Assembly: GCF_001577835.2 (NCBI RefSeq)
Contig: NC_029516.1
Coordinates: 69,608,380 to 69,672,379, forward strand
Direction: 5' to 3'
Origin: Coturnix japonica
Taxonomy: Eukaryota > Chordata > Aves > Galliformes > Phasianidae
DNA length: 64,000 nt
The position numbers and the translations under genes were made by a program. The notes under the pieces were generated by a model, which worked only from the letters and a program-made list of their open reading frames with translations, was not told where the DNA came from and made no database searches. Shown here piece by piece: positions 1 to 64,000 of the stretch (position 1 is its first letter; every line of letters begins with the position of its first letter).

Positions 1-374
1 GACTTAAAAGCTCTTGGCGGAGATGGAGGTATTGGCAAGGTCTCCAGACTTAGTCTGGAGGATGTTGCACCTCTCTGTAACAAGCTCTTCTCTCTTTCAT
101 TTGAAGCTATGCACGAAATGGAGGGATATTTCAAGGACAAAGAGCAATAGGCCTTAAATGAGAATTGAAGGCAGTATTTCCTCCAGGCTTCCATCCACTA
201 AGGAATCAGCCCACCATGAACTCAGTGCTGTCAAGCTGCCACTTGGTGACTCTATTCTAGATGGCACAAAGTGATTCCTATGACTTTGAACCTCAGATTC
301 CTCTTTCTTCCTGAGCACTACCAGCTTTGCATGCAGGAACGTTATGGGATGTAACGTGTTGTTTCTCCATTTAG
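1..374. other. Left edge: PTPN6 intron with an unassigned open frame
   Basis: This stretch precedes the first PTPN6 exon in the window and ends in a TTTAG acceptor. Bases 1-150 stay open on the plus strand for 49 codons before a TAG, but the peptide does not match the SH2 exon that should come before the one at 375, and I do not recognise it. I treat the region as intron. The preceding PTPN6 exons lie outside the window. Confidence 0.4.
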
Positions 375-3300
375 AATGGACGTTATACAGTTGGAGGCGC
401 TGAGAAGTTTGACAGCTTGGCAGATCTTGTGGAACACTTCAAGAAGACGGGGATTGAAGAGGTGTCTGGCTCTTTTGTATACCTGAAGCAGGTAAATTCT
501 GTTTCCTCTATTTCTCAAGGATCCTTTGGAGGGATTCGCTGTTTGTTTGTTCTCTTGCTCCTTGTTGTCCACAAAGGAGACTTTGATCTTTAGTAGGTAT
601 TTTCCCATCCGCAGCCCTACTATGCTACAAGAGTGAATGCTGCTGACATTGAGAATAGAGTGCATGAACTCAACAAGAAGAGTTTATCTGAGGAAACATC
701 GAAGGCTGGATTCTGGGAGGAATTTGATGTAAGAAGCAGCATGGGGATATTACTCTGGCTTTTTGGGGAGCTCCTGTGCACTATTTAACTACCCATCACC
801 GATTTCTCAGGCAGTCTTGCAACTCAATGTCAGTTTGTCTCTGAAATGAATCTGTTTAGATCTCAGGAGTAAGCATTATCTTTAAGTGAACCCAGTGAGG
901 TAGAAATGTACTTTTTCATGGATAGAACTAGTCACTGAAGCAGTAAGAGCATGAACTTTGGACTTTTCAAGGCTAGGTTAACTTTTTACCTCTCTATTCC
1001 TCGACAAGCATGCCCACGTACCCCTAGAGATACCACTGTTCCTCTGAGTGACCACCTACGCCGTCACTGTCATCTTGCCCTAACTTTCTCTTCCTTTCAG
1101 AGCCTGCAAAAACAGGAAGCCAAACAACTATTTGACCGTCACGAGGGTCAGAGACCTGAAAACAAGAGCAAGAATCGATACAAGAACATCTTGCCTTGTG
1201 AGTCTATCTCCTCCACTGTAAAAAGAGCAAAGAGATGGAGACAGGCAATGAAGAGGTGTCCAAGTCACCTCTGGCCCTGCCTCAGCCTGTTCTGTCCTCC
1301 AGAATGGATTATGAAGTCTGCAGCATAGGGGATTTAAAAGGTGATAAAAGGTCACAGCCTTTACATGCTCTTGAAGGAGGAAATGAGGGAGGAAAGCGTC
1401 AGACTAGCTAATGGGACAGTCTGTCATGGGAGAACTGGAAGCACACATTAAAATTACTCTGACCCCAGAGAAGGAGAGGTTAAAATCAGGAGCACGCTGC
1501 ATACACTGGGTAACATGAATGAGGTGGCAGGAGTCAGTGAGAGATTTGTGTGGCTGGGCACAGGGTGTCTCACTGCTCTTTATTCTTGACTGCACCCCTA
1601 GTTGATCACTCTAGAGTCATCCTCCGAGGAAGGGACCCAAACATCCCTGGATCTGACTATATCAACGCCAACTACGTAAAGGTGAGATTACTGAAAGATG
1701 GCCGTATGCCCAAAGTGGGAGAGCGGAGCAGCAGTTCTTGCAGCATTCCTCATCTTTCCCTTTCCACAGAACAATCTGATCAGTCCGGATGAGTGCTCCA
1801 AGACCTACATCGCTAGTCAGGGTTGTCTGGATACCACCGTCAATGACTTCTGGCAAATGGTGTGGCAGGAGAACACACATATTATTGTTATGACCACACG
1901 GGAAGTAGAAAAAGGACGGGTAAGAAGGTGTCTTGGAACTGCCCTTTTTTCCCTTTCAGTCATAGCTGTTTTCTTTCTCTCCTGCCTTCTGCCTGTCTCC
2001 ACTTTACCTCTTGTCCACGCAGAATAAATGTGTGCCCTACTGGCCAGAGGCAGGAAGCACAAAAGAATATGGTCCCTACCTTGTGGAGAACGTTGTGGAG
2101 CACGACGCATTGGAATACAAACTCCGGCATCTCTGTTTGTGTCCAATAAATAACGTGAGTGTGCCCGGTCGGGGACTGTTCTGGTTCTAACAAGTCACTA
2201 TATATCTAAGGCTGGGGACTACTGTGTGCTGGGGTTGCATTGTTCCACCTGCTTTGGGCTCAACCTCTGATGAAATCACCAAGGAGCGCTCCAAGAGTGC
2301 TCTTAAGCCTTTGGCTAAAGACCCAGCTTCCCCTGGGTCGGTGGCCAGGGATAGGACTGGGCTGCAGTTTTACCAGTAAGCTGTTTTTATTGTCAGAGCG
2401 AGGCTGTACGTGAGATCTGGCAGTACCAGTACCTGAGCTGGCCTGACCATGGTGTCCCCAGTGAGCCAGGAGGAGTGCTGAGCTTCCTGGATCAAATAAA
2501 CCAGAAGCAGGAGAGCATTCCACATGCGGGGCCTATTCTGGTTCATTGCAGGTTGGTACAAAGGCTGAGGTTTAAATCATTCTCTATCTCTTCCATAAGG
2601 CAAGTTGTAAAGTCTTTGTCCTGCTGCACTAGCTGTTCCTTAGGACTTGAACCCACTGACAATTCTTACTCCTTTTTAATGTCCCCAAACCAAACTCCGC
2701 TGCCTGTTGAATCCTTGATTATTCTGTGGCAGTGATGAACAGCTGCTACAAGTGCTGCATCCTTCCTAGAAGCAGCTGCAGACTGTTCCAGGATCATGGT
2801 GGCTGGGTGGATGTAGGTTTAACCGTACAGGCAGCTCTGATCTCTGCTTGTCCTCTCCCTGCAGTGCTGGGATTGGCCGCACTGGGACTATCATCGTCAT
2901 TGATATGATAGTGGAAACAATCTCCACCAAGGGTAAGAGGACATCATTGTGTCTTGAAGTAAACTGGCCCACCCAGCAGGGCTTAATGCCAGCAGCAAAA
3001 GGTCTCAATGGAGGAGAGCCTGCCACAGCCCTGACAAAGTTGTGCTGTCCTTGTTCTATGTCAGCTCCTGATTCTCTGAACTGTACCCATTTAGCCTGGC
3101 TTTTGGCTTCCCTGAGCCTGAGCTCTTCCTCCAGGGCCAGGCTTGGAAGACCCTGAGCAGGAAGAAGGGATGGGAGGTCCCTGCAGGGGTGAAGGGAGGT
3201 GAAAACAACTTGAATGTGTTCCACTCATTTTTGGAAGAGAATTGGGAGAAGGGGATCAGCAAATGTATCAAAAGCTTTTCTGGTCCCCCTTGGTAGGGCT

Positions 3301-4599
3301 GGACTGTGACATTGACATCCCCAAGACCATCCAGATGGTACGCAGGCAGCGCTCGGGCATGGTGCAGACAGAGGCCCAGTACAAGTTTGTTTACATGGCC
3401 ATCTGCCAGTTCATAGAGACAACAAAGAAAAAGCTGGAGGTTATCCAGGTGAGAAAATGGGCTCTCCAGATAGGAGAACTGAGGCCCTGCGTAATGTTGG
3501 CCCTGAGCACAAGTGCTCTATTTCCTAAACGTTAAGCGAGCTTTGGGACCTACATAGACTATGATGATGAACCAAGATTTGAGACTTCTCCCCAAACCTT
3601 TACAATTCAGGGGACAATAGCAGCAGCTCAAGTACTCTTCTGAACCGCTAATCAGTAGTAAGTTTTAATGCAACTGTTTCAACTACATCCTATGTAGCGT
3701 GGTTTAGTTACAAGCTGAAACTAAGACAAGCAAAGATTTTGTTCTCTCCCTTTGTCTTTGTCTTCCCCATCCTGGTTTTGTAGTAGTCTCCATAGCCTCT
3801 GTTTAAAGGGTTTTCTCTTAGAATCACAGAATCACCAAGGTTGGAAAAGACCTAAAAGATCATCCAGTCCAACTGTTCACCTATTACCAATAAGTCCCAC
3901 TAAACCATATCCCTCTAAACAACATCCCAATGTTCCTTGATCCTTACTTGCTGATACTAGCATCCTTTCTCTTAGTAGCCTGTGATAACATTCACTACCT
4001 GCTGCTGTTTAATACTGTTTACCCAGCACATAACAGCGAGGTTTGTCAGTGCCTCCAGAAATGCGTTGCCCCTCTGGTCCCTTCTGCACAAAGATACACT
4101 CGTATTCCCTGCTGCTCACCTGTGGGCAGTGCACAGAGCCTGTGGACTTTAACAATCCACCAACCTCTACTGAGATCCTAGCATGATACCTGCATGATTA
4201 AACAGCCCCAGTTCTTCCATTATGCCTCCTCTCGTGCTTCTTCCATTCTTCTCAGCTTGAGTTTTCTCTCCCATAGTCTCAGAAAGGCAAGCAAAATGAA
4301 TCAGAGTACGGGAACATCTCCTACCCACCTGCAGTGAAGAACATGCATGCCAAGGTCTCACGAAAATCCTCCAAGTAAGTGCTGGTGTAAGCCCGAGTCT
4401 AACCTATGCTTGCTTCTGGCAGTGCCCTTTCTACCTGCTGGCTTGGCTAAGCTTTTCCTTCTGCTCACTTTCTCCTGTTTCTTCCTGGTCTTGCAGGCAG
4501 AAAGAGACAATTTATGAAAACCTGGGTAAAAAGGAGGACAAGGTACGGAAACAGTTGTCCTCAGAGAAGAAGCTGAAGGGCTCACTAAAGAAGAAATAA
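375..4599 (+). CDS. PTPN6: PTPN6 (SHP-1), 3' eleven coding exons
   Basis: SH2-domain tyrosine phosphatase that damps immune-receptor signalling in the cytosol. Exons: 375-491, 615-728, 1101-1197, 1602-1681, 1770-1919, 2023-2154, 2397-2551, 2865-2932, 3297-3448, 4277-4374, 4497-4599. They join in phase into 421 codons plus TAA. The first holds the second half of the C-terminal SH2 ([13 protein letters not shown]). The phosphatase domain follows, with the WPDHGVP loop and the signature [12 protein letters not shown] split between the exons ending at 2551 and starting at 2865. The tail keeps both regulatory tyrosine motifs (EYGNI; IYENL) and a lysine-rich end. The human protein has 595 residues, so the N-SH2 and half of the C-SH2 are outside the window. 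SHP-2 (PTPN11) is the alternative, but residue choices and neighbours favour SHP-1. Confidence 0.96.
3820..3945 (-). repeat. CR1 LINE 3' fragment
   Basis: Reads AGAATCACAGAATCACC then the reverse complement of the CR1 tail (GGTTGGAAAAGACCT, TCCAGTCCAAC). It is a short, diverged copy in antisense orientation within the PTPN6 intron that precedes the exon at 4277. Confidence 0.85.
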
Positions 4600-4845
4600 G
4601 CACAGTTTGCAGGTAGCCCCCCAAGGGGGCTTTAAACACGGAGTGCAGGATGGGAGCTCACATCCATGTCTCACATTCCTGTCTCTTGGACTGGAAGGCC
4701 TTCCCCACTTCTCCCATGCTATCTTTCAGAGCTCTGAAGCAGGCTGCTTTCTAGCTTGCTGACCGACTTCTGCATCCCTTGCCTGTACAAGCCTGTGACA
4801 ACTCCTGCTACCCTTCATTAATTAACAGGAAAAAGCACAGCTTAC

Positions 4846-4996
4846 CTTGATCCTCGTGCACTGGCACCCAAACTCCCTGCTGCTCCAGCAGTTCCTCTTC
4901 TTGAGGAGTTAAGGAGATGTAGTTCCTGTAAAGCTCTATCTGCTCCATTGAGTTTAGCCTGTTTAGCGTTCCCTGAAACCTCTTAAAATCTGGCAT
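4846..4996 (-). other. Possible unrecognised coding exon antisense to the PTPN6 3'UTR
   Basis: On the minus strand an ATG at 4996 (A at -3, in-frame stop just upstream) opens 50 codons ending at a well-formed donor, G|GTAAGC, at 4845. The peptide is Glu/Gln-rich toward its end (PQEEELLEQQ) and looks protein-like, but I do not recognise it. No second exon was identified. It could equally be chance inside the PTPN6 3'UTR. Confidence 0.2.
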
Positions 4997-5154
4997 TTCT
5001 GGCCTATTTCAGCTTAGCCCCTCTGTAATTCAACAGGGAACTTCCTCTTTTCTTTATCCTGGCCTTCTTTACAATCATTTCTTTTCCATCCTACAATTGA
5101 ATGCTGTAAATATGACAGTCTTTGGTGTGACAGCTGTTTTATCTTCTGTTTGTA

Positions 5155-5216
5155 AATAAAGGTGTACTTGTTTGAATGCTGACCCAAACCTTTTGCAGTG
5201 CTTGCAATCAAATAAA
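5155..5216 (+). terminator. PTPN6 poly(A) signals
   Basis: Two AATAAA hexamers on the plus strand, at 5155-5160 and 5211-5216, lie 556 and 612 bases after the PTPN6 stop and before the opposing PHB2 3' end. They are the likely cleavage signals, which would give a 3'UTR of roughly 0.6 kb. Confidence 0.6.
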
Positions 5217-5298
5217 AGCTCGGCTCCCCCTTCCCCTGTACCAAATAACCTCTTTTTTAGGCACCACACGCAGTACACAGGGCATAAATGTTGAGATC

Positions 5299-5304
5299 TT
5301 TAAT
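5299..5304 (-). terminator. Candidate PHB2 poly(A) signal
   Basis: ATTAAA on the minus strand, about 500 bases after the PHB2 stop. It marks a plausible 3' end just short of the convergent PTPN6 transcript end. No closer AATAAA in a suitable place was seen. Confidence 0.4.
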
Positions 5305-5804
5305 CTTTACAAATGTTTGAAAGGATCACTGAGCACACAGTGACAAAGATTCCAGCAGTTGACAGGCACCCAATGAATGGTATTTTCCTGAATTCAGCAT
5401 TGGGACCCCAATTGATTAGAAAAAGGTTTTGTGCTGATGGCAGCAGAACTCCCTCACTTGGCCAAAAATAAAACAGGTCTGATTTTACCTTACAGATATC
5501 TAAGATTAATGAAGATCAGAGGTGAATTGCTATATCCACGTAGATTAGTTTTATCACTAAGTCCCCTTTGTCCCTCCCCAGATTTAACTGGTGGGGTGAA
5601 GAAGGGATTACAGCTGTGATGTGCTACAGCCCAATCCTAGAAATGGGACACTACAAATGGAGCCGGGGCATGGAAACCAAATCTGGTTACTGCTGTAACA
5701 ATTTCAAAGTGAGGTCAAACAAAGCTAGTGTGCAGGAAATTCCAAGCTTCTCACTCCCATCTTCTGCTGGTCAGCGCTGGCGGTTCTAGAAGGCTTCAGT
5801 TCTT

Positions 5805-8800
5805 TTATTTCTTCCCTTGTTTGAGTAGAAGACTGTCACTGCAAGGGAGACAGAAGTGAGTAATTAGCCCAGAAAGCACAAGCAAAGCCGAGTCAGACCC
5901 TTACTACAGACTTGGGAGCATGAGGTGTCACACTCCGACAATCTGGACTTCCAGTCCTTTGAAGTCCTTTTTTCAAAACCCCTTAAGCCTGATGGGACAA
6001 ATGGGGTAGAATCTGGCCAAACAGGGGCAAAGATCAGACATAGCACAGAAAATAAACCAGCTCTGGCTTCGTTGATTCTAAGCTTTTAGCCACACACCAT
6101 TAACTCAGCTGTCACTGCATTATCCAGTTAACACTGGACAAATGAGGCTAAAACCATATAATTCTGTCCAGCTCTGAAAGCAGGGAATGATGTTTTCTAG
6201 CATGGACTGGAAAGCTTTTGGAGCGTAACAGGAGCATCTTTTCAAGAGACCATTACTCCAAATCAACACAATTTAATACAATTAACTAACTGCCTTCATT
6301 GAGCCCTCTGTTTTAACAGCAGGATGTCCAGTGCAAGTAGGAAACTCCTACTTCCTGCCTTCCCTATGCAAGGTTCGGAGACACACACACAGCTCCAATT
6401 ACTGAACCTCTCCCACTTGATGTAGATGTTTGTATGGCCCCTGCAAGGAAAGGCTTCATGCTTCATATCACAAATGGGAACTGAGGTAGGACCAGAATGA
6501 ACTGGTAGCCAAAAATGCCCAAGAAAAACAACACCCAGGCCAAATACCAACACAACATTGTGCTTGTTCCAAACACTAAGAAAAGGGTCAAAAATAAAGT
6601 GCAGCGTCCTACCTTCCTCTGTGTCAGGAGATGGAGATGTGTAGGGGGCAGAGAGGGAAGAGAAACAAAAGAGGAAATCATTAGATTGAAACAAAAATGA
6701 TTCATTTCTGCATTAAGAGTGCTCTCTACTTGATTGCGTGCTCTGGCATCAGGATCTTCTCAGAGGAAAGACTAGTTTCACATGAAAGGCTCAGGTAAAT
6801 TCCCCCACAGCAGTCACCCGACCCTTACCTGGTAAAGCCCTCATCCTGCAGGTTCAGCACCAAGTTATCTGCTGTGAGATACACACGGTTTTGTGAAGCA
6901 GCAATCTGAAAAAGAAAAGCCATTAGGGAGGTCATATAAAAAAAGTTGAAATACACAAGGAAGGAGTGTTAATAAATAATCTCTCTCTCCTTCTAGATAC
7001 AGCACTCTTGCTTGTATCCACTTAAAATCTTTGCTAAATGAATATAGTTTCCAAAACAAACTATATAATGTCCTTACATCCCATCCCAGTGCCGTCAGAC
7101 GTCTAAAAAGCAGTGATCATTCTGTCGCCTTGTCAGACAGACCTTTGATCCCACATCTACCTGTCCCCTCTTCACAGTGTGCAGCAAGCCAGAAGCTTGT
7201 GGTGGCTGCAGCTGAGGGAGGGTGATGAGATCTGATTTGGATCTGGCCTTGTCATACAAAGGGCATAAACTCCTAACCTTGCATATAATTGCCGATCGCT
7301 GTTAACTAAATCTTTAGATCTATTTGATCAGAGCTGGGATAAAGATCAGGACAGGGCAGGTCACATTCGCCTTAAATTCATCATATGGCCACCGGGCTAT
7401 GAGGACAGCGCAACTGCAGAAGGAACATGGAAATTCAGTGCTCCTCTACTCACCGTTTTTGAGATGTTCTGAGCTGCTCGTATCTTCCGTAGTTTGATGT
7501 AGCCCGGATTCCTGCTCAGAGCTTCACCGAGGTACAGGGCACAGTTATGGAAAAAAATGCTACTAGAAACCCCCTGCCTTCAATTAATTCCTCCTAAGGA
7601 ATCCACACAAACGTACAAACACATCTCAGCAAATATCTCAAAAATTGCTACACCACTAAGTCGGGCCTGCAGGCAAAGCCATTCCTACATTTCCTAATCA
7701 AGTACAATGTTATTGCCCCAGACAGCAAACAGTAATTGCATCTTACAACAGGGAGCAAAGGCTCGTGGCGTCTTCTGCCCTGCTCTGTAACCTCAGACAA
7801 GTAACTGCACTTAATCCTCACTCCAACAAACTGAGTAGAAAAAAACAAACCCGAGGCCTAATTGAAACTATCGCCTCCTCCAAGTCTGCTAAACACGAAC
7901 CCATGCAACAAACTCCAAGGCCTGTCAAGCTCCCAAGCCACATCCCACAAAACCCCCCCATAGCAGGATATCATCTTAGCAGCTGTAGCTTCTCCTTCAG
8001 CCTGAACAATCTTCTGCTTCTGCTCCTGCTTGGCCTTCTCCACCAGGAACTGTGCACGCTGTGCCTCCTGCTGAGCTGCAGAGACAATGGACAAAAGCAT
8101 TCGAAACAGATCCCATGTTTTGAATCCTCTGCCAGAGCTGTATGGCTGAGACCTGGGGAACTCATGCTTCTGTAAGAACTGACAGTCCTCTAGGGCCATA
8201 TCCACAGCTAAGAAATGTATTTGAGTATACTTTTGCTGCTGTTGTTTAATAAAACCAACAGCAACTGCAACCTCTAAGTATAAACCCCCATAGGAAGTAG
8301 TAGGGAAGTCCCACAGCTTAAGGAACACAGTCCCATTCATGACCTATTCCATTAGTGATAGGCCAAAGTTTTCTGCTAAGTAGTTGGAATAATATAGTTA
8401 GCTCCACTACTAAGGAAGCTGGGGTGTGTAACCCTGAAGTTGTATCCATGCAAAATGCACTAGCTCAGATTTGCTTCATTCATTCATTCATTAGTTCTTT
8501 AATTAACCCACCCTTTCAAGGCATAAATGGAACTCACCCACTTGCTTGGCCTCCACGGCCGCTGTGTATTCACGGCTGAAACTCAGCTCTGTGATGGCCA
8601 CATCGTCCAGGATGAGGCTGAAATCCTTGGCTCTCTCTGTGAGTTCTCGCCTAATGAGCAGGGACACCTGAAACACAAGTACAGCAAGAGGACTCCACAC
8701 GGGCTGCTTCTCACTTCCTGCGCACCACTAAACTTAAGCACAGCTGAAGCACAGTTCATTCACAGCTGGCCTGAGAGACAATACCTAGAACAAAGCTTGA

Positions 8801-10365
8801 AACGCGGACTTTAACGCCTGTCCTCTGAATCCGTCACCATTAAATAACTCCATATTCAAAGCTACATGTAGCGTTTTCAGAATTTAATTGCTAAACCTTT
8901 GCTGCCATCCCCTCTTTTTCCAATTCATCCTTGTCACACAAGATCTAACGCATTCAATTATCTCCTCAGTGCACATCACACAGCTGCAGACACAACCCTG
9001 ATGTTCCTGTTACTGATCAACTCTTACAATAAAACCCGGATGCTTAATTCTTCTGTTCTTTGCTTTTCCTTCTTTTCTGTCATGGAATGGAAACAAGTCA
9101 GAGAAACTTTGCTCTGGCATCTCCCCTGATACCCCCAAAGGGCCAAATGATCATTTTAAAGACAGTTCCAGTGCTGTCTGCTCACTATGATTTACATTAG
9201 CTCTCCCTCCCCTGTTATTTCGCTATGGAGCAGTTCTGCTCTTTATGCATCACAAACCCACGTCCTCCTCCAATGGTACAGCTTCAGCATCTGCATCAGA
9301 ACCAAACCAAGAGCAGAATACAGTTCATACCCTTTCTGCCAGCAGATATGAATCTTCCACCCCTTTTAACGCTCCCCCATGTGCACAATTTAACTGTCCT
9401 TTGCAATGTGAGCAGAAGCTCCCTCAGGATGGGTCACCTGGGCTCTCTGTGTGATGAGCTGCGAGGCGTTGAATTTGGCCACCACGCTCTTGAGCACCTC
9501 GTTGACGATGGAGGGCAGGACTCGCTCCTCGTAGTCCAGGCCCAAGCGCTGGTACATGCTGGGCAGCTCAGCCGCATTGGGGCGGGTGAGAACACGCAGC
9601 GAGATGTTCACCATCTGCAGGTCTGAGGAGAGAGACGTGAGAGGGGTTGGACTTCAGCCTTCCCGCCTCATGGGCCCCGCTAAGGTCTACTCTTACCTTT
9701 GGAGCCTGTGGGGGAGGAAATCTTCCGTGGCCGGGCCCGTATGTCATAGATGATGGGGTACTGGAACCAGGGGATCCTGCGAACCATCGGGAGGTTTAAA
9801 GGAGGCCGTATAGGTGACCGGACTGATCACAAAATCACAGAATGACCCGGGTTGGAAGGGACCTCAAGGATCATGTAGTTCCAACCCCCCTGCCTGGCAG
9901 GGCCACCAAACATACACATTTACTAGATCAGGTTGCCCAGGGCCCCGTCCAACCTGGCCTTGAACACCTCCAAGGACGGGGCATCCACAACCTCCCTGGA
10001 GCGGCCTGTTACCGGCCTCACCACTCTCCTAGTGAAGAACTTCCCCCTGATGGGGGGAGCGGAACTGGTACAGGCCTACTGAAGTGCAGCCCCTCAGCCA
10101 GGATGGTGTCCTGCTGCACGCCGCCGATGCGTTGAAGAAGATGGCCCGCTGCCCGCCTTCCACTGAGGGGAGAAACGGCACCGTCAGCGCTCAGGTGGGA
10201 CGAGGGAAGGACGCGGGGTCCCGGGGAGCACTCACCGATAAAAGACGGACTCGCGGACTCCATATGCCAAGGCGCCGGCGCCCAGCAGCAGCTTGAGGGC
10301 GGTGCCGACGCCCCCGCGGCCCAGCCGGCAGCCGCCCCGCCAGGTCCTTCAGGCCTCTGCGCCAT
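5805..10365 (-). CDS. PHB2: PHB2, prohibitin-2
   Basis: Inner-mitochondrial-membrane scaffold that forms rings with PHB1; also a mitophagy receptor and nuclear corepressor. Exons 5' to 3': 10365-10236, 10162-10080, 9776-9697, 9622-9438, 8667-8538, 8075-7972, 7531-7454, 6905-6829, 5838-5805. Exons 3-9 read cleanly and nearly match the human protein through the SPFH domain ([18 protein letters not shown]) and the coiled coil ([18 protein letters not shown]), ending QGKK. Intron 6 is AT-AC. In exon 1 the frame changes three times by an extra base; exon 2 lacks one base internally and one at its donor. Allowing for these gives 299 residues, the human length, so I read them as probable sequence errors in GC-rich DNA. 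The ATG at 10365 is followed by Ala-Gln as in human. Confidence 0.95.
7532..7971 (-). other. PHB2: AT-AC (U12-type) intron in PHB2
   Basis: Intron between PHB2 exons 6 and 7. The minus strand starts ATATCCTGC directly after codon ATG and ends CCCTGTAC directly before CTCGGTGAA, which joins ...AAKM to LGEAL.. as in human PHB2. The minor-spliceosome donor consensus is ATATCCTT. A branch-site match TTCCATAAC (consensus TTCCTTAAC, one mismatch) lies at 7552-7544, about 13 bases before the AC end, the expected spacing. No GT or AG gives a sensible join here. Confidence 0.88.
9834..10051 (-). repeat. CR1 LINE 3' fragment in PHB2 intron 2
   Basis: Begins ATCACAGAATGACCCGGG and runs through GGTTGGAAGGGACCTCAAGG and further CR1 3'-end sequence, antisense on the plus strand. 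It ends about 30 bases from the PHB2 exon 2 donor. It is nearly identical to the copies at 24613 and 26236, so it is a young insertion. Confidence 0.92.
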
Positions 10366-10552
10366 GGCCGCGCCGCAACGCGAGCCCCACGGGAAGGACA
10401 CCGGAAACTGCCGCCGCCACCGCGCCTTCCGCCGCGCTCCGGAACTGATCCCGGGGAGGAGGAGGAAGAGGCAGGGCGCCATCTTGGGTGGCTGCTCGCC
10501 AGCATTGGCGGCGCTCTGCGCGTCACGCTGCGTCGCGAGGCTCAGACACAAA
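10366..10552. promoter_or_regulatory. Shared PHB2/EMG1 promoter
   Basis: The PHB2 and EMG1 start codons point away from each other and are only 187 bases apart. The gap is GC-rich with many CpGs and no TATA box that I can see, so both genes probably use one bidirectional CpG-island promoter. Both are housekeeping genes, and the same head-to-head arrangement is known in human. Confidence 0.75.
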
Positions 10553-12622
10553 ATGGCGGCGCCCAGCGGCCGCGTTTGAAGAGAACGGAGGAGGAGGATG
10601 ATGATGATGCTCCGCTGGAAGCGAAACGTGTGCGGGGGCAGCGGCGGCTCCTGGTGGTGCTGGAAGGGGCGAGTCTGGAGACGGTGAAGGTGCGGACGGG
10701 TCGAGCCGAGCCGGGGATATTCGCTGTTTCTGTTGTCAAACTGTCCGTGCTTTTGGCTTTAGGTGGGGAAGACGTTCGAGCTCCTCATTGCGACAAGCAT
10801 AAGGCGCTGCTGTCAGGAGCGGAGCAGTGGAGGGACCCGGGGAGGTGCGGCCCGACATCACACACCAGGTACTGGCTCCGTACTGACCACCATGGGCTTG
10901 TATGGGCCGCGTGGGGCATTATCTGATGGCTTTGGATGTGTGAACGGAGTTAACTTCACCACCATACTTGTGCTTAATAACGTGTACAATTCAGTTTGTG
11001 TATGAATGGGATTGCTGGTTTCTCAGCATAACAGTTGTGCTTATGGGCCACCTGGATTCTTTATCTCTTGTTGCTTCTGCAGTCATAGAGCCTTTCCCAA
11101 GATCCCTCCCTGGTGCCTTTTCATTTTACGCTCCTGCATATTCATTTGTATTGTTTTTCATTCAGAGTCTTCTCATGCTCATGGATAGCCCTCTGAATAG
11201 AGCTGGCCTCTGCAAGTTTTACATCCATACCCAGAAGAATGTTTTAATTGAAGTGAATCCTCAGACCAGGATCCCGAGAACTTTCGATCGATTCTGTGGC
11301 CTTATGGGTAAGCGATTCATGCTTTGCACTGGCCGCAAAATGACGCAGGTTGCCAGCCACGTCCTACAAATACATATTCCTTAATACAGTGGGGACTGGA
11401 ACAGGCTGCCCAGGGAGGTTGTGGATGCCCGTCCTTGGAGGTGTTCAAGGCCAGGTTGGACGGGGCCCTGGGCAACCTGACTCTAGTAAAAGGTGTACTG
11501 TTTGGTGGCCTGCAGGCAGGGGGGTTGGAACTACATGTCCTTGAGGTCCCTTCCAACCCGGTCATTTCATTCTGTGATTCTGTCACTGGCCCGTATGAGA
11601 ATGTGCTGATGGCAAATTAACTCCCTGATGGGTGTTTTTTGTTGTTGGGTTTATTTTTAAGCTCCTCTAGAGGATGCTGGGAGCTCTGAAGTTCTTTCCT
11701 AGTTGAGCTCTCATTGGTAGGCAGAGAACGTGCTTCCTTCAGCAAGAGAACAGCCTGCTTAACTAATGTTCTTCTGTTTTGTCAGTTCAGTTGCTGCATA
11801 AGCTCAGTGTTCGAGCAGCTGATGGTCCTCAGAAATTGTTGAAGGTAAGTAGTCATTGAATGTTTATGGGCAATGGTGCAAAGATTCCTCTTTGCAGCTA
11901 GTAACGTATTTGCTTTAAGCACAGATTTGTCTATTTGATAGAGCCTCTTACCTCTACACTGCCATTAATATTTCTCTTCTCTACAGGTCATTAAAAATCC
12001 AGTCAGTGACCACCTACCTGTGGGCTGTATGAAGATCGGTACCTCTTTTGCTGCTCCAAATGTGACAGATCTGCGTGAACTGGTTCCTAAAGCAGAGCCC
12101 GTAACCATTGTTGTGGGAGCTTTTGCCCACGGTTCAGTAAGTGCATGTAGCCTTTTTACTTGGGAGCTGTAAATATCTTTATGAACGTAGATTTTAGTGC
12201 CCCTCTTGAGGTTGGTTTGTTTGTTTTTCTTTTAGACTAATCTATTCTTTGGGAACTTCCCCCCCAACCCCTTCTCTGTTAAGAAACTGCCCAGCCTTGT
12301 AATAGTTGGGCCTGTCATTGAAGAGAGGGCATCATTGCTCTGAAGAGATTTAAAGTGCAATATTAAGTCTCGAATGAAACAATGGTCATATAGAGAGCAA
12401 TGGATGTGGCCGTTTGAAACTGAATGGAAGTAGAGTGGATTAAGATAGTATGGCAGCTTGCTACGCAGTCAGAGATATTATTTATGCCTGTCCTTTCTCC
12501 CCCCAGGTCAATGTGGACTATACAGAAAAGACGATCCTCCTATCAGCAACTATCCCCTGTCTGCTGCCCTCACATGTGCTAAAATTACTACTGCCTTTGA
12601 GGAAGCCTGGGGAGTACTATGA
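10553..12622 (+). CDS. EMG1: EMG1, 18S rRNA pseudouridine N1-methyltransferase
   Basis: SPOUT-family Nep1 enzyme of the nucleolar small-subunit processome; it methylates the hypermodified pseudouridine of 18S rRNA. Exons: 10553-10689, 10763-10868, 11166-11307, 11786-11844, 11987-12136, 12507-12622. Recognisable blocks: [70 protein letters not shown]. Exons 3-5 are clean. Exon 1 needs one extra base between MAAPSGR and LKRTEEE, exon 2 needs two (around 10787 and 10841), and exon 6 breaks near 12546, after which the expected C-terminus ([12 protein letters not shown]...) continues in another frame to TGA. With these allowed, the product is about 237 residues (human 244). I take the breaks as sequence errors rather than gene decay. 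Confidence 0.93.
11387..11585 (+). repeat. CR1 LINE 3' end in EMG1 intron 3
   Basis: Sense CR1 tail: GGACTGGAACAGGCTGCCC, then GTTCAAGGCCAGGTTGGACG, GGTCCCTTCCAACCCGGTC and terminal ATTCTGTGATTCTGT. It ends with the family's short terminal repeat and so is 5'-truncated only. Sequence resembles the young copies at 9834 and 26236. Confidence 0.92.
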
Positions 12623-12814
12623 GCTTCTGTCTCTCCTGCTGTCACAATGGACTGCTATACAGTGACTCTAGATTCTGGAGAAGCTTTTTTTAGTTCTTTG
12701 TGACCTGGTGCAGCTTTTGGGCTCCTGAAAGGGGAAAAAGCTTCAGCTTCTTCTTTGTAGCTTCTGGAGCAATGCAACTTTATATGGACTGCCCCACCAA
12801 CCCTTTTTCCTCCT

Positions 12815-12820
12815 ATTAAA
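12815..12820 (+). terminator. EMG1 poly(A) signal
   Basis: ATTAAA 192 bases after the EMG1 stop, in the short gap to the convergent LPCAT3 3' end. Confidence 0.5.
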
Positions 12821-13509
12821 GGTAACTTTTCATAAGACTGTGTATTGTACTTATTTTTTTGGTAAATGAACAGCTTGGACATCACCCTTGATAGTAAATC
12901 CACATTTGTTATGGAACCAAAGTTCTTTGCTGTCCCAGCAGCTGTTTCTCTAGTGGTGTGTGACAGCTCGTGACTCCCACACTGAACGCACCTGGAGGAA
13001 ACGACGCCCAAAGCACATATGAAAAAAGAACAGGAGCAACTTTATCTTGGATGACAAACGTAGAAAAGTCAGAGGGTAGCTCCATTCCGATATAGTGCCC
13101 GCGTTGTGTTTTACAATCATCTGATATCAGCAGAGAGACGAGAGTGTCCACTGGAGGGCGGCAGAGAGATAAGGCAACATACAGAAATTGGAGGGTCCGG
13201 AAGGAGACAACTCCATTCCCCTCCTTTCGGGTCTTTGACCCTGTGCTTCTCTTTTACCCTCCTCACGTTGCAAAAAAAGTCATACTTCAACACAGCAAAC
13301 TTGGCAGGTGATGCTTTGCTTCTGGAGTGTTAAATTAACTCCTACAAATGCATGGGTGGTACAATCTGAAAAAGAAAAAGCTATTAGTCCTGTTTCAGTT
13401 GTCTTGTTCCAGGGCTGCAGCGCTGCTGTTTCACATCACCACCTTGTCCAAGTGTGGGATTCCTGCAGGGTGTCCCTGAACGTAGTACAACCTTACCTGT
13501 TGGCTGTTA

Positions 13510-16500
13510 TTATTCTGCTTTTTTTAGCTTTTCTTTTCGTGGCACAAGTAATTTGCGAATATAAGGCAACACCAGTAATAAGGTGAAAAACAACATGTGG
13601 CCGAGGAAATAAATAGACTTGTACACCTGTAAAGAGAAAGGGTTAAGGGTCAGCAAGCAGACTTCAGCTAAGACCACATGAGAGGGCAAGCAGGGGTAAA
13701 AGGGATTGGTGGCGTGGACTGTGTGTTTAAGGTTAATAAATACCTTCATCCATTTGTCCCAGGTGAAAAGGCAAAATGGCACCAGAGAATAACCCATAAA
13801 CATCCAGTGGTTAGTCTGCTGCAGCACATAGAAAACAGGCTGCAAGGCAGTGATGGAGGCCAAACGGCTTAAAGTAGGACTGTCCCGAACAAGGTTTATA
13901 ACCTAGTGGAAAGAAAAATAAAGCTTTCCTCAGCTGGATATCTTATGGTTGTATCTGTAGGCTCTGCAGCCAGAGTATCCTTGTTAATTAACTTTGGTAA
14001 CTATGCAACAAAAAACTAAGTACGTACCCTATTCTTGAAGTTTTAATCAAAAAAGAAAAGGCTAACTATGGAATACTTTTCTTTCACTACCTGAGATTTA
14101 GCAGAAGCTTTCTGCTCATGTGCTTGTCTTCCAACCTTCCCAGCTGGCAAGCACTTCAACTGTGCTATGCTCGTGCCAATTGTGCCGTAAAAGCTGATGG
14201 GAAGAAACCTATGGAGTACTAGCGTGGAAGCTAGGAACCTACTGAACCCCTGAACAGAACAGTACCATGTGTGAACACCAGTTTCTAAGTGAGCAGTTAT
14301 TAAACCCTTCAGTGTGGCAGTTTCCAGACTCAAGAGGAAAAGCTAATGCAGGCGACCTTATTCTGCTAAGTCTGACAGAGCGCACCTGTCTTTCAACGAT
14401 GACTATGAGCAACTCCATTTGAAAGCACACCAGGTAGCCAGAGTGTAGTCCATGCCAAATAGCCAGGAAGAACAGGGCCAGTGCCTGTGACAGCAGTTTG
14501 TTACCCAGGAACTTCAGGCGCTTGAAGATGTAGCTAGAGCAGAGAAGAAACAAAGCGCTTCTAGTTCATTGTTTATCCTTCTCTCTCCATGTCAGAGATG
14601 CAAGGCCCAGGGGACTGTGTCTTCACATTTCCCTGTGGTAACAGAAACAGCTAGACAGCTCCCCTTAACACGGCAACTTACACTTCAGTCCTTATCTTAA
14701 AGAAATGCCAGCTAGTGGGGATAGGTGGTTCTTCTGACAACACTCATAGAAATGAAGATATTTTACAATTCAGTTGTGGTCCAGCAAGATCTGAACCAAA
14801 ACCTGTCTGTATAGGAAGCACCAAGGCTGAAGTAGTTTGGAGACTACCTCTTGGTTTCAACTCTTCTGCAACTGTTTGACCAAGAAGGCAGGAGGGCTCA
14901 CTGGAGTTCCATTCTAACCTCCTCCCACCAGCTTCTACCATTTTCAACTTCTTGCCTCTGTTAACAAAGAACTGCCTTTTTAAATTGGATCGAAAGATCT
15001 ACCCAACTCAGGAAGCTGTTTCCAATGGAAGAAGTGTGAGAACAGAACGAGGAGTTGCCAGGTACACCCTTCTCAACTTAATGATCTTGGTTCTGTTGAC
15101 AAAGGTACTACTGACATTACAGATGTAGAAATTTGTCCTGCTCACCGGGCCACCCAAGCATTGGTGTTGATATTGAAAGAAGCAATGGTCCCTGTGAAAA
15201 AAGGCGTTGTCTCATACAGCCAGACCTTCATATTGGCACAGGCATCCCACAGAGGTTTTCCACTCTGGTCTTTCCCGTTGTACCCTAGACCAACAAGGAT
15301 GCAGACGCCTTCCTATGGAAAAAGACACAGAAGAAAGATGAGAAAGGCAGAGCTGGGGAAGTTCTGATTCTGCAGACGGTACCACTGCAGATAGAGGAAA
15401 CGGGTTAAAATCTCCTTTTCATCAGTTAGCCCTTGCTTTACTTACAGCAAACTACACTGATCTGCACCGGTATTTAGACACTTGAATTGCATCCTATTAG
15501 TGCTAAGTCCAAAAGAGTACTTTGTAACTTCAAAGGTGCTAACTTTGTACATTTGCCTTGTTTGCAGAAATACTTGTGACTCACCGTAACAAGCCAGCAA
15601 GTTACATATTTGTAGAGGATAATTTTGCCCCAGACCAGTATGTAACCACAGCGGAACCAGAAAGGCTTCTCCTGCAGAGATAAAACAGAATAAAAATGAA
15701 TGAGTTCTGGCTATATATAATGTGGATAGATGAGATCTCATCACCATCTTTCATTTTAATCTAATCAATATGTTGCTACACTAAATAAACTGGACTACCA
15801 GGCTATGGGGTTATTTGATTTCATACACTTTTTTACTTCCTTTGGTGATATTTGATTATTGAAACAAGTACTCTGGAATTAGTATTAAACATTGCTGGAA
15901 TTGATACCCTCTTTTATTCACGCTGGTACAGTTATAGGAAGGCATAGCACCAGTTGCTGACTTATCTTATCTTTGAATTGAGGCAAACCTAAAAAAAACA
16001 GAATGATTTTCGTCTACTCTTGTGGATCCAGTGCCCTCCAGAGAAGTAGAATTTTTCCACATATAAGAACTGTGAAATATATACATACCATGTAATCATC
16101 TGAGATGAGGTATTCATCAGAGATGTATGGGCTTGACAAGGTATAGGTCACTAGAAATAAGAGACCCAAACTCAGGCGCTTGAGAGCAGGCACAAAACTG
16201 AGAAAGAAAAACATGAAGGTCAAGGAAAAGCTCTGTTTAAAAACAGAAGTGGACGTGAGGAGTTTGGGGAGACAGCGATAGGGGGTTACCACATTCCACT
16301 GCAGCAGATGCCTCTACTTGGAAGCTGGGGTGCTGACCATACCAGGTCAGGACTGAGTCTGTACTAAACAAGTCAAGTGTTAATATTTGTGCCCCCGAAT
16401 AATGCTAGGAAATTATGCAGAGTTTATAAGCAATTTCTGAATGGCTGCCTTCTCTTATAAAAAAACTTTTAGTCACAGTATTTCAGTGTCCAGGTAAGAA

Positions 16501-18679
16501 TGCACTCTGCTGCAGGGAATGCATGGAGGATTCAGCATTCTGGGATCTTAGGAAAGCAAGGAGCTAAGTGGATCTCATTACCTATTGGGTCTCTGGCCTG
16601 GAACGTCAGTCATCTCACCCTTTGCCAGTTTCTGATAGTCTGTCATGGAGAACTGAGGCCCCACCATGAAGGCACCATAGAAATAGGAGAATCCTGAGAC
16701 CTCCAGCAAGGTAGGAACTCCCCGGACAGCAAATCGACGCTGCTCAGGGGTCAGGAACTCCTGCACCAAAGGGATTGGATTAACATCATCCTAAGGGTTG
16801 TTATACTTAGCTCTGGATGTTTTCAGTGAATCTCCTTTTTGGTCTAAGCTCTTGCTCTCCACATACAGGGAACTTTTCACTTTGTACTTCATGTTTGTTC
16901 CTCTCCTCATCCCTCTCACTCTATCTCCGGTCAATCCAAACAGCAACAAAATCCAATAGCTGAGACCAGTTGCACAGGTCTATATTCCCAAAAAAGCTCA
17001 AAATAAGGAAGAAATCTATTAACATGCATCCCTGCCAGCACAGATATGCCGTAAGAGCTCTGTATCTGACCATTACCAATCCCTGACTGCAACAGTATGT
17101 ACCCAGACCGTGCTGCCCTACAGTTCCTACTGTAGGAACTCACCTTCCTACAGGAGGTGAGAAACAAAGACGCCTGAAGTAGGATTAAGAGACTGTTAAA
17201 AGTGTTCTGTCCTTTTCCACACACCGCGCTGTGTGACTTCTGTCACCATTTAATCTTCTCTAATATCGGGGCCACAACAAATGGCAAAAATCCAAGAAGG
17301 TACGATATGACTCAACAAAAGAAAGGAAGATGGGAACTGAGATCCAGCGCTGATGGTTTGCGCATTAAGGGAATACTACGCACAAGACACAGAGCATTGG
17401 AGATTGGGAATCTAAAGCAACGGATTTGGGGATAGCACATGGTGGGGAATTTGGATGGGGGCAGAACAATATTTTGACACAATTCAGTGCTTAATCAACC
17501 TTTGTCCATCTGTAATTGCTACTGTTTCCATTTTGAACTATCTTTTTTCCACTCTGGAATTCAGCGTTATTAGATATTCACGGATACCCCCCTCTTGGTT
17601 CTGGCTTTTGCTGAACAATGAATGCAGCTTACTAATTTACATCCTTTGAACATGATTTTCTGGCTTCTAGATCACTAGAATAGCAAACAAGAGGAAGGAA
17701 GGAGAATTTGTGTTTTACTCACCGGATCTTTTCCTCCATCATAGTAATCGATGGCCAGACCTAGAGGTGAGAAACAATCATGTGAAGATCTGTGATGGAC
17801 TAACTGGGCTGAATAAGCAGCCTTCTTTTCCCTGAGGCATGGCTTACAGAATGCAAAAGATAACAAGACAGCATTGCTTACCAATCAACTTGAGAGTCAA
17901 GACACAGTGTGGCATCGTCCACTTGATGTCATAGTGCTCTGTGGCTGTGAAGTAATAGCCAGCCATAAGGTACGTCTGAAAGAAACCATTATTTGGGTTA
18001 TTTAAAGCAAACCTCCAGCAGCTTTTTGATCTATTTCCACTTTTCCAACTATATTTGCTACTGAGAATTGCAAAAATGAACAGAGAACTCTTTCTATGAA
18101 CTGATACAAAACCTCCTTAGGAGGAAGTTTTTCACTCAGAGGGTGGTGATGCACTGGAACAGGTTGCTCAAGGAGGCTGTGGTTGCCCCATCCCTGGAGG
18201 CATTCAAGGCCAGGCTGGATGTGGCTCTGGGCAGCCTGGTCTGGTGGTTGGCAACCCTGCACATAGCAGGGGGGTTGAAACTGGATGATCATTGTGGTCC
18301 TTTTCAACCCAGGCCATTCTATGAGTCTATGATGCAGTAAGAAAGGGAATTTTACCATCTGAAAGACAAACGTGGTGAGGACGGCAGTGACTGTGCGACC
18401 CATAAGTCTCAGGATGAGAAACTGGATTAGGACACATAGCAGTGAATGAAAGAACTGCATCCCTGCGGAGAGAGAGAGATGAAGAAAAAATGAGATTTTT
18501 CCCATTACAGGTCCTCCCAAACTGCAGCAAGCTCTAGGCTTAATAGCTCTCTTTTCCAAAGCTCATCTTACCAAAATTGAAGTAAGCAATTGAGAGTCCT
18601 GTGAACACATTGTAGAGATGAATGAGGTAGGTCTCCTTCTGGAAGAGGAAATAGCGCTGGAACAAGGCAAAAGGATATC
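13510..18679 (-). CDS. LPCAT3: LPCAT3 exons 2-12 (MBOAT5)
   Basis: ER multipass lysophospholipid acyltransferase that puts polyunsaturated acyl chains into phosphatidylcholine in the Lands cycle. Exons 5' to 3': 18679-18572, 18462-18356, 17975-17882, 17760-17723, 16760-16582, 16197-16089, 15671-15585, 15312-15146, 14533-14386, 13902-13744, 13626-13510. All phases agree and the stop is TAA. Family features: the MBOAT Asn region (SFNINTNAWVAR) and catalytic His (FLAIWHGLHSGY), many hydrophobic helices, and an ER-type lysine-rich tail (PRKEKLKKAE). With exon 1 (25510-25606, on the other strand) the total is 469 residues, against 487 in human. The separation and flip of exon 1 are the oddity here; the body of the gene looks intact. 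Confidence 0.96.
18120..18336 (+). repeat. CR1 LINE 3' end in LPCAT3 intron 3
   Basis: Sense CR1 tail: GGAAGTTTTTCACTCAGAGG, CACTGGAACAGGTTGC, CATTCAAGGCCAGGCTGGAT, ending ATTCTATGAGTCTATGAT, the family's terminal octamer-like repeat. It stops about 20 bases from the donor of LPCAT3 exon 3 (18356). Confidence 0.92.
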
Positions 18680-18939
18680 CTGAATAGAGGGGGAAAAAGA
18701 TGGAAGAGTTGTACATTAGTGTAAGCAAGCAGCAGCATTTGTGATGGCCCAGAATATAGCTTTGTTGAACATGTTATTAGAAACACGCACTTGATGTAGG
18801 TGCATCACCAGTACAGGCCATTTCTGATACTGTATTTCCACCTAGGGGGATGGATGATAGGTGGCTTAGTGGAGTTTCTGGCATTACACATTACAAGAGG
18901 AGGGATAGTGCTGAAGTACACTTGAAATTCAGTCCCTGC

Positions 18940-19645
18940 TCCCCCTCAGTGACCTCTTACATGATGCTGAGTAACCTTACGGTCAGTGGTTCTATGTCCA
19001 GGTGGAGGCTGGTGACAAGTGGTGTCCCTCAGGGGTTTGTCTTGAGACTGGTACTCTTTATCATGGACACAGACGGCGGGATTCAGTGCACCTTCAGCAA
19101 GCTTGCAGAGACACTAAGCTGAGTGGTAGAGTTGATACGACAGAAGGAAGGGATACCACCCAAAGGGACCTAAATAAGCTCAAAAGGTGGGCCCATATTA
19201 ACCTAATGAGATTCAACAAGGTACTGCACTTAGATCAGGGAAATTCTAGATACGTGTATAGGCTGGGAGATGAACTCCTTGAGAGCAGCCCTGCCAAGAA
19301 GTACATAAGGGTCCTGGTAGATAAAAAACAATATGAGCCAGCAGCCTAAACTCACAGCCCAAAAGGCTAACAGTATTCTGGGCTTCATCAAAGAGGGGAG
19401 GCCAGCAGGAGGAGGGAGATGACTGTCTTCTACTTTGCCCCCAATATATACATCTGGAGTGCTGTGTCCAGGTGTGGGGCACAAGAAAAACATGGAGCTT
19501 TTGGAATGGGTCCAGAGGAGGGAAATGAAGATATATCAGAGCTGGAGCACCTCTCCTATGGAGATAGGCTGAGGCAGCTGGGCTTTCTCAGCCTGGGGAA
19601 GAGAAGGCTCCAGGAAGATATCACTGTGGCCATCCAGTACTTAAA
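18940..19645 (+). repeat. CR1 LINE with reverse-transcriptase C-terminal remnants
   Basis: Degenerate ORF2 from the end of the CR1 reverse transcriptase: [51 protein letters not shown]. It is 5'-truncated, lacks the true 3' end and has frame breaks and internal deletion, so it is an old dead copy. It lies in LPCAT3 intron 1 as assembled. Confidence 0.9.
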
Positions 19646-22600
19646 GCATTTCCTATTGAGTAGCTAAGAAAAGTGGAAGGAGGTTTTTTTTCCCTTGCTT
19701 TTTCTATATTTTAGAACATGTCCCAGTTTAGGAATGACTCTAGATTATTATCCGTGGCTCTGGTGAGGAGTCAATATTTGTGAATCACTCTGGCAGTATG
19801 GTGAGATGGGCCATATAAAATCCCAAGAGTAAATTAAATTGTTGTCTTAAGGGTTCAGGTGAGGGTCATGAAACATACAATAAACACAGCCACAATAAAT
19901 GAGACAATAAATGTTTTAATACATATTGACATAGTAAGTTTTGTTCCTTTTACAAGTATCTTAAGTCTGTTCACGCTAACGGTGTTTCTAAAGGCATATG
20001 CGTAAGCAAGTTGAATTGGGATAGTAGAAGCAGCCTTAAATCTGGCTATGAAATGTCAGAAATTCATACGAATGCTGTACTTTACAAATTTGTGTTCTGT
20101 TATCTTGATTAAAATTAAAGCAAACAAATCAATCCCAACAAAAAATCCAGACAAATATCCACAATACTGGTGCCCACACTACTTATAAGCCCAGCTGAAG
20201 CCTGTAGCTGTGGGTAGATGTCTGCTACCTGAACTAACAGAGCAAAGGTAGCAGTAAGTAGTCATGTTTTATATGCTGCAATAATAGGGTAATGAAATGC
20301 ACATTCTACTGAGCAGCATTTGATGGATGGAACCTTTCCAAGAAGTAAAGCCAAATCTAAACACAGTGAAAGGAAATGACAAACTGTACTGTTATGTCAA
20401 GTACACGTGCTGCAGTCAGTGCTAATGACTGAGATGACTGGAGGCATTTTTTGGTCCTTCCCTTCTCCCCCACATCCCTTGTGAAGGAATTACAGAGTCA
20501 GGACTTGGGCTGCCTTGTGGATCCTGGAATGCCACGTGCACCACTGAGCCCAGTTGTGTACTTTTTCTTCTAGAAATTCAACTGCTTTCCCCCCATTTCC
20601 ACACAGCTTCTCACCATCTCTCATTCTGCCCTTCCTCCTTGTTACTGTTCCTTCCTCATTTTGTGTCGCGCGCCAGTTTCCACTTTGCAGACTCTTTCTC
20701 ATTCTGAATGATTGTCCAGTGTCCACATTCCACAACACTTTGCCCACAGACCCTGGCAACCTTGCTCCTGGATGCTCATTCAGCCTTGCTCTCCCTTTTG
20801 CAAGAACAGCTCCTAATTCCCATACAAAATGCCTTACTCAAACCCTCCTTTCCCTTCCTGCTCTATTTTAGTCCAGCTCTTCCAACCCTATCGCATCCAC
20901 CACAGCATTTGCCCTTTGGCCCAAGTCAGCAGCATCTTCTTCTACCACTCCTGAATGCCAGCAGAGGAGGAAAGAAGTAATTGTCAGAGAGAGTTCAGCA
21001 CACGGGCTCTCTGGGGATACAAGAGTAATTCAAATAACTCACATGATTAAAAAACAAGGCATTGCCTATCAGCCTCGAGCTCAGAAACACAGAGACAGAT
21101 GGTCTTTTCTTCTCATTTCAATTTTCCTGTGAAACAGATACTATTCAAGTTTAATAAACCTATTAACAACTGCCCACAGCTTTGTAAAGCCAAAAGTGGT
21201 TAAAAAAAAACCTAGGAAGTATTACTGTTGGCTCATATTAAAAGCTAAAATACTTAAGTCCTCGCAAATGGAAGGCTACTAATATCTGTTTTAGGAAAGC
21301 TAGACATTTAAGGCCCACTCATGTGTTACATAGGTGCTACTCCCAGTCAAAAGTCGCAGCGTCAGCCCACATTCTTCTGATAACCAGAACAAGTTGCTGT
21401 TCCTGTGGGCAGTTTCCTTACAGCTTTTCTGCACACAGATCATTTTCTCAGTTTTACAATTGGGCCAATTCCACACTGCAGATATAAACTTTAACCCCCA
21501 CGTGGCAGTAGATACTGACTATCAGTGGAAGTTACGCTGCGGCCTGTCCACCACAGAACACTCCCATCTATTAAGTAATTAGTTGTTCTTACTGATAACA
21601 GTGGCAGCACTCCCACCCCGCCACGGAGTCCTTGAAAGAGTATGAATTAGCACAGGAGACACAGGAAAGCAGTTACTGGAATTAGTAACTAATCCGGAAC
21701 TTTGCCATATATCTCGTGTGGTAAATTCTTTAAACTTTTAAACTTCCAAGTTGCCATCTGGAAAACTTGCTGTCATATTTAGATAGGTTGGATGTAATGT
21801 AAGCCCTACCTAGTATTTTGACCTCAAAGGTGTTCTCTTGTTCCGCCTATGATAGCACAGGAGCTCCACAACTTTAAGAACCGGTGCACATATGTGAGAA
21901 TTTGAATTCAATACGGGAGTGCACTTTTGACGTCCACTTAACAGTGTTTCAGTTTGCACAGCGGAACCACCTCAAAGCACGCGAGCAGCATTCCTTTCAG
22001 ATGAAACCGAGCTGAAAATACACTCCAACAGGTGATCTGTCCTTATAGCCAGGCTGAGGAAAATCCGAAGAAATGCCTGCAAGCCATCAGTGTGAGGTGG
22101 AAGATGAGGAAAGAACACTCAAAGCAGATGATTTCTGGGATGTATAGGAAAAGAGTAACTCCCGCATGTCACTGCTATGTCTATAAAACAGGGAACACTT
22201 CCCAGGCGTGTTCCTGGCAGGTCTGGATAGATCAGTAGGTCAGTTCTGGCTCAGGGCTGTCAACAGCACGTTGCCCCCACCTCCACCTGAGGCAGTGCCA
22301 GGTAGCTTTGCAAGACAGTGTGGCCAGATTAACACAATCAATTCTTGGGGATCATGCTCTACTTTACAGCTAGCCACATAAGAAGTAAGGCCAACCAAAA
22401 GACTTAAACAGACAGTGTCAAGGCCTCCTGGTTCCTGGCTGAACAGTGACAGCAGGAAAGAAGCCAGCCTCCTTTCAAAGACAAAAGGACAACCTCTGCT
22501 CTCTTCCCATAGTTGGAGGTGCTCCCTCCTTTCCTCCTCCACAAAGCGAGTGCAGCACTGGCTGAGCCAGCTTACTTCAGCGACTAGAACTCTACTAGAA

Positions 22601-24612
22601 ACACGCTTTGACAATCTCCACCAGTTTGCCGAGGAAACGTGCAGCTCTTTATACTCAATTTATTGTTCTTGGTTACTCTTCCTTCCTCCTTATCTTTTCA
22701 TCCTATCTCTACCTTTTTTTCCCCCCCTCAACAGTGACAGTTACCAGTTTTAAATGACATCTCTTGCTTATCTCAGACAAGGTGTAAGTGAATATTCTTA
22801 CTCTGAATCCTATTTCCTTCCTATTTTTCAGAAGGCTGGTTTTTTGGTTTTTTTTTTGGTCAGTTCCTGGTAATCTCCACAACAGGGAAAACCCTGGAGA
22901 CAGTCGCTGCAGTAGAACTGCATGCTCTAGATGCTGAACTGCATCACTGGAGGAGAAAAGAGCAACAACTTTTTAATCCACGCTTAGAACACAACATCAT
23001 ACTTCATCCTCATTGTCTCATTCTGATATAACTCGGCAGTACCAGCTGCAGGCAAGAACTGTTTTCTTCCTGAATCCCTGCAAACACCTGAAATGGAGGA
23101 AGTCAAGAAAAAGCAACACTTGGCTTACCCTAACGCAACTTCCAGCTTTTCAAAACACCTTTCGTTTTTGCCCCATGCCATCCTATGAAGCGCTCATCAA
23201 CAACAGTTTCCTTACCAAAGGCCTAAAGCCATCAGTAACAATAAGAGGGCTGTAAGCTCAGCTGCAATGAAAAGAGCATTTCTTTTAATGTCAGTGTCAG
23301 GTTAAGAAGCTGTTCTCACTCTCCTGTTGCTCTAGAGCCATGCTTGGCACTTCCTTTTAATGCAATCATATAATGCTTTACTAGCTATCCATTATGCAGG
23401 AAAGCTGGAGCCAATCCTCTCAGCCTGACTGCATACACGACTTGCATGAGGACCAAACTGAAGGCAAAGCTGTTTTGCATGCCCTTAAGCTTTCTGTCTG
23501 AAGTTATGTCTTCTCCTGAATGCAATTAAGAGACACTGACGTAAGGAGAAAGGTCAGGGGAATGTATACTGAAACAAGAGGCTAGAGCTGCACATCTGGG
23601 GATACAGGGAAGAAGGACATGTGCAGGCTCCCAGCTCCTGATCCCAAGGCCTTTTTAATTAAAAACCTAACTAAGACTTTATGCAGCTGAGCATCAAACA
23701 GCTCTAGTGAAACCTGCTCAACTAATCTATTGATGGCAGCAGGCATCTCCTCCTATCATTAAGATGGTAAATCAACTGCTGTTCATCTCAAACTAGTAAG
23801 TGATTTTATTCACCCACAGGACACCAAGCAGGAAACAGTGCCCTCCAATGTCATGTCTTAGTTCATTGCTTCCAAAAGGAAGAAGAGAAGCTCTAAGAAC
23901 TGTTCAACGCATGCTCTGCAAATGCAACACTCTACAGCATGTGTCTGCCTCTACATCCATCTTCCAACACTTCTAAATCAGTTCTCGTTGGACAAGTCTC
24001 TTGCATAGCTCAGTTGACTCGCCCAGTAGTAGTAGCCCGTCTGCTTTTTCTGGTTTAGGTTACTGCCGGGAAAGTAAATTGAATCAACTTATAATTAAAG
24101 TCTCAGAGAGACGTGTGGGAAAAGCTGTGGAGCTCATTAATTCACACTGACCTATCTCCATGGCCTGTGTGTGTTTCCTATTACTCACTTTTGCTCTTTC
24201 TTTTTAATAAAGTTCAGCAGCTTGAGAGCTGCCATATCCTCTAATATACACTTTCAGGTTCAGAAAAAAAGCTTGTATTTTCTTTCTGGGTGATTACACC
24301 ATCCTTTTTCCCCCATAAAACTCAAAGTTTCATAGGTATCCCCAGAGACTTCTATAGGGAGCCTGTAAAAACACACCTGAACACTAAATCCCCACAGACA
24401 TTAGACACATCCTGACTCCAGCCTTGCCTTGGCCATGAGTTTTAACTGAATGTGCTCAGATAAGCATAAGAAGCACGTGTTTTGCAACACTGCAGGTGGA
24501 GCACAGGACAACATGCCAGCTTTTCTAGCCACTTAGACAGCAGGCTTCACTCACCCTACCTGGTAGTGAGCACAAGCCACTCCTGCACATTCCCATTGCT
24601 GCTGTAGACACT
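19646..24612. other. LPCAT3 intron 1 sequence; no gene seen
   Basis: About 5 kb of AT-richer DNA with no coding block, RNA gene or repeat that I can name. Short open frames here lack splice context or recognisable residues. A T/G-rich run near 22837-22860 is the only low-complexity stretch noticed. Conserved enhancers cannot be judged from one sequence. Confidence 0.6.
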
Positions 24613-24885
24613 ACAGAATCACAGAATGACCCGGGTTGGAAGGGACCTCAAGGATCATGTAGTTCCAACCCCCCTGCCTGGCAGGGCCACCAAACATACA
24701 CCATCAGTTGCCCAGGGCCCCGTCAACCTGGCCTTGAAACACCTCCAAGGACGGGGCATCCCACAACGACTCCGCTTCCTGGGCCAGCCTGTTTCTAGGG
24801 CCGTCACCACTACATCCTAGTGAAGACTTCCTGTCCCTAACATCCACTAAATCTTCCCTCTTTTAACTTAAATCCATTTCCCCAG
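24613..24885 (-). repeat. CR1 LINE 3' fragment (left arm of inverted pair)
   Basis: Antisense CR1 tail whose first ~90 bases are the same as those of the 9834 copy (ACAGAATGACCCGGGTTGG...). Beyond 24690 it differs mostly by single missing or extra bases (CCCCGTCAACC for CCCCGTCCAACC; TTGAAACACC for TTGAACACC), which looks like raw-read noise. It is the mirror partner of the copy at 26236. Confidence 0.92.
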
Positions 24886-25029
24886 GTTCCTCTTTCTGTC
24901 CCTCAGTGCAGGAGGCAGCCCTAGAAAGTCAGTCCTGCAAGAGTCTGTGAAGAACTTGTGGGGGTCTCGTACAGCTGTGATCTGTATGAACATAATAACA
25001 CACATTAGCAGAGGCGCTGTGTCCGCACT

Positions 25030-25509
25030 GTGCGGCTCAATGAGGCCCCACATCCCCCCGCCCCCTGGTCGCGGCCCGGTTCCGCTCTAACGGCTCTTAG
25101 CGCCACGCGCCGCTTGCCCGCGAGTAACCCCTACTGGGGCACATCCCCTACCCCTCCCTGCCCGGCTCTCTCCTGTCCCGGCTCAGCCAATAGGAAGGCG
25201 AGCTCCTCCTGCCCGGCTCGGCCCCGCCCCCTTCTCTCGTGTGAAGCCCCGCCCCCTGGGGAGCTTCGCTCCAATCACTGATTTAAGCGGGACAGCTCGC
25301 GGCACCGCCACTCGCTGGGTAACCTTTGCCTTACTGAGCGCGGAGCCCCGCCCCTCTGCCAACGGCCGTCCAATCGGAGGCGCCGAGCGGGCGTGGCCGG
25401 AGCCGCTCAGCCAATGGGCGACGAGAGGGACTAGAGCGGTGCGGGGGCCGCGGTGTCGGTGCCGCCGCTGGGTTCCAGGAGCAACCGGCCGGCGGGGCCG
25501 GCGGACAAC
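25030..25509 (+). promoter_or_regulatory. LPCAT3: LPCAT3 CpG-island promoter
   Basis: GC-rich block directly upstream of LPCAT3 exon 1. It carries four CCAAT boxes, all on the plus strand (25187, 25271, 25370, 25411), and several GC boxes (CCCCGCCC near 25214, 25246, 25347). This is a TATA-less NF-Y/Sp1-type promoter reading in the same direction as the exon, which confirms the plus-strand orientation of the block. Confidence 0.75.
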
Positions 25510-25606
25510 ATGGCGGTGTCGGGGTCCGGCTGGAGCCTGGCCCGGGCGGCCGAAGCCCTGGGCTCGTCCGAGCAGGCGCTGCGCTCATCGTGTCCATTCC
25601 TCATGG
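25510..25606 (+). CDS. LPCAT3: LPCAT3 exon 1, inverted relative to the rest of the gene
   Basis: ATG at 25510 opens 32 codons plus one base to a G|GTAAGG donor. The peptide has ALGSSEQALR, matching SLGASEQALR of human LPCAT3, and its phase fits exon 2, which starts by completing a Gly codon before YPFALF. After ALR the reading (SSCPFLMG) has the same length as human LIISIFLG but not its residues; a missing C and an extra C a few bases later would explain this. The exon is on the plus strand while exons 2-12 are on the minus strand 7 kb away, so a normal LPCAT3 transcript cannot be made from the sequence as assembled. Confidence 0.88.
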
Positions 25607-25976
25607 GTAAGGGCGGCGGGGCCGAGGGCTTCCGGCCCCGGGTACTGGACCCCACGGTCAGCGGGGCCTCTGCGGGCAGAGGGCGGGCGGAGGGGAGACC
25701 CGTGTCCGGGCGGCTGGCCGGGGGGGACAGCCCGGCGGAGGGACCTGTGGGTCCGGATAGAGCGGGGCGATGGGCAGCAGCGTCCTCAGCGCTGCTGGGC
25801 GCACAACTTAGTTGGAGGAGTTGTATCCAGAGCTGGGACGGACACGCCGTGATACCGAGCCCACCGCCTGGGCGGGACGGCACACGGCGCTCAAAGCCGG
25901 TGTCACATATGGATCCGGTGCTCCCTGAACTCCAGCAGCCTGGGGCTGTGGAGCGCTGCCCCGTGTCCCACGGCCC

Positions 25977-26235
25977 NNNNNNNNNNNNNNNNNNNNNNNN
26001 NNNNNNNNNNNNNNNNNNNNNNNNNNNNNNNNNNNNNNNNNNNNNNNNNNNNNNNNNNNNNNNNNNNNNNNNNNNNNNNNNNNNNNNNNNNNNNNNNNNN
26101 NNNNNNNNNNNNNNNNNNNNNNNNNNNNNNNNNNNNNNNNNNNNNNNNNNNNNNNNNNNNNNNNNNNNNNNNNNNNNNNNNNNNNNNNNNNNNNNNNNNN
26201 NNNNNNNNNNNNNNNNNNNNNNNNNNNNNNNNNNN
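25977..26235. other. Assembly gap (259 N)
   Basis: A run of Ns. The base after it starts mid-CR1 (CTAGTAAATGTGTATGTTTGG, less its last base), the reverse complement of the inner part of the 9834 copy. The gap therefore lies in or beside a CR1 repeat. Any open frame crossing it is an artefact. Confidence 0.97.
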
Positions 26236-26335
26236 CTAGTAAATGTGTATGTTTGGTGGCCCTGCCAGGCAGGGGGGTTGGAACTACATGATCCTTGAGG
26301 TCCCTTCCAACCCGGGTCATTCTGTGGTTCTGTGA
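26236..26335 (+). repeat. CR1 LINE 3' end (right arm of inverted pair, cut by gap)
   Basis: Sense CR1 tail: TTTGGTGGCCCTGCCAGGC, GGTCCCTTCCAACCCGGGTC and ATTCTGTGGTTCTGTGA. It is the exact mirror of the start of the 24613 and 9834 copies. Its 5' part is lost in the N run. Confidence 0.92.
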
Positions 26336-27765
26336 ACCTTGTGCTTCATATGACATACTGTTTTCTTTCTCTTCCCATTCCCAGTCAGACAATAAAACTC
26401 ACTAGGCACGTTCTTCAGCTAAATCCTTGATCCCAAATACAGTGAAGCCAATTATGATTCATCCGTAGGTGTTTTTCTCCCTTGACAATATAAAGGAGTC
26501 ATGAGCTTTGCTATCACATTTTGCCTATGGCCTGTTGAAACTTGTGTGTTTAGTTTTGTTGGGTTTTCAGGCCAAAATAAGCTCTGGAGCATGTTGTGCT
26601 GATTGTAAAGGGTAGATTTACATTTCAGCCCCAGTGTAGCTGATTGGTGAGGTTTTCTAGAGCATTGGTGGCTTTTTGGCTTGGACAGTAGTATTTTGGT
26701 CTTGGCTTTGGGCACTGGCTGGATTAAGGGTTTCCCTTTTCTTTACACTCTTAGATCAAACTTGGTCCAGGGCCCTTCCCCTTCCCCTTTCCCTTCCCCT
26801 CCCCTTCCCTTCCTTTCCCCCTCCCCTTCCCCCTAAATGCACTTCTGAAGATTAAGATCAGGAGCAGCAGCAGCCTCTGGCCACAGGTTTGCAGTCCCAG
26901 AATAGATTTCCAACAAAGTGGTCTCCAGTGCGTTGTTTTCCATGCAAGAGCCCTAGGTCCAATCTCAGGTGGACTTTGCCTGTTCAACACCCACTTTGTA
27001 GTTTATCTATGACTTTCTAAGGGGGGAGAAAGAGAGCGAGATGGGAGGCAGCTGAAAGCTCTATTCCCCTCCCTTTTCTCAAAAGTCATCTGATTTCCCG
27101 AAAATCTCTAATACACACCAGATATGTGCACTCCCCCACGCAGCCGGAGCCAACAAAGGTTGTGCAACTTGTTCTGGAAATTCCCCTCCTCTGTTGAAAG
27201 CTATTTCGTGCACCACATCCGACCGGGAAAGCTGGAAGCTCCATCATACTGCTAGGGGGTGCTGCAACATTGCAGATGGAAGCTCTCTTCACCGTATCGT
27301 CAGGCTTGGATACTTTTGGAGTGATAAGGAAGGAAAAAGAGAAGAGAGAAAGGGAAGACAGGAGTGAAGAAAGACACATGGACTAGGGAGAGAAGGTAAA
27401 TATCGCAAGCTTTAGAAATGGAAGGCTTCTCGCATGCTGGGGTGCTGGGAAGAACGAATTGGGTCCCTTGGTTGGGAGGTGCTTTGTTTGTTATGCTCTG
27501 TAATGCTCTTTGGAGACACTGGTGGACATAAAGGGAGGATAAGAGTACCTGTGAGTAACAACCTAGAGATTACTGCTCCGTTTTGTCAGCAGTGAGCCCA
27601 GCATACCTCCTCAGTGTTTGAGGTTGCTATATGCAGGAAGGAGCAGGGAATAGTCTTGCATTTAAAGCAAATCAGTGGTGAGCTTTCCATGAGCCTGGAG
27701 TGTTAGAGACTTTGACATGCAGAAGTACCAGTGACATTAATCAATCATGCTGTTTTTTGTCCCAG
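26336..27765. other. Region upstream of C1S; no gene seen
   Basis: No coding exon recognised. It contains a pyrimidine-rich tract (26772-26833) and a purine-rich stretch near 27300-27380. A non-coding first exon or liver promoter of C1S may lie here, but I cannot place one. Confidence 0.5.
26772..26833 (+). repeat. Polypyrimidine tract (CCCTT)n-like
   Basis: About 60 bases of only C and T in short CCCCTTCC/CCCTTTCC units. The minus strand is correspondingly G/A with repeated runs of four or more Gs. Simple repeat about 1 kb upstream of C1S. Confidence 0.85.
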
Positions 27766-27816
27766 GCAAAGTCCAATCCCTGAATGTTTTCAGGAAAGAA
27801 GATCAGCTTTTTCCAG

Positions 27817-30800
27817 ATGTGGTAAGTTACTGAATCTCCATGGGGCAGGTTTATTAATACTTTCATTTTATGAAGGGTGTTTTGCTTTTAATCTAGTGAT
27901 TCTCAAATCTGAATGCGTCTATTGTGCCCAAGCAGCCTTCAAAACAAGATAGTGAAGCAAGACATATAATTTAAGACACTTCTATGCAATTTCTGCAGCA
28001 TTACCATTCCTCTGCAGCTGGAGAGAAGCAAAGAGCAGGATGGCAGTTGTGATCTTTCAGTCTGAAATTCTGCAGCAGGCAGAAGCCCCACAGCTGGTCA
28101 TTAGACCTCCAAAGACAGGACCAATGCTGTTTGCTACATACAGCCCAAGACCAGCCTTTTCATTAGGGACTGTGTGCATATGCAGATGGGGAAGACTTCT
28201 GCAATGTTATCTTTCTTCCTCTTTTCTCAGGTACCTTATCTTCTTCTGTCATCCTGTCTGGGCTAATGCAGCCTCCATGTATGGTGAGATCTTGTCACCT
28301 AATTATCCTCAGGTGTACCCAAATGATCTGCAGCAATCTTGGGAAATCCAGGTCCCTCCAGGATACGGCATTCGCCTTTATTTCACGCATGTAGATCTTG
28401 AACCTTCGCAGAACTGTGAATATGACTCTGTGAAGGTACTGTCCCTCCCTGTTCTCATCAAGAGAGAAAAAGACTAGAAGTCAAGGTATAGCACATAACA
28501 GCAAGGCTGCATTCAAAGCTCAAGGCTGGAATAAGGGATGCATTATTTCTGATATGATCCCAAATGACTGGAAATATCTGTGCTAATGGTCCCTACATTA
28601 ATGTAAGTTAATTGTTAAATTGTAATGACATGAGCACTGTCTGTCAACTGAGCATGATATCCATGCTGTACTCCCTGTGTCCCTCTCATATCCGTTGGTA
28701 GAGCCCATTAATAGCACCTCTGTATTGCAAAGCACAGGTACAAAAACCATGGAAATGTCCATTTTTGTAGAAAAGGCATTGAGTTTCTGTTTGTGAAATT
28801 ATTCAGAATTAGTCAATGAGAGAACATAAACAGTTAACAAACATGGAGATCGTTTGGTAATGACTAAAGTTAAAAACAATCCAGTGATCTGTGCATGGAT
28901 AGTGGCTACTCAGAATAAAATGCAGTGGACCCAATCTTTGCATCTGTTTAAAACATAGAACCCTACTGTTTCTGCTCCATGTTGTTCCACAGACCACAAA
29001 ACATCTAACATTTCCACACAAGGAGTCATAAATTAGACCATCCTATCCTGTAATAGATATGTGTAAAAAAGTGCAGTAAGGCCAAGTGCAGAGCCAGGAG
29101 ACCTTGAAGGACCAGTGTGCGATTGTAGAATGGGTGTGCTTTGCCTGAGGATACAACAACATATCCACTTGCAACAAACCAATATACCTGTTAGGCTGTT
29201 CTGCAGACTGTCAGCCATTGGTTTTGAAACGCAGATTTAATTTGCTTGGACAGGTGGGCCTGAGGAAAGGCTGTTAGCTGAGATCTCTCTCACATAAGTT
29301 GTTATCTGAAAAATCAGAACAGGTATTTCAGAGCGAGGACGTCAGTAAGAGGAAATGTTTCTCAAGGGTCTTACATATGGCAAGAAATCTGCTCTCTCAA
29401 TGTACAACGTTCAGTTGTACGTTGGCTGACTCTCTTCTGCCCTGGATCATCTGTGGATGAAAAAAGTAGCTTGAGGCCCTTCTGCTAACTGTTTCATGGC
29501 TGTGCCCTAAGAGATAAATCTAAATGTCATGAAAAATGAATGCAACTTAGAAGCCTTTGATTAGTCATCTATCAACTATAGGACCCAAATACCAGTGATT
29601 ACACATATTTCAGTAATGAGACAAGATCTTTCTGAATTCTTCTGCAGATCCTGTCTGGTGGCCGTGTAGAAGGTTTGGTCTGTGGGAGGAAGAAAGCTCA
29701 TGCTCCTGGCTCCTCAATTGTGGAGGAATTTTATATCCCTTACAACAGCCTGACTATGACCTTCCAATCAGACTTTTCCAATGAGGAGCGTTTCACTGGT
29801 TTTGCAGCCTACTATGTTGCAGTGGGTAAGGTTAAAACGTAAAACGGACTCCTCTGAATCTCTGTAGTGTTCAAGACTAGGAAGGCAGATGAGATGTCAG
29901 AATGGGTTTCCTTATTGAAAAAGTCCTATTTAATAAGAGGTTCAGATAGACAGGACTGCTTTCCAATGTGGCCAGTCTAAATGCTGCCTTTAAGGTATTT
30001 TTTCCTTGTTGTTTGCTAGTTTTTACTTCACTTTCCCATCTTCCTACTGCCCCAAGGGCCTGTTACTAACCTGACATATTTTCTTTTCACACTTGCAGAC
30101 TTGGATGAGTGCGCAGATTTTGTGGAGGAACTTTGCAGTCATTACTGTAATAATTATATTGGAGGTTATTTCTGTACTTGCCCACCAGATTATTTCCTCT
30201 ATGAAGATAAGAAAACGTGTGGAGGTAAGAAATCTACATGAGTTGTGGTCAACAGAAAGAGTTAAATAAGGCCAAGTGGGATATTGTGCTTGAAAGACTT
30301 TCTCTGCTATCCCTCTCAGTCCGTCACAGCAGATATATCATAATGAAAAGGATATCCCAGTGCAAATCTGAACTGGCAGTAGATTGTGAGTTTGTGAATT
30401 CTTAACATTCTACTTGTGTGTGTGTCAAGAGAATTAAGAAACTATTATATGACCTCTTATAAGGACTGTAATGGAGATCGCTCTTAGCATACTGTAAATT
30501 TTTTTAAATTCCTAACAAAATGAAGTAGTTCAAAGAAGATAAAAACACAAGGCTGAGAGAGGACACTAAGCAAGGCTGAACAAAATTAGTGATATGCTGA
30601 AGCTGTTCCCTAGTACTGAGGACACCAGGAAGTTGTGTTCCGAAGGACGGACAAGAAGGCAAGGTAGGTCAGGCCACTAGAATTTAAGGTCCTTTGTAAA
30701 CTGAATAAGGAGTTGTGATTCTTCGCAGTTTCTTGGGAAAATGCAGTGTTAGATGTGGTTAATGCAGGTGACTGGAGAGACTGGAGATACAGCAGAAGAT

Positions 30801-33800
30801 GGAATGCGCGTCTGCTTCATAATTGAACCATTTCCTTTCTGAGTCCTTTCTCTGCTCCTCAATCCTAGTGAACTGCAGTGGCAATGTCTTCACTGAGCCA
30901 TCAGGAGTGATTGCTAGTCCAAACTATCCCAATCAGTACCCAGAGAACTCACAATGCGAGTACCAAGTGGTTCTGAAGCCAGGCTACTTTGTGGCGTTGA
31001 TCATACGTAATGAAGACTTTGATGTGGAACCAGCCGACTCACAAGGGAGTTGCCACGACAGTTTAACAGTAAGTATGGGGTAGGGAGGAAGTCAGGATGC
31101 TCTGAGTCTCCCCAGAGATGTCCTCATATTCAGAAGACCCTCTGATTGCTTAATTTCATCTATGCTGCTTTTTAAAGCTTTTGGGAATACTAAAAAATAA
31201 AGTTATTAGGAATCTCTCCGGGAAGACATTTTGTATTTCAGCACTTCTTGTTTGTTGTTTTCCCAGCTTATCTCTGGAAAGCAGCGTTATGGTCCCTATT
31301 GTGGCAGCAAATTCCCGGGTCCTCCTGAAATCAAAACTAGGAGCAACATTCTTGACATAATTTTCCAGACGGACAATGTGGTACAGCACAAAGGCTGGAA
31401 AATACGCTACTATGCTGAGCGTGAGTACACACTTAGGAATACATTCCCTTTGCTGATGAGAAAGACCTTCCCCTGGGTCAGCTTCATGGTACAACAGCAT
31501 GTTCAGGCTGCTATGTTTGCTAGTCACAGCTAAGGAGCTATTAACTAAACAGGATGCCTGTTAACTAGAGAGAATAATCACTGTGAAGAAAGAAGTTTGT
31601 TACTTAAAGGAAAGTAAATCTTGAATCAGTTAATCATTGATTTCCTCTTGTCTCTTCAAAGCCATAACGTGCCCCTTGAGTGTCACTCCCAATTCTGTTC
31701 TTGACCCAAAGAAGGACAGGTATATCTTCATGGACAGTGTGAAGGTGACATGTGTGGAAGGCTATGAAATTGTGAGGGTAAGTTACACAAAAAAAGCATA
31801 CACTCTCTGCCCCTCCCAGCAGCTTCCTGCTATTTCCCATCAGGTGTCTTGAGCAAAAGGGCTTAATGTTTTTGCCAAAGCTGTATTAAGTTCAGACTTC
31901 TTCCAGCAACTGCAGTATCCTGAGGAACCTCCACTAGAATGTCTACTTCAGATCCGTTTCAGGGCCAGTGACTTATATGTGTCATGTTCTTTTCCCTAGC
32001 AACATGACAGCATCACGACTTTTCACTCCAGTTGTCAGAACAATGGTGAATGGACCAACTCTGATTTCAGCTGTATTCGTAAGTGACCTGTCTCTGTATT
32101 GTGGGAAGCAGACTTTAATGGAGTATTTATGCTCTAGACTCACTATCTCCAGACTAGGAGAACAATGAAGGACTGGGATGTGAGCATGCTGAAAGGATAG
32201 CAGAAGTAAGCATGAATGACCATACAGGGATCAGCAGAGCTGTATGGTTTCCTATACTAGAGAATAATCAGATTGTTTGGTGAAGATACCCCTGTGATTG
32301 TCTTTGATTGTTTGTTTCTTCTCTACAGCTGTGAACTGTGGTGATCCCAGTCCTATTGATAATGGTAAATATGAGTACATCTCTGAACTTCATGAGCCTC
32401 TGTACAAAGCTACTGTCCAGTATTTCTGCAAAGCACCCTACTATACCTTACAAAACAAAGGGGAAGGTAAGTGTTGTGTCTGCTACAGAAACATATTTAT
32501 TTGATGAAAGGCCTAAGAATTAGTACTGTCATTGTCATGGGGATGGATTATAACCTATTAAGTCAAGGCTGTGAAGAGATTCTTACTGGTGTGGGGTTGC
32601 AGGCAGCAGTTTTGTGTTGCTTCCGTGTTGAATAGACGGACATAATGTCTATAATAGGGGTGTTAACCTTAGATGTAATAGCAAGTCCTGTCTCCTTTTG
32701 TCTGGTGTATGAACCACAGAGATTTTTACCACACATTTCTGGTGGAGAAGTAAAGGAGTAAATGAGGTCCCTTCTAAACAGGGGCAGAAGCACCCTGATG
32801 GAGTTCTCTGCTTTTAGAGAGATCTCACTAATATTTATCAAGCTGTACTTGCTTTGGAAATGATAAGGTTAATACACTGTCTTATACAGTGGCACTGCTT
32901 ACACTCCCTTCAGCTTGATTGTATCCTTCTGGCACTCTTTTCTTATGTTTTCAAAGCGGTGTATCAGTGCTCAGCCAATGGACAATGGATCAGTGAAGAA
33001 ATGGGAACAGAGCTACCAACATGTGTTGCAGGTACTATCAAAACCTGTGAATACGTATGCATACGTAGTAACAAAGACCCATGCTTCTTTCATTTACTCT
33101 GTTTCTGCGTACTTTCAAGTGTGCGCATTCAGTTATTCAGATCTCTGACTGTTCTGTGCATAGCAAAAAGCCTGACAGGTCAAAAGAGATGTGCAGCAAT
33201 ACCAGGTCTCTCTTTCCTCATTCCCTCCTAAACAATACTGAGAACTGTAGCTTGTCTTCAAACCCTACTTGGGTTCAGTTTCCATCAGTCTCTGGTGATG
33301 CGGCACTATAGGGAAAAGACTTTCACCACTCTTACTTGAAGTCTAAATCTAAATACTAAGCGCTTTAGGAGCGCATGTCCTTCAGTATTCAGCATCAAAA
33401 ATGATCTAGAAGATACAAGAAAGTGGGGACTACGGGCATTTTAGTATTATCGGGTAAACTTCTGTTTGTAACTGCTAATTCTCCCACCTGGTTCCTCTTT
33501 TTTCCTTCTAGTCTGTGGCATACCTAGTAATCCTATCCGAGAGACAGGAAGGATTTTTGGAGGCACTCGTGCAGAAAAAGGCAACTTTCCCTGGCAGGTG
33601 TTTTTTGAACATCCAAGAGGAGCTGGCGTGCTCATCTCTGAAAGATGGGTAATGACTGCAGCTCATGTGCTGGATGGATATGACATGCCTAGTATGTTTG
33701 TTGGGACAATCAATGTTGGTGGAGGAGCTTTGTACAGAGATGGCAAGAGGCTGGTTCCAGAGGCATCATTCATCCATCCGGGCTGGAAGAGGCTGCCCGC

Positions 33801-34287
33801 AGGCACCCAGAGGACTGATTTTGATAATGATATTGCACTACTGAAGCTGAAGGAACCTGTGGAGATGGGTCCAAACATCTCACCCCTCTGTCTTCCTGGT
33901 AAATTGCCCGAATATGAGCTACAAGTAGGGACTCTAGGCTATATTGCTGGCTGGGGGTTGAGAGAGAAAGGAAGGCTGCCCATTTATCTTTGGAAGGCCC
34001 AGATTCCTGTGGTGGACATGGACAAGTGCCGTTCTGTGAAACCAGAGGGCTCTGCTGATTCCAGCGCATACCGATTCACTGACAATATGATCTGTGCTGG
34101 TGGTGGTGACAAGGACAGCTGTAAGGGGGATAGTGGTGGAGCCTATTCCATCCAAGATCCTTTTAATAACAGCCTGTCCTATGTGGCTGGGTTGGTATCC
34201 TGGGGACCAAGATGTGGTACCTTTGGTCTCTACACCAAGGTTGTGCATTATGTGGACTGGATTACAGAGACCATGAATAAGCATTAG
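27817..34287 (+). CDS. C1S: C1S, complement C1s subcomponent protease
   Basis: Secreted modular serine protease of C1; once activated by C1r it cleaves C4 and C2. Exons: 27766-27821 (coding from 27817), 28231-28435, 29648-29825, 30099-30224, 30869-31068, 31267-31420, 31662-31777, 32000-32078, 32329-32466, 32957-33031, 33512-34287; 683 residues (human 688). Order: signal peptide ([15 protein letters not shown]), CUB1 ([11 protein letters not shown]), calcium-binding EGF with the Asn-hydroxylation pattern [15 protein letters not shown]2, two CCPs, and the protease in one exon. Activation site GR|IFGG; triad TAAH, DND(I), GDSGG all present. I chose the ATG at 27817 because ATGTG|GTAAGT gives MW in the right phase, like human MWC. 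C1S runs tail to tail with C1R. Confidence 0.96.
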
Positions 34288-34739
34288 ATGAAGAAGCTCA
34301 GCAGAATTAGCTGATTAGCTCTTTCTCCCTTTAGCACAGTCACTCTTCCTAAATGTGATGGTTACATGTTCTGGTAGTAAGACTGGCTATGATTCCATTC
34401 ACTTTTCATGTATAACAGGGTAACTCACTGTGTCTGTGCAGAGGGAGTAGAGAGTCAGGAATACGTATTATTTTTTCCCTCTGTCACTGTGACTGGTAAG
34501 GGAATTTCACTTTCTTCTTCCGTGCATTACTACAAGGAAGATGCTATTCTGTATAAGGAGGCTCCTTCTGCTTCCTCTCAGTTTTTCTGTTTCATTTTTC
34601 CCACTTGATGAAGACCCACCCATGACCGACCTGACAGGGAGATTACAATGAAGAGGAGAGAGAATAATTGTTAGTCCCTAGGTTCAAAGCCTAGTTTCTG
34701 ATTTCTGTATTTCCTATATTGCTTAGAATATCTAATGGC

Positions 34740-34745
34740 ATTAAA
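34740..34745 (+). terminator. Candidate C1S poly(A) signal
   Basis: ATTAAA 453 bases past the C1S stop codon, the first good hexamer I see on the plus strand. Confidence 0.45.
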
Positions 34746-35439
34746 GGATGTCCAAACTTGCTTCTCACGTGTGTATTGTCTCAGTCTAAACCTAGATCTC
34801 CCTGAAACTCCTTAAATCAAGAACTGAGTTGCATACTGAACCAACATTTTGCCTGCTTTTGACAAGCTCTAACTTACACTACCTTCCTTCCCTACATAAG
34901 AGTTTCCATGAAGTTCTTCTGAGCTAGTTGCAGCACATTGACCAACCACCATTGGCAACAAGGACTTCAGTCTTCTGAATCAAGCTAAGCAGAAAAACAG
35001 AATATCTTCAAAATTATCTCATTTAGCTGTACCTAGGGCTTATTTTTTCAAACTTTATTGTGGTTGCCTGATTTTGGGAAGGTAGTGTTGTGGGAGAAGA
35101 TTATCTAATATGTGTTAAGAGCGTCTTCTGCTCCAGAACACTACTTTAAATCCAAATCCTTCACAGTACTCTTTTGACTAAGATGGTCAGGGGACTGGTG
35201 CAGATGGCATATGAAAGGTGATAGAAACTCTGCTCAGCTTGAAAAGGAAGAAGCTAAGAAAGGGATCTGACTACTGCCTTCAGCTACCTAAAGGAGGATT
35301 GGACAGCAGACTCTTCAAAAAGGTAAAGAGAGGCAAGAGACACTGGAACATGTGCCACAGAAGACTGGGGAACCTCTGTCATGCTGAGAATCTTCAAATA
35401 GCTGAAATAACGCAGTCAGCAGGACCACTAGGGTGGTGG

Positions 35440-35965
35440 CTCAGGTGAGGCTGCACCTCAGGCACCATTTTTGGGTCCCTCACTACAAAAAAGATATTGA
35501 GGTTCTGGAGCGTGTCCAAATGAGGGGCAAAAAATGTGGTGAAGGATCCGGAACAAAAGTTTCATGAAGAGCAGCTGAGGGAGCTGGGATTGTTCAGACT
35601 GGAGAAAAGGAGGCTCAGGGGAGACCTTATTGCTCTCTACAGTTACCTGAAAGGAGATTGTGGTGAGGCGGGGTTCAGCCCCCTTTCCCGGATAACTAGC
35701 AATAGCAAAAGAGGTAATGGCCATAAGTTGTACCAGGGGAGGTTCAGATTGCATACTAGGAACAATTTCTTCTCAGAAGGAGTTGTGAAGTACTGGCATG
35801 GGCTGCCCAGGGAAGTCTTGGAGTCACCATCCCTGGAGGTTTCCATGAAAAGGGTAGATGTGGCACTGGGAGACGTGGTTTAGTGGGCATGGTGATAATG
35901 GGTTGATGGTTGGAGCAGATGATCTTAGTGGTCCTCTCCAACCATAATGATTCTATGAATCTGCA
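35440..35965 (+). repeat. CR1 LINE 3' portion
   Basis: Translates in pieces to the CR1 ORF2 end (QLRELGLFRLEKRRLRGDL, then GRFRLHTRNNFFSEGVV, WHGLPREVLE, PSLEVSMKRVDVALGD), followed by the UTR end GGTCCTCTCCAACC and ATGATTCTATGAAT. The stretch from about 35215 may be a further, more diverged CR1 piece. 5'-truncated and dead. Confidence 0.88.
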
Positions 35966-36684
35966 ATCTTACATTTACATGCCTTTGTTCTGTTGTGCCC
36001 ATAAAACTGGCAGAATCAACAGAATTTTGACTTCTGGAAGTCATGAGTTAGTTCATATCAGGTGTACAATTTCACAGATCAATCCTCAGGGTATATTAAC
36101 TCGAAAGCAAATGAGATCTTGGCACTAGAGAAATGGACCTGGATCACAGTTCTTGCTTTGAAAACAGAGCAAGAACCCAGAGTTCTCTTGCCGCAAGAAG
36201 AAAGATCTGTGGTAACAAAACTAATTAAGAGATGACTGCAAAGAATATCCACAGCACTAGAGACATCTTCTCTCTGAGTGAGAATCATTTTAGAGCTACT
36301 TTTCTGCAGCTAGAACTGTATTTAATATAGCATGCAAAAAAATCTGCTGTCTGATTCTGCACAGTAAATATTCCTGGGAACTTTTCTTCACAAGTGTGAC
36401 TGTTGTATTCCTTGTCTTTTGAATGTGGCATTACAGAATTGACTCTTGACTCCCTTGAAGCCATCTGCAGTTACAGACACCTGTTTTCTCCAGCAATTAT
36501 TTTAATATTCATAGCCTTTGGCTGATGCTGGTGGGTATATGCACACTGTACTCAACACATCCTCCAAGGTTTGCTGCACTGCAAACTTTCCACACAATGT
36601 GACCTACAAAATTAGACCGTAGTAGTTTGACGATACTGCCAGCACTTCAGACAGTGGTAAGTCTGCTGTCATGAGATCTCTGAT

Positions 36685-36690
36685 TTTATT
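36685..36690 (-). terminator. Candidate C1R poly(A) signal
   Basis: AATAAA on the minus strand, about 260 bases past the C1R stop, in the expected position for the 3' end. Confidence 0.5.
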
Positions 36691-36948
36691 AAAGCTTCAT
36701 CCAATACCACAACTGCATTTGGAAGAACTAGAACATGTATAAAGGCCTCCCACAAACTGCTGGTGGGACAGTATGGTACCAACAAAAATTCATCAGACAA
36801 CATGATGGTTTTCAGAAATGCTTGTGATTAAGGTTACATGGTCTCTATGTTTGAAAAGTCTTTAGGACGACAACAAAAGCTTTGGATATGATATTCTGTA
36901 TCTGGAAATCCATATGGTATCAGGGATTCTTCAGCTGGACAAGAACAT

Positions 36949-39900
36949 TTAGAGCCCATCCTCCTTTATTATCCCTTTGATCCAGTCCAAATAGTTGAGG
37001 ACCTTGGTGTAGAAGCCATAACCTTGGGCACAGCCGATACCCCAAGAAACAATACCTGTAGCCACCCACCGACCACTTTCCATGTCTAACACTGTGAAGA
37101 CACTCCCACTATCCCCCTGGCATGCATCTTGTTTTTTCCTGAGGAAGCCAGCGCAGAACATGTTCTCAGAGAAGACCATATGTTTCCCTCCATTATGACC
37201 ATCCAGCCAATTCTGGCATTTCTCCCGAGAAACTGCTGGTAGCTGCACGTATTTCAAATGTTTTGAAAGAAAGTTTTTTTCCACACCAAAGCCACTCACA
37301 TACCCCATGTACCCATCCATGTAGAATGTGGTGTTGCTAGTATCTGGGAGGCAGATGGGCAGTACTGTAGGGCCTAGGGTTACTGGGTGTTTCAGTTCCA
37401 GCAGCGCTATGTCTCCATTGAAGTTATGCTCATCATTAGGATCGTAATCAGGATGGACAAAGATCCTGCGTACAGGGTGGTGCCCCATCTTGGAGAGCTC
37501 TTCTACATCAGTGTGGCCAAGAAAAACTTCAGCGTCCTCTGTTAGCTGATCTAGGCTTAAGTTGTGCCTTGCTGGTCCTTTGGGGAAGACGGTGTGGGCA
37601 GCGGTCAGGATCCAGCGATCACTCAGGAGCGCTCCACCTCCACGTCCCTTGATTTCAGTCAGAGCCTGCCAAGGGAAATTGCCCTTGCCTGCTCGCTCAC
37701 CACCTACAATCCTCTGGATTTTAATAACAGGGTGGTCCGGCTTCCCACACACTGCAGAGAAAGGCAAAGAGAACATGACATCCTTCATTGCCCTGGCTTG
37801 TCTCTCTCTTTCCATCACTGTTCACCTTATTTTTGTCTTCCTGGATCTATTTCCCTGTTATTCTTCACTGACACCGTTACTCTCACTCTCCTCTCTGCAT
37901 GTTATCCCTGTTTTGTACTGGTGATAAGCATTGCTTGGTAAACACCAGACAACATCATAGTTTTTTCTGACCTGGCAAGCAGGCAGGAATCCTCTTCTGG
38001 CCATCTCGATCCACCCAGGTTCCCTCAGAAGAACAGGTGTATCTATCTGTAGGATGAGACAGTGGAGATTGCAGTGGGCTTTTTATTTCAGTATTCCAAT
38101 ATCTGTGTGTGATCAGCACTCACCACCTCCTCCTCCGGTGACAATGTGATAATATGGTTCATTGCACTGGTACTTGATCTCTGACTGGTAGGTGTTGTTT
38201 GCAGGTTTGTTAACATAACTGAATATCCCATTGGTGAGTTCTGCAGGGCCGCCACAGTTCACAACTACAAAAAAGAAAGAGAAGAAAAAAAGAGATGAGT
38301 AAAAGACAACCTTAATAGTTGTAGGTTAAAGCTTGATTTTGACTGTGGCCATGTTGTGAAGGAAGGTGAGGACCAATTTGTACAGTGGGAAGAGAGTGGT
38401 TGTTCCAAAATGGATCCCAAACTGGGGTCTTCTGCTTTTAGATGTTTCAACATCGTACTGCCTTCTTAGTGATACTTTATGCATTTCTGTAGGAGAGGAA
38501 AAACATTTAGGTTTTTGGAAACAAAAAAGCGTAATGAGAGTTAACAGTGGACTAAGTGGCCTTTACAGTCCTTCCAGTCAGCATACCTATAAGTCTATAG
38601 TCAAAGACAAACTGAGTCACAGACGCTGAACTCCCTGCGTACTCGAGGGAATAACTTAGAACAAGGGACAAGATTCCAGCACTCGGCTCACTCACTTTCA
38701 CAGTGGGGCATGGGTTGATGCCACGTCCCATCAGCCTGGCAGACAGCAGTGAAGGACAGCAGCTTCCGATTCCCCTGCACAAAAAAACAGACAAAAACCC
38801 CATTGCTGGCTGCAGGGAGCCTCATATTCCCTTCACATAACACACAAACTCCCTTCCCTCACACTAAAAGCATTATCCTAACTGCCAGTCTTTCTACTGC
38901 TCCCTCGCAGTGCTGTGTTCCAGTTGCTGGCCTCTCCCCTTGCTGCCTTCCTTCCATCTTGTGTTTGCTGCAGGCTACAAATTATGCATAAAGAGCCAAA
39001 ATGTAAGCAGCCAGCAACCATAAACATTTGAAAGGCCAGAGGCACTGGCAGTAGAGAGGCCTGACAGCAGGATGGCAATGAAGGCAGGTAGCATATTCTG
39101 CTTCAAGTCTGATTTCATATCCTCTCAAAGAGAGACTCTTGTTTACCAGTTCTTCCTGAGATCTTTGTTCTCTCAACTACAGGGGTTTGCCTTTTTGTGA
39201 GACAAAGAACATGCAAGGAAGGAGCCTAGGAAAAGTGAAAACACTGGGAAAAAATGCCTACAGGTGCATGGAAAAATAGAAATTGCTAGAGATCGCCAGG
39301 AGTGAAATGTCCAAAGAGAACTTTACTGAAAGTTGAAAGACGTGGACTGAACAGAAGACAGAATACAGCTGAAGGGAGATGAGATCTCACCTCCACCAAG
39401 TTATAGCCAGTCTGGCAGCTGACAATGATATAGTCTTGATATCGAAACACAGATCGCAGGTCTCTGATGATGGTAAACTGATCCCGTGGGACAGGCTGCG
39501 GGCACCGTATTCCTGTTAGAAAAGGGGATCAAATGGGTGGTTATTAATAAAATGTGTAGATAGGCTCTAGTAGTCACTGGGGAGGAGTTATCTTACTCTC
39601 CGAGGTGTAGTGGATCTTCCAACCACGACTGTACCCTGATTCATCAGTGAAGAAGAGTATGTCCACCTCATTGCTTTTGGTTTCTATGCTGCCAGGTGAC
39701 TTCTTGCCACAGAATTCACCAATCTCTCTCCCTCGTGCTTGGATCTAGCGACAAAATCAAGTATCTCAGGGACAGAAAGATACATGTCTTCAATATCCCT
39801 ATCTCAATCCAGACCAAGTTTGCCAAAGTGCCTAATGACGGGTGGGCTGGCGGTCTGACCCATCTTTGCTGATGGCTGCTGCACTGAACAGAACAAATGA

Positions 39901-42284
39901 GTGACCAAATACAAGCTCTACTTCTCCTTTATTGTGGGAGTCAGAGCTATCAACCAATTTGATTGATTCAAATTGAATCCTGAGACTAAAGAAAAAGCAC
40001 ATTTTGCTCCATTTACAGGAACATGTGACCCAGAGCCTCTTGGTCTCAGGACAATGGTAATTAAAAGTTCTGAGGGAGGGACAAGGCTCAATTTTCCCTA
40101 GTGGGGCACTCTTTTTGTACTAATCCTGTATTTCTCATGCTAGTAGTGGTATCTACAGAATTCCTGTTCTGCCCTTGCATCAAGGCTTGAAGGAGAAGCT
40201 CATTTCCAGTACCTTGAGCTGATCATAGGGACAATGGACTTGCTGGTGGTCATCAATCTCAAAAGGTTCCAAGAACTTTAGGATGATAGACAGGCCTTTT
40301 TCCAGACGGATGCTGTAGTTACAATGGAGGTCTTCAGGATAGGGGTGGGGGTAATCTGGGCTGCTCAGGTACCCAGATGGCTCTGTGAACAACTCACTGC
40401 TGCACTCCACTGGTGTAGAGGAAGAAAGCAAAGATCACGAGATGGGGCTGTGCCAGCTGCTGTCCCGTTAACTGCTTCCTAAACCACTTCTCCCACCTTT
40501 CTCGACTGAAGGGCTCCTGCTCTGGAATCCTTCATATTCCATCTGATCTTTCAGACTTTCAGTTTACCTTTGCAGGAGTGGTAGTCACTTTGGAGCTGAT
40601 AGCCAGGTCGGCAAGAACAGAAGTAGCCACCCATATAGTTGTGACAGATTTGCTGGCACCGAAGCCCCTCATCATCCTCAGCAGCATTGTTAGGATCACA
40701 TTCATCAAGATCTGAAGAGGTAAGAGATGCTGGGTTAAGAGGAGGAAAGCGTCAAGCCTATCTGCTGTACACTGAAATTATACAGAGATTGGTATCTTTG
40801 CTTAAGGAATCTCTTGATTTGCCCGTCAAGAAGGAAAATTAGTTGGACCCACAAAGCTTCTTTCTGCATGACAGATAGTCTCCTACTCACCCACAGCTTT
40901 ATAATAGGCCAGGAAGCCCCTGTAGGGAATGACAGTGCCATTGTCTTCATTGGAGAAATCAGAATGGAATGAAAGATGCATCCTGTTTCCCTTAGATACA
41001 AACTCCTTTCTTCCTGGATGATTGCCTGTGGTTGACCCAAGCTGCCCACAGTATCGCCCCAAGCTCTTCTTGTCTGCTCTGATCTGCCAAGGTTAAGGGG
41101 AAATCACTGTAGCCTCATAAAAGTCAGTAATGCACCACTAATATCCAGCCATATAATGCCAATATCTGCTTCACCTATTGCCATCTTTAGCTCCTTCCCA
41201 ATCCTCTGCAGGGAATGCCAGAGGAAGCCTCGTGAATGAACAGCACGCCTCTAGATTCCCATTTCCAGTCACCAATTGCCCCAGATATGTATCCACATAC
41301 CTTAACATAGTCATAGAAACAGGACTCTGATGGCTCCAGGTCAAAGTATCTGAAGGTCAGCTTCACCACATAGCCTTTGGGCACAACGATATCCCAACTG
41401 CTGATGTTATTGTTGGGGTACGGCTTGGGATAATCTGGGGATCTGATCTCCCCAAATAACTTTCTTGGGACTGGACTGGAACTGATCACTACAGAAAAGA
41501 GGATGGCCCACAGGAGAAAAGGAGTGTGCCTGCGAACATGGCAAGCAAATTAGGACATTGCACAAAACTCAGTCATCCAAAAACAGGGGAGAGACTTCAC
41601 AGGTGGATTGCATGCTGTGTAGCAAAATGCAAACATGAAAGGCCTAGTGGATCCAGCTTTCAGCTCGGATCACTCAGGAACAAGTAGAACCACAGGAATG
41701 AAAGCACTGGAGCACTGACCAGCTCCAGCAAGGTGTCATGATCCAGCCAAAGAGATTTGTTCCCCTGGCAAGCACTTTGAGGGAACACGGGTGAATTCCC
41801 CAAGCAGCGGCTGCTTGTTCCCAGCAGCCAGGGGCTATGTTCCTCACTGTAAGCATGGTTCCCCTTTGCTCTGAGCCGGTGGATCATTTCTGATTGTCTC
41901 TAGTTTAGGGTTTTGCTTCATTTATGTGGTCAGTATGTGAAGATCTCAATCTCAGCTTACTAATGAGCAATCTCGCAGTGCCTTCAGTGTAACCCTCAGC
42001 CCAGTCATGCCCAAGTCGTCCTCCTAAAAAAACAACTGGCTCTCATTTGTTTCTCTTTCTTTTCCCTCTCCGGGAAGTGAGAGTACTCCTCCAAAACACC
42101 CCCATTGCCCAGATCTCATGAAAAGATCCGCCAGGTCGATCCTTCTTCCTTAGCCCAAGCAGAAGTTTAACGGAGGGACAGTAAGCACGAATAAGCCTTT
42201 TTGACCAGTTCACCTCCCTGGAAGAGCCTTATCGCCCACCACCCTGGGTGCTGCTGTTCCCGTTCCCCATACTCACATCTCCAT
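36949..42284 (-). CDS. C1R: C1R, complement C1r subcomponent protease
   Basis: Self-activating serine protease of C1 that cleaves C1s. Exons 5' to 3': 42284-42277, 41529-41301, 41083-40891, 40711-40568, 40409-40213, 39744-39597, 39512-39391, 38774-38696, 38264-38124, 38046-37972, 37751-36949; 712 residues (human 705). Modules: signal peptide (FLLWAILFSVVIS), CUB1 (KLFGEIRSPDYPKPYP), EGF (DLDECD...CHNYMGGYFCSC), CUB2 (SSELFTEPSGYLSSP), two CCPs, single-exon protease. Activation site QR|IVGG; His in TAAHTVF, Asp in NGDIALLEL, Ser in CQGDSGS. The last Gly of the usual GDSGG is Ser. The first coding exon contributes only ATGGAGAT, joined at a GTGAGT donor; this start is inferred from phase and the resulting signal peptide. 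No C1RL-like copy follows. Confidence 0.96.
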
Positions 42285-44348
42285 GCGCTCTGCCGCGGGA
42301 CCCTCTGCTGTCTCCCTGCCCGTTCTGCCCGAGTCCGAGCTCCACGGTCCCCAGCTGCAAACGGGAGGCGGTGAGAGCAGTGGGTGGGGAGGCAGAGCCG
42401 AGCTGCGGGCAGTCGGGACGGGACAGGGAGCTTCCAGCACGGCGCCTGCTGCCCTCTGCTGCACAGCTGCTGCAGCTCCGAAAGGACGCCGGCATTGGGG
42501 CCAGGGAGGGCTCTGGGGGGCTCTTAAATCTTAGCCAAAAGATGTCAAAGGAGAGGAGCCCTTTTTGGGACAGATCATCTGCTGAGAGACGACGAAAGGG
42601 AAAGGCGAGTATTTCACTGAAGGAGAGAAGGTCCCTGGGCACGCAACTGAGATTAGAAACCTCCCCTCCAACACCCTATCTGAAAGTTCCAAATGAACCT
42701 TGCTGTTCTCAAACCTTTAACTAAGTCACCGCATTTGATTGTGTCAAATTGGCTAATGGTCGAGTGCTGATTAAATACCACTTAGAATCATGCAATCTAA
42801 CCTTGTAATTTATCCCACAACTACTAATAAATCCCAAATAGCTGCTAAAACTAGAATTGTGTAAAACCCAATTGGCAGCACGTTAACACCGAGCTGTTTT
42901 AGCTGGGCGCTTTACCTTCAAACCTTGGCTATTATGTGGACAGTTGGCGTGTCAGTGTAAGGGGCTGTCATGGTTAACCACTTGAAGGCAATATCTGTCT
43001 ACCAGAACATAGGTCAGAAAAGTAAAGAAAGTGCAGCAGCTTTTGGTGCAGAGCCTGATATAAGGTGATCACACAACCTGGAAGATACCAGTCTGGACAT
43101 GGTGAAGCAAGCTTGATGTTGAGGATCAGAATCAACTCTGAGAAAGGCTCCTTGTACAGAATAGTGGGATGAGGGCAACAGTTCAATCAGCTCCTCAGCT
43201 GCTGTCAGTTGAAACCCTGGATCTTACAGCCTCACAGTACAACAGAGGTAATGTAGAGGCTATTGATAGATGGAATAATGGCTCATAGAAGTCTACATGG
43301 AGCAGCTAAATGATGTCTTGGATGGCTTGGTTATGATTGCCCAGTGTGTTTCATTACATCCCAACCAGTCGCACCCTTGCACTGTGGATACTGACAGGAT
43401 CCCATTCTGCACATCCCATATGGAGTCCTCACTGAAGGACACCTCTGTCTTTGTCCATCCTTTCCAGGGACCTCATGTCCCTAGGTTCTGTCCCTTGGTC
43501 TCTGACTGTAGAGGGAAGCTATGACAGTAAAGGGAAGATAGTAAAGCCAGGTGGAGTGCAGGAGCTAAAGGCAGTGTGTTTTTTTTACACCTGGAGGACA
43601 GACAGAGCCTCCTTCTCTCTGTGGGCTTTCCCAGGAGTGCAGTGAATATGAACTACAAAGGACTTCCTACCTCAGTCCAACCCTTGGATTTCACACAAAA
43701 ATCCTTGACAGTGAAGAATCATTTCTGTGCTAGAACTTAAAGATTTTGGGATCCTGAAAAAAATGTGATGTCTGCAAGCAACAGGAGCTGGGAGCTTGCA
43801 CTGGTGGTTTCAGAAGAGGCAGCCCCAGCTATCCTTGCTGACTCGGGACTCCAAATTCTGCTTTCCAGAGGTAGCTGAGAGACTGTGCTTGGGGCTGCTA
43901 CAGTGTGGGGAGGCAGGAGAAGAGAACAACATGGACCAGTGAGGGGCCTGTCCAGGCTCAGCTGTAGCAAGTGGGTGCCTATGTGCAACTCGACGCTGTG
44001 TGGGGTGGCTGGATGGCCTCCGCCTCACCTCACTCCCTCCCATCCAGCTCTTATTCTGAAAGGAGCCGCCATGCACACAGCGGCCCATCTTCCTCCCTGC
44101 CTCGGCCCACCCAGGACACACTCCGGCCATCCCCTCTCCCCGCCTCTCCCTTCTTGGGGCCTGGCCTGCTGTGACCTGACCACAGCACCCTGGGAGGCCT
44201 TCTTCCATCCTGCCGCATAGCGAGGCATAAGAAAACACGCTGCTACAGGGAGCCTGGCTTGCTGCCATCGAGTTTGCTTCTTTAATCTGGGGCAGATCAC
44301 ACTGGAGATTGGGGCCCCAGGTTGGGCATCTGTGCCAGCAGTCAGCGG
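42285..44348. other. C1R-RBP5 spacer
   Basis: Begins with a GC-rich block to about 42540 that probably holds C1R 5'UTR and promoter. The rest shows no coding block that I can support. Human has C1RL between these genes; I found no CUB or protease motif here on either strand. Confidence 0.65.
44281..44286 (-). terminator. Candidate RBP5 poly(A) signal
   Basis: ATTAAA on the minus strand 63 bases past the RBP5 stop. Confidence 0.5.
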
Positions 44349-45610
44349 TCACTTCACTTTCTGGAAGACCTGAACACAGACCTCGTCTTCAACCGTCATG
44401 CGCTGCGGAAAGGAGGAGAAAGAGGAATTCAGGCTGCAGCCCCATGTCTTCCAGCTGAGTTTTGGCAGGTCATCCTGAGGGTGGAAAGGGCTGCGGCTGC
44501 TGTTGCATAAATTTAACTTTTGAACTCTGGCGGCGGATGTTTATGAGAAGTGGCCATTGCTCCTGAGGAGCCGGGGTGAAGACTGAGAGGAGCTGGAAGG
44601 AGGCTGCTCAGGTTCACTAACAGCACACAGCATTCGGCTGTGCCCCCCACCACCCACCAGCCAAGCTGCACGGGCCCTTCCTCACCAGGTGCAGCAGGTC
44701 TCCCTCCAGCCAGTGCCGCCAGCCACGGTTCCTCTTCTCCCCGAGCTGCTCACATACCAGCTGGTCGCCCTCCCAGAAAACAGTCGTCTGAAAAACAAGC
44801 AGAGGGGAAGACGTGGGCCCAACAAAAGCAACACAGCTTTCCAGTGATGACACTGAGCGTTCCTGTTGTATTTTCAAGTGTGGTCCCCAATATGGTTGAA
44901 TTCCCTCGGAGGGCTCCTTGGGACTTTTTGTCAAGCTCTAGTTCCCTTCTGGATCCCAAAGCTCCAGGTCTGGCTGTGTGTTGCTTACTCCCTTCGCTGG
45001 GAGCAGTTCACTTACAGACTCCATATCTCCAGACCTGCGGGGCAGGCCAGCTCTGGGCTGGACTCTCACCTTGCTGGTGAACTAAAAGCCAGGCAAGTCC
45101 CTGAAGTTCTAGTTCATTCATTACCTAGCCCCGTTGGGGATCCTCACCTGGCACTTGCGCCCATCTACGGGTCCCAGGTCTTCCTCAAACTGGACCCCCA
45201 GATCAAAATCCATGACATAATCCCTCAGGGAGGTGATTGTGCGGATGACCATGTGGTCTCCCGTGTGGATGATCTCTTTGTCAGGCTTCAGCAGGCAGAC
45301 CACCTTGCGCAGGACCACGTTGATATCTGGAGGATGAAATGGAGGGAAAACGGGTGGGCTGCTCTCTGCTCTGGGTAGGGGGCTTCAGCTCCAGGGATGC
45401 CTCCTCTCCCCCTCCCACCCAAAGCCATAGTCTCAGCTGGAATGACCAAAGCCCCTTCCTCCCCTTGCCAGGTCCCGCGGGCTGACATCTTTGGAGACGA
45501 AAAGGAGTTAAGAGGGAAGGAGGAGGGGGGTAGTTACCCAACGCGCGAAGATAATTGTCCATATTCTCCTGGGAGACGAAGCGGTAATAGCCGCTGAGGT
45601 TGGGCACCAT
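44349..45610 (-). CDS. RBP5: RBP5, cellular retinol-binding protein III-type
   Basis: Small cytosolic beta-barrel lipocalin relative of the fatty-acid-binding protein family that binds retinol. Four exons, the family's standard number: 45610-45538, 45326-45148, 44787-44686, 44402-44349; 135 residues, the human RBP5 length. Recognisable: N-terminal [53 protein letters not shown], and the C-terminal CVQVFQKVK. Residues favour RBP5 over RBP1, RBP2 and RBP7 (human RBP5 starts [14 protein letters not shown]). The ATG at 45610 is the only one fitting the family start. It is head to head with CLSTN3, as in human. Confidence 0.95.
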
Positions 45611-45984
45611 CCCGACACGGAGCACGCGGCTGGTGGCTGCGAGGAGCGGGGAAGCGCTGCCCGGCGCGGTGCGGAGCGGAGCGGGGCGGGCCGGCCGAGC
45701 AGCGGGCTCCTCGCCGAACTAAGAGTCCCGCCGGGCCCGCCCCGCTCCGCTCCGCTCCGGCACCTCCGGCTCGGGGCGGGCGAGCAGCGACACACCCCCG
45801 CGCTCCGGCTGCGGGGCCGCCGCTCCCGCAGCCCCGGCCCGTGACGTCATGCTGCAGTGGCGGGGCGGGGCCGCGGCGGAGCCTCCGAGCCGCCGAGCGA
45901 GGGCGTGGGCCGGGCCGGGCCCGCCGCTGTCCAGCACCGCCGGGCGGGACGGGAGCAGCAGCCGCAGCCGCCGCCGCCGCCGCT
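45611..45984. promoter_or_regulatory. RBP5/CLSTN3 bidirectional CpG-island promoter
   Basis: The 374 bases between the two divergent start codons are extremely GC- and CpG-rich, with many GGGGCGGGG-type GC boxes (for example around 45680-45690 and 45861-45870) and a TGACGTCA full CRE palindrome at 45842-45849. No TATA box seen. The CLSTN3 5'UTR ends in a (CCG)n run just before its ATG. Confidence 0.75.
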
Positions 45985-46337
45985 ATGGGAGGCCGTCGGC
46001 CCCGCGCTGCCGTCCTGCTGCCGCTGCTGTGCCTATGGGCCGCGCTGCCCGGCGGCTGCCCCAACAAAGGTGAGCCTTTGATTTGACATCCCCTTCTCAT
46101 TTGCCCCCTTTCCACCCGCTCGGCTCGCCTTGTGATAGCTCTTGCCGTGTGCCTTTAGCTCTTCTCCCGTAGCACGCCGAGAGGGAGTGTGTTGCACCTC
46201 CACAGAGGCACATCCCCCATCTCCATCTTCTCATTCCAGCCCATGCGTCTAGAATATGTCAGTAGGAAACGATACAGCGGCTACGTGTTATCTGTGCAGG
46301 TGGCTTATATAAAACAGTGCTTTATGTGCTAAATCGG

Positions 46338-46368
<31 letters not shown>

Positions 46369-49300
46369 AAGGAAAAAGGAAAAAGACCAAACCCGAATGC
46401 TGCAGCTCCAGCACGTTGCATGCAGATGTTCTCAGAACACACAAAGTGAAGGGGAAAGATGTAGGTTACTAGAGCTGGGGCTGCAGCCACGGGCACAAGA
46501 GATCCATTTGCATGGATCCAGGGGAAGATAAGCATCTGTTGGGGTGGGAGAACCCAAAACGTGCAAGGGCTGCAGGAGCCATCGGGGATGCGGCAGCTTG
46601 ATGTGCTTGCTGTGCTTGGGGAGGGGTGGGGGCTACAAACAGGGTGCAGCACGATGCTCTGTGTGTGCCAGTACCAGCAGGGGCATTTATTTGTGCTGCT
46701 CTGGTGCTGCTGGGACCAGTTGTAAAGCCAGGCCCCTCATGGTCTGTATTTTCTCTCTTTGTGAATTTACACTCCGAAACACGTACACGTCCTTGGCAAC
46801 CGATTTCAGCTTTACAGGAGCTTTCTTGAAGATGGTATGAGTCTGCATCCTATAAATAACCCCCAAATGTATCTCTAATCCCCAAGAAATCATTTTCTAA
46901 GAAATCAGATTGGTGATTCCCAAGGTGCAGGTGGATGCAGCAGAAAAGATTTCTTTCTCACCCACCAGCTCGTTACCCCAGCAACGGGGCGTATTTAGCA
47001 TTGGTAGTTATGGGTTCCTACCTCATCAGAGAGGTGTGCGGTCTGGGACTGACACAGTAGGATGTGGCGAGGGCAATGGAGGGATGGGGCAAAACATGGA
47101 TGCTTGTACACAGGGAGGATTCCTCCTGCATACTGAGCAAGGTGGATGTTTTTCTGGATTTCCTACGCAGCGCTTTGTAATCTTAATCGATACGGTGGAA
47201 GAGAAATGCCAGCCCTCACCTGGCTGGGTCTGCCTGCTCTGCCTACTGGTGCATCCCTGCTCAGACTGCTGTTCCACCACTGGCCCACCCAGCTCCAGCA
47301 GCACCCCTAGGTGCTGAAGTACAGAAAAGGCAATAAATCACAGGGGATGTTGTCCCTCTTGAGTCGACACAACCGCCGTGGCGGTGTGTGCTGCAGAGGA
47401 TGAATTCACATATTGGAAGTAGTGCCCTTGAGGGGAGAGTCTCTGTATCCTGCTCTCTACCAGCTCTGAGCCATGCTGTGTGCACAGTGTCGCTTGGTTG
47501 TAATAAATCTTGCTCTCCAGAGGGTGGGAGAGGGGGGGGATTATCTGGGAATGGGGTTTGTAACTAGGACGCGTAATATAATCTCTGAGGCCCATTTGGC
47601 AGGGAGTGGGCATGGGGGAGGGGTTCTTCATTTATAACGATTTTACTTCTCTCCCCTCCGCCCTTTCCCTCCTTTATTTCTCCTTTTCCCTGCCCTGGAG
47701 CCTATGTGATAAAGATTAATTTGCTATTTCTGGGCCTGTGACATTTTTCAGAGCCTCCGGCTGGCTGCTGCCTCCATGCCAAGCCTGGCTGGGCTACAGC
47801 CAATGGAACAGCAAGGAGGGGCCAAAGGAATATGGTGCCCACCATGGAGTGGGGAAGGAGAAAGCAAGGGGCTCAGCAATTTGTTTTACATGCGGGGTGG
47901 CTGACTGGATGTGTAGCTGGGGGCACACGTGTGGATCCTTGCCCTTGTACAGAGGGTGAAAGACTTGAATGATAATGGATGAATGCAGCTCTTGTCTTCC
48001 GGGGACACCCCAAGGGAAGATGTCTCCTGGATCCTTTACTTACGACTTCAGTGATCTAAAGTGTTTAGCATTTGGGATCTCTTTCCAGAATCAGAATACT
48101 TGTCCCTCTTGATTTCATTTTTTTATAATATCCCAGCTTCCATGGTACACAAATATCCCTCTACATGCTTCTAACAAGAGAGTATTGAGGAGCTGAGAAG
48201 GAACATGATGTTTCTACCAGGAGAGGTAGAATAGAATAGAAGAAATATGGTTTCCTCTTCCCAGTCTCTCTTAGCCTTTATTCTAGAGATGAAGGTGGGG
48301 AGGGGTGGTTGCTAAATGCTGCTGCATGATACTCTGCTTTTTTCTACTGAGCCTATCAGTTTGGCTAATACTTTCCCATCCTCAATCCCTTACCCAAACT
48401 CACCTCAGCGAATAAGCACAAACCCTGGATTGAAGCTGAATATCAGGGCATCGTCATGGAGAATGACAACACAGTCCTGCTCAACCCGCCGCTGTTTGCA
48501 CTGGACAAAGATGCTCCTCTGCGCTATGCAGGTAGGTTGGTGCCAGCTCTGGGGAGGTTGGGATCAGGAAGAGATCTCCAGGGAGGCAGAGGCAGGAATA
48601 CATTTATCCCCATACTAGATTCTGTTTAGGAAATGATTGCCTCTAAACCTTGTTCTAGAGAAGGTCCCTGGTGTAGTCTGCAGACAATTTGGGCATAGCT
48701 TGATTTAGGATCCTCTGAGCTATTTCCCTTATAAGAGGAACTGAGGGTGGAGCCAGCTACTTTTTGACGCAATTCTGCTATTTTCAAAGATCACATGCAC
48801 AGCTCTGTGTCTGTGAGGTCTGAAGGAAGCTGCTAGGGCACACTTCTAGGGCTGTTCCACATCCCTCACCAGAAGCACAAGTCCCTGAAAGCACAGATGA
48901 TGCTTTGATGCTTTTTTGAGGTTTGTATTCCTAGCACTTGCTTAGACTGTGCCTCAGGTGCTGCACTTCTGCAACCTCCAACAGCCCCAGGGAGAGGAAA
49001 AGGGGTCCTGTGGGCCAGGATTTAGGTGATCTTATCTGTAACTCCCAAAGGAAATGTACGTATCCTGTGTGGGATGGATGAGACATCATGGAGCTTCGTG
49101 TTTTGGATGTCTGTTTGAAATGCTTTGCCTTCCTGTGGGATGGAGAGGCAAACTAAGCTATGCTTGGATGTAGAGCCCTAACACGTACAGTTTTAACCTG
49201 TAACCTCAAGCCTTTCTTGGAGCTGAGCGAGACTTCTCATGGGGATGGTCTCCGGTAGAGGGCAATCTAAACCATTATTGGCTGTAAACTGATAGGGGAA

Positions 49301-52300
49301 ATTCATAGTGAATCAGAACGGCTCCAAAATGAGGGAGAAAGGAGAGTGTAAGTGAGAAAGGAATAAAACATGGCAGTGGGAAGTAAGGAGGCATATTGTA
49401 CTCTACTCAGTCCTCTTCATTCTCCTCTTCCTTCCAGGTGAGATCTGTGGCTTCAGGATACATGGGGCAGGGGTGCCCTTCGAAGCTGTGATACTGGATA
49501 AAGCTACAGGTGAGGGGCTGATCCGAGCCAAGGAACCAGTGGATTGTGAAGCACATAAGGAGCACACATTCACCATCCAAGCTTATGACTGTGGAGAAGG
49601 ACCTGATGGAGCCAACACTAAAAAATCACACAAGTAAGTAGCTGCATGTTACAAAACGTCATCTGTCACAGAAGTGCAAATGAAGAACACAGTGGGAGCT
49701 CTTCCCGTTGCCATGATTATTATTCTCTAGTCTTGATGCTATAACTCAGCATGTGAATAAGACTCAAACAAAACGGTGATGGTCCTGTTCACTAGGTGAG
49801 TCACACGAGTTAATACACCAGAAGCAAGGGCTGCTTGCCTGCTGAGTCTGGTGATGCCTTACATTGCTGTACATAGGGAAAAGATCCAGATTACATTAAC
49901 ACCCTTTTTCTCTGGGATGGAAAACTACCATGCAAGCTTTTGTATGTGAACACCGCTGTTTTGAAACCCCAATCTTTTTACATGTTCTTGCCTTTGATAT
50001 CTTGAAGTCAGTCTGATACACAAAGTTACTTACTCTAAAATCTAGGTGGTGTATGGCTCCTAATCAGCTAATCAGTTCTTATTGATGTTTCTCTGCCTCA
50101 GGGCCACAGTGCATGTTCGAGTCAATGATGTGAATGAGTTTGCTCCTGTCTTTGTGGAAAAGTTGTACCGTGTGGCAGTGACCGAGGGAAAGCTGTATGA
50201 CCGCATCTTGCGTGTGGAGGCCATTGATGGAGACTGCTCACCACAGTACAGCCAGATCTGTTACTACGAGATCCTGACCCCCAATATTCCCTTCCTGATT
50301 GACAATGATGGTAAGAATATAAGCCTACCACAAGTGCACTTCCCCTTTTGTGCTTTGCTCTCTCACTTCCAATCCCGTTTGCTGGCAGAGCTGGGGGATA
50401 CGTGTGCTTTGGTTCCTCTAGCACTTCTAATCTCTCTGTCCTTGTGCAGAGACACAGCAGCCATTTTGTGGGATGCTACTGCATATTACAGAGTGGCACT
50501 GTGGGAGAACTCAGCCTCTTTTTGGATGTTTCTATAGCTGATAAAAAGCAGAGTTGTTTTTAGAAGCAAAGTGTATGAGGAGACTTTCTTCTCCATTGAT
50601 TTATGTATTTTGCTAACCAGGAAACATTGAAAACACGGAGAAACTTCAGTACAGTGCAGATCGTCTCTACAAATTCACAGTAACAGCCTATGACTGTGGA
50701 AAAAAGCGGGCATCTGATGATGCTGAAGTGGAAATCCAGGTGAAACCCACCTGCAAGCCCAGCTGGCAGGGTATGAAACTTCCAGACACAGTCGCGTCTT
50801 CCCTTTATGTCAATCAACTCAGTCCTACTTATTCAAAATATTTGTATGTATGTATATAAATTTGTATACACATGTATGGTTACATTCTGACACCAAACCA
50901 GTGACTGCATCTAAGGTATCACAAAGCTACTAGAAGGCAGTTCTAACAGAGGAAAATTATTCCCTTGATTACTGTGAACTTTTTCATAGTTGATAAGGGC
51001 CATAAATTGTATTCATAGAATCACAGAGTTACAGAATGGCTTGGGTTGGGAGATCATCTAGGTTCCAATACCCCTGCCACAGGCTGGACTGTCCCCACTA
51101 GATCAGGCTGCTCAGGAGCCTGTCTAACCTGGCTTTAAACACCACCAGAAACGGGGCAGATGTGGATTGCTTTGGGGGCTGCTCATCTTGAGGAACTTTG
51201 CTTTTTCCAGAGGTGATGTGTGTTTACAAATTGATTTACATCAGTAGAATTAAGGAGAACTCAACACAGCTAAATATCTACTCAGCCTTATAAAGAGAGG
51301 TTGAAAATCAAGAGAGGGATGCTGCATTGACACTAGCTATAGAAGATGAGAATGTGGACTATCTGTGCTTCCACGAAGTTTTCCCTTGCACTGATGCCAG
51401 TTGTGTAAAGTTGATTTTCAATGCTGAAAGGCCCAAAAATCTCTTTGTTTATGGGCTGGTATATAGATGCCTCTTCTGTGCACCAAGTTTTCTGGCACTG
51501 GGTCCTTGGCAGGACCTAACCCATCTCTCTCTCACGCTTCTCTGTTAGGCTGGAACAAGAGGATTGAGTACACACCGGGTGCAGGCAGCCTCGCTCTGTT
51601 TCCCACCATTCACCTGGAGACCTGTGATGAGCCCCTGTGGAATATTCAGGCCATGGTGGAGCTGCAGACAAACCATGTGGCTAAGGGCTGTGACCGGGAT
51701 AACTACTCTGAGAAATCACTACGCAAACTCTGTGGTGAATTGATTCTTTCCTACCCATTTCCCTGAAGGGATTTAGAGCAATATCCCTTCCTCTCTCTGG
51801 GATATTACAACAAGACCTGTACCACCCTTTTCTTCTGTGCCCCAGTCCCCAGACTTCTGTGCTCCTGACTTCTGACTCCCTCTGTTCTTGGTAGGTGCTG
51901 CCTCAGGAGAGATTGACTTGCTGCCTGTGCCAAGCCCCACAGCCAACTGGACTGCACGGCTCTCAGTGCACTACAGCCAGGACAGCAGCCTCATCTACTG
52001 GTTCAACGGCAGCCAGGCTGCCCAAGTGCCCGTCATGAATGGGCTGAATGCCCACGAGGGGCTGAGTGACCACTTCACCCTGTCTGTGTGGATGAAACAT
52101 GCTGTGGTGCCCAGCAAGGGCAGGCGGGAAGAGGAGACAGTGATCTGCAGTACAGTGCAGAGTGGTGAGACACTTTTCCTGGGGAGGTGACACTGACTTG
52201 TTAGAAAGCATGGTCCCTGCAGGTGGAAATCCCCATGTCCCAGAGCAGGGCCCTCCTCATAGCTTCTTCTGGAAGCATTCAAACCCACTGAGTGCTGAGT

Positions 52301-55300
52301 TCCAGTCATGGTATTTTTGGGGTCCGGATAGTAAGACTGCTTTTAAGTGTGATGCATAATGCCTTGCGTTTGTCCCCTGGCAGAGGATGGCTACTCGCAT
52401 TACACTCTGTCTGTGCATGGCTGCCGAATTGCTTTCCTCTACTGGCCATTGCTGGAGAGTGCAAGACCTGTGAAGTTCCTCTGGAAGCTTGAGCAGGTGA
52501 GGAAGCGTTAACCTCCTTCCAGTGTTATCTCTGTTCCTTCCCCTTGCTCACCCCTTCTGCTCTCTGCCACAGGTCTGTGATGATGAATGGCACCATTATG
52601 CCCTCAACCTTGAGTTTCCAACTGTCACACTCTACGTGGATGGTGTCTCTTATGACCCTGCTCTCATCCATGACAATGGCCTCATTCATCCCCCACGGCC
52701 AGAACCCTCACTCATGATTGGAGCCTGCTGGGCCGGTGAGTGCTCACTCCCTGAGCCTTGCCCTTCTCATACAGGCAAATGGAAGTGAAGAGAAAGCCAG
52801 AAGAGGTGAAAAATAGACAGCAAGTCTATCACTAAATCATGCAAAATACATCACAGCCATCTTTTCTCCTTGGCACCAAAACCATTGTGGTTCCTTCCCT
52901 CTATATGAACATAATACTATGCTGTGATAGTAATAGCTTGGTTTTGAGTGTCAATGGCAGCTGCCTGTGCATCAGTAGTAGAACATGTGATAGTTAACTA
53001 GCTTTCATGCAGTGGAGAGTTGAAACTCTAGACATCATTCTGGTGATGGCCTTTCTATCAAAGCTCTTCACCAAAGAACTGGGATATTATTTATGCTGCT
53101 GAGTGTATTGATGGTGATTTGTGTGTTGTGAGGTTCTATACAGAGAAGTTAGAAACCATTCTGTACAGAAGTGGATTGGAGGATAAAGATCAGATTGGGA
53201 ACATTGTTAGGCCACTACTAGATTAAAACTGGTTCTATGCCTGAGTTTCAAAGGGATGCTCAGAACATGGCAAGGACTGTGCTCCATAAATGGAAATCAC
53301 TTAATTCCTAGGATAGATATTGTTGGGAAAGGAGGAAAAATAAACCCTATACTTTCTTCTTGTATTAGATACAGTCTCATCAATCCCTTCCTGAAAGGGA
53401 CAGCACTCTGTCATCTGTGGAATGCTATCTCTAGGGCTGAAGGATGCACTGCTTTGCATGAGTCCAGAGCTGTTCTTTTGTCTAGCGCTGGCTGATGCAG
53501 ACACTTATGTAGTTACTTGCCTGACCCTGTAACTGCCCTCTTCCAATGTGTAATTGCTTGTTCTCCTTTTGCAGAGGAGAAAAACAAGGAGAAATCCAAA
53601 GGAAATGAGAATTCCACTGATACCACACGAGGTAGGGAAAAGAAAGAGGGTGGTTCTCTTCTCTTCACTGTGCATGACTATATCACTTCTTGCATGGTGC
53701 CTTCCTCATGCAGCTCCTTGATCTTGTCCATCCACCTCCCACCATCTTGGGAGGAAATCCCTTATTTTCTGGCAGATTGATCCTTGATACCTTGATGTTG
53801 GTAGAGCATGAAAATACTGGTAGGACTACATCCTGCTTTGAGAGATAGAGTATGCTTTTCATGTGGAGAAAGTGTCCTCATGTCTGGTCATTAAAACTGG
53901 TCTCTGAAGAACACAGTAGCCATTGGAGACATCAAGAGATGTCACCTCATCCCTAACTATCTGTGGAACATACAGTTGGTTTAAAAGCCCTCAGCAGGAG
54001 TGAGAAGGGGACAAGAAATTGTTTCCATCTGGCATTCAGCGGTGTGGCAGAAACTTCTCTATGCTACCTACCCTATCACTACCCTGGTCTTTCTGTTGGT
54101 CTTTCCTCCATCTGAAATTAAGAAAATATATCATCTGCAGTATCTTTTTTTCATCTTTTTGTTATCTTTGCTTTTCCATGTCCTGTGCACCCCTCTGTTC
54201 TCTCCTACCTCTCCTAACATCTGTATGTACCTCACACTGTTGCTTTCGTTGTCTCTGCTCTTCCATGTTCCATTCACCCCTCCTTCTCTGTCTACCTTAG
54301 CAACTGTGTGTCCCTCACATTTTTCTGTTGTCTTTGTTTTCTTCCTCACCATGTCTCTCACACCCTCCACGTCCCATGTTTCCCTCAGGAGATCCTCTGT
54401 TGATACACCACTACTTCCATGGTTACTTGGCTGGCTTCACTGTGCGCCCTGGTAGCTTGGAGAGCCGGGAGGTTATTGAATGCCTGTATGCCTGCCGTGA
54501 GGGGCTTGATTACAGTGACTTCGACAGTCTGGGCAAAGGGATGAAGGTATGCCCATCTGCCCAACTTGCATGGGTCTCTTCCACTCTCCTCCCTAGCCTT
54601 GCTTCCCTGGACTTTGCCTGCTCTGCCACCTCAGATAGCTCCCTGCCTTTCTCCTTCGTGTCTGTTTTAGCCTAGGGTGTTGACGTTTGCTAAGAAATCC
54701 CGAGTATTTTCTTCTTGTTCACCTGTAGGTTCATGTGAACCCTTCTCAGTCCTTGCTCACTTTGGAGGGTGATGATGTGGAAACTTTCAACCATGCTATC
54801 CAGCATGTGGCTTACATGAATTCACTGCGCTTTGCTACTCCTGGAGTCCGGCCGCTCAGGCTCACTACTACTGTCAAGTGAGTAGATAAAGCAGCACTTC
54901 TGTCTAGGTTGGTGGAAACTTGGGCTAATTCTGATGCTTTCTGTTTCTCTCCTTCAGGTGTTTCAGTGAAGAATCATGTGTCTCCATTCCTGACGTGGAA
55001 GGTTATGTTGTCGTGCTACAGCCTGACGCTCCCCAGATCCTGTTGAGTGGCACTGCCCACTTTGCTCATCCTGCATCAGACTTTGAGGCTCCTGATGGAG
55101 TTCCCCTTTTCCCCAACCTGCAGATCACCTGCTCTATTTCTCACCAGGTGGAGGCCAAGAAGGATGAGAATTGGCATGGTACTGGTGAGTAGAGTACAGG
55201 GAGGAGTAGAGACAAAATGGAAAGACCTGCAAGCTGCTATTCTGCAGAGGAAGTAGACCTCATAGTTGTACTCGAAACGGGAGAGAGTTTACAAATACAG

Positions 55301-58300
55301 AAGCAAGACATTGTCTGTTAATATGTAGGCTAATCAGTTCTTATCCCTTTCTGCTCCTCCCTGTACTTTTTCAATCCATCCAATTTCCTTGCCTCATTCT
55401 CTTCTCCTTTTCCTGTGCTACTCATTCCTAATCCCCTTGACATTTTACCTACATTTCCCTTTATTGAACCCATCACCAGATGTCCTTCCTGGCTGTTCTC
55501 TCTCCACTCCTGCACTTCTTCCCGCTTCCCTTATTTCTTGTCCCCTCCCAAAGCTATACAAGAGAGGGTCAGGGTGGGTATTAGGAAAAGGTTCTTCACT
55601 GAGGGGGTGGTTGGGCACTGGAACAGCCTCCCCAGGGCAGTGGTCATGGCCTCAAGCCTGTCAGCATTAAAGAGGCATTTGGGCAATGCTTGTAGATAAT
55701 ATGGTTCAACAATTAGTTTACTCTCTGTAGAGTCAAGAGTTGGAACTGATGACTCTGGTGAGTCCCTTCCAGCTCAGGATATTCTGTGTTTCTGTGATCT
55801 CTTTCTGCATCACTTGTTCCTATGAATTCCCCAGTTAGTTTCCTTACGCCTTGATTATCTTTTCCCTCAGTTCCCTCCCTCATATTACTTCTCTACGCTA
55901 CATGCTCCACATCCTTTCACTTAAATTGTATCTCCTCTGCTAACAGGATATTTTTGCTCATAGTTTGATGATTAGCAGCTTTAGCTTCTTGATGTAGAGA
56001 AGGTTGGTCTCCGCCCTGCTGAAAGCAGTTAGTCTTCAAAACTGCTCTTCAAAACAGCAGTTGTGAGGAGAGAAAGCTTTCAAAAGCACTCAAGATCTGG
56101 GAATATATGGTACAATTGCTCATAGTTTTAACACTGCCATTGCCAGCAGTCCTTACAGCTGTGTTACCATGAGCCAGTCCCATAACAGTATGTTGATCTA
56201 CAATATAAGACTTTCTCGTGTGCATAAATAAAGTAATTAGGACCAGAGGGGACTCATCCAACAAGTAAATAGACCAATGGTGATTTTACTCAAGGTAAGT
56301 GCTGGCCAGAGAAAGAGAAGCCATTCCTTATAAGTTCTTTTAAGTGAGTATCACTCTCATGCCTGCCTTTGTTCATGGCTGACTGTTTTTGTGGCCCTGT
56401 CTTCTTTCCCTTGGCCTCTCAGTGACAGACACACGTATGTCAGATGAGATTGTACACAACCTGGATGGCTGCGAGATCTCATTGGTAGGAGATGACTTGG
56501 ACCCAGAGAGGGAATATCTGCTCCTGGATGGGGCATTACTGCAACAGCGGGGCCTGGAGCTCGTAAACACCTCTGCCTACCTCACTATCACAGGTATGTC
56601 CTCTCCTTGGCTGCAGCTGTCTATTTATGCCCCTTTCACTGTCTATCAGGCATCACTGGGGGGACACTTAACCCAATGTGTTGGTGTACTTTGTGAGACA
56701 ACCATTCGCTGAACTCCTGGCTTTTGAAGTCCCAGGCTGTTTCCTTTAGGAAGCCTACTCTTCCAGAACACAGTGCTAGGACATGGTGTCTGAGCTCTGC
56801 TTCAGGCTTGTATCACACTTCCTCCTTACTTACCCCCATTGCCTATAGGGTCTTGTGTTCTTAGATGCCAGTAGTATTTTGCATGGCATACTAGGAGACT
56901 GCATATCCCCCAGGTTGTGAACTGATGCGTTGCTTATATACACTACAGAATTTAACAGGCAACTTCCCTTCCACGTGCCTTAGCAGTGCAAACTGGGCTT
57001 TCACCACAGACAGCTCCATTTCTGGTCCTTTCTAATATTTATGAACCCAGCCTTGGATTATTCTGTAGCTCCTAGTTGTGATGCCAAATGATTTTTAAGT
57101 AAGGAGCTCTTTGATACCGCTCCAATTCTCTCTTCTTGGACTCAGGGGTAGAGAGCATTGCAGTTTACGAGGAAATACTACGCCAGGTCTCATACCACAT
57201 CAACCGTGGCGCTGCTCTTTATGAGAGGAAGTTCCACCTGTCCTGCACGGAGATGAATGGACGTTATTCCAGCAATGAGTTTTCTGTTGAGGTACAAAAT
57301 CAATGCATGCACACATGGGTGTTTATGCATGCACTATGAACAGAAATGCATCCAGTGTAGACTATCACAGTGAACACAGGGCTGAATATTTCTCTCTCTG
57401 GTCTTTCTGCAGATGAACGTCCTCCACAGCATGAACCAAGCTGCTCATCCTAACCATATGCTGAATTCTCAGCAGTTTATACACCGAGGCCATCATTTAC
57501 CCCCAGAGCTATCTGGCCACAGCTTGGCAAGCACCCATAACAACCCTAGTACGTAACGCGCCTTTTGGTTTTGTTCTCTTAGGTTGGGATGTTTATTTTC
57601 TGATACTCTGTTAAAACTTTGAGCAGGGGATTCCTTTCAGCCTCCATACATGAGTTTCATTGAGTTCTTACACTGTTGTCTCACCCTTCATTAGAAAATG
57701 GTCTGCATTATGGGTCAAACCCTGCCTTAGAGCTTAATGCAACAATCCCCCTCCTCTGGAAGTTTGCTTTCTTGATACAGCAACAGTCTGAAATCTCTTA
57801 ACTGAGAAGGTCTAACAGGAACAACTGTAAGCTGGTAGTGTTTCATTTGTGCATCTTTTTTTCCAGAAAAGGGGGTTATCTGAGGAGTCAGGGTGGGTGT
57901 GGGTCAGGTCAGAAACATATTTATGTGAGACTGTAAACACACGTTCTCCTTTTTCTTTTTTCCTCCAAAGTGGTCCCCAGTGCAGCCACTGTCATCATTG
58001 TGGTGTGCGTGGGCTTCCTGGCGCTCCTGGTGATCCTGGGCATCCTGCGCATCCACTCACTGCACCGACAGGGAATGGGGCAAGAAGTCCCTGGGGCTGC
58101 CACAGAGGGACACGCAGGTACCGGCAGCAAAGAGAGCGACTTGTTCTGGGACGACTCAGCCCTCACCATCATAGTGAACCCCATGGAGGTGAGGAGTAGT
58201 CACAGGAACCTGGGCTGGGGGGTACAGCTGGGCTGCCAGAACCTTTCTCTTATGATAGTCTCGTCTCTCCAGTCCTACCAGGGCTGCCAGGAGAGGGCTG

Positions 58301-58443
58301 CAGAAAACTGTGAGGGCAGAGCAGGTAAGGACATGGAAGAAGATGATGACAGCAGTGATTTGGAGACACCTGACTCCCCAGACAGCAATGACATGGAAGA
58401 TCGGCACATCACTGGCAAAAATGACAGTGCTCACCGCTATTAG
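45985..58443 (+). CDS. CLSTN3: CLSTN3, calsyntenin-3
   Basis: Type I postsynaptic adhesion protein. Exons: 45985-46069, 48409-48531, 49438-49633, 50102-50310, 50621-50770, 51549-51734, 51895-52164, 52384-52496, 52573-52735, 53575-53631, 54389-54546, 54729-54877, 54958-55184, 56423-56593, 57146-57291, 57413-57548, 57971-58188, 58273-58443; 975 residues (human 956), all in phase. Signal peptide in exon 1; two cadherin repeats about residues 29-245 (IEAEYQGIVMEND, VNDVNEFAPVF, AIDGDCSPQYS); an LNS-type domain about 320-560 (SDHFTLSVWMKH, CDDEWHHYALNLEFP); transmembrane helix about 852-874 (VIIVVCVGFLALLVIL); cytosolic kinesin-light-chain-type motif LFWDDSALTIIVNPME; acidic tail ending HRY. Exon 1 is GC-rich, intron 1 is 2.3 kb. 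No defects seen. Confidence 0.97.
46337..46386 (+). repeat. A-rich simple repeat
   Basis: A run of 17 or so A followed by AAAAG/GGAAAAA units in CLSTN3 intron 1. It is a poly-purine microsatellite with no coding content. Confidence 0.85.
51014..51158 (-). repeat. CR1 LINE 3' fragment in CLSTN3 intron 5
   Basis: CATAGAATCACAGAGTTACAG followed by TGGGTTGGGAGATCATC, AGATCAGGCTGCTCAGGAGC and CTGGCTTTAAACACC: the antisense CR1 tail, diverged and short. Confidence 0.88.
55556..55800 (+). repeat. CR1 LINE 3' end in CLSTN3 intron 13
   Basis: Sense CR1 tail: GGGTCAGGGTGGGTATTAGG, AAAGGTTCTTCACTGAGGG, GGGCACTGGAACAGCCTCCC and GGTGAGTCCCTTCCAGCTCA, ending ATTCTGTGTTTCTGTGAT. The subfamily differs from the young copies in the first half of the window. 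Confidence 0.9.
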
Positions 58444-58776
58444 CAGCTTTAAAACATCTGTCCAATGGATCCTCTGAAACATACGGCTGGGAGGAGGAGG
58501 TGTCTTTACCTTCCTTTTTCCCTCCACCTTGTACATGTTCTCCCTCGTGTCATTTTTGCTTCCCACGTTCCTTCGTCTTCTGCCATTCTCATTGTGGACA
58601 TTCCCTATGATTGACCCCCCCATTTGGCTCTCTAGAGGCACATATTTGGGCACTTGCACATGACCGTGGCACAGATCAAACTATGATGAGGAAGGAGGAG
58701 CTAGGAAAGAACAGAAATGTGGAAAGAGGAGCCGGCCCTATGGCTCAGAGCGGGGTCTCTCACAACCCCTCCCCAG

Positions 58777-58880
58777 ATATTATATATATATATATATATA
58801 TATATTGTATATTTTTTCAATGTTGTTGAGGTTTATTCTCATTTCATGCAAAACAAAACAAACAAACAAACAAACAAAAA
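58777..58880 (+). repeat. (TA)n and (CAAA)n microsatellites in the CLSTN3 3'UTR
   Basis: A (TA)n run at 58777-58805 and a (CAAA)n run at about 58850-58880, both between the CLSTN3 stop and its poly(A) signals, so both should be in the mature 3'UTR. Confidence 0.85.
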
Positions 58881-58986
58881 TCCCCTCAACCAGAACACTG
58901 CAGCTTGTGCCACTTTGTAAAGTTGCCGATACTCCTGAACTAAACGAATGATGGTAAGAAGGATGAGGAAGCAAAGTGGATTTTAA

Positions 58987-59007
58987 AATAAATGGATTTC
59001 AAATAAA
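58987..59007 (+). terminator. CLSTN3 poly(A) signals
   Basis: Two AATAAA hexamers (58987-58992 and 59002-59007) about 550 bases past the CLSTN3 stop. Confidence 0.65.
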
Positions 59008-60254
59008 AGGTTCAGGGCTTCTGCAGTTTTTCCACTCTAAATTGTGAAAATCTGTGTAGCCACTAAATATAAGACTGGTGGTTGTCCTGACCATGTATTT
59101 TTCAACGTTATTGCCTTATCTTGGGGATGTGTTGTTTTAATTGCTCCATCTCTTCCTCTTATCCTTTTGAGACTCTATATATTTGCTCTGAAAAGACAAG
59201 ATGGCTTTTCTCAGTATACCGGGATATGAACCCACAGAGGAGCACAGAAGGCATCCCAGCCCATTACCACATGCAAACATAACATGTGCAGGAAAATCTT
59301 GATTGCAGAAAAACAGAAAGGCTTGCATCAACAGCAAAAGGATAAATACTCAGCTTCATCCACCTTTTTACATGATCCACTTTCTTTACAAGCATAGAAG
59401 AGTGCATTTCACATCAGGGACTTCAGCTTATAGCAGGACAGCCCCAGCACTTGTGAGGGAAGGTGTTCTCCTTCTGATACTCAGGAAAGGAGGGGACAGA
59501 AAAAGATCAGGCATGGACAAGATAGGGCTGTGAGGATAGTAGCATAAGTTATCAGGGTAGTGCTTCATAGCAAGTTGTGTTTCTTCCCTTGAGCCATTCG
59601 CTCCAACTCTTCAGATCCAGCAGGAGGAAAGGAAGCTGCCAACTGCCTGACTCTTCCTTGGGCAATGGCTGCAACATGTTGAGGACCCACAGGAAGATTC
59701 TGCAATAAGATGTCTGCTGGTATCCAAGGTTGAGGAATCCTCAAGGGCAGGAGGACATCACAACAGATAAAGAGTGAAAGAGCTCCCCCTAAGGATATGA
59801 ACAGTCTCAGCATAAGGTCTCTGCTTGCTGCAACGTTCTCAAGATGTCTGAACCCTATTATGTGTATTTGTGCCCACATTTGGTTGTTACTGGGTCCAGA
59901 TGGTGCAGGGATGCTGAGGCTCAAGTACGCACATGCTTTCTCCTTCATCTCTTTTCCAGTAAGTCTTACGTCTTTGTCTTGTATAGGGAGCTAAGAGCAG
60001 GCACTGTCAAACCAGTGCCCTGACATTTTGAAGCACTGGAAGTATTCAAGTCTCCAGAAAGAAGAAAGGCAACACTGCACACACCGGAGCAAAAAAAATA
60101 TGGACGAAATACTCTTGTGTCCTGAGAACGCTATGCTTGACCAGCCCCAGTGTTTAACAAAAAGCATCACTTCTTGGACCATGGAAGAAGACCGAGTCTC
60201 TGGGCTATGGGACTCTTATCTCTCTGGCCACCTCAGCCAAGTGCTACAGTGTGC
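59008..60254. other. CLSTN3-SLC25A convergent spacer
   Basis: Probably contains the 3'UTR of the minus-strand carrier gene. A 127-codon minus-strand open frame at 59565-59948 has no recognisable family and no splice context. I do not call it. Confidence 0.5.
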
Positions 60255-62557
60255 TTATAAGGTAGGAGGTGCCAGACGTACAATTAGTTCATAGGTAGCC
60301 ATCATGATGGCTGTGTTGGGGATCTGGCGGATCAAGTGGGCCAGGAGCCCTCGGTATAAAGCCAAGGGTCCCTCTTCATGGACTATAAGCTGCAGAGTCT
60401 GTATAAAGGAACGATACCGTGACCCTTCTTCTCGCAACCGTGTTCGAATGACCTCTGGAGAGACAAGAAGGGAAACAATATTAGCAGAATGATCTCACAG
60501 GCACGGCATCTTCTGTCAAGTGGAGCAAAAGGAAGGGGAGCAGATTCACTCACCGTGTGGATATGCAATGCATGAGGCACATGTTTTGGAGACAGCAGCA
60601 GCTCCCATTAGTCCAAAAAAGTCACGGCTGTTTGCCGAAAGTGTGAATGGTGTCGAAAGGGAATGATGGCCATTTCTCAGATGCTGTTTCAGTTCTTCAT
60701 AGATGACAAAGTGTATGATGGTCTCTGACACTCCAGCGTAGGAGGCTGTGATTCCACGGTAAAATCCATGAAGGCCCTCAGTCCGGTACACATGCATGGC
60801 ACACTGGAGGGCATTACTGCCCAACTCTCCCTTCACCCTGTAAAGGCAAAAGTGAGGAGTGAAGGCGAGAATGACATACTGCTCCACTGACCAAAATACA
60901 GTTCTGAACACAGCTGGATGACTCTTCCCCAGTGTGCTCTGAAGATTTCTGTTCTGATGAGCCAACCCCATACCCAAACCAGTCCTGAGTGGTTCTGCAC
61001 AGCTCATCTGCCTTACCTGGCTTCCAGCTGCATCCTGGTTTTCACCAACCAGATGGGGTTGGTGAGTGAGGCAGAGGCAATGCCTGGAGAACAGAAAAGG
61101 AACAGAACAATGAGCACCAGGACCTCACCGACAGTTTGGGAAAAGCTGCTGATCTGTCAGCTCCCTGAATTCTGCCTGGAAAGCTGCATTACTTTACAAT
61201 TTGAGAGTGACCTTGAGCTCCCACAGGAGATGAGACAACTAGATAGCAGACTACCTGACTTTCCTTGTCTTCCCTCATCCTGAAGATAACTAGCAACTCT
61301 ACCTTCCACATAACCCTGCTACAGTAGACAGGAAACAAGAAACTTGCAAGAATTAAAGAATGTTAGAGATGTTTTGTTTAAGATCTCAATAGACATGATC
61401 CTGTGAAGTGTGCACACTACATGCTACATTCTCCCCATACACACATGAATGAAGAAGAGGCTCACCTGCACAGGCTGCTGATAGCATGTGTACTTTCTTG
61501 GACTCTGGCACAAGGACAGTATTGAGCCTTTCCTTCACACCAGAATAGGCAGCAAAATATATAGCCCTGGTTGGAAAGAAATGCAGTAGAGGTTACAGCT
61601 CACATACAAGAAGCACTGCTGTAGAGCATCAGTCCAAACTTTATTCTCAGCACAAGTTTGTCTAATGTGACATCAGATACTACCTATACTCAGAGCACAG
61701 CAGTCATCCTACAGCTATGATCAAAAGGTCCCAGAAATGCTTGTATGAAGGGGAGGGGCTCTGTGGCACAATGGGACTATTCTGTTTACTTTCAGAATGT
61801 GAAGCAATGGCTGTCATGGAAGTCCTTTAAGAAGTGAACAGCATAGGATATTCTTGAGGAATTGGAACTCACCGGGAAGGGGCAACCCCAACAAGGTTTG
61901 GGCCCAGACCTCGGAACAGGGATCGTACGCCTTCCTTCTCAAGGATGGTCCTATAGAAGGAAATAAACAAATCAGCAGGAGAATGAAGCTGGAGGGTCTC
62001 CTGTTCCTCCCTCTTCTTTCTTCAGTGATCTTGCTGTATCCCCTTCTCATCCCCACTGTTACCATTTTCTGCCTTGATCTCCTTTTCTCAGTCATTTATT
62101 CCTATTTTTCCTAACATCAGCACTCTGAGTCTGATCAATCTTCCAGCTGCGATGCTTATCACAGATCCAAGAGCTGCCTTGCAGACTCAGCACTCAAAGC
62201 ACAGATCAGCTATGAGGAGCAGATATATCTGTGCTCTGATTAAACTTATCATTGCACTTGCTGTTTCCAGAGCTTCAACCCAAACACTGCTTTCATCTCT
62301 CCACCCGATGGCCAAACTTTCACTGTTGTTAACACACACACACACACACACACGCGCGCGCGCTACCCTGCCCTACTCACCTGAGCAACTTGAGCACCCC
62401 AGGGGCTGGTGGGGTTGGGTTCATCAGCCTCACACTCATCCCTGGCAGCTGTACCTCAGAGAGACAGAGAGGCCGCAGTGCCAGCTGAGATGACTGCAGA
62501 CGTGTCTTCACCACTTCCAGGGGACAGGTCAGGATGGCTCCAGCTGTGCCACCACAT
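60255..62557 (-). CDS. SLC25A33/SLC25A36-like mitochondrial pyrimidine nucleotide carrier, 5' exon missing
   Basis: Inner-membrane carrier of the SLC25 family; the closest human proteins, SLC25A33 and SLC25A36, move pyrimidine nucleotides into mitochondria. Exons 5' to 3': 62557-62381, 61950-61873, 61566-61466, 61083-61017, 60837-60554, 60454-60255, all in phase, stop TAA. All three carrier signatures are present: [35 protein letters not shown]. Also [24 protein letters not shown] and [17 protein letters not shown]. The first exon (about a dozen residues ending in LFAGG in the relatives) is not in the window that I can find. Some stretches read like SLC25A33 ([17 protein letters not shown]), others like SLC25A36 ([14 protein letters not shown]), so I leave the symbol blank. 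It is probably a third paralogue. Confidence 0.92.
62332..62362 (+). repeat. (CA)n(CG)n microsatellite
   Basis: About 21 bases of CA repeats running straight into about 10 bases of CG repeats, 18 bases beyond the 5' splice site of the carrier exon at 62381, inside the intron. Confidence 0.9.
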
Positions 62558-64000
62558 CTGGAAGATAACACTATAAGTAAGGGTGACCCCCATATAGGAA
62601 CAGGGCAATAATTACAACCTTGCTTTTCCACTGCCTCTCCCTTCTAGGCTACATCCCCCCAGCCTGCGTCACATGCGACCCCTGACTCTCTGATATTGAT
62701 CAGTGTAGTAATGGCTTCTCTTGGGACATCTCCTGGCAGCATCGCACTGAAACCATTTGAGACAAACAGTCCCAAGTCCACAGGGACTCAGCTCAAAGTT
62801 GCTGATCTTTGCAGTCAGAATTTCCCAGAGTAAACAGTTCTGCTGCCCGGCCTCCATGCAATGCCTTTGGCTGACATCACCAGCCACTCTGCCTGTCCCC
62901 GCCAAAGCAGACAATGGCAGCACATAACTTTCCCACCCCTCTGCCTGTGTATGTCTTTCAACCCAAAATTCATTTAGCTCCACGTTTTCAAGGCCTGTAA
63001 GCAGGATCTGTATTTTTTGCCAGCAGCCCAACTCGTTTAATGAAAGAGGATCCCAACCTTAATCAGACAGAAGTTCTTTTGGGAACTTAAGTACCATGGA
63101 TTGCTAATTATGAATAGACAATGCATCCTCTCCTCCCCTTTCTGCCACTCAGGGACAAATCAGAACCAAAGAACTGGTATGTTCAGTTCTCAGCTTCTCC
63201 CCATTCAGACCCTTCCACTGACAGCTTTGCTCTTCTCAAAGGTGTTCAGTACCTGAAAGGCCGTTCTGAGCTGAATTTGCACAGAATAGCCATGCATGAC
63301 TTGAGTGCTACAGCCAGACAAGGTGCTGGATATCTACTGTAATAAAGTCAAAGGGTTAAAGATCTGGCTGCTGAATTGGTTCAAAGACAAGTTTTATGCA
63401 GCTAACAGTGCCAACAACTAGTTACATCACTCCATTACACCAGTGCTGCCTTGCCAAGGCCTTTGCAGATCTAAGCAGTGGCGTAACTTGCAGAGCAGCT
63501 GATCAGCACCAACCTTCTACAGCAGCTGCAAGTGGTAGGAGGCTGGGATCAGGTGAAATGAAAGCGCTTAGCTAAGGCTCAGAAGAAAACCCAAAGCAAT
63601 GAGTGTTCTGGCTCTAGTCCTCTGGATGAACAGAGTCAATCAAGCATGGAAACCAAGACAGCCTATTTAACTACCCAAGAGTCACATGACTTTTACAGAA
63701 GCCATGTTGATTCTTCTGTATTCCTGCAGGGGTCCAACAGTCTTATTCCACACCACAGTTTGTTGCTCAAAACTAGAAGAAATCTTAACTATGTCTCATC
63801 ATACACGTGATGATACAGCTGCTCAATGCATTAAAAACACAGGTTTCCAAAATTCTTCTGTTACGGAAGAAACGGAAAGTGAAGCATTTTCATCACACAG
63901 AGTTGAACTGTTCATCAGCATAATGCTAAGAAAGGCAAAAAGAAATGAAATCTAGTAGGAACAAAGCCATAACCAAGGGTATTAAAAAGAGCTGGATGAA
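62558..64000. other. Right edge: intron or 5' flank of the SLC25A-like gene
   Basis: No exon encoding the expected short N-terminus was found on the minus strand, and no other gene or repeat was recognised on either strand. Probably intron 1 of the carrier gene. Confidence 0.5.

What the first reader, a model, noticed from the sequence alone, without database searches (positions are those of the whole stretch)
24613..26335. LPCAT3 promoter and exon 1 are flipped between inverted CR1 copies
Seen: exon 1 (25510-25606) and its CCAAT/GC-box promoter read on the plus strand, but exons 2-12 read on the minus strand. The block is bounded on the left by a CR1 tail in antisense and on the right by the mirror CR1 tail, next to 259 Ns; the two arms are the same young subfamily and near-identical. 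Inference: either a contig was placed in the wrong direction across a repeat-caused gap, or CR1-CR1 recombination truly inverted about 1.7 kb and separated LPCAT3 from its promoter. Misassembly is more likely because the left CR1 arm shows raw-read-like indels and human LPCAT3 is colinear. As assembled, an LPCAT3 promoter faces C1S.
Basis: partly seen in the sequence, partly recalled or inferred. Interest (0 to 1): 0.72.

Follow-up and report, generated by a model that had tools for sequence, protein, structure and literature searches.

The report
Wrongly flipped assembly patch at LPCAT3
The start of a bird's LPCAT3 gene lies backwards in this assembly almost certainly because a poor-quality piece of sequence was joined the wrong way round through a common CR1 repeat, so this is most likely an assembly error rather than a real change in the bird's genome.

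Summary
LPCAT3 exon 1 (25510-25606) and its CpG-island promoter read on the plus strand, while exons 2-12 read on the minus strand. CR1 tails with outward-facing 3' ends bound the block, and 259 Ns sit beside the right one.

The block looks like a gap-fill patch joined the wrong way round. The left CR1 is clean for its terminal 89 nt (0 indels), then shows 14 indel events in the next 146 alignment columns, so a quality seam lies at 24701/24702. Exon 1 carries a compensating -1/+1 frameshift relative to chicken LPCAT3. Coding sequence outside this patch and a similar one at the PHB2/EMG1 promoter is frame-intact over about 3.8 kb.

The arms match at 88/89, but a third CR1 copy at 9829 matches the left arm equally well, so their similarity is a subfamily trait, not a sign of recombination. 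Flipping the block restores a colinear, phase-compatible LPCAT3. No other CpG island in intron 1 could replace the promoter, and LPCAT3 loss is neonatally lethal in mice.

The same error type (KCTD15, inverted contig carrying its first exons) is published for the old zebra finch assembly. A true inversion is not excluded: no reads or second assembly could be examined.

The parts
24613..24701 (-). CR1 3' tail, left arm, clean (3' end points left)
   Evidence: 88/89 to right arm and 88/89 to the copy at 9829, no indels
24702..24979 (-). CR1 body of the left copy, indel-rich; start of the low-quality patch (right limit of the CR1 estimated by eye)
   Evidence: 14 indel events in 146 aligned columns against the copy at 9829 versus 0 in the 89-column tail; Fisher p=0.001
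24980..25509 (+). LPCAT3 CpG-island promoter and 5' UTR, in plus orientation
   Evidence: CpG island 24801-26200, GC 0.67, o/e 0.78; four CCAAT boxes all in plus orientation
25510..25606 (+). LPCAT3 coding exon 1 with a -1/+1 indel pair near 25585 and 25599
   Evidence: match to chicken LPCAT3 7f3x; frameshift-aware alignment
25607..25976 (+). start of LPCAT3 intron 1, up to the gap
   Evidence: GTAAGG donor; sequence
25977..26235 (.). 259-N assembly gap, the only one in the window
26237..26333 (+). CR1 3' tail, right arm, clean, first 97 nt of the contig after the gap
   Evidence: 97.9% to 9829-9925 without gaps
13513..18679 (-). LPCAT3 exons 2-12, 11 coding segments, no frameshift

Best explanation
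This is an assembly artefact. The GC-rich LPCAT3 promoter and exon 1 block (about 24702-25976) was probably missing from the main contigs and added later as a low-quality patch. Contigs ending or starting about 90-97 nt inside a young CR1 tail flank it on both sides. The patch ends in CR1 sequence, and through the shared CR1 tail it was attached to the left contig (tail at 24613) instead of, in reverse, to the right contig (tail at 26333). In the real genome LPCAT3 is most likely colinear on the minus strand, with promoter and exon 1 upstream of exons 2-12 on that strand and divergent from C1S. Shown here: the orientation, the seam, the indel-rich patch, the shared CR1 tail and the compatible splice phase. 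Inferred: the gap-filling step and the true orientation.
For: Quality seam at 24701/24702: 0 indels in the 89-column tail, then 14 events in 146 columns, p=0.001. Exon 1 reads ...ALRSSCPFLMG where chicken has ...ALRLIVSILMG, explained by one missing and one extra base. Frameshift-aware alignment found 7 events in 611 nt of patch coding sequence and none in the roughly 3 kb of LPCAT3, PHB2, EMG1 and C1S outside the patches; three calls inside C1R sum to one codon in an open frame and were counted as zero, p=1e-6 on that count, p=8e-5 with them kept. The third CpG island (45.2-46.4 kb) has an intact RBP5-like exon, so high GC alone does not explain the errors. Both clean contig edges stop about 90-97 nt inside the CR1. 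The spliced phase fits exon 2. There is no CpG island in 18.7-24.6 kb to act as a replacement promoter, and LPCAT3-null mice die within days of birth (PMC4436788). Precedents: the KCTD15 inverted contig with GC-rich first exons in the old zebra finch assembly (PMC9516821), and PBJelly one-sided extensions of GC-rich gap edges in a bird (PMC7757076).
Against: The left joint contains no Ns. The left copy lacks the 8 nt TAGTAAAT that the right arm has at 26237-26244, so the patch does not overlap the right contig perfectly; the deletion lies exactly at the seam and can be a stitching scar, but this is not proven. No reads, second assembly or named species were available. A real inversion could also lie within a badly sequenced region.
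Confidence: 0.93

Rival explanations
1. A true inversion of about 1.7 kb in this bird by recombination between two inverted CR1 copies, which cut LPCAT3 off from its promoter.
For: Two real, inverted CR1 tails with different 3' flanks and 88/89 identity bound the block. The gap could hold the rest of the right CR1.
Against: The only link between the block and the left flank is a repeat tail where sequence quality changes abruptly. The arms are no more alike than the left arm is to a CR1 15 kb away. No alternative CpG promoter is seen, while exons 2-12 stay intact and about 97% identical to chicken (418 of 432 residues). Loss of LPCAT3 is lethal in mice.
Confidence: 0.05
2. One single CR1 copy represented twice: both arms are the same element read from overlapping contig ends.
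For: 88/89 identity between the arms.
Against: The arms differ in the terminal octamers and have different 3' flanks, and the right arm has TAGTAAAT where the left lacks it. The same identity is seen with a clearly separate copy at 9829.
Confidence: 0.02

Closest known systems
[quoted passage not shown]
   Same: GC-rich first exons of a bird gene on an inverted piece of assembly next to gaps, with exons that then cannot be annotated
   Different: There the contig is surrounded by gaps; here the left side is joined without Ns through a CR1 tail
False indels in GC-rich 5' exons of bird genes (PCDH17 example, PMC9516821)
   Same: Frameshifting sequence errors in a GC-rich first coding exon
   Different: Here the errors follow a patch that also includes moderate-GC sequence (CR1 body; EMG1 exon 3 in the other patch)
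PBJelly-type one-sided gap extension in a bird assembly (PMC7757076)
   Same: Added sequence is GC-rich and attached to contig extremities, leaving a residual gap
   Different: The assembly method of this window is unknown, so the tool is only a model

Membership tests
Misoriented assembly patch | Gene order or strand broken within a conserved gene | tested here: met
   Exon 1 on +, exons 2-12 on -
Misoriented assembly patch | Joint lies in a repeat shared by both candidate edges | tested here: met
   CR1 tail, 88/89 between the edges
Misoriented assembly patch | Change of sequence quality at the joint | tested here: met
   0 versus 14 indel events either side of 24701/24702
Misoriented assembly patch | Reads contradict the joint | not testable with these tools
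   No reads or genome held
True CR1-mediated inversion | Inverted homologous repeats at both breakpoints | tested here: met
True CR1-mediated inversion | Both breakpoints supported by unique flanking sequence in single reads | not testable with these tools
   No reads
True CR1-mediated inversion | Unusual similarity of the two repeats to each other (supportive, not strictly required) | tested here: not met
   A third copy at 9829 is as similar

The most novel reading that the evidence does not exclude
A lineage-specific CR1-mediated inversion has really moved the LPCAT3 promoter to face C1S, and LPCAT3 survives from another promoter.
Probability: 0.04. Interest if true: 0.65.

Novelty: not a real feature. 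Interest (0 to 1): 0.1.

Why it matters
As assembled, gene annotation would lose the start of LPCAT3 or predict a false inversion and a promoter driving C1S. The indel seam inside a repeat is a simple sign by which such misjoined patches can be found in bird assemblies.

Tried and rejected
The window's own genome is not held, so a second placement of the block or read support could not be examined. Arm identity as evidence of recombination was rejected because a third copy is as close. High GC alone as the cause of errors was rejected: an RBP5-like first exon in the third CpG island is intact, and EMG1 exon 3, outside the GC-rich core, carries a compensating indel pair. Three frameshift calls in C1R were rejected as alignment artefacts because they sum to one codon in an open frame. 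A literature search for chicken LPCAT3 exon 1 gave nothing useful. The species could not be named; two differences from chicken in exon 1 show only that it is probably not chicken.

Full report
What is there. The unaltered translation of 25510-25608 (+) matches the N-terminus of chicken LPCAT3 (7f3x, E=1.4e-8). Exons 2-12 lie on the minus strand between 18679 and 13513, with MBOAT domain sequence in them. The exon 1 donor and exon 2 acceptor fit in phase and read ...LMGYPFALFQRYF. The promoter is a CpG island with four CCAAT boxes, all in plus orientation. CR1 tails at 24613-24701 (minus) and 26245-26333 (plus) bound the block with their 3' ends outward, and the only N run in the window, 259 nt, precedes the right one.

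Are the arms special? They match at 88/89. A third CR1 tail at 9829-9917 matches the left arm at 88/89 and the right arm at 87/89. The arms are therefore ordinary copies of a young subfamily. They have different terminal octamers and different 3' flanks, so they are most likely two real copies.

The seam. Against the copy at 9829, the left CR1 shows 0 indels in its 89-column tail and 14 indel events in the next 146 columns (p=0.001). Several of these are single-base events at positions where the copies at 9829 and 11400 agree with each other. The left contig thus appears to end at about 24701, inside the CR1, and what follows is of poor quality. The right contig begins 97 nt inside a CR1 tail. 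Both edges stop at about the same depth in the same repeat, as expected where an assembler breaks at a repeat.

The patch. Exon 1 reads ALRSSCPFLMG where chicken has ALRLIVSILMG. One missing base and one extra base about 14 nt apart explain this. A query in which that stretch was written as in chicken matches 7f3x better, but it was edited by hand and serves only as an illustration. A second patch of the same kind covers the PHB2/EMG1 promoter region (about 10.05-11.58 kb): frameshifts in PHB2 exons 1-2 and EMG1 exon 2, a compensating pair in EMG1 exon 3 (GGCCTCTGCAAGTTTTAC for a protein stretch that reads GLLQVY in human; read by eye), and an indel-rich CR1 at 11400-11583. Human PHB2 and EMG1 were recalled from memory and confirmed letter for letter against PDB entries. 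The patches hold 7 scored frameshifts in 611 nt of coding sequence. The rest (3786 nt) holds none if three mutually cancelling calls in the open C1R frame are set aside (p=1e-6); with them kept, the difference is still p=8e-5. An RBP5-like first exon in the third CpG island at 45.2-46.4 kb is intact, so GC content alone is not the cause.

Interpretation. The block hangs on the left contig only through a repeat tail that the right contig shares in the opposite direction. Flipping it puts exon 1 on the minus strand with the gap in intron 1, giving a colinear LPCAT3. As assembled, LPCAT3 would have no evident promoter: 18.7-24.6 kb has no CpG island. Yet exons 2-12 are intact and about 97% identical to chicken (418 of 432 residues), and LPCAT3-deficient mice die within days of birth (PMC4436788). 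A misjoined patch is therefore far more likely than an inversion. The same type of error was documented for KCTD15 in the older zebra finch assembly (PMC9516821). One-sided extension of GC-rich gap edges with long reads has been reported in bird assembly work (PMC7757076). That a gap-filling program did this here is an inference.

Limits. No reads, no second assembly and no species name were available. The missing TAGTAAAT at the seam means the patch does not overlap the right contig perfectly. A real inversion is kept at about 5%.

Noticed in passing
window 10045-11583: A second low-quality patch over the divergent PHB2/EMG1 promoter, between an inverted pair of CR1 copies (9829-10044 clean, 11400-11583 indel-rich), with frameshifts in PHB2 exons 1-2 and EMG1 exon 2, and a compensating pair in EMG1 exon 3; the gene order there is not broken.
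   Followed up: partly
window 10549-10700: EMG1 exon 1 reads MAAPSGRV then stop from its ATG, while the conserved frame ([24 protein letters not shown]) is shifted, probably another indel error.
   Followed up: no
window 45201-46400: CpG island with an RBP5-like exon 1 on the minus strand and a CLSTN3-like signal peptide exon on the plus strand, apparently intact; named from memory of the families.
   Followed up: partly
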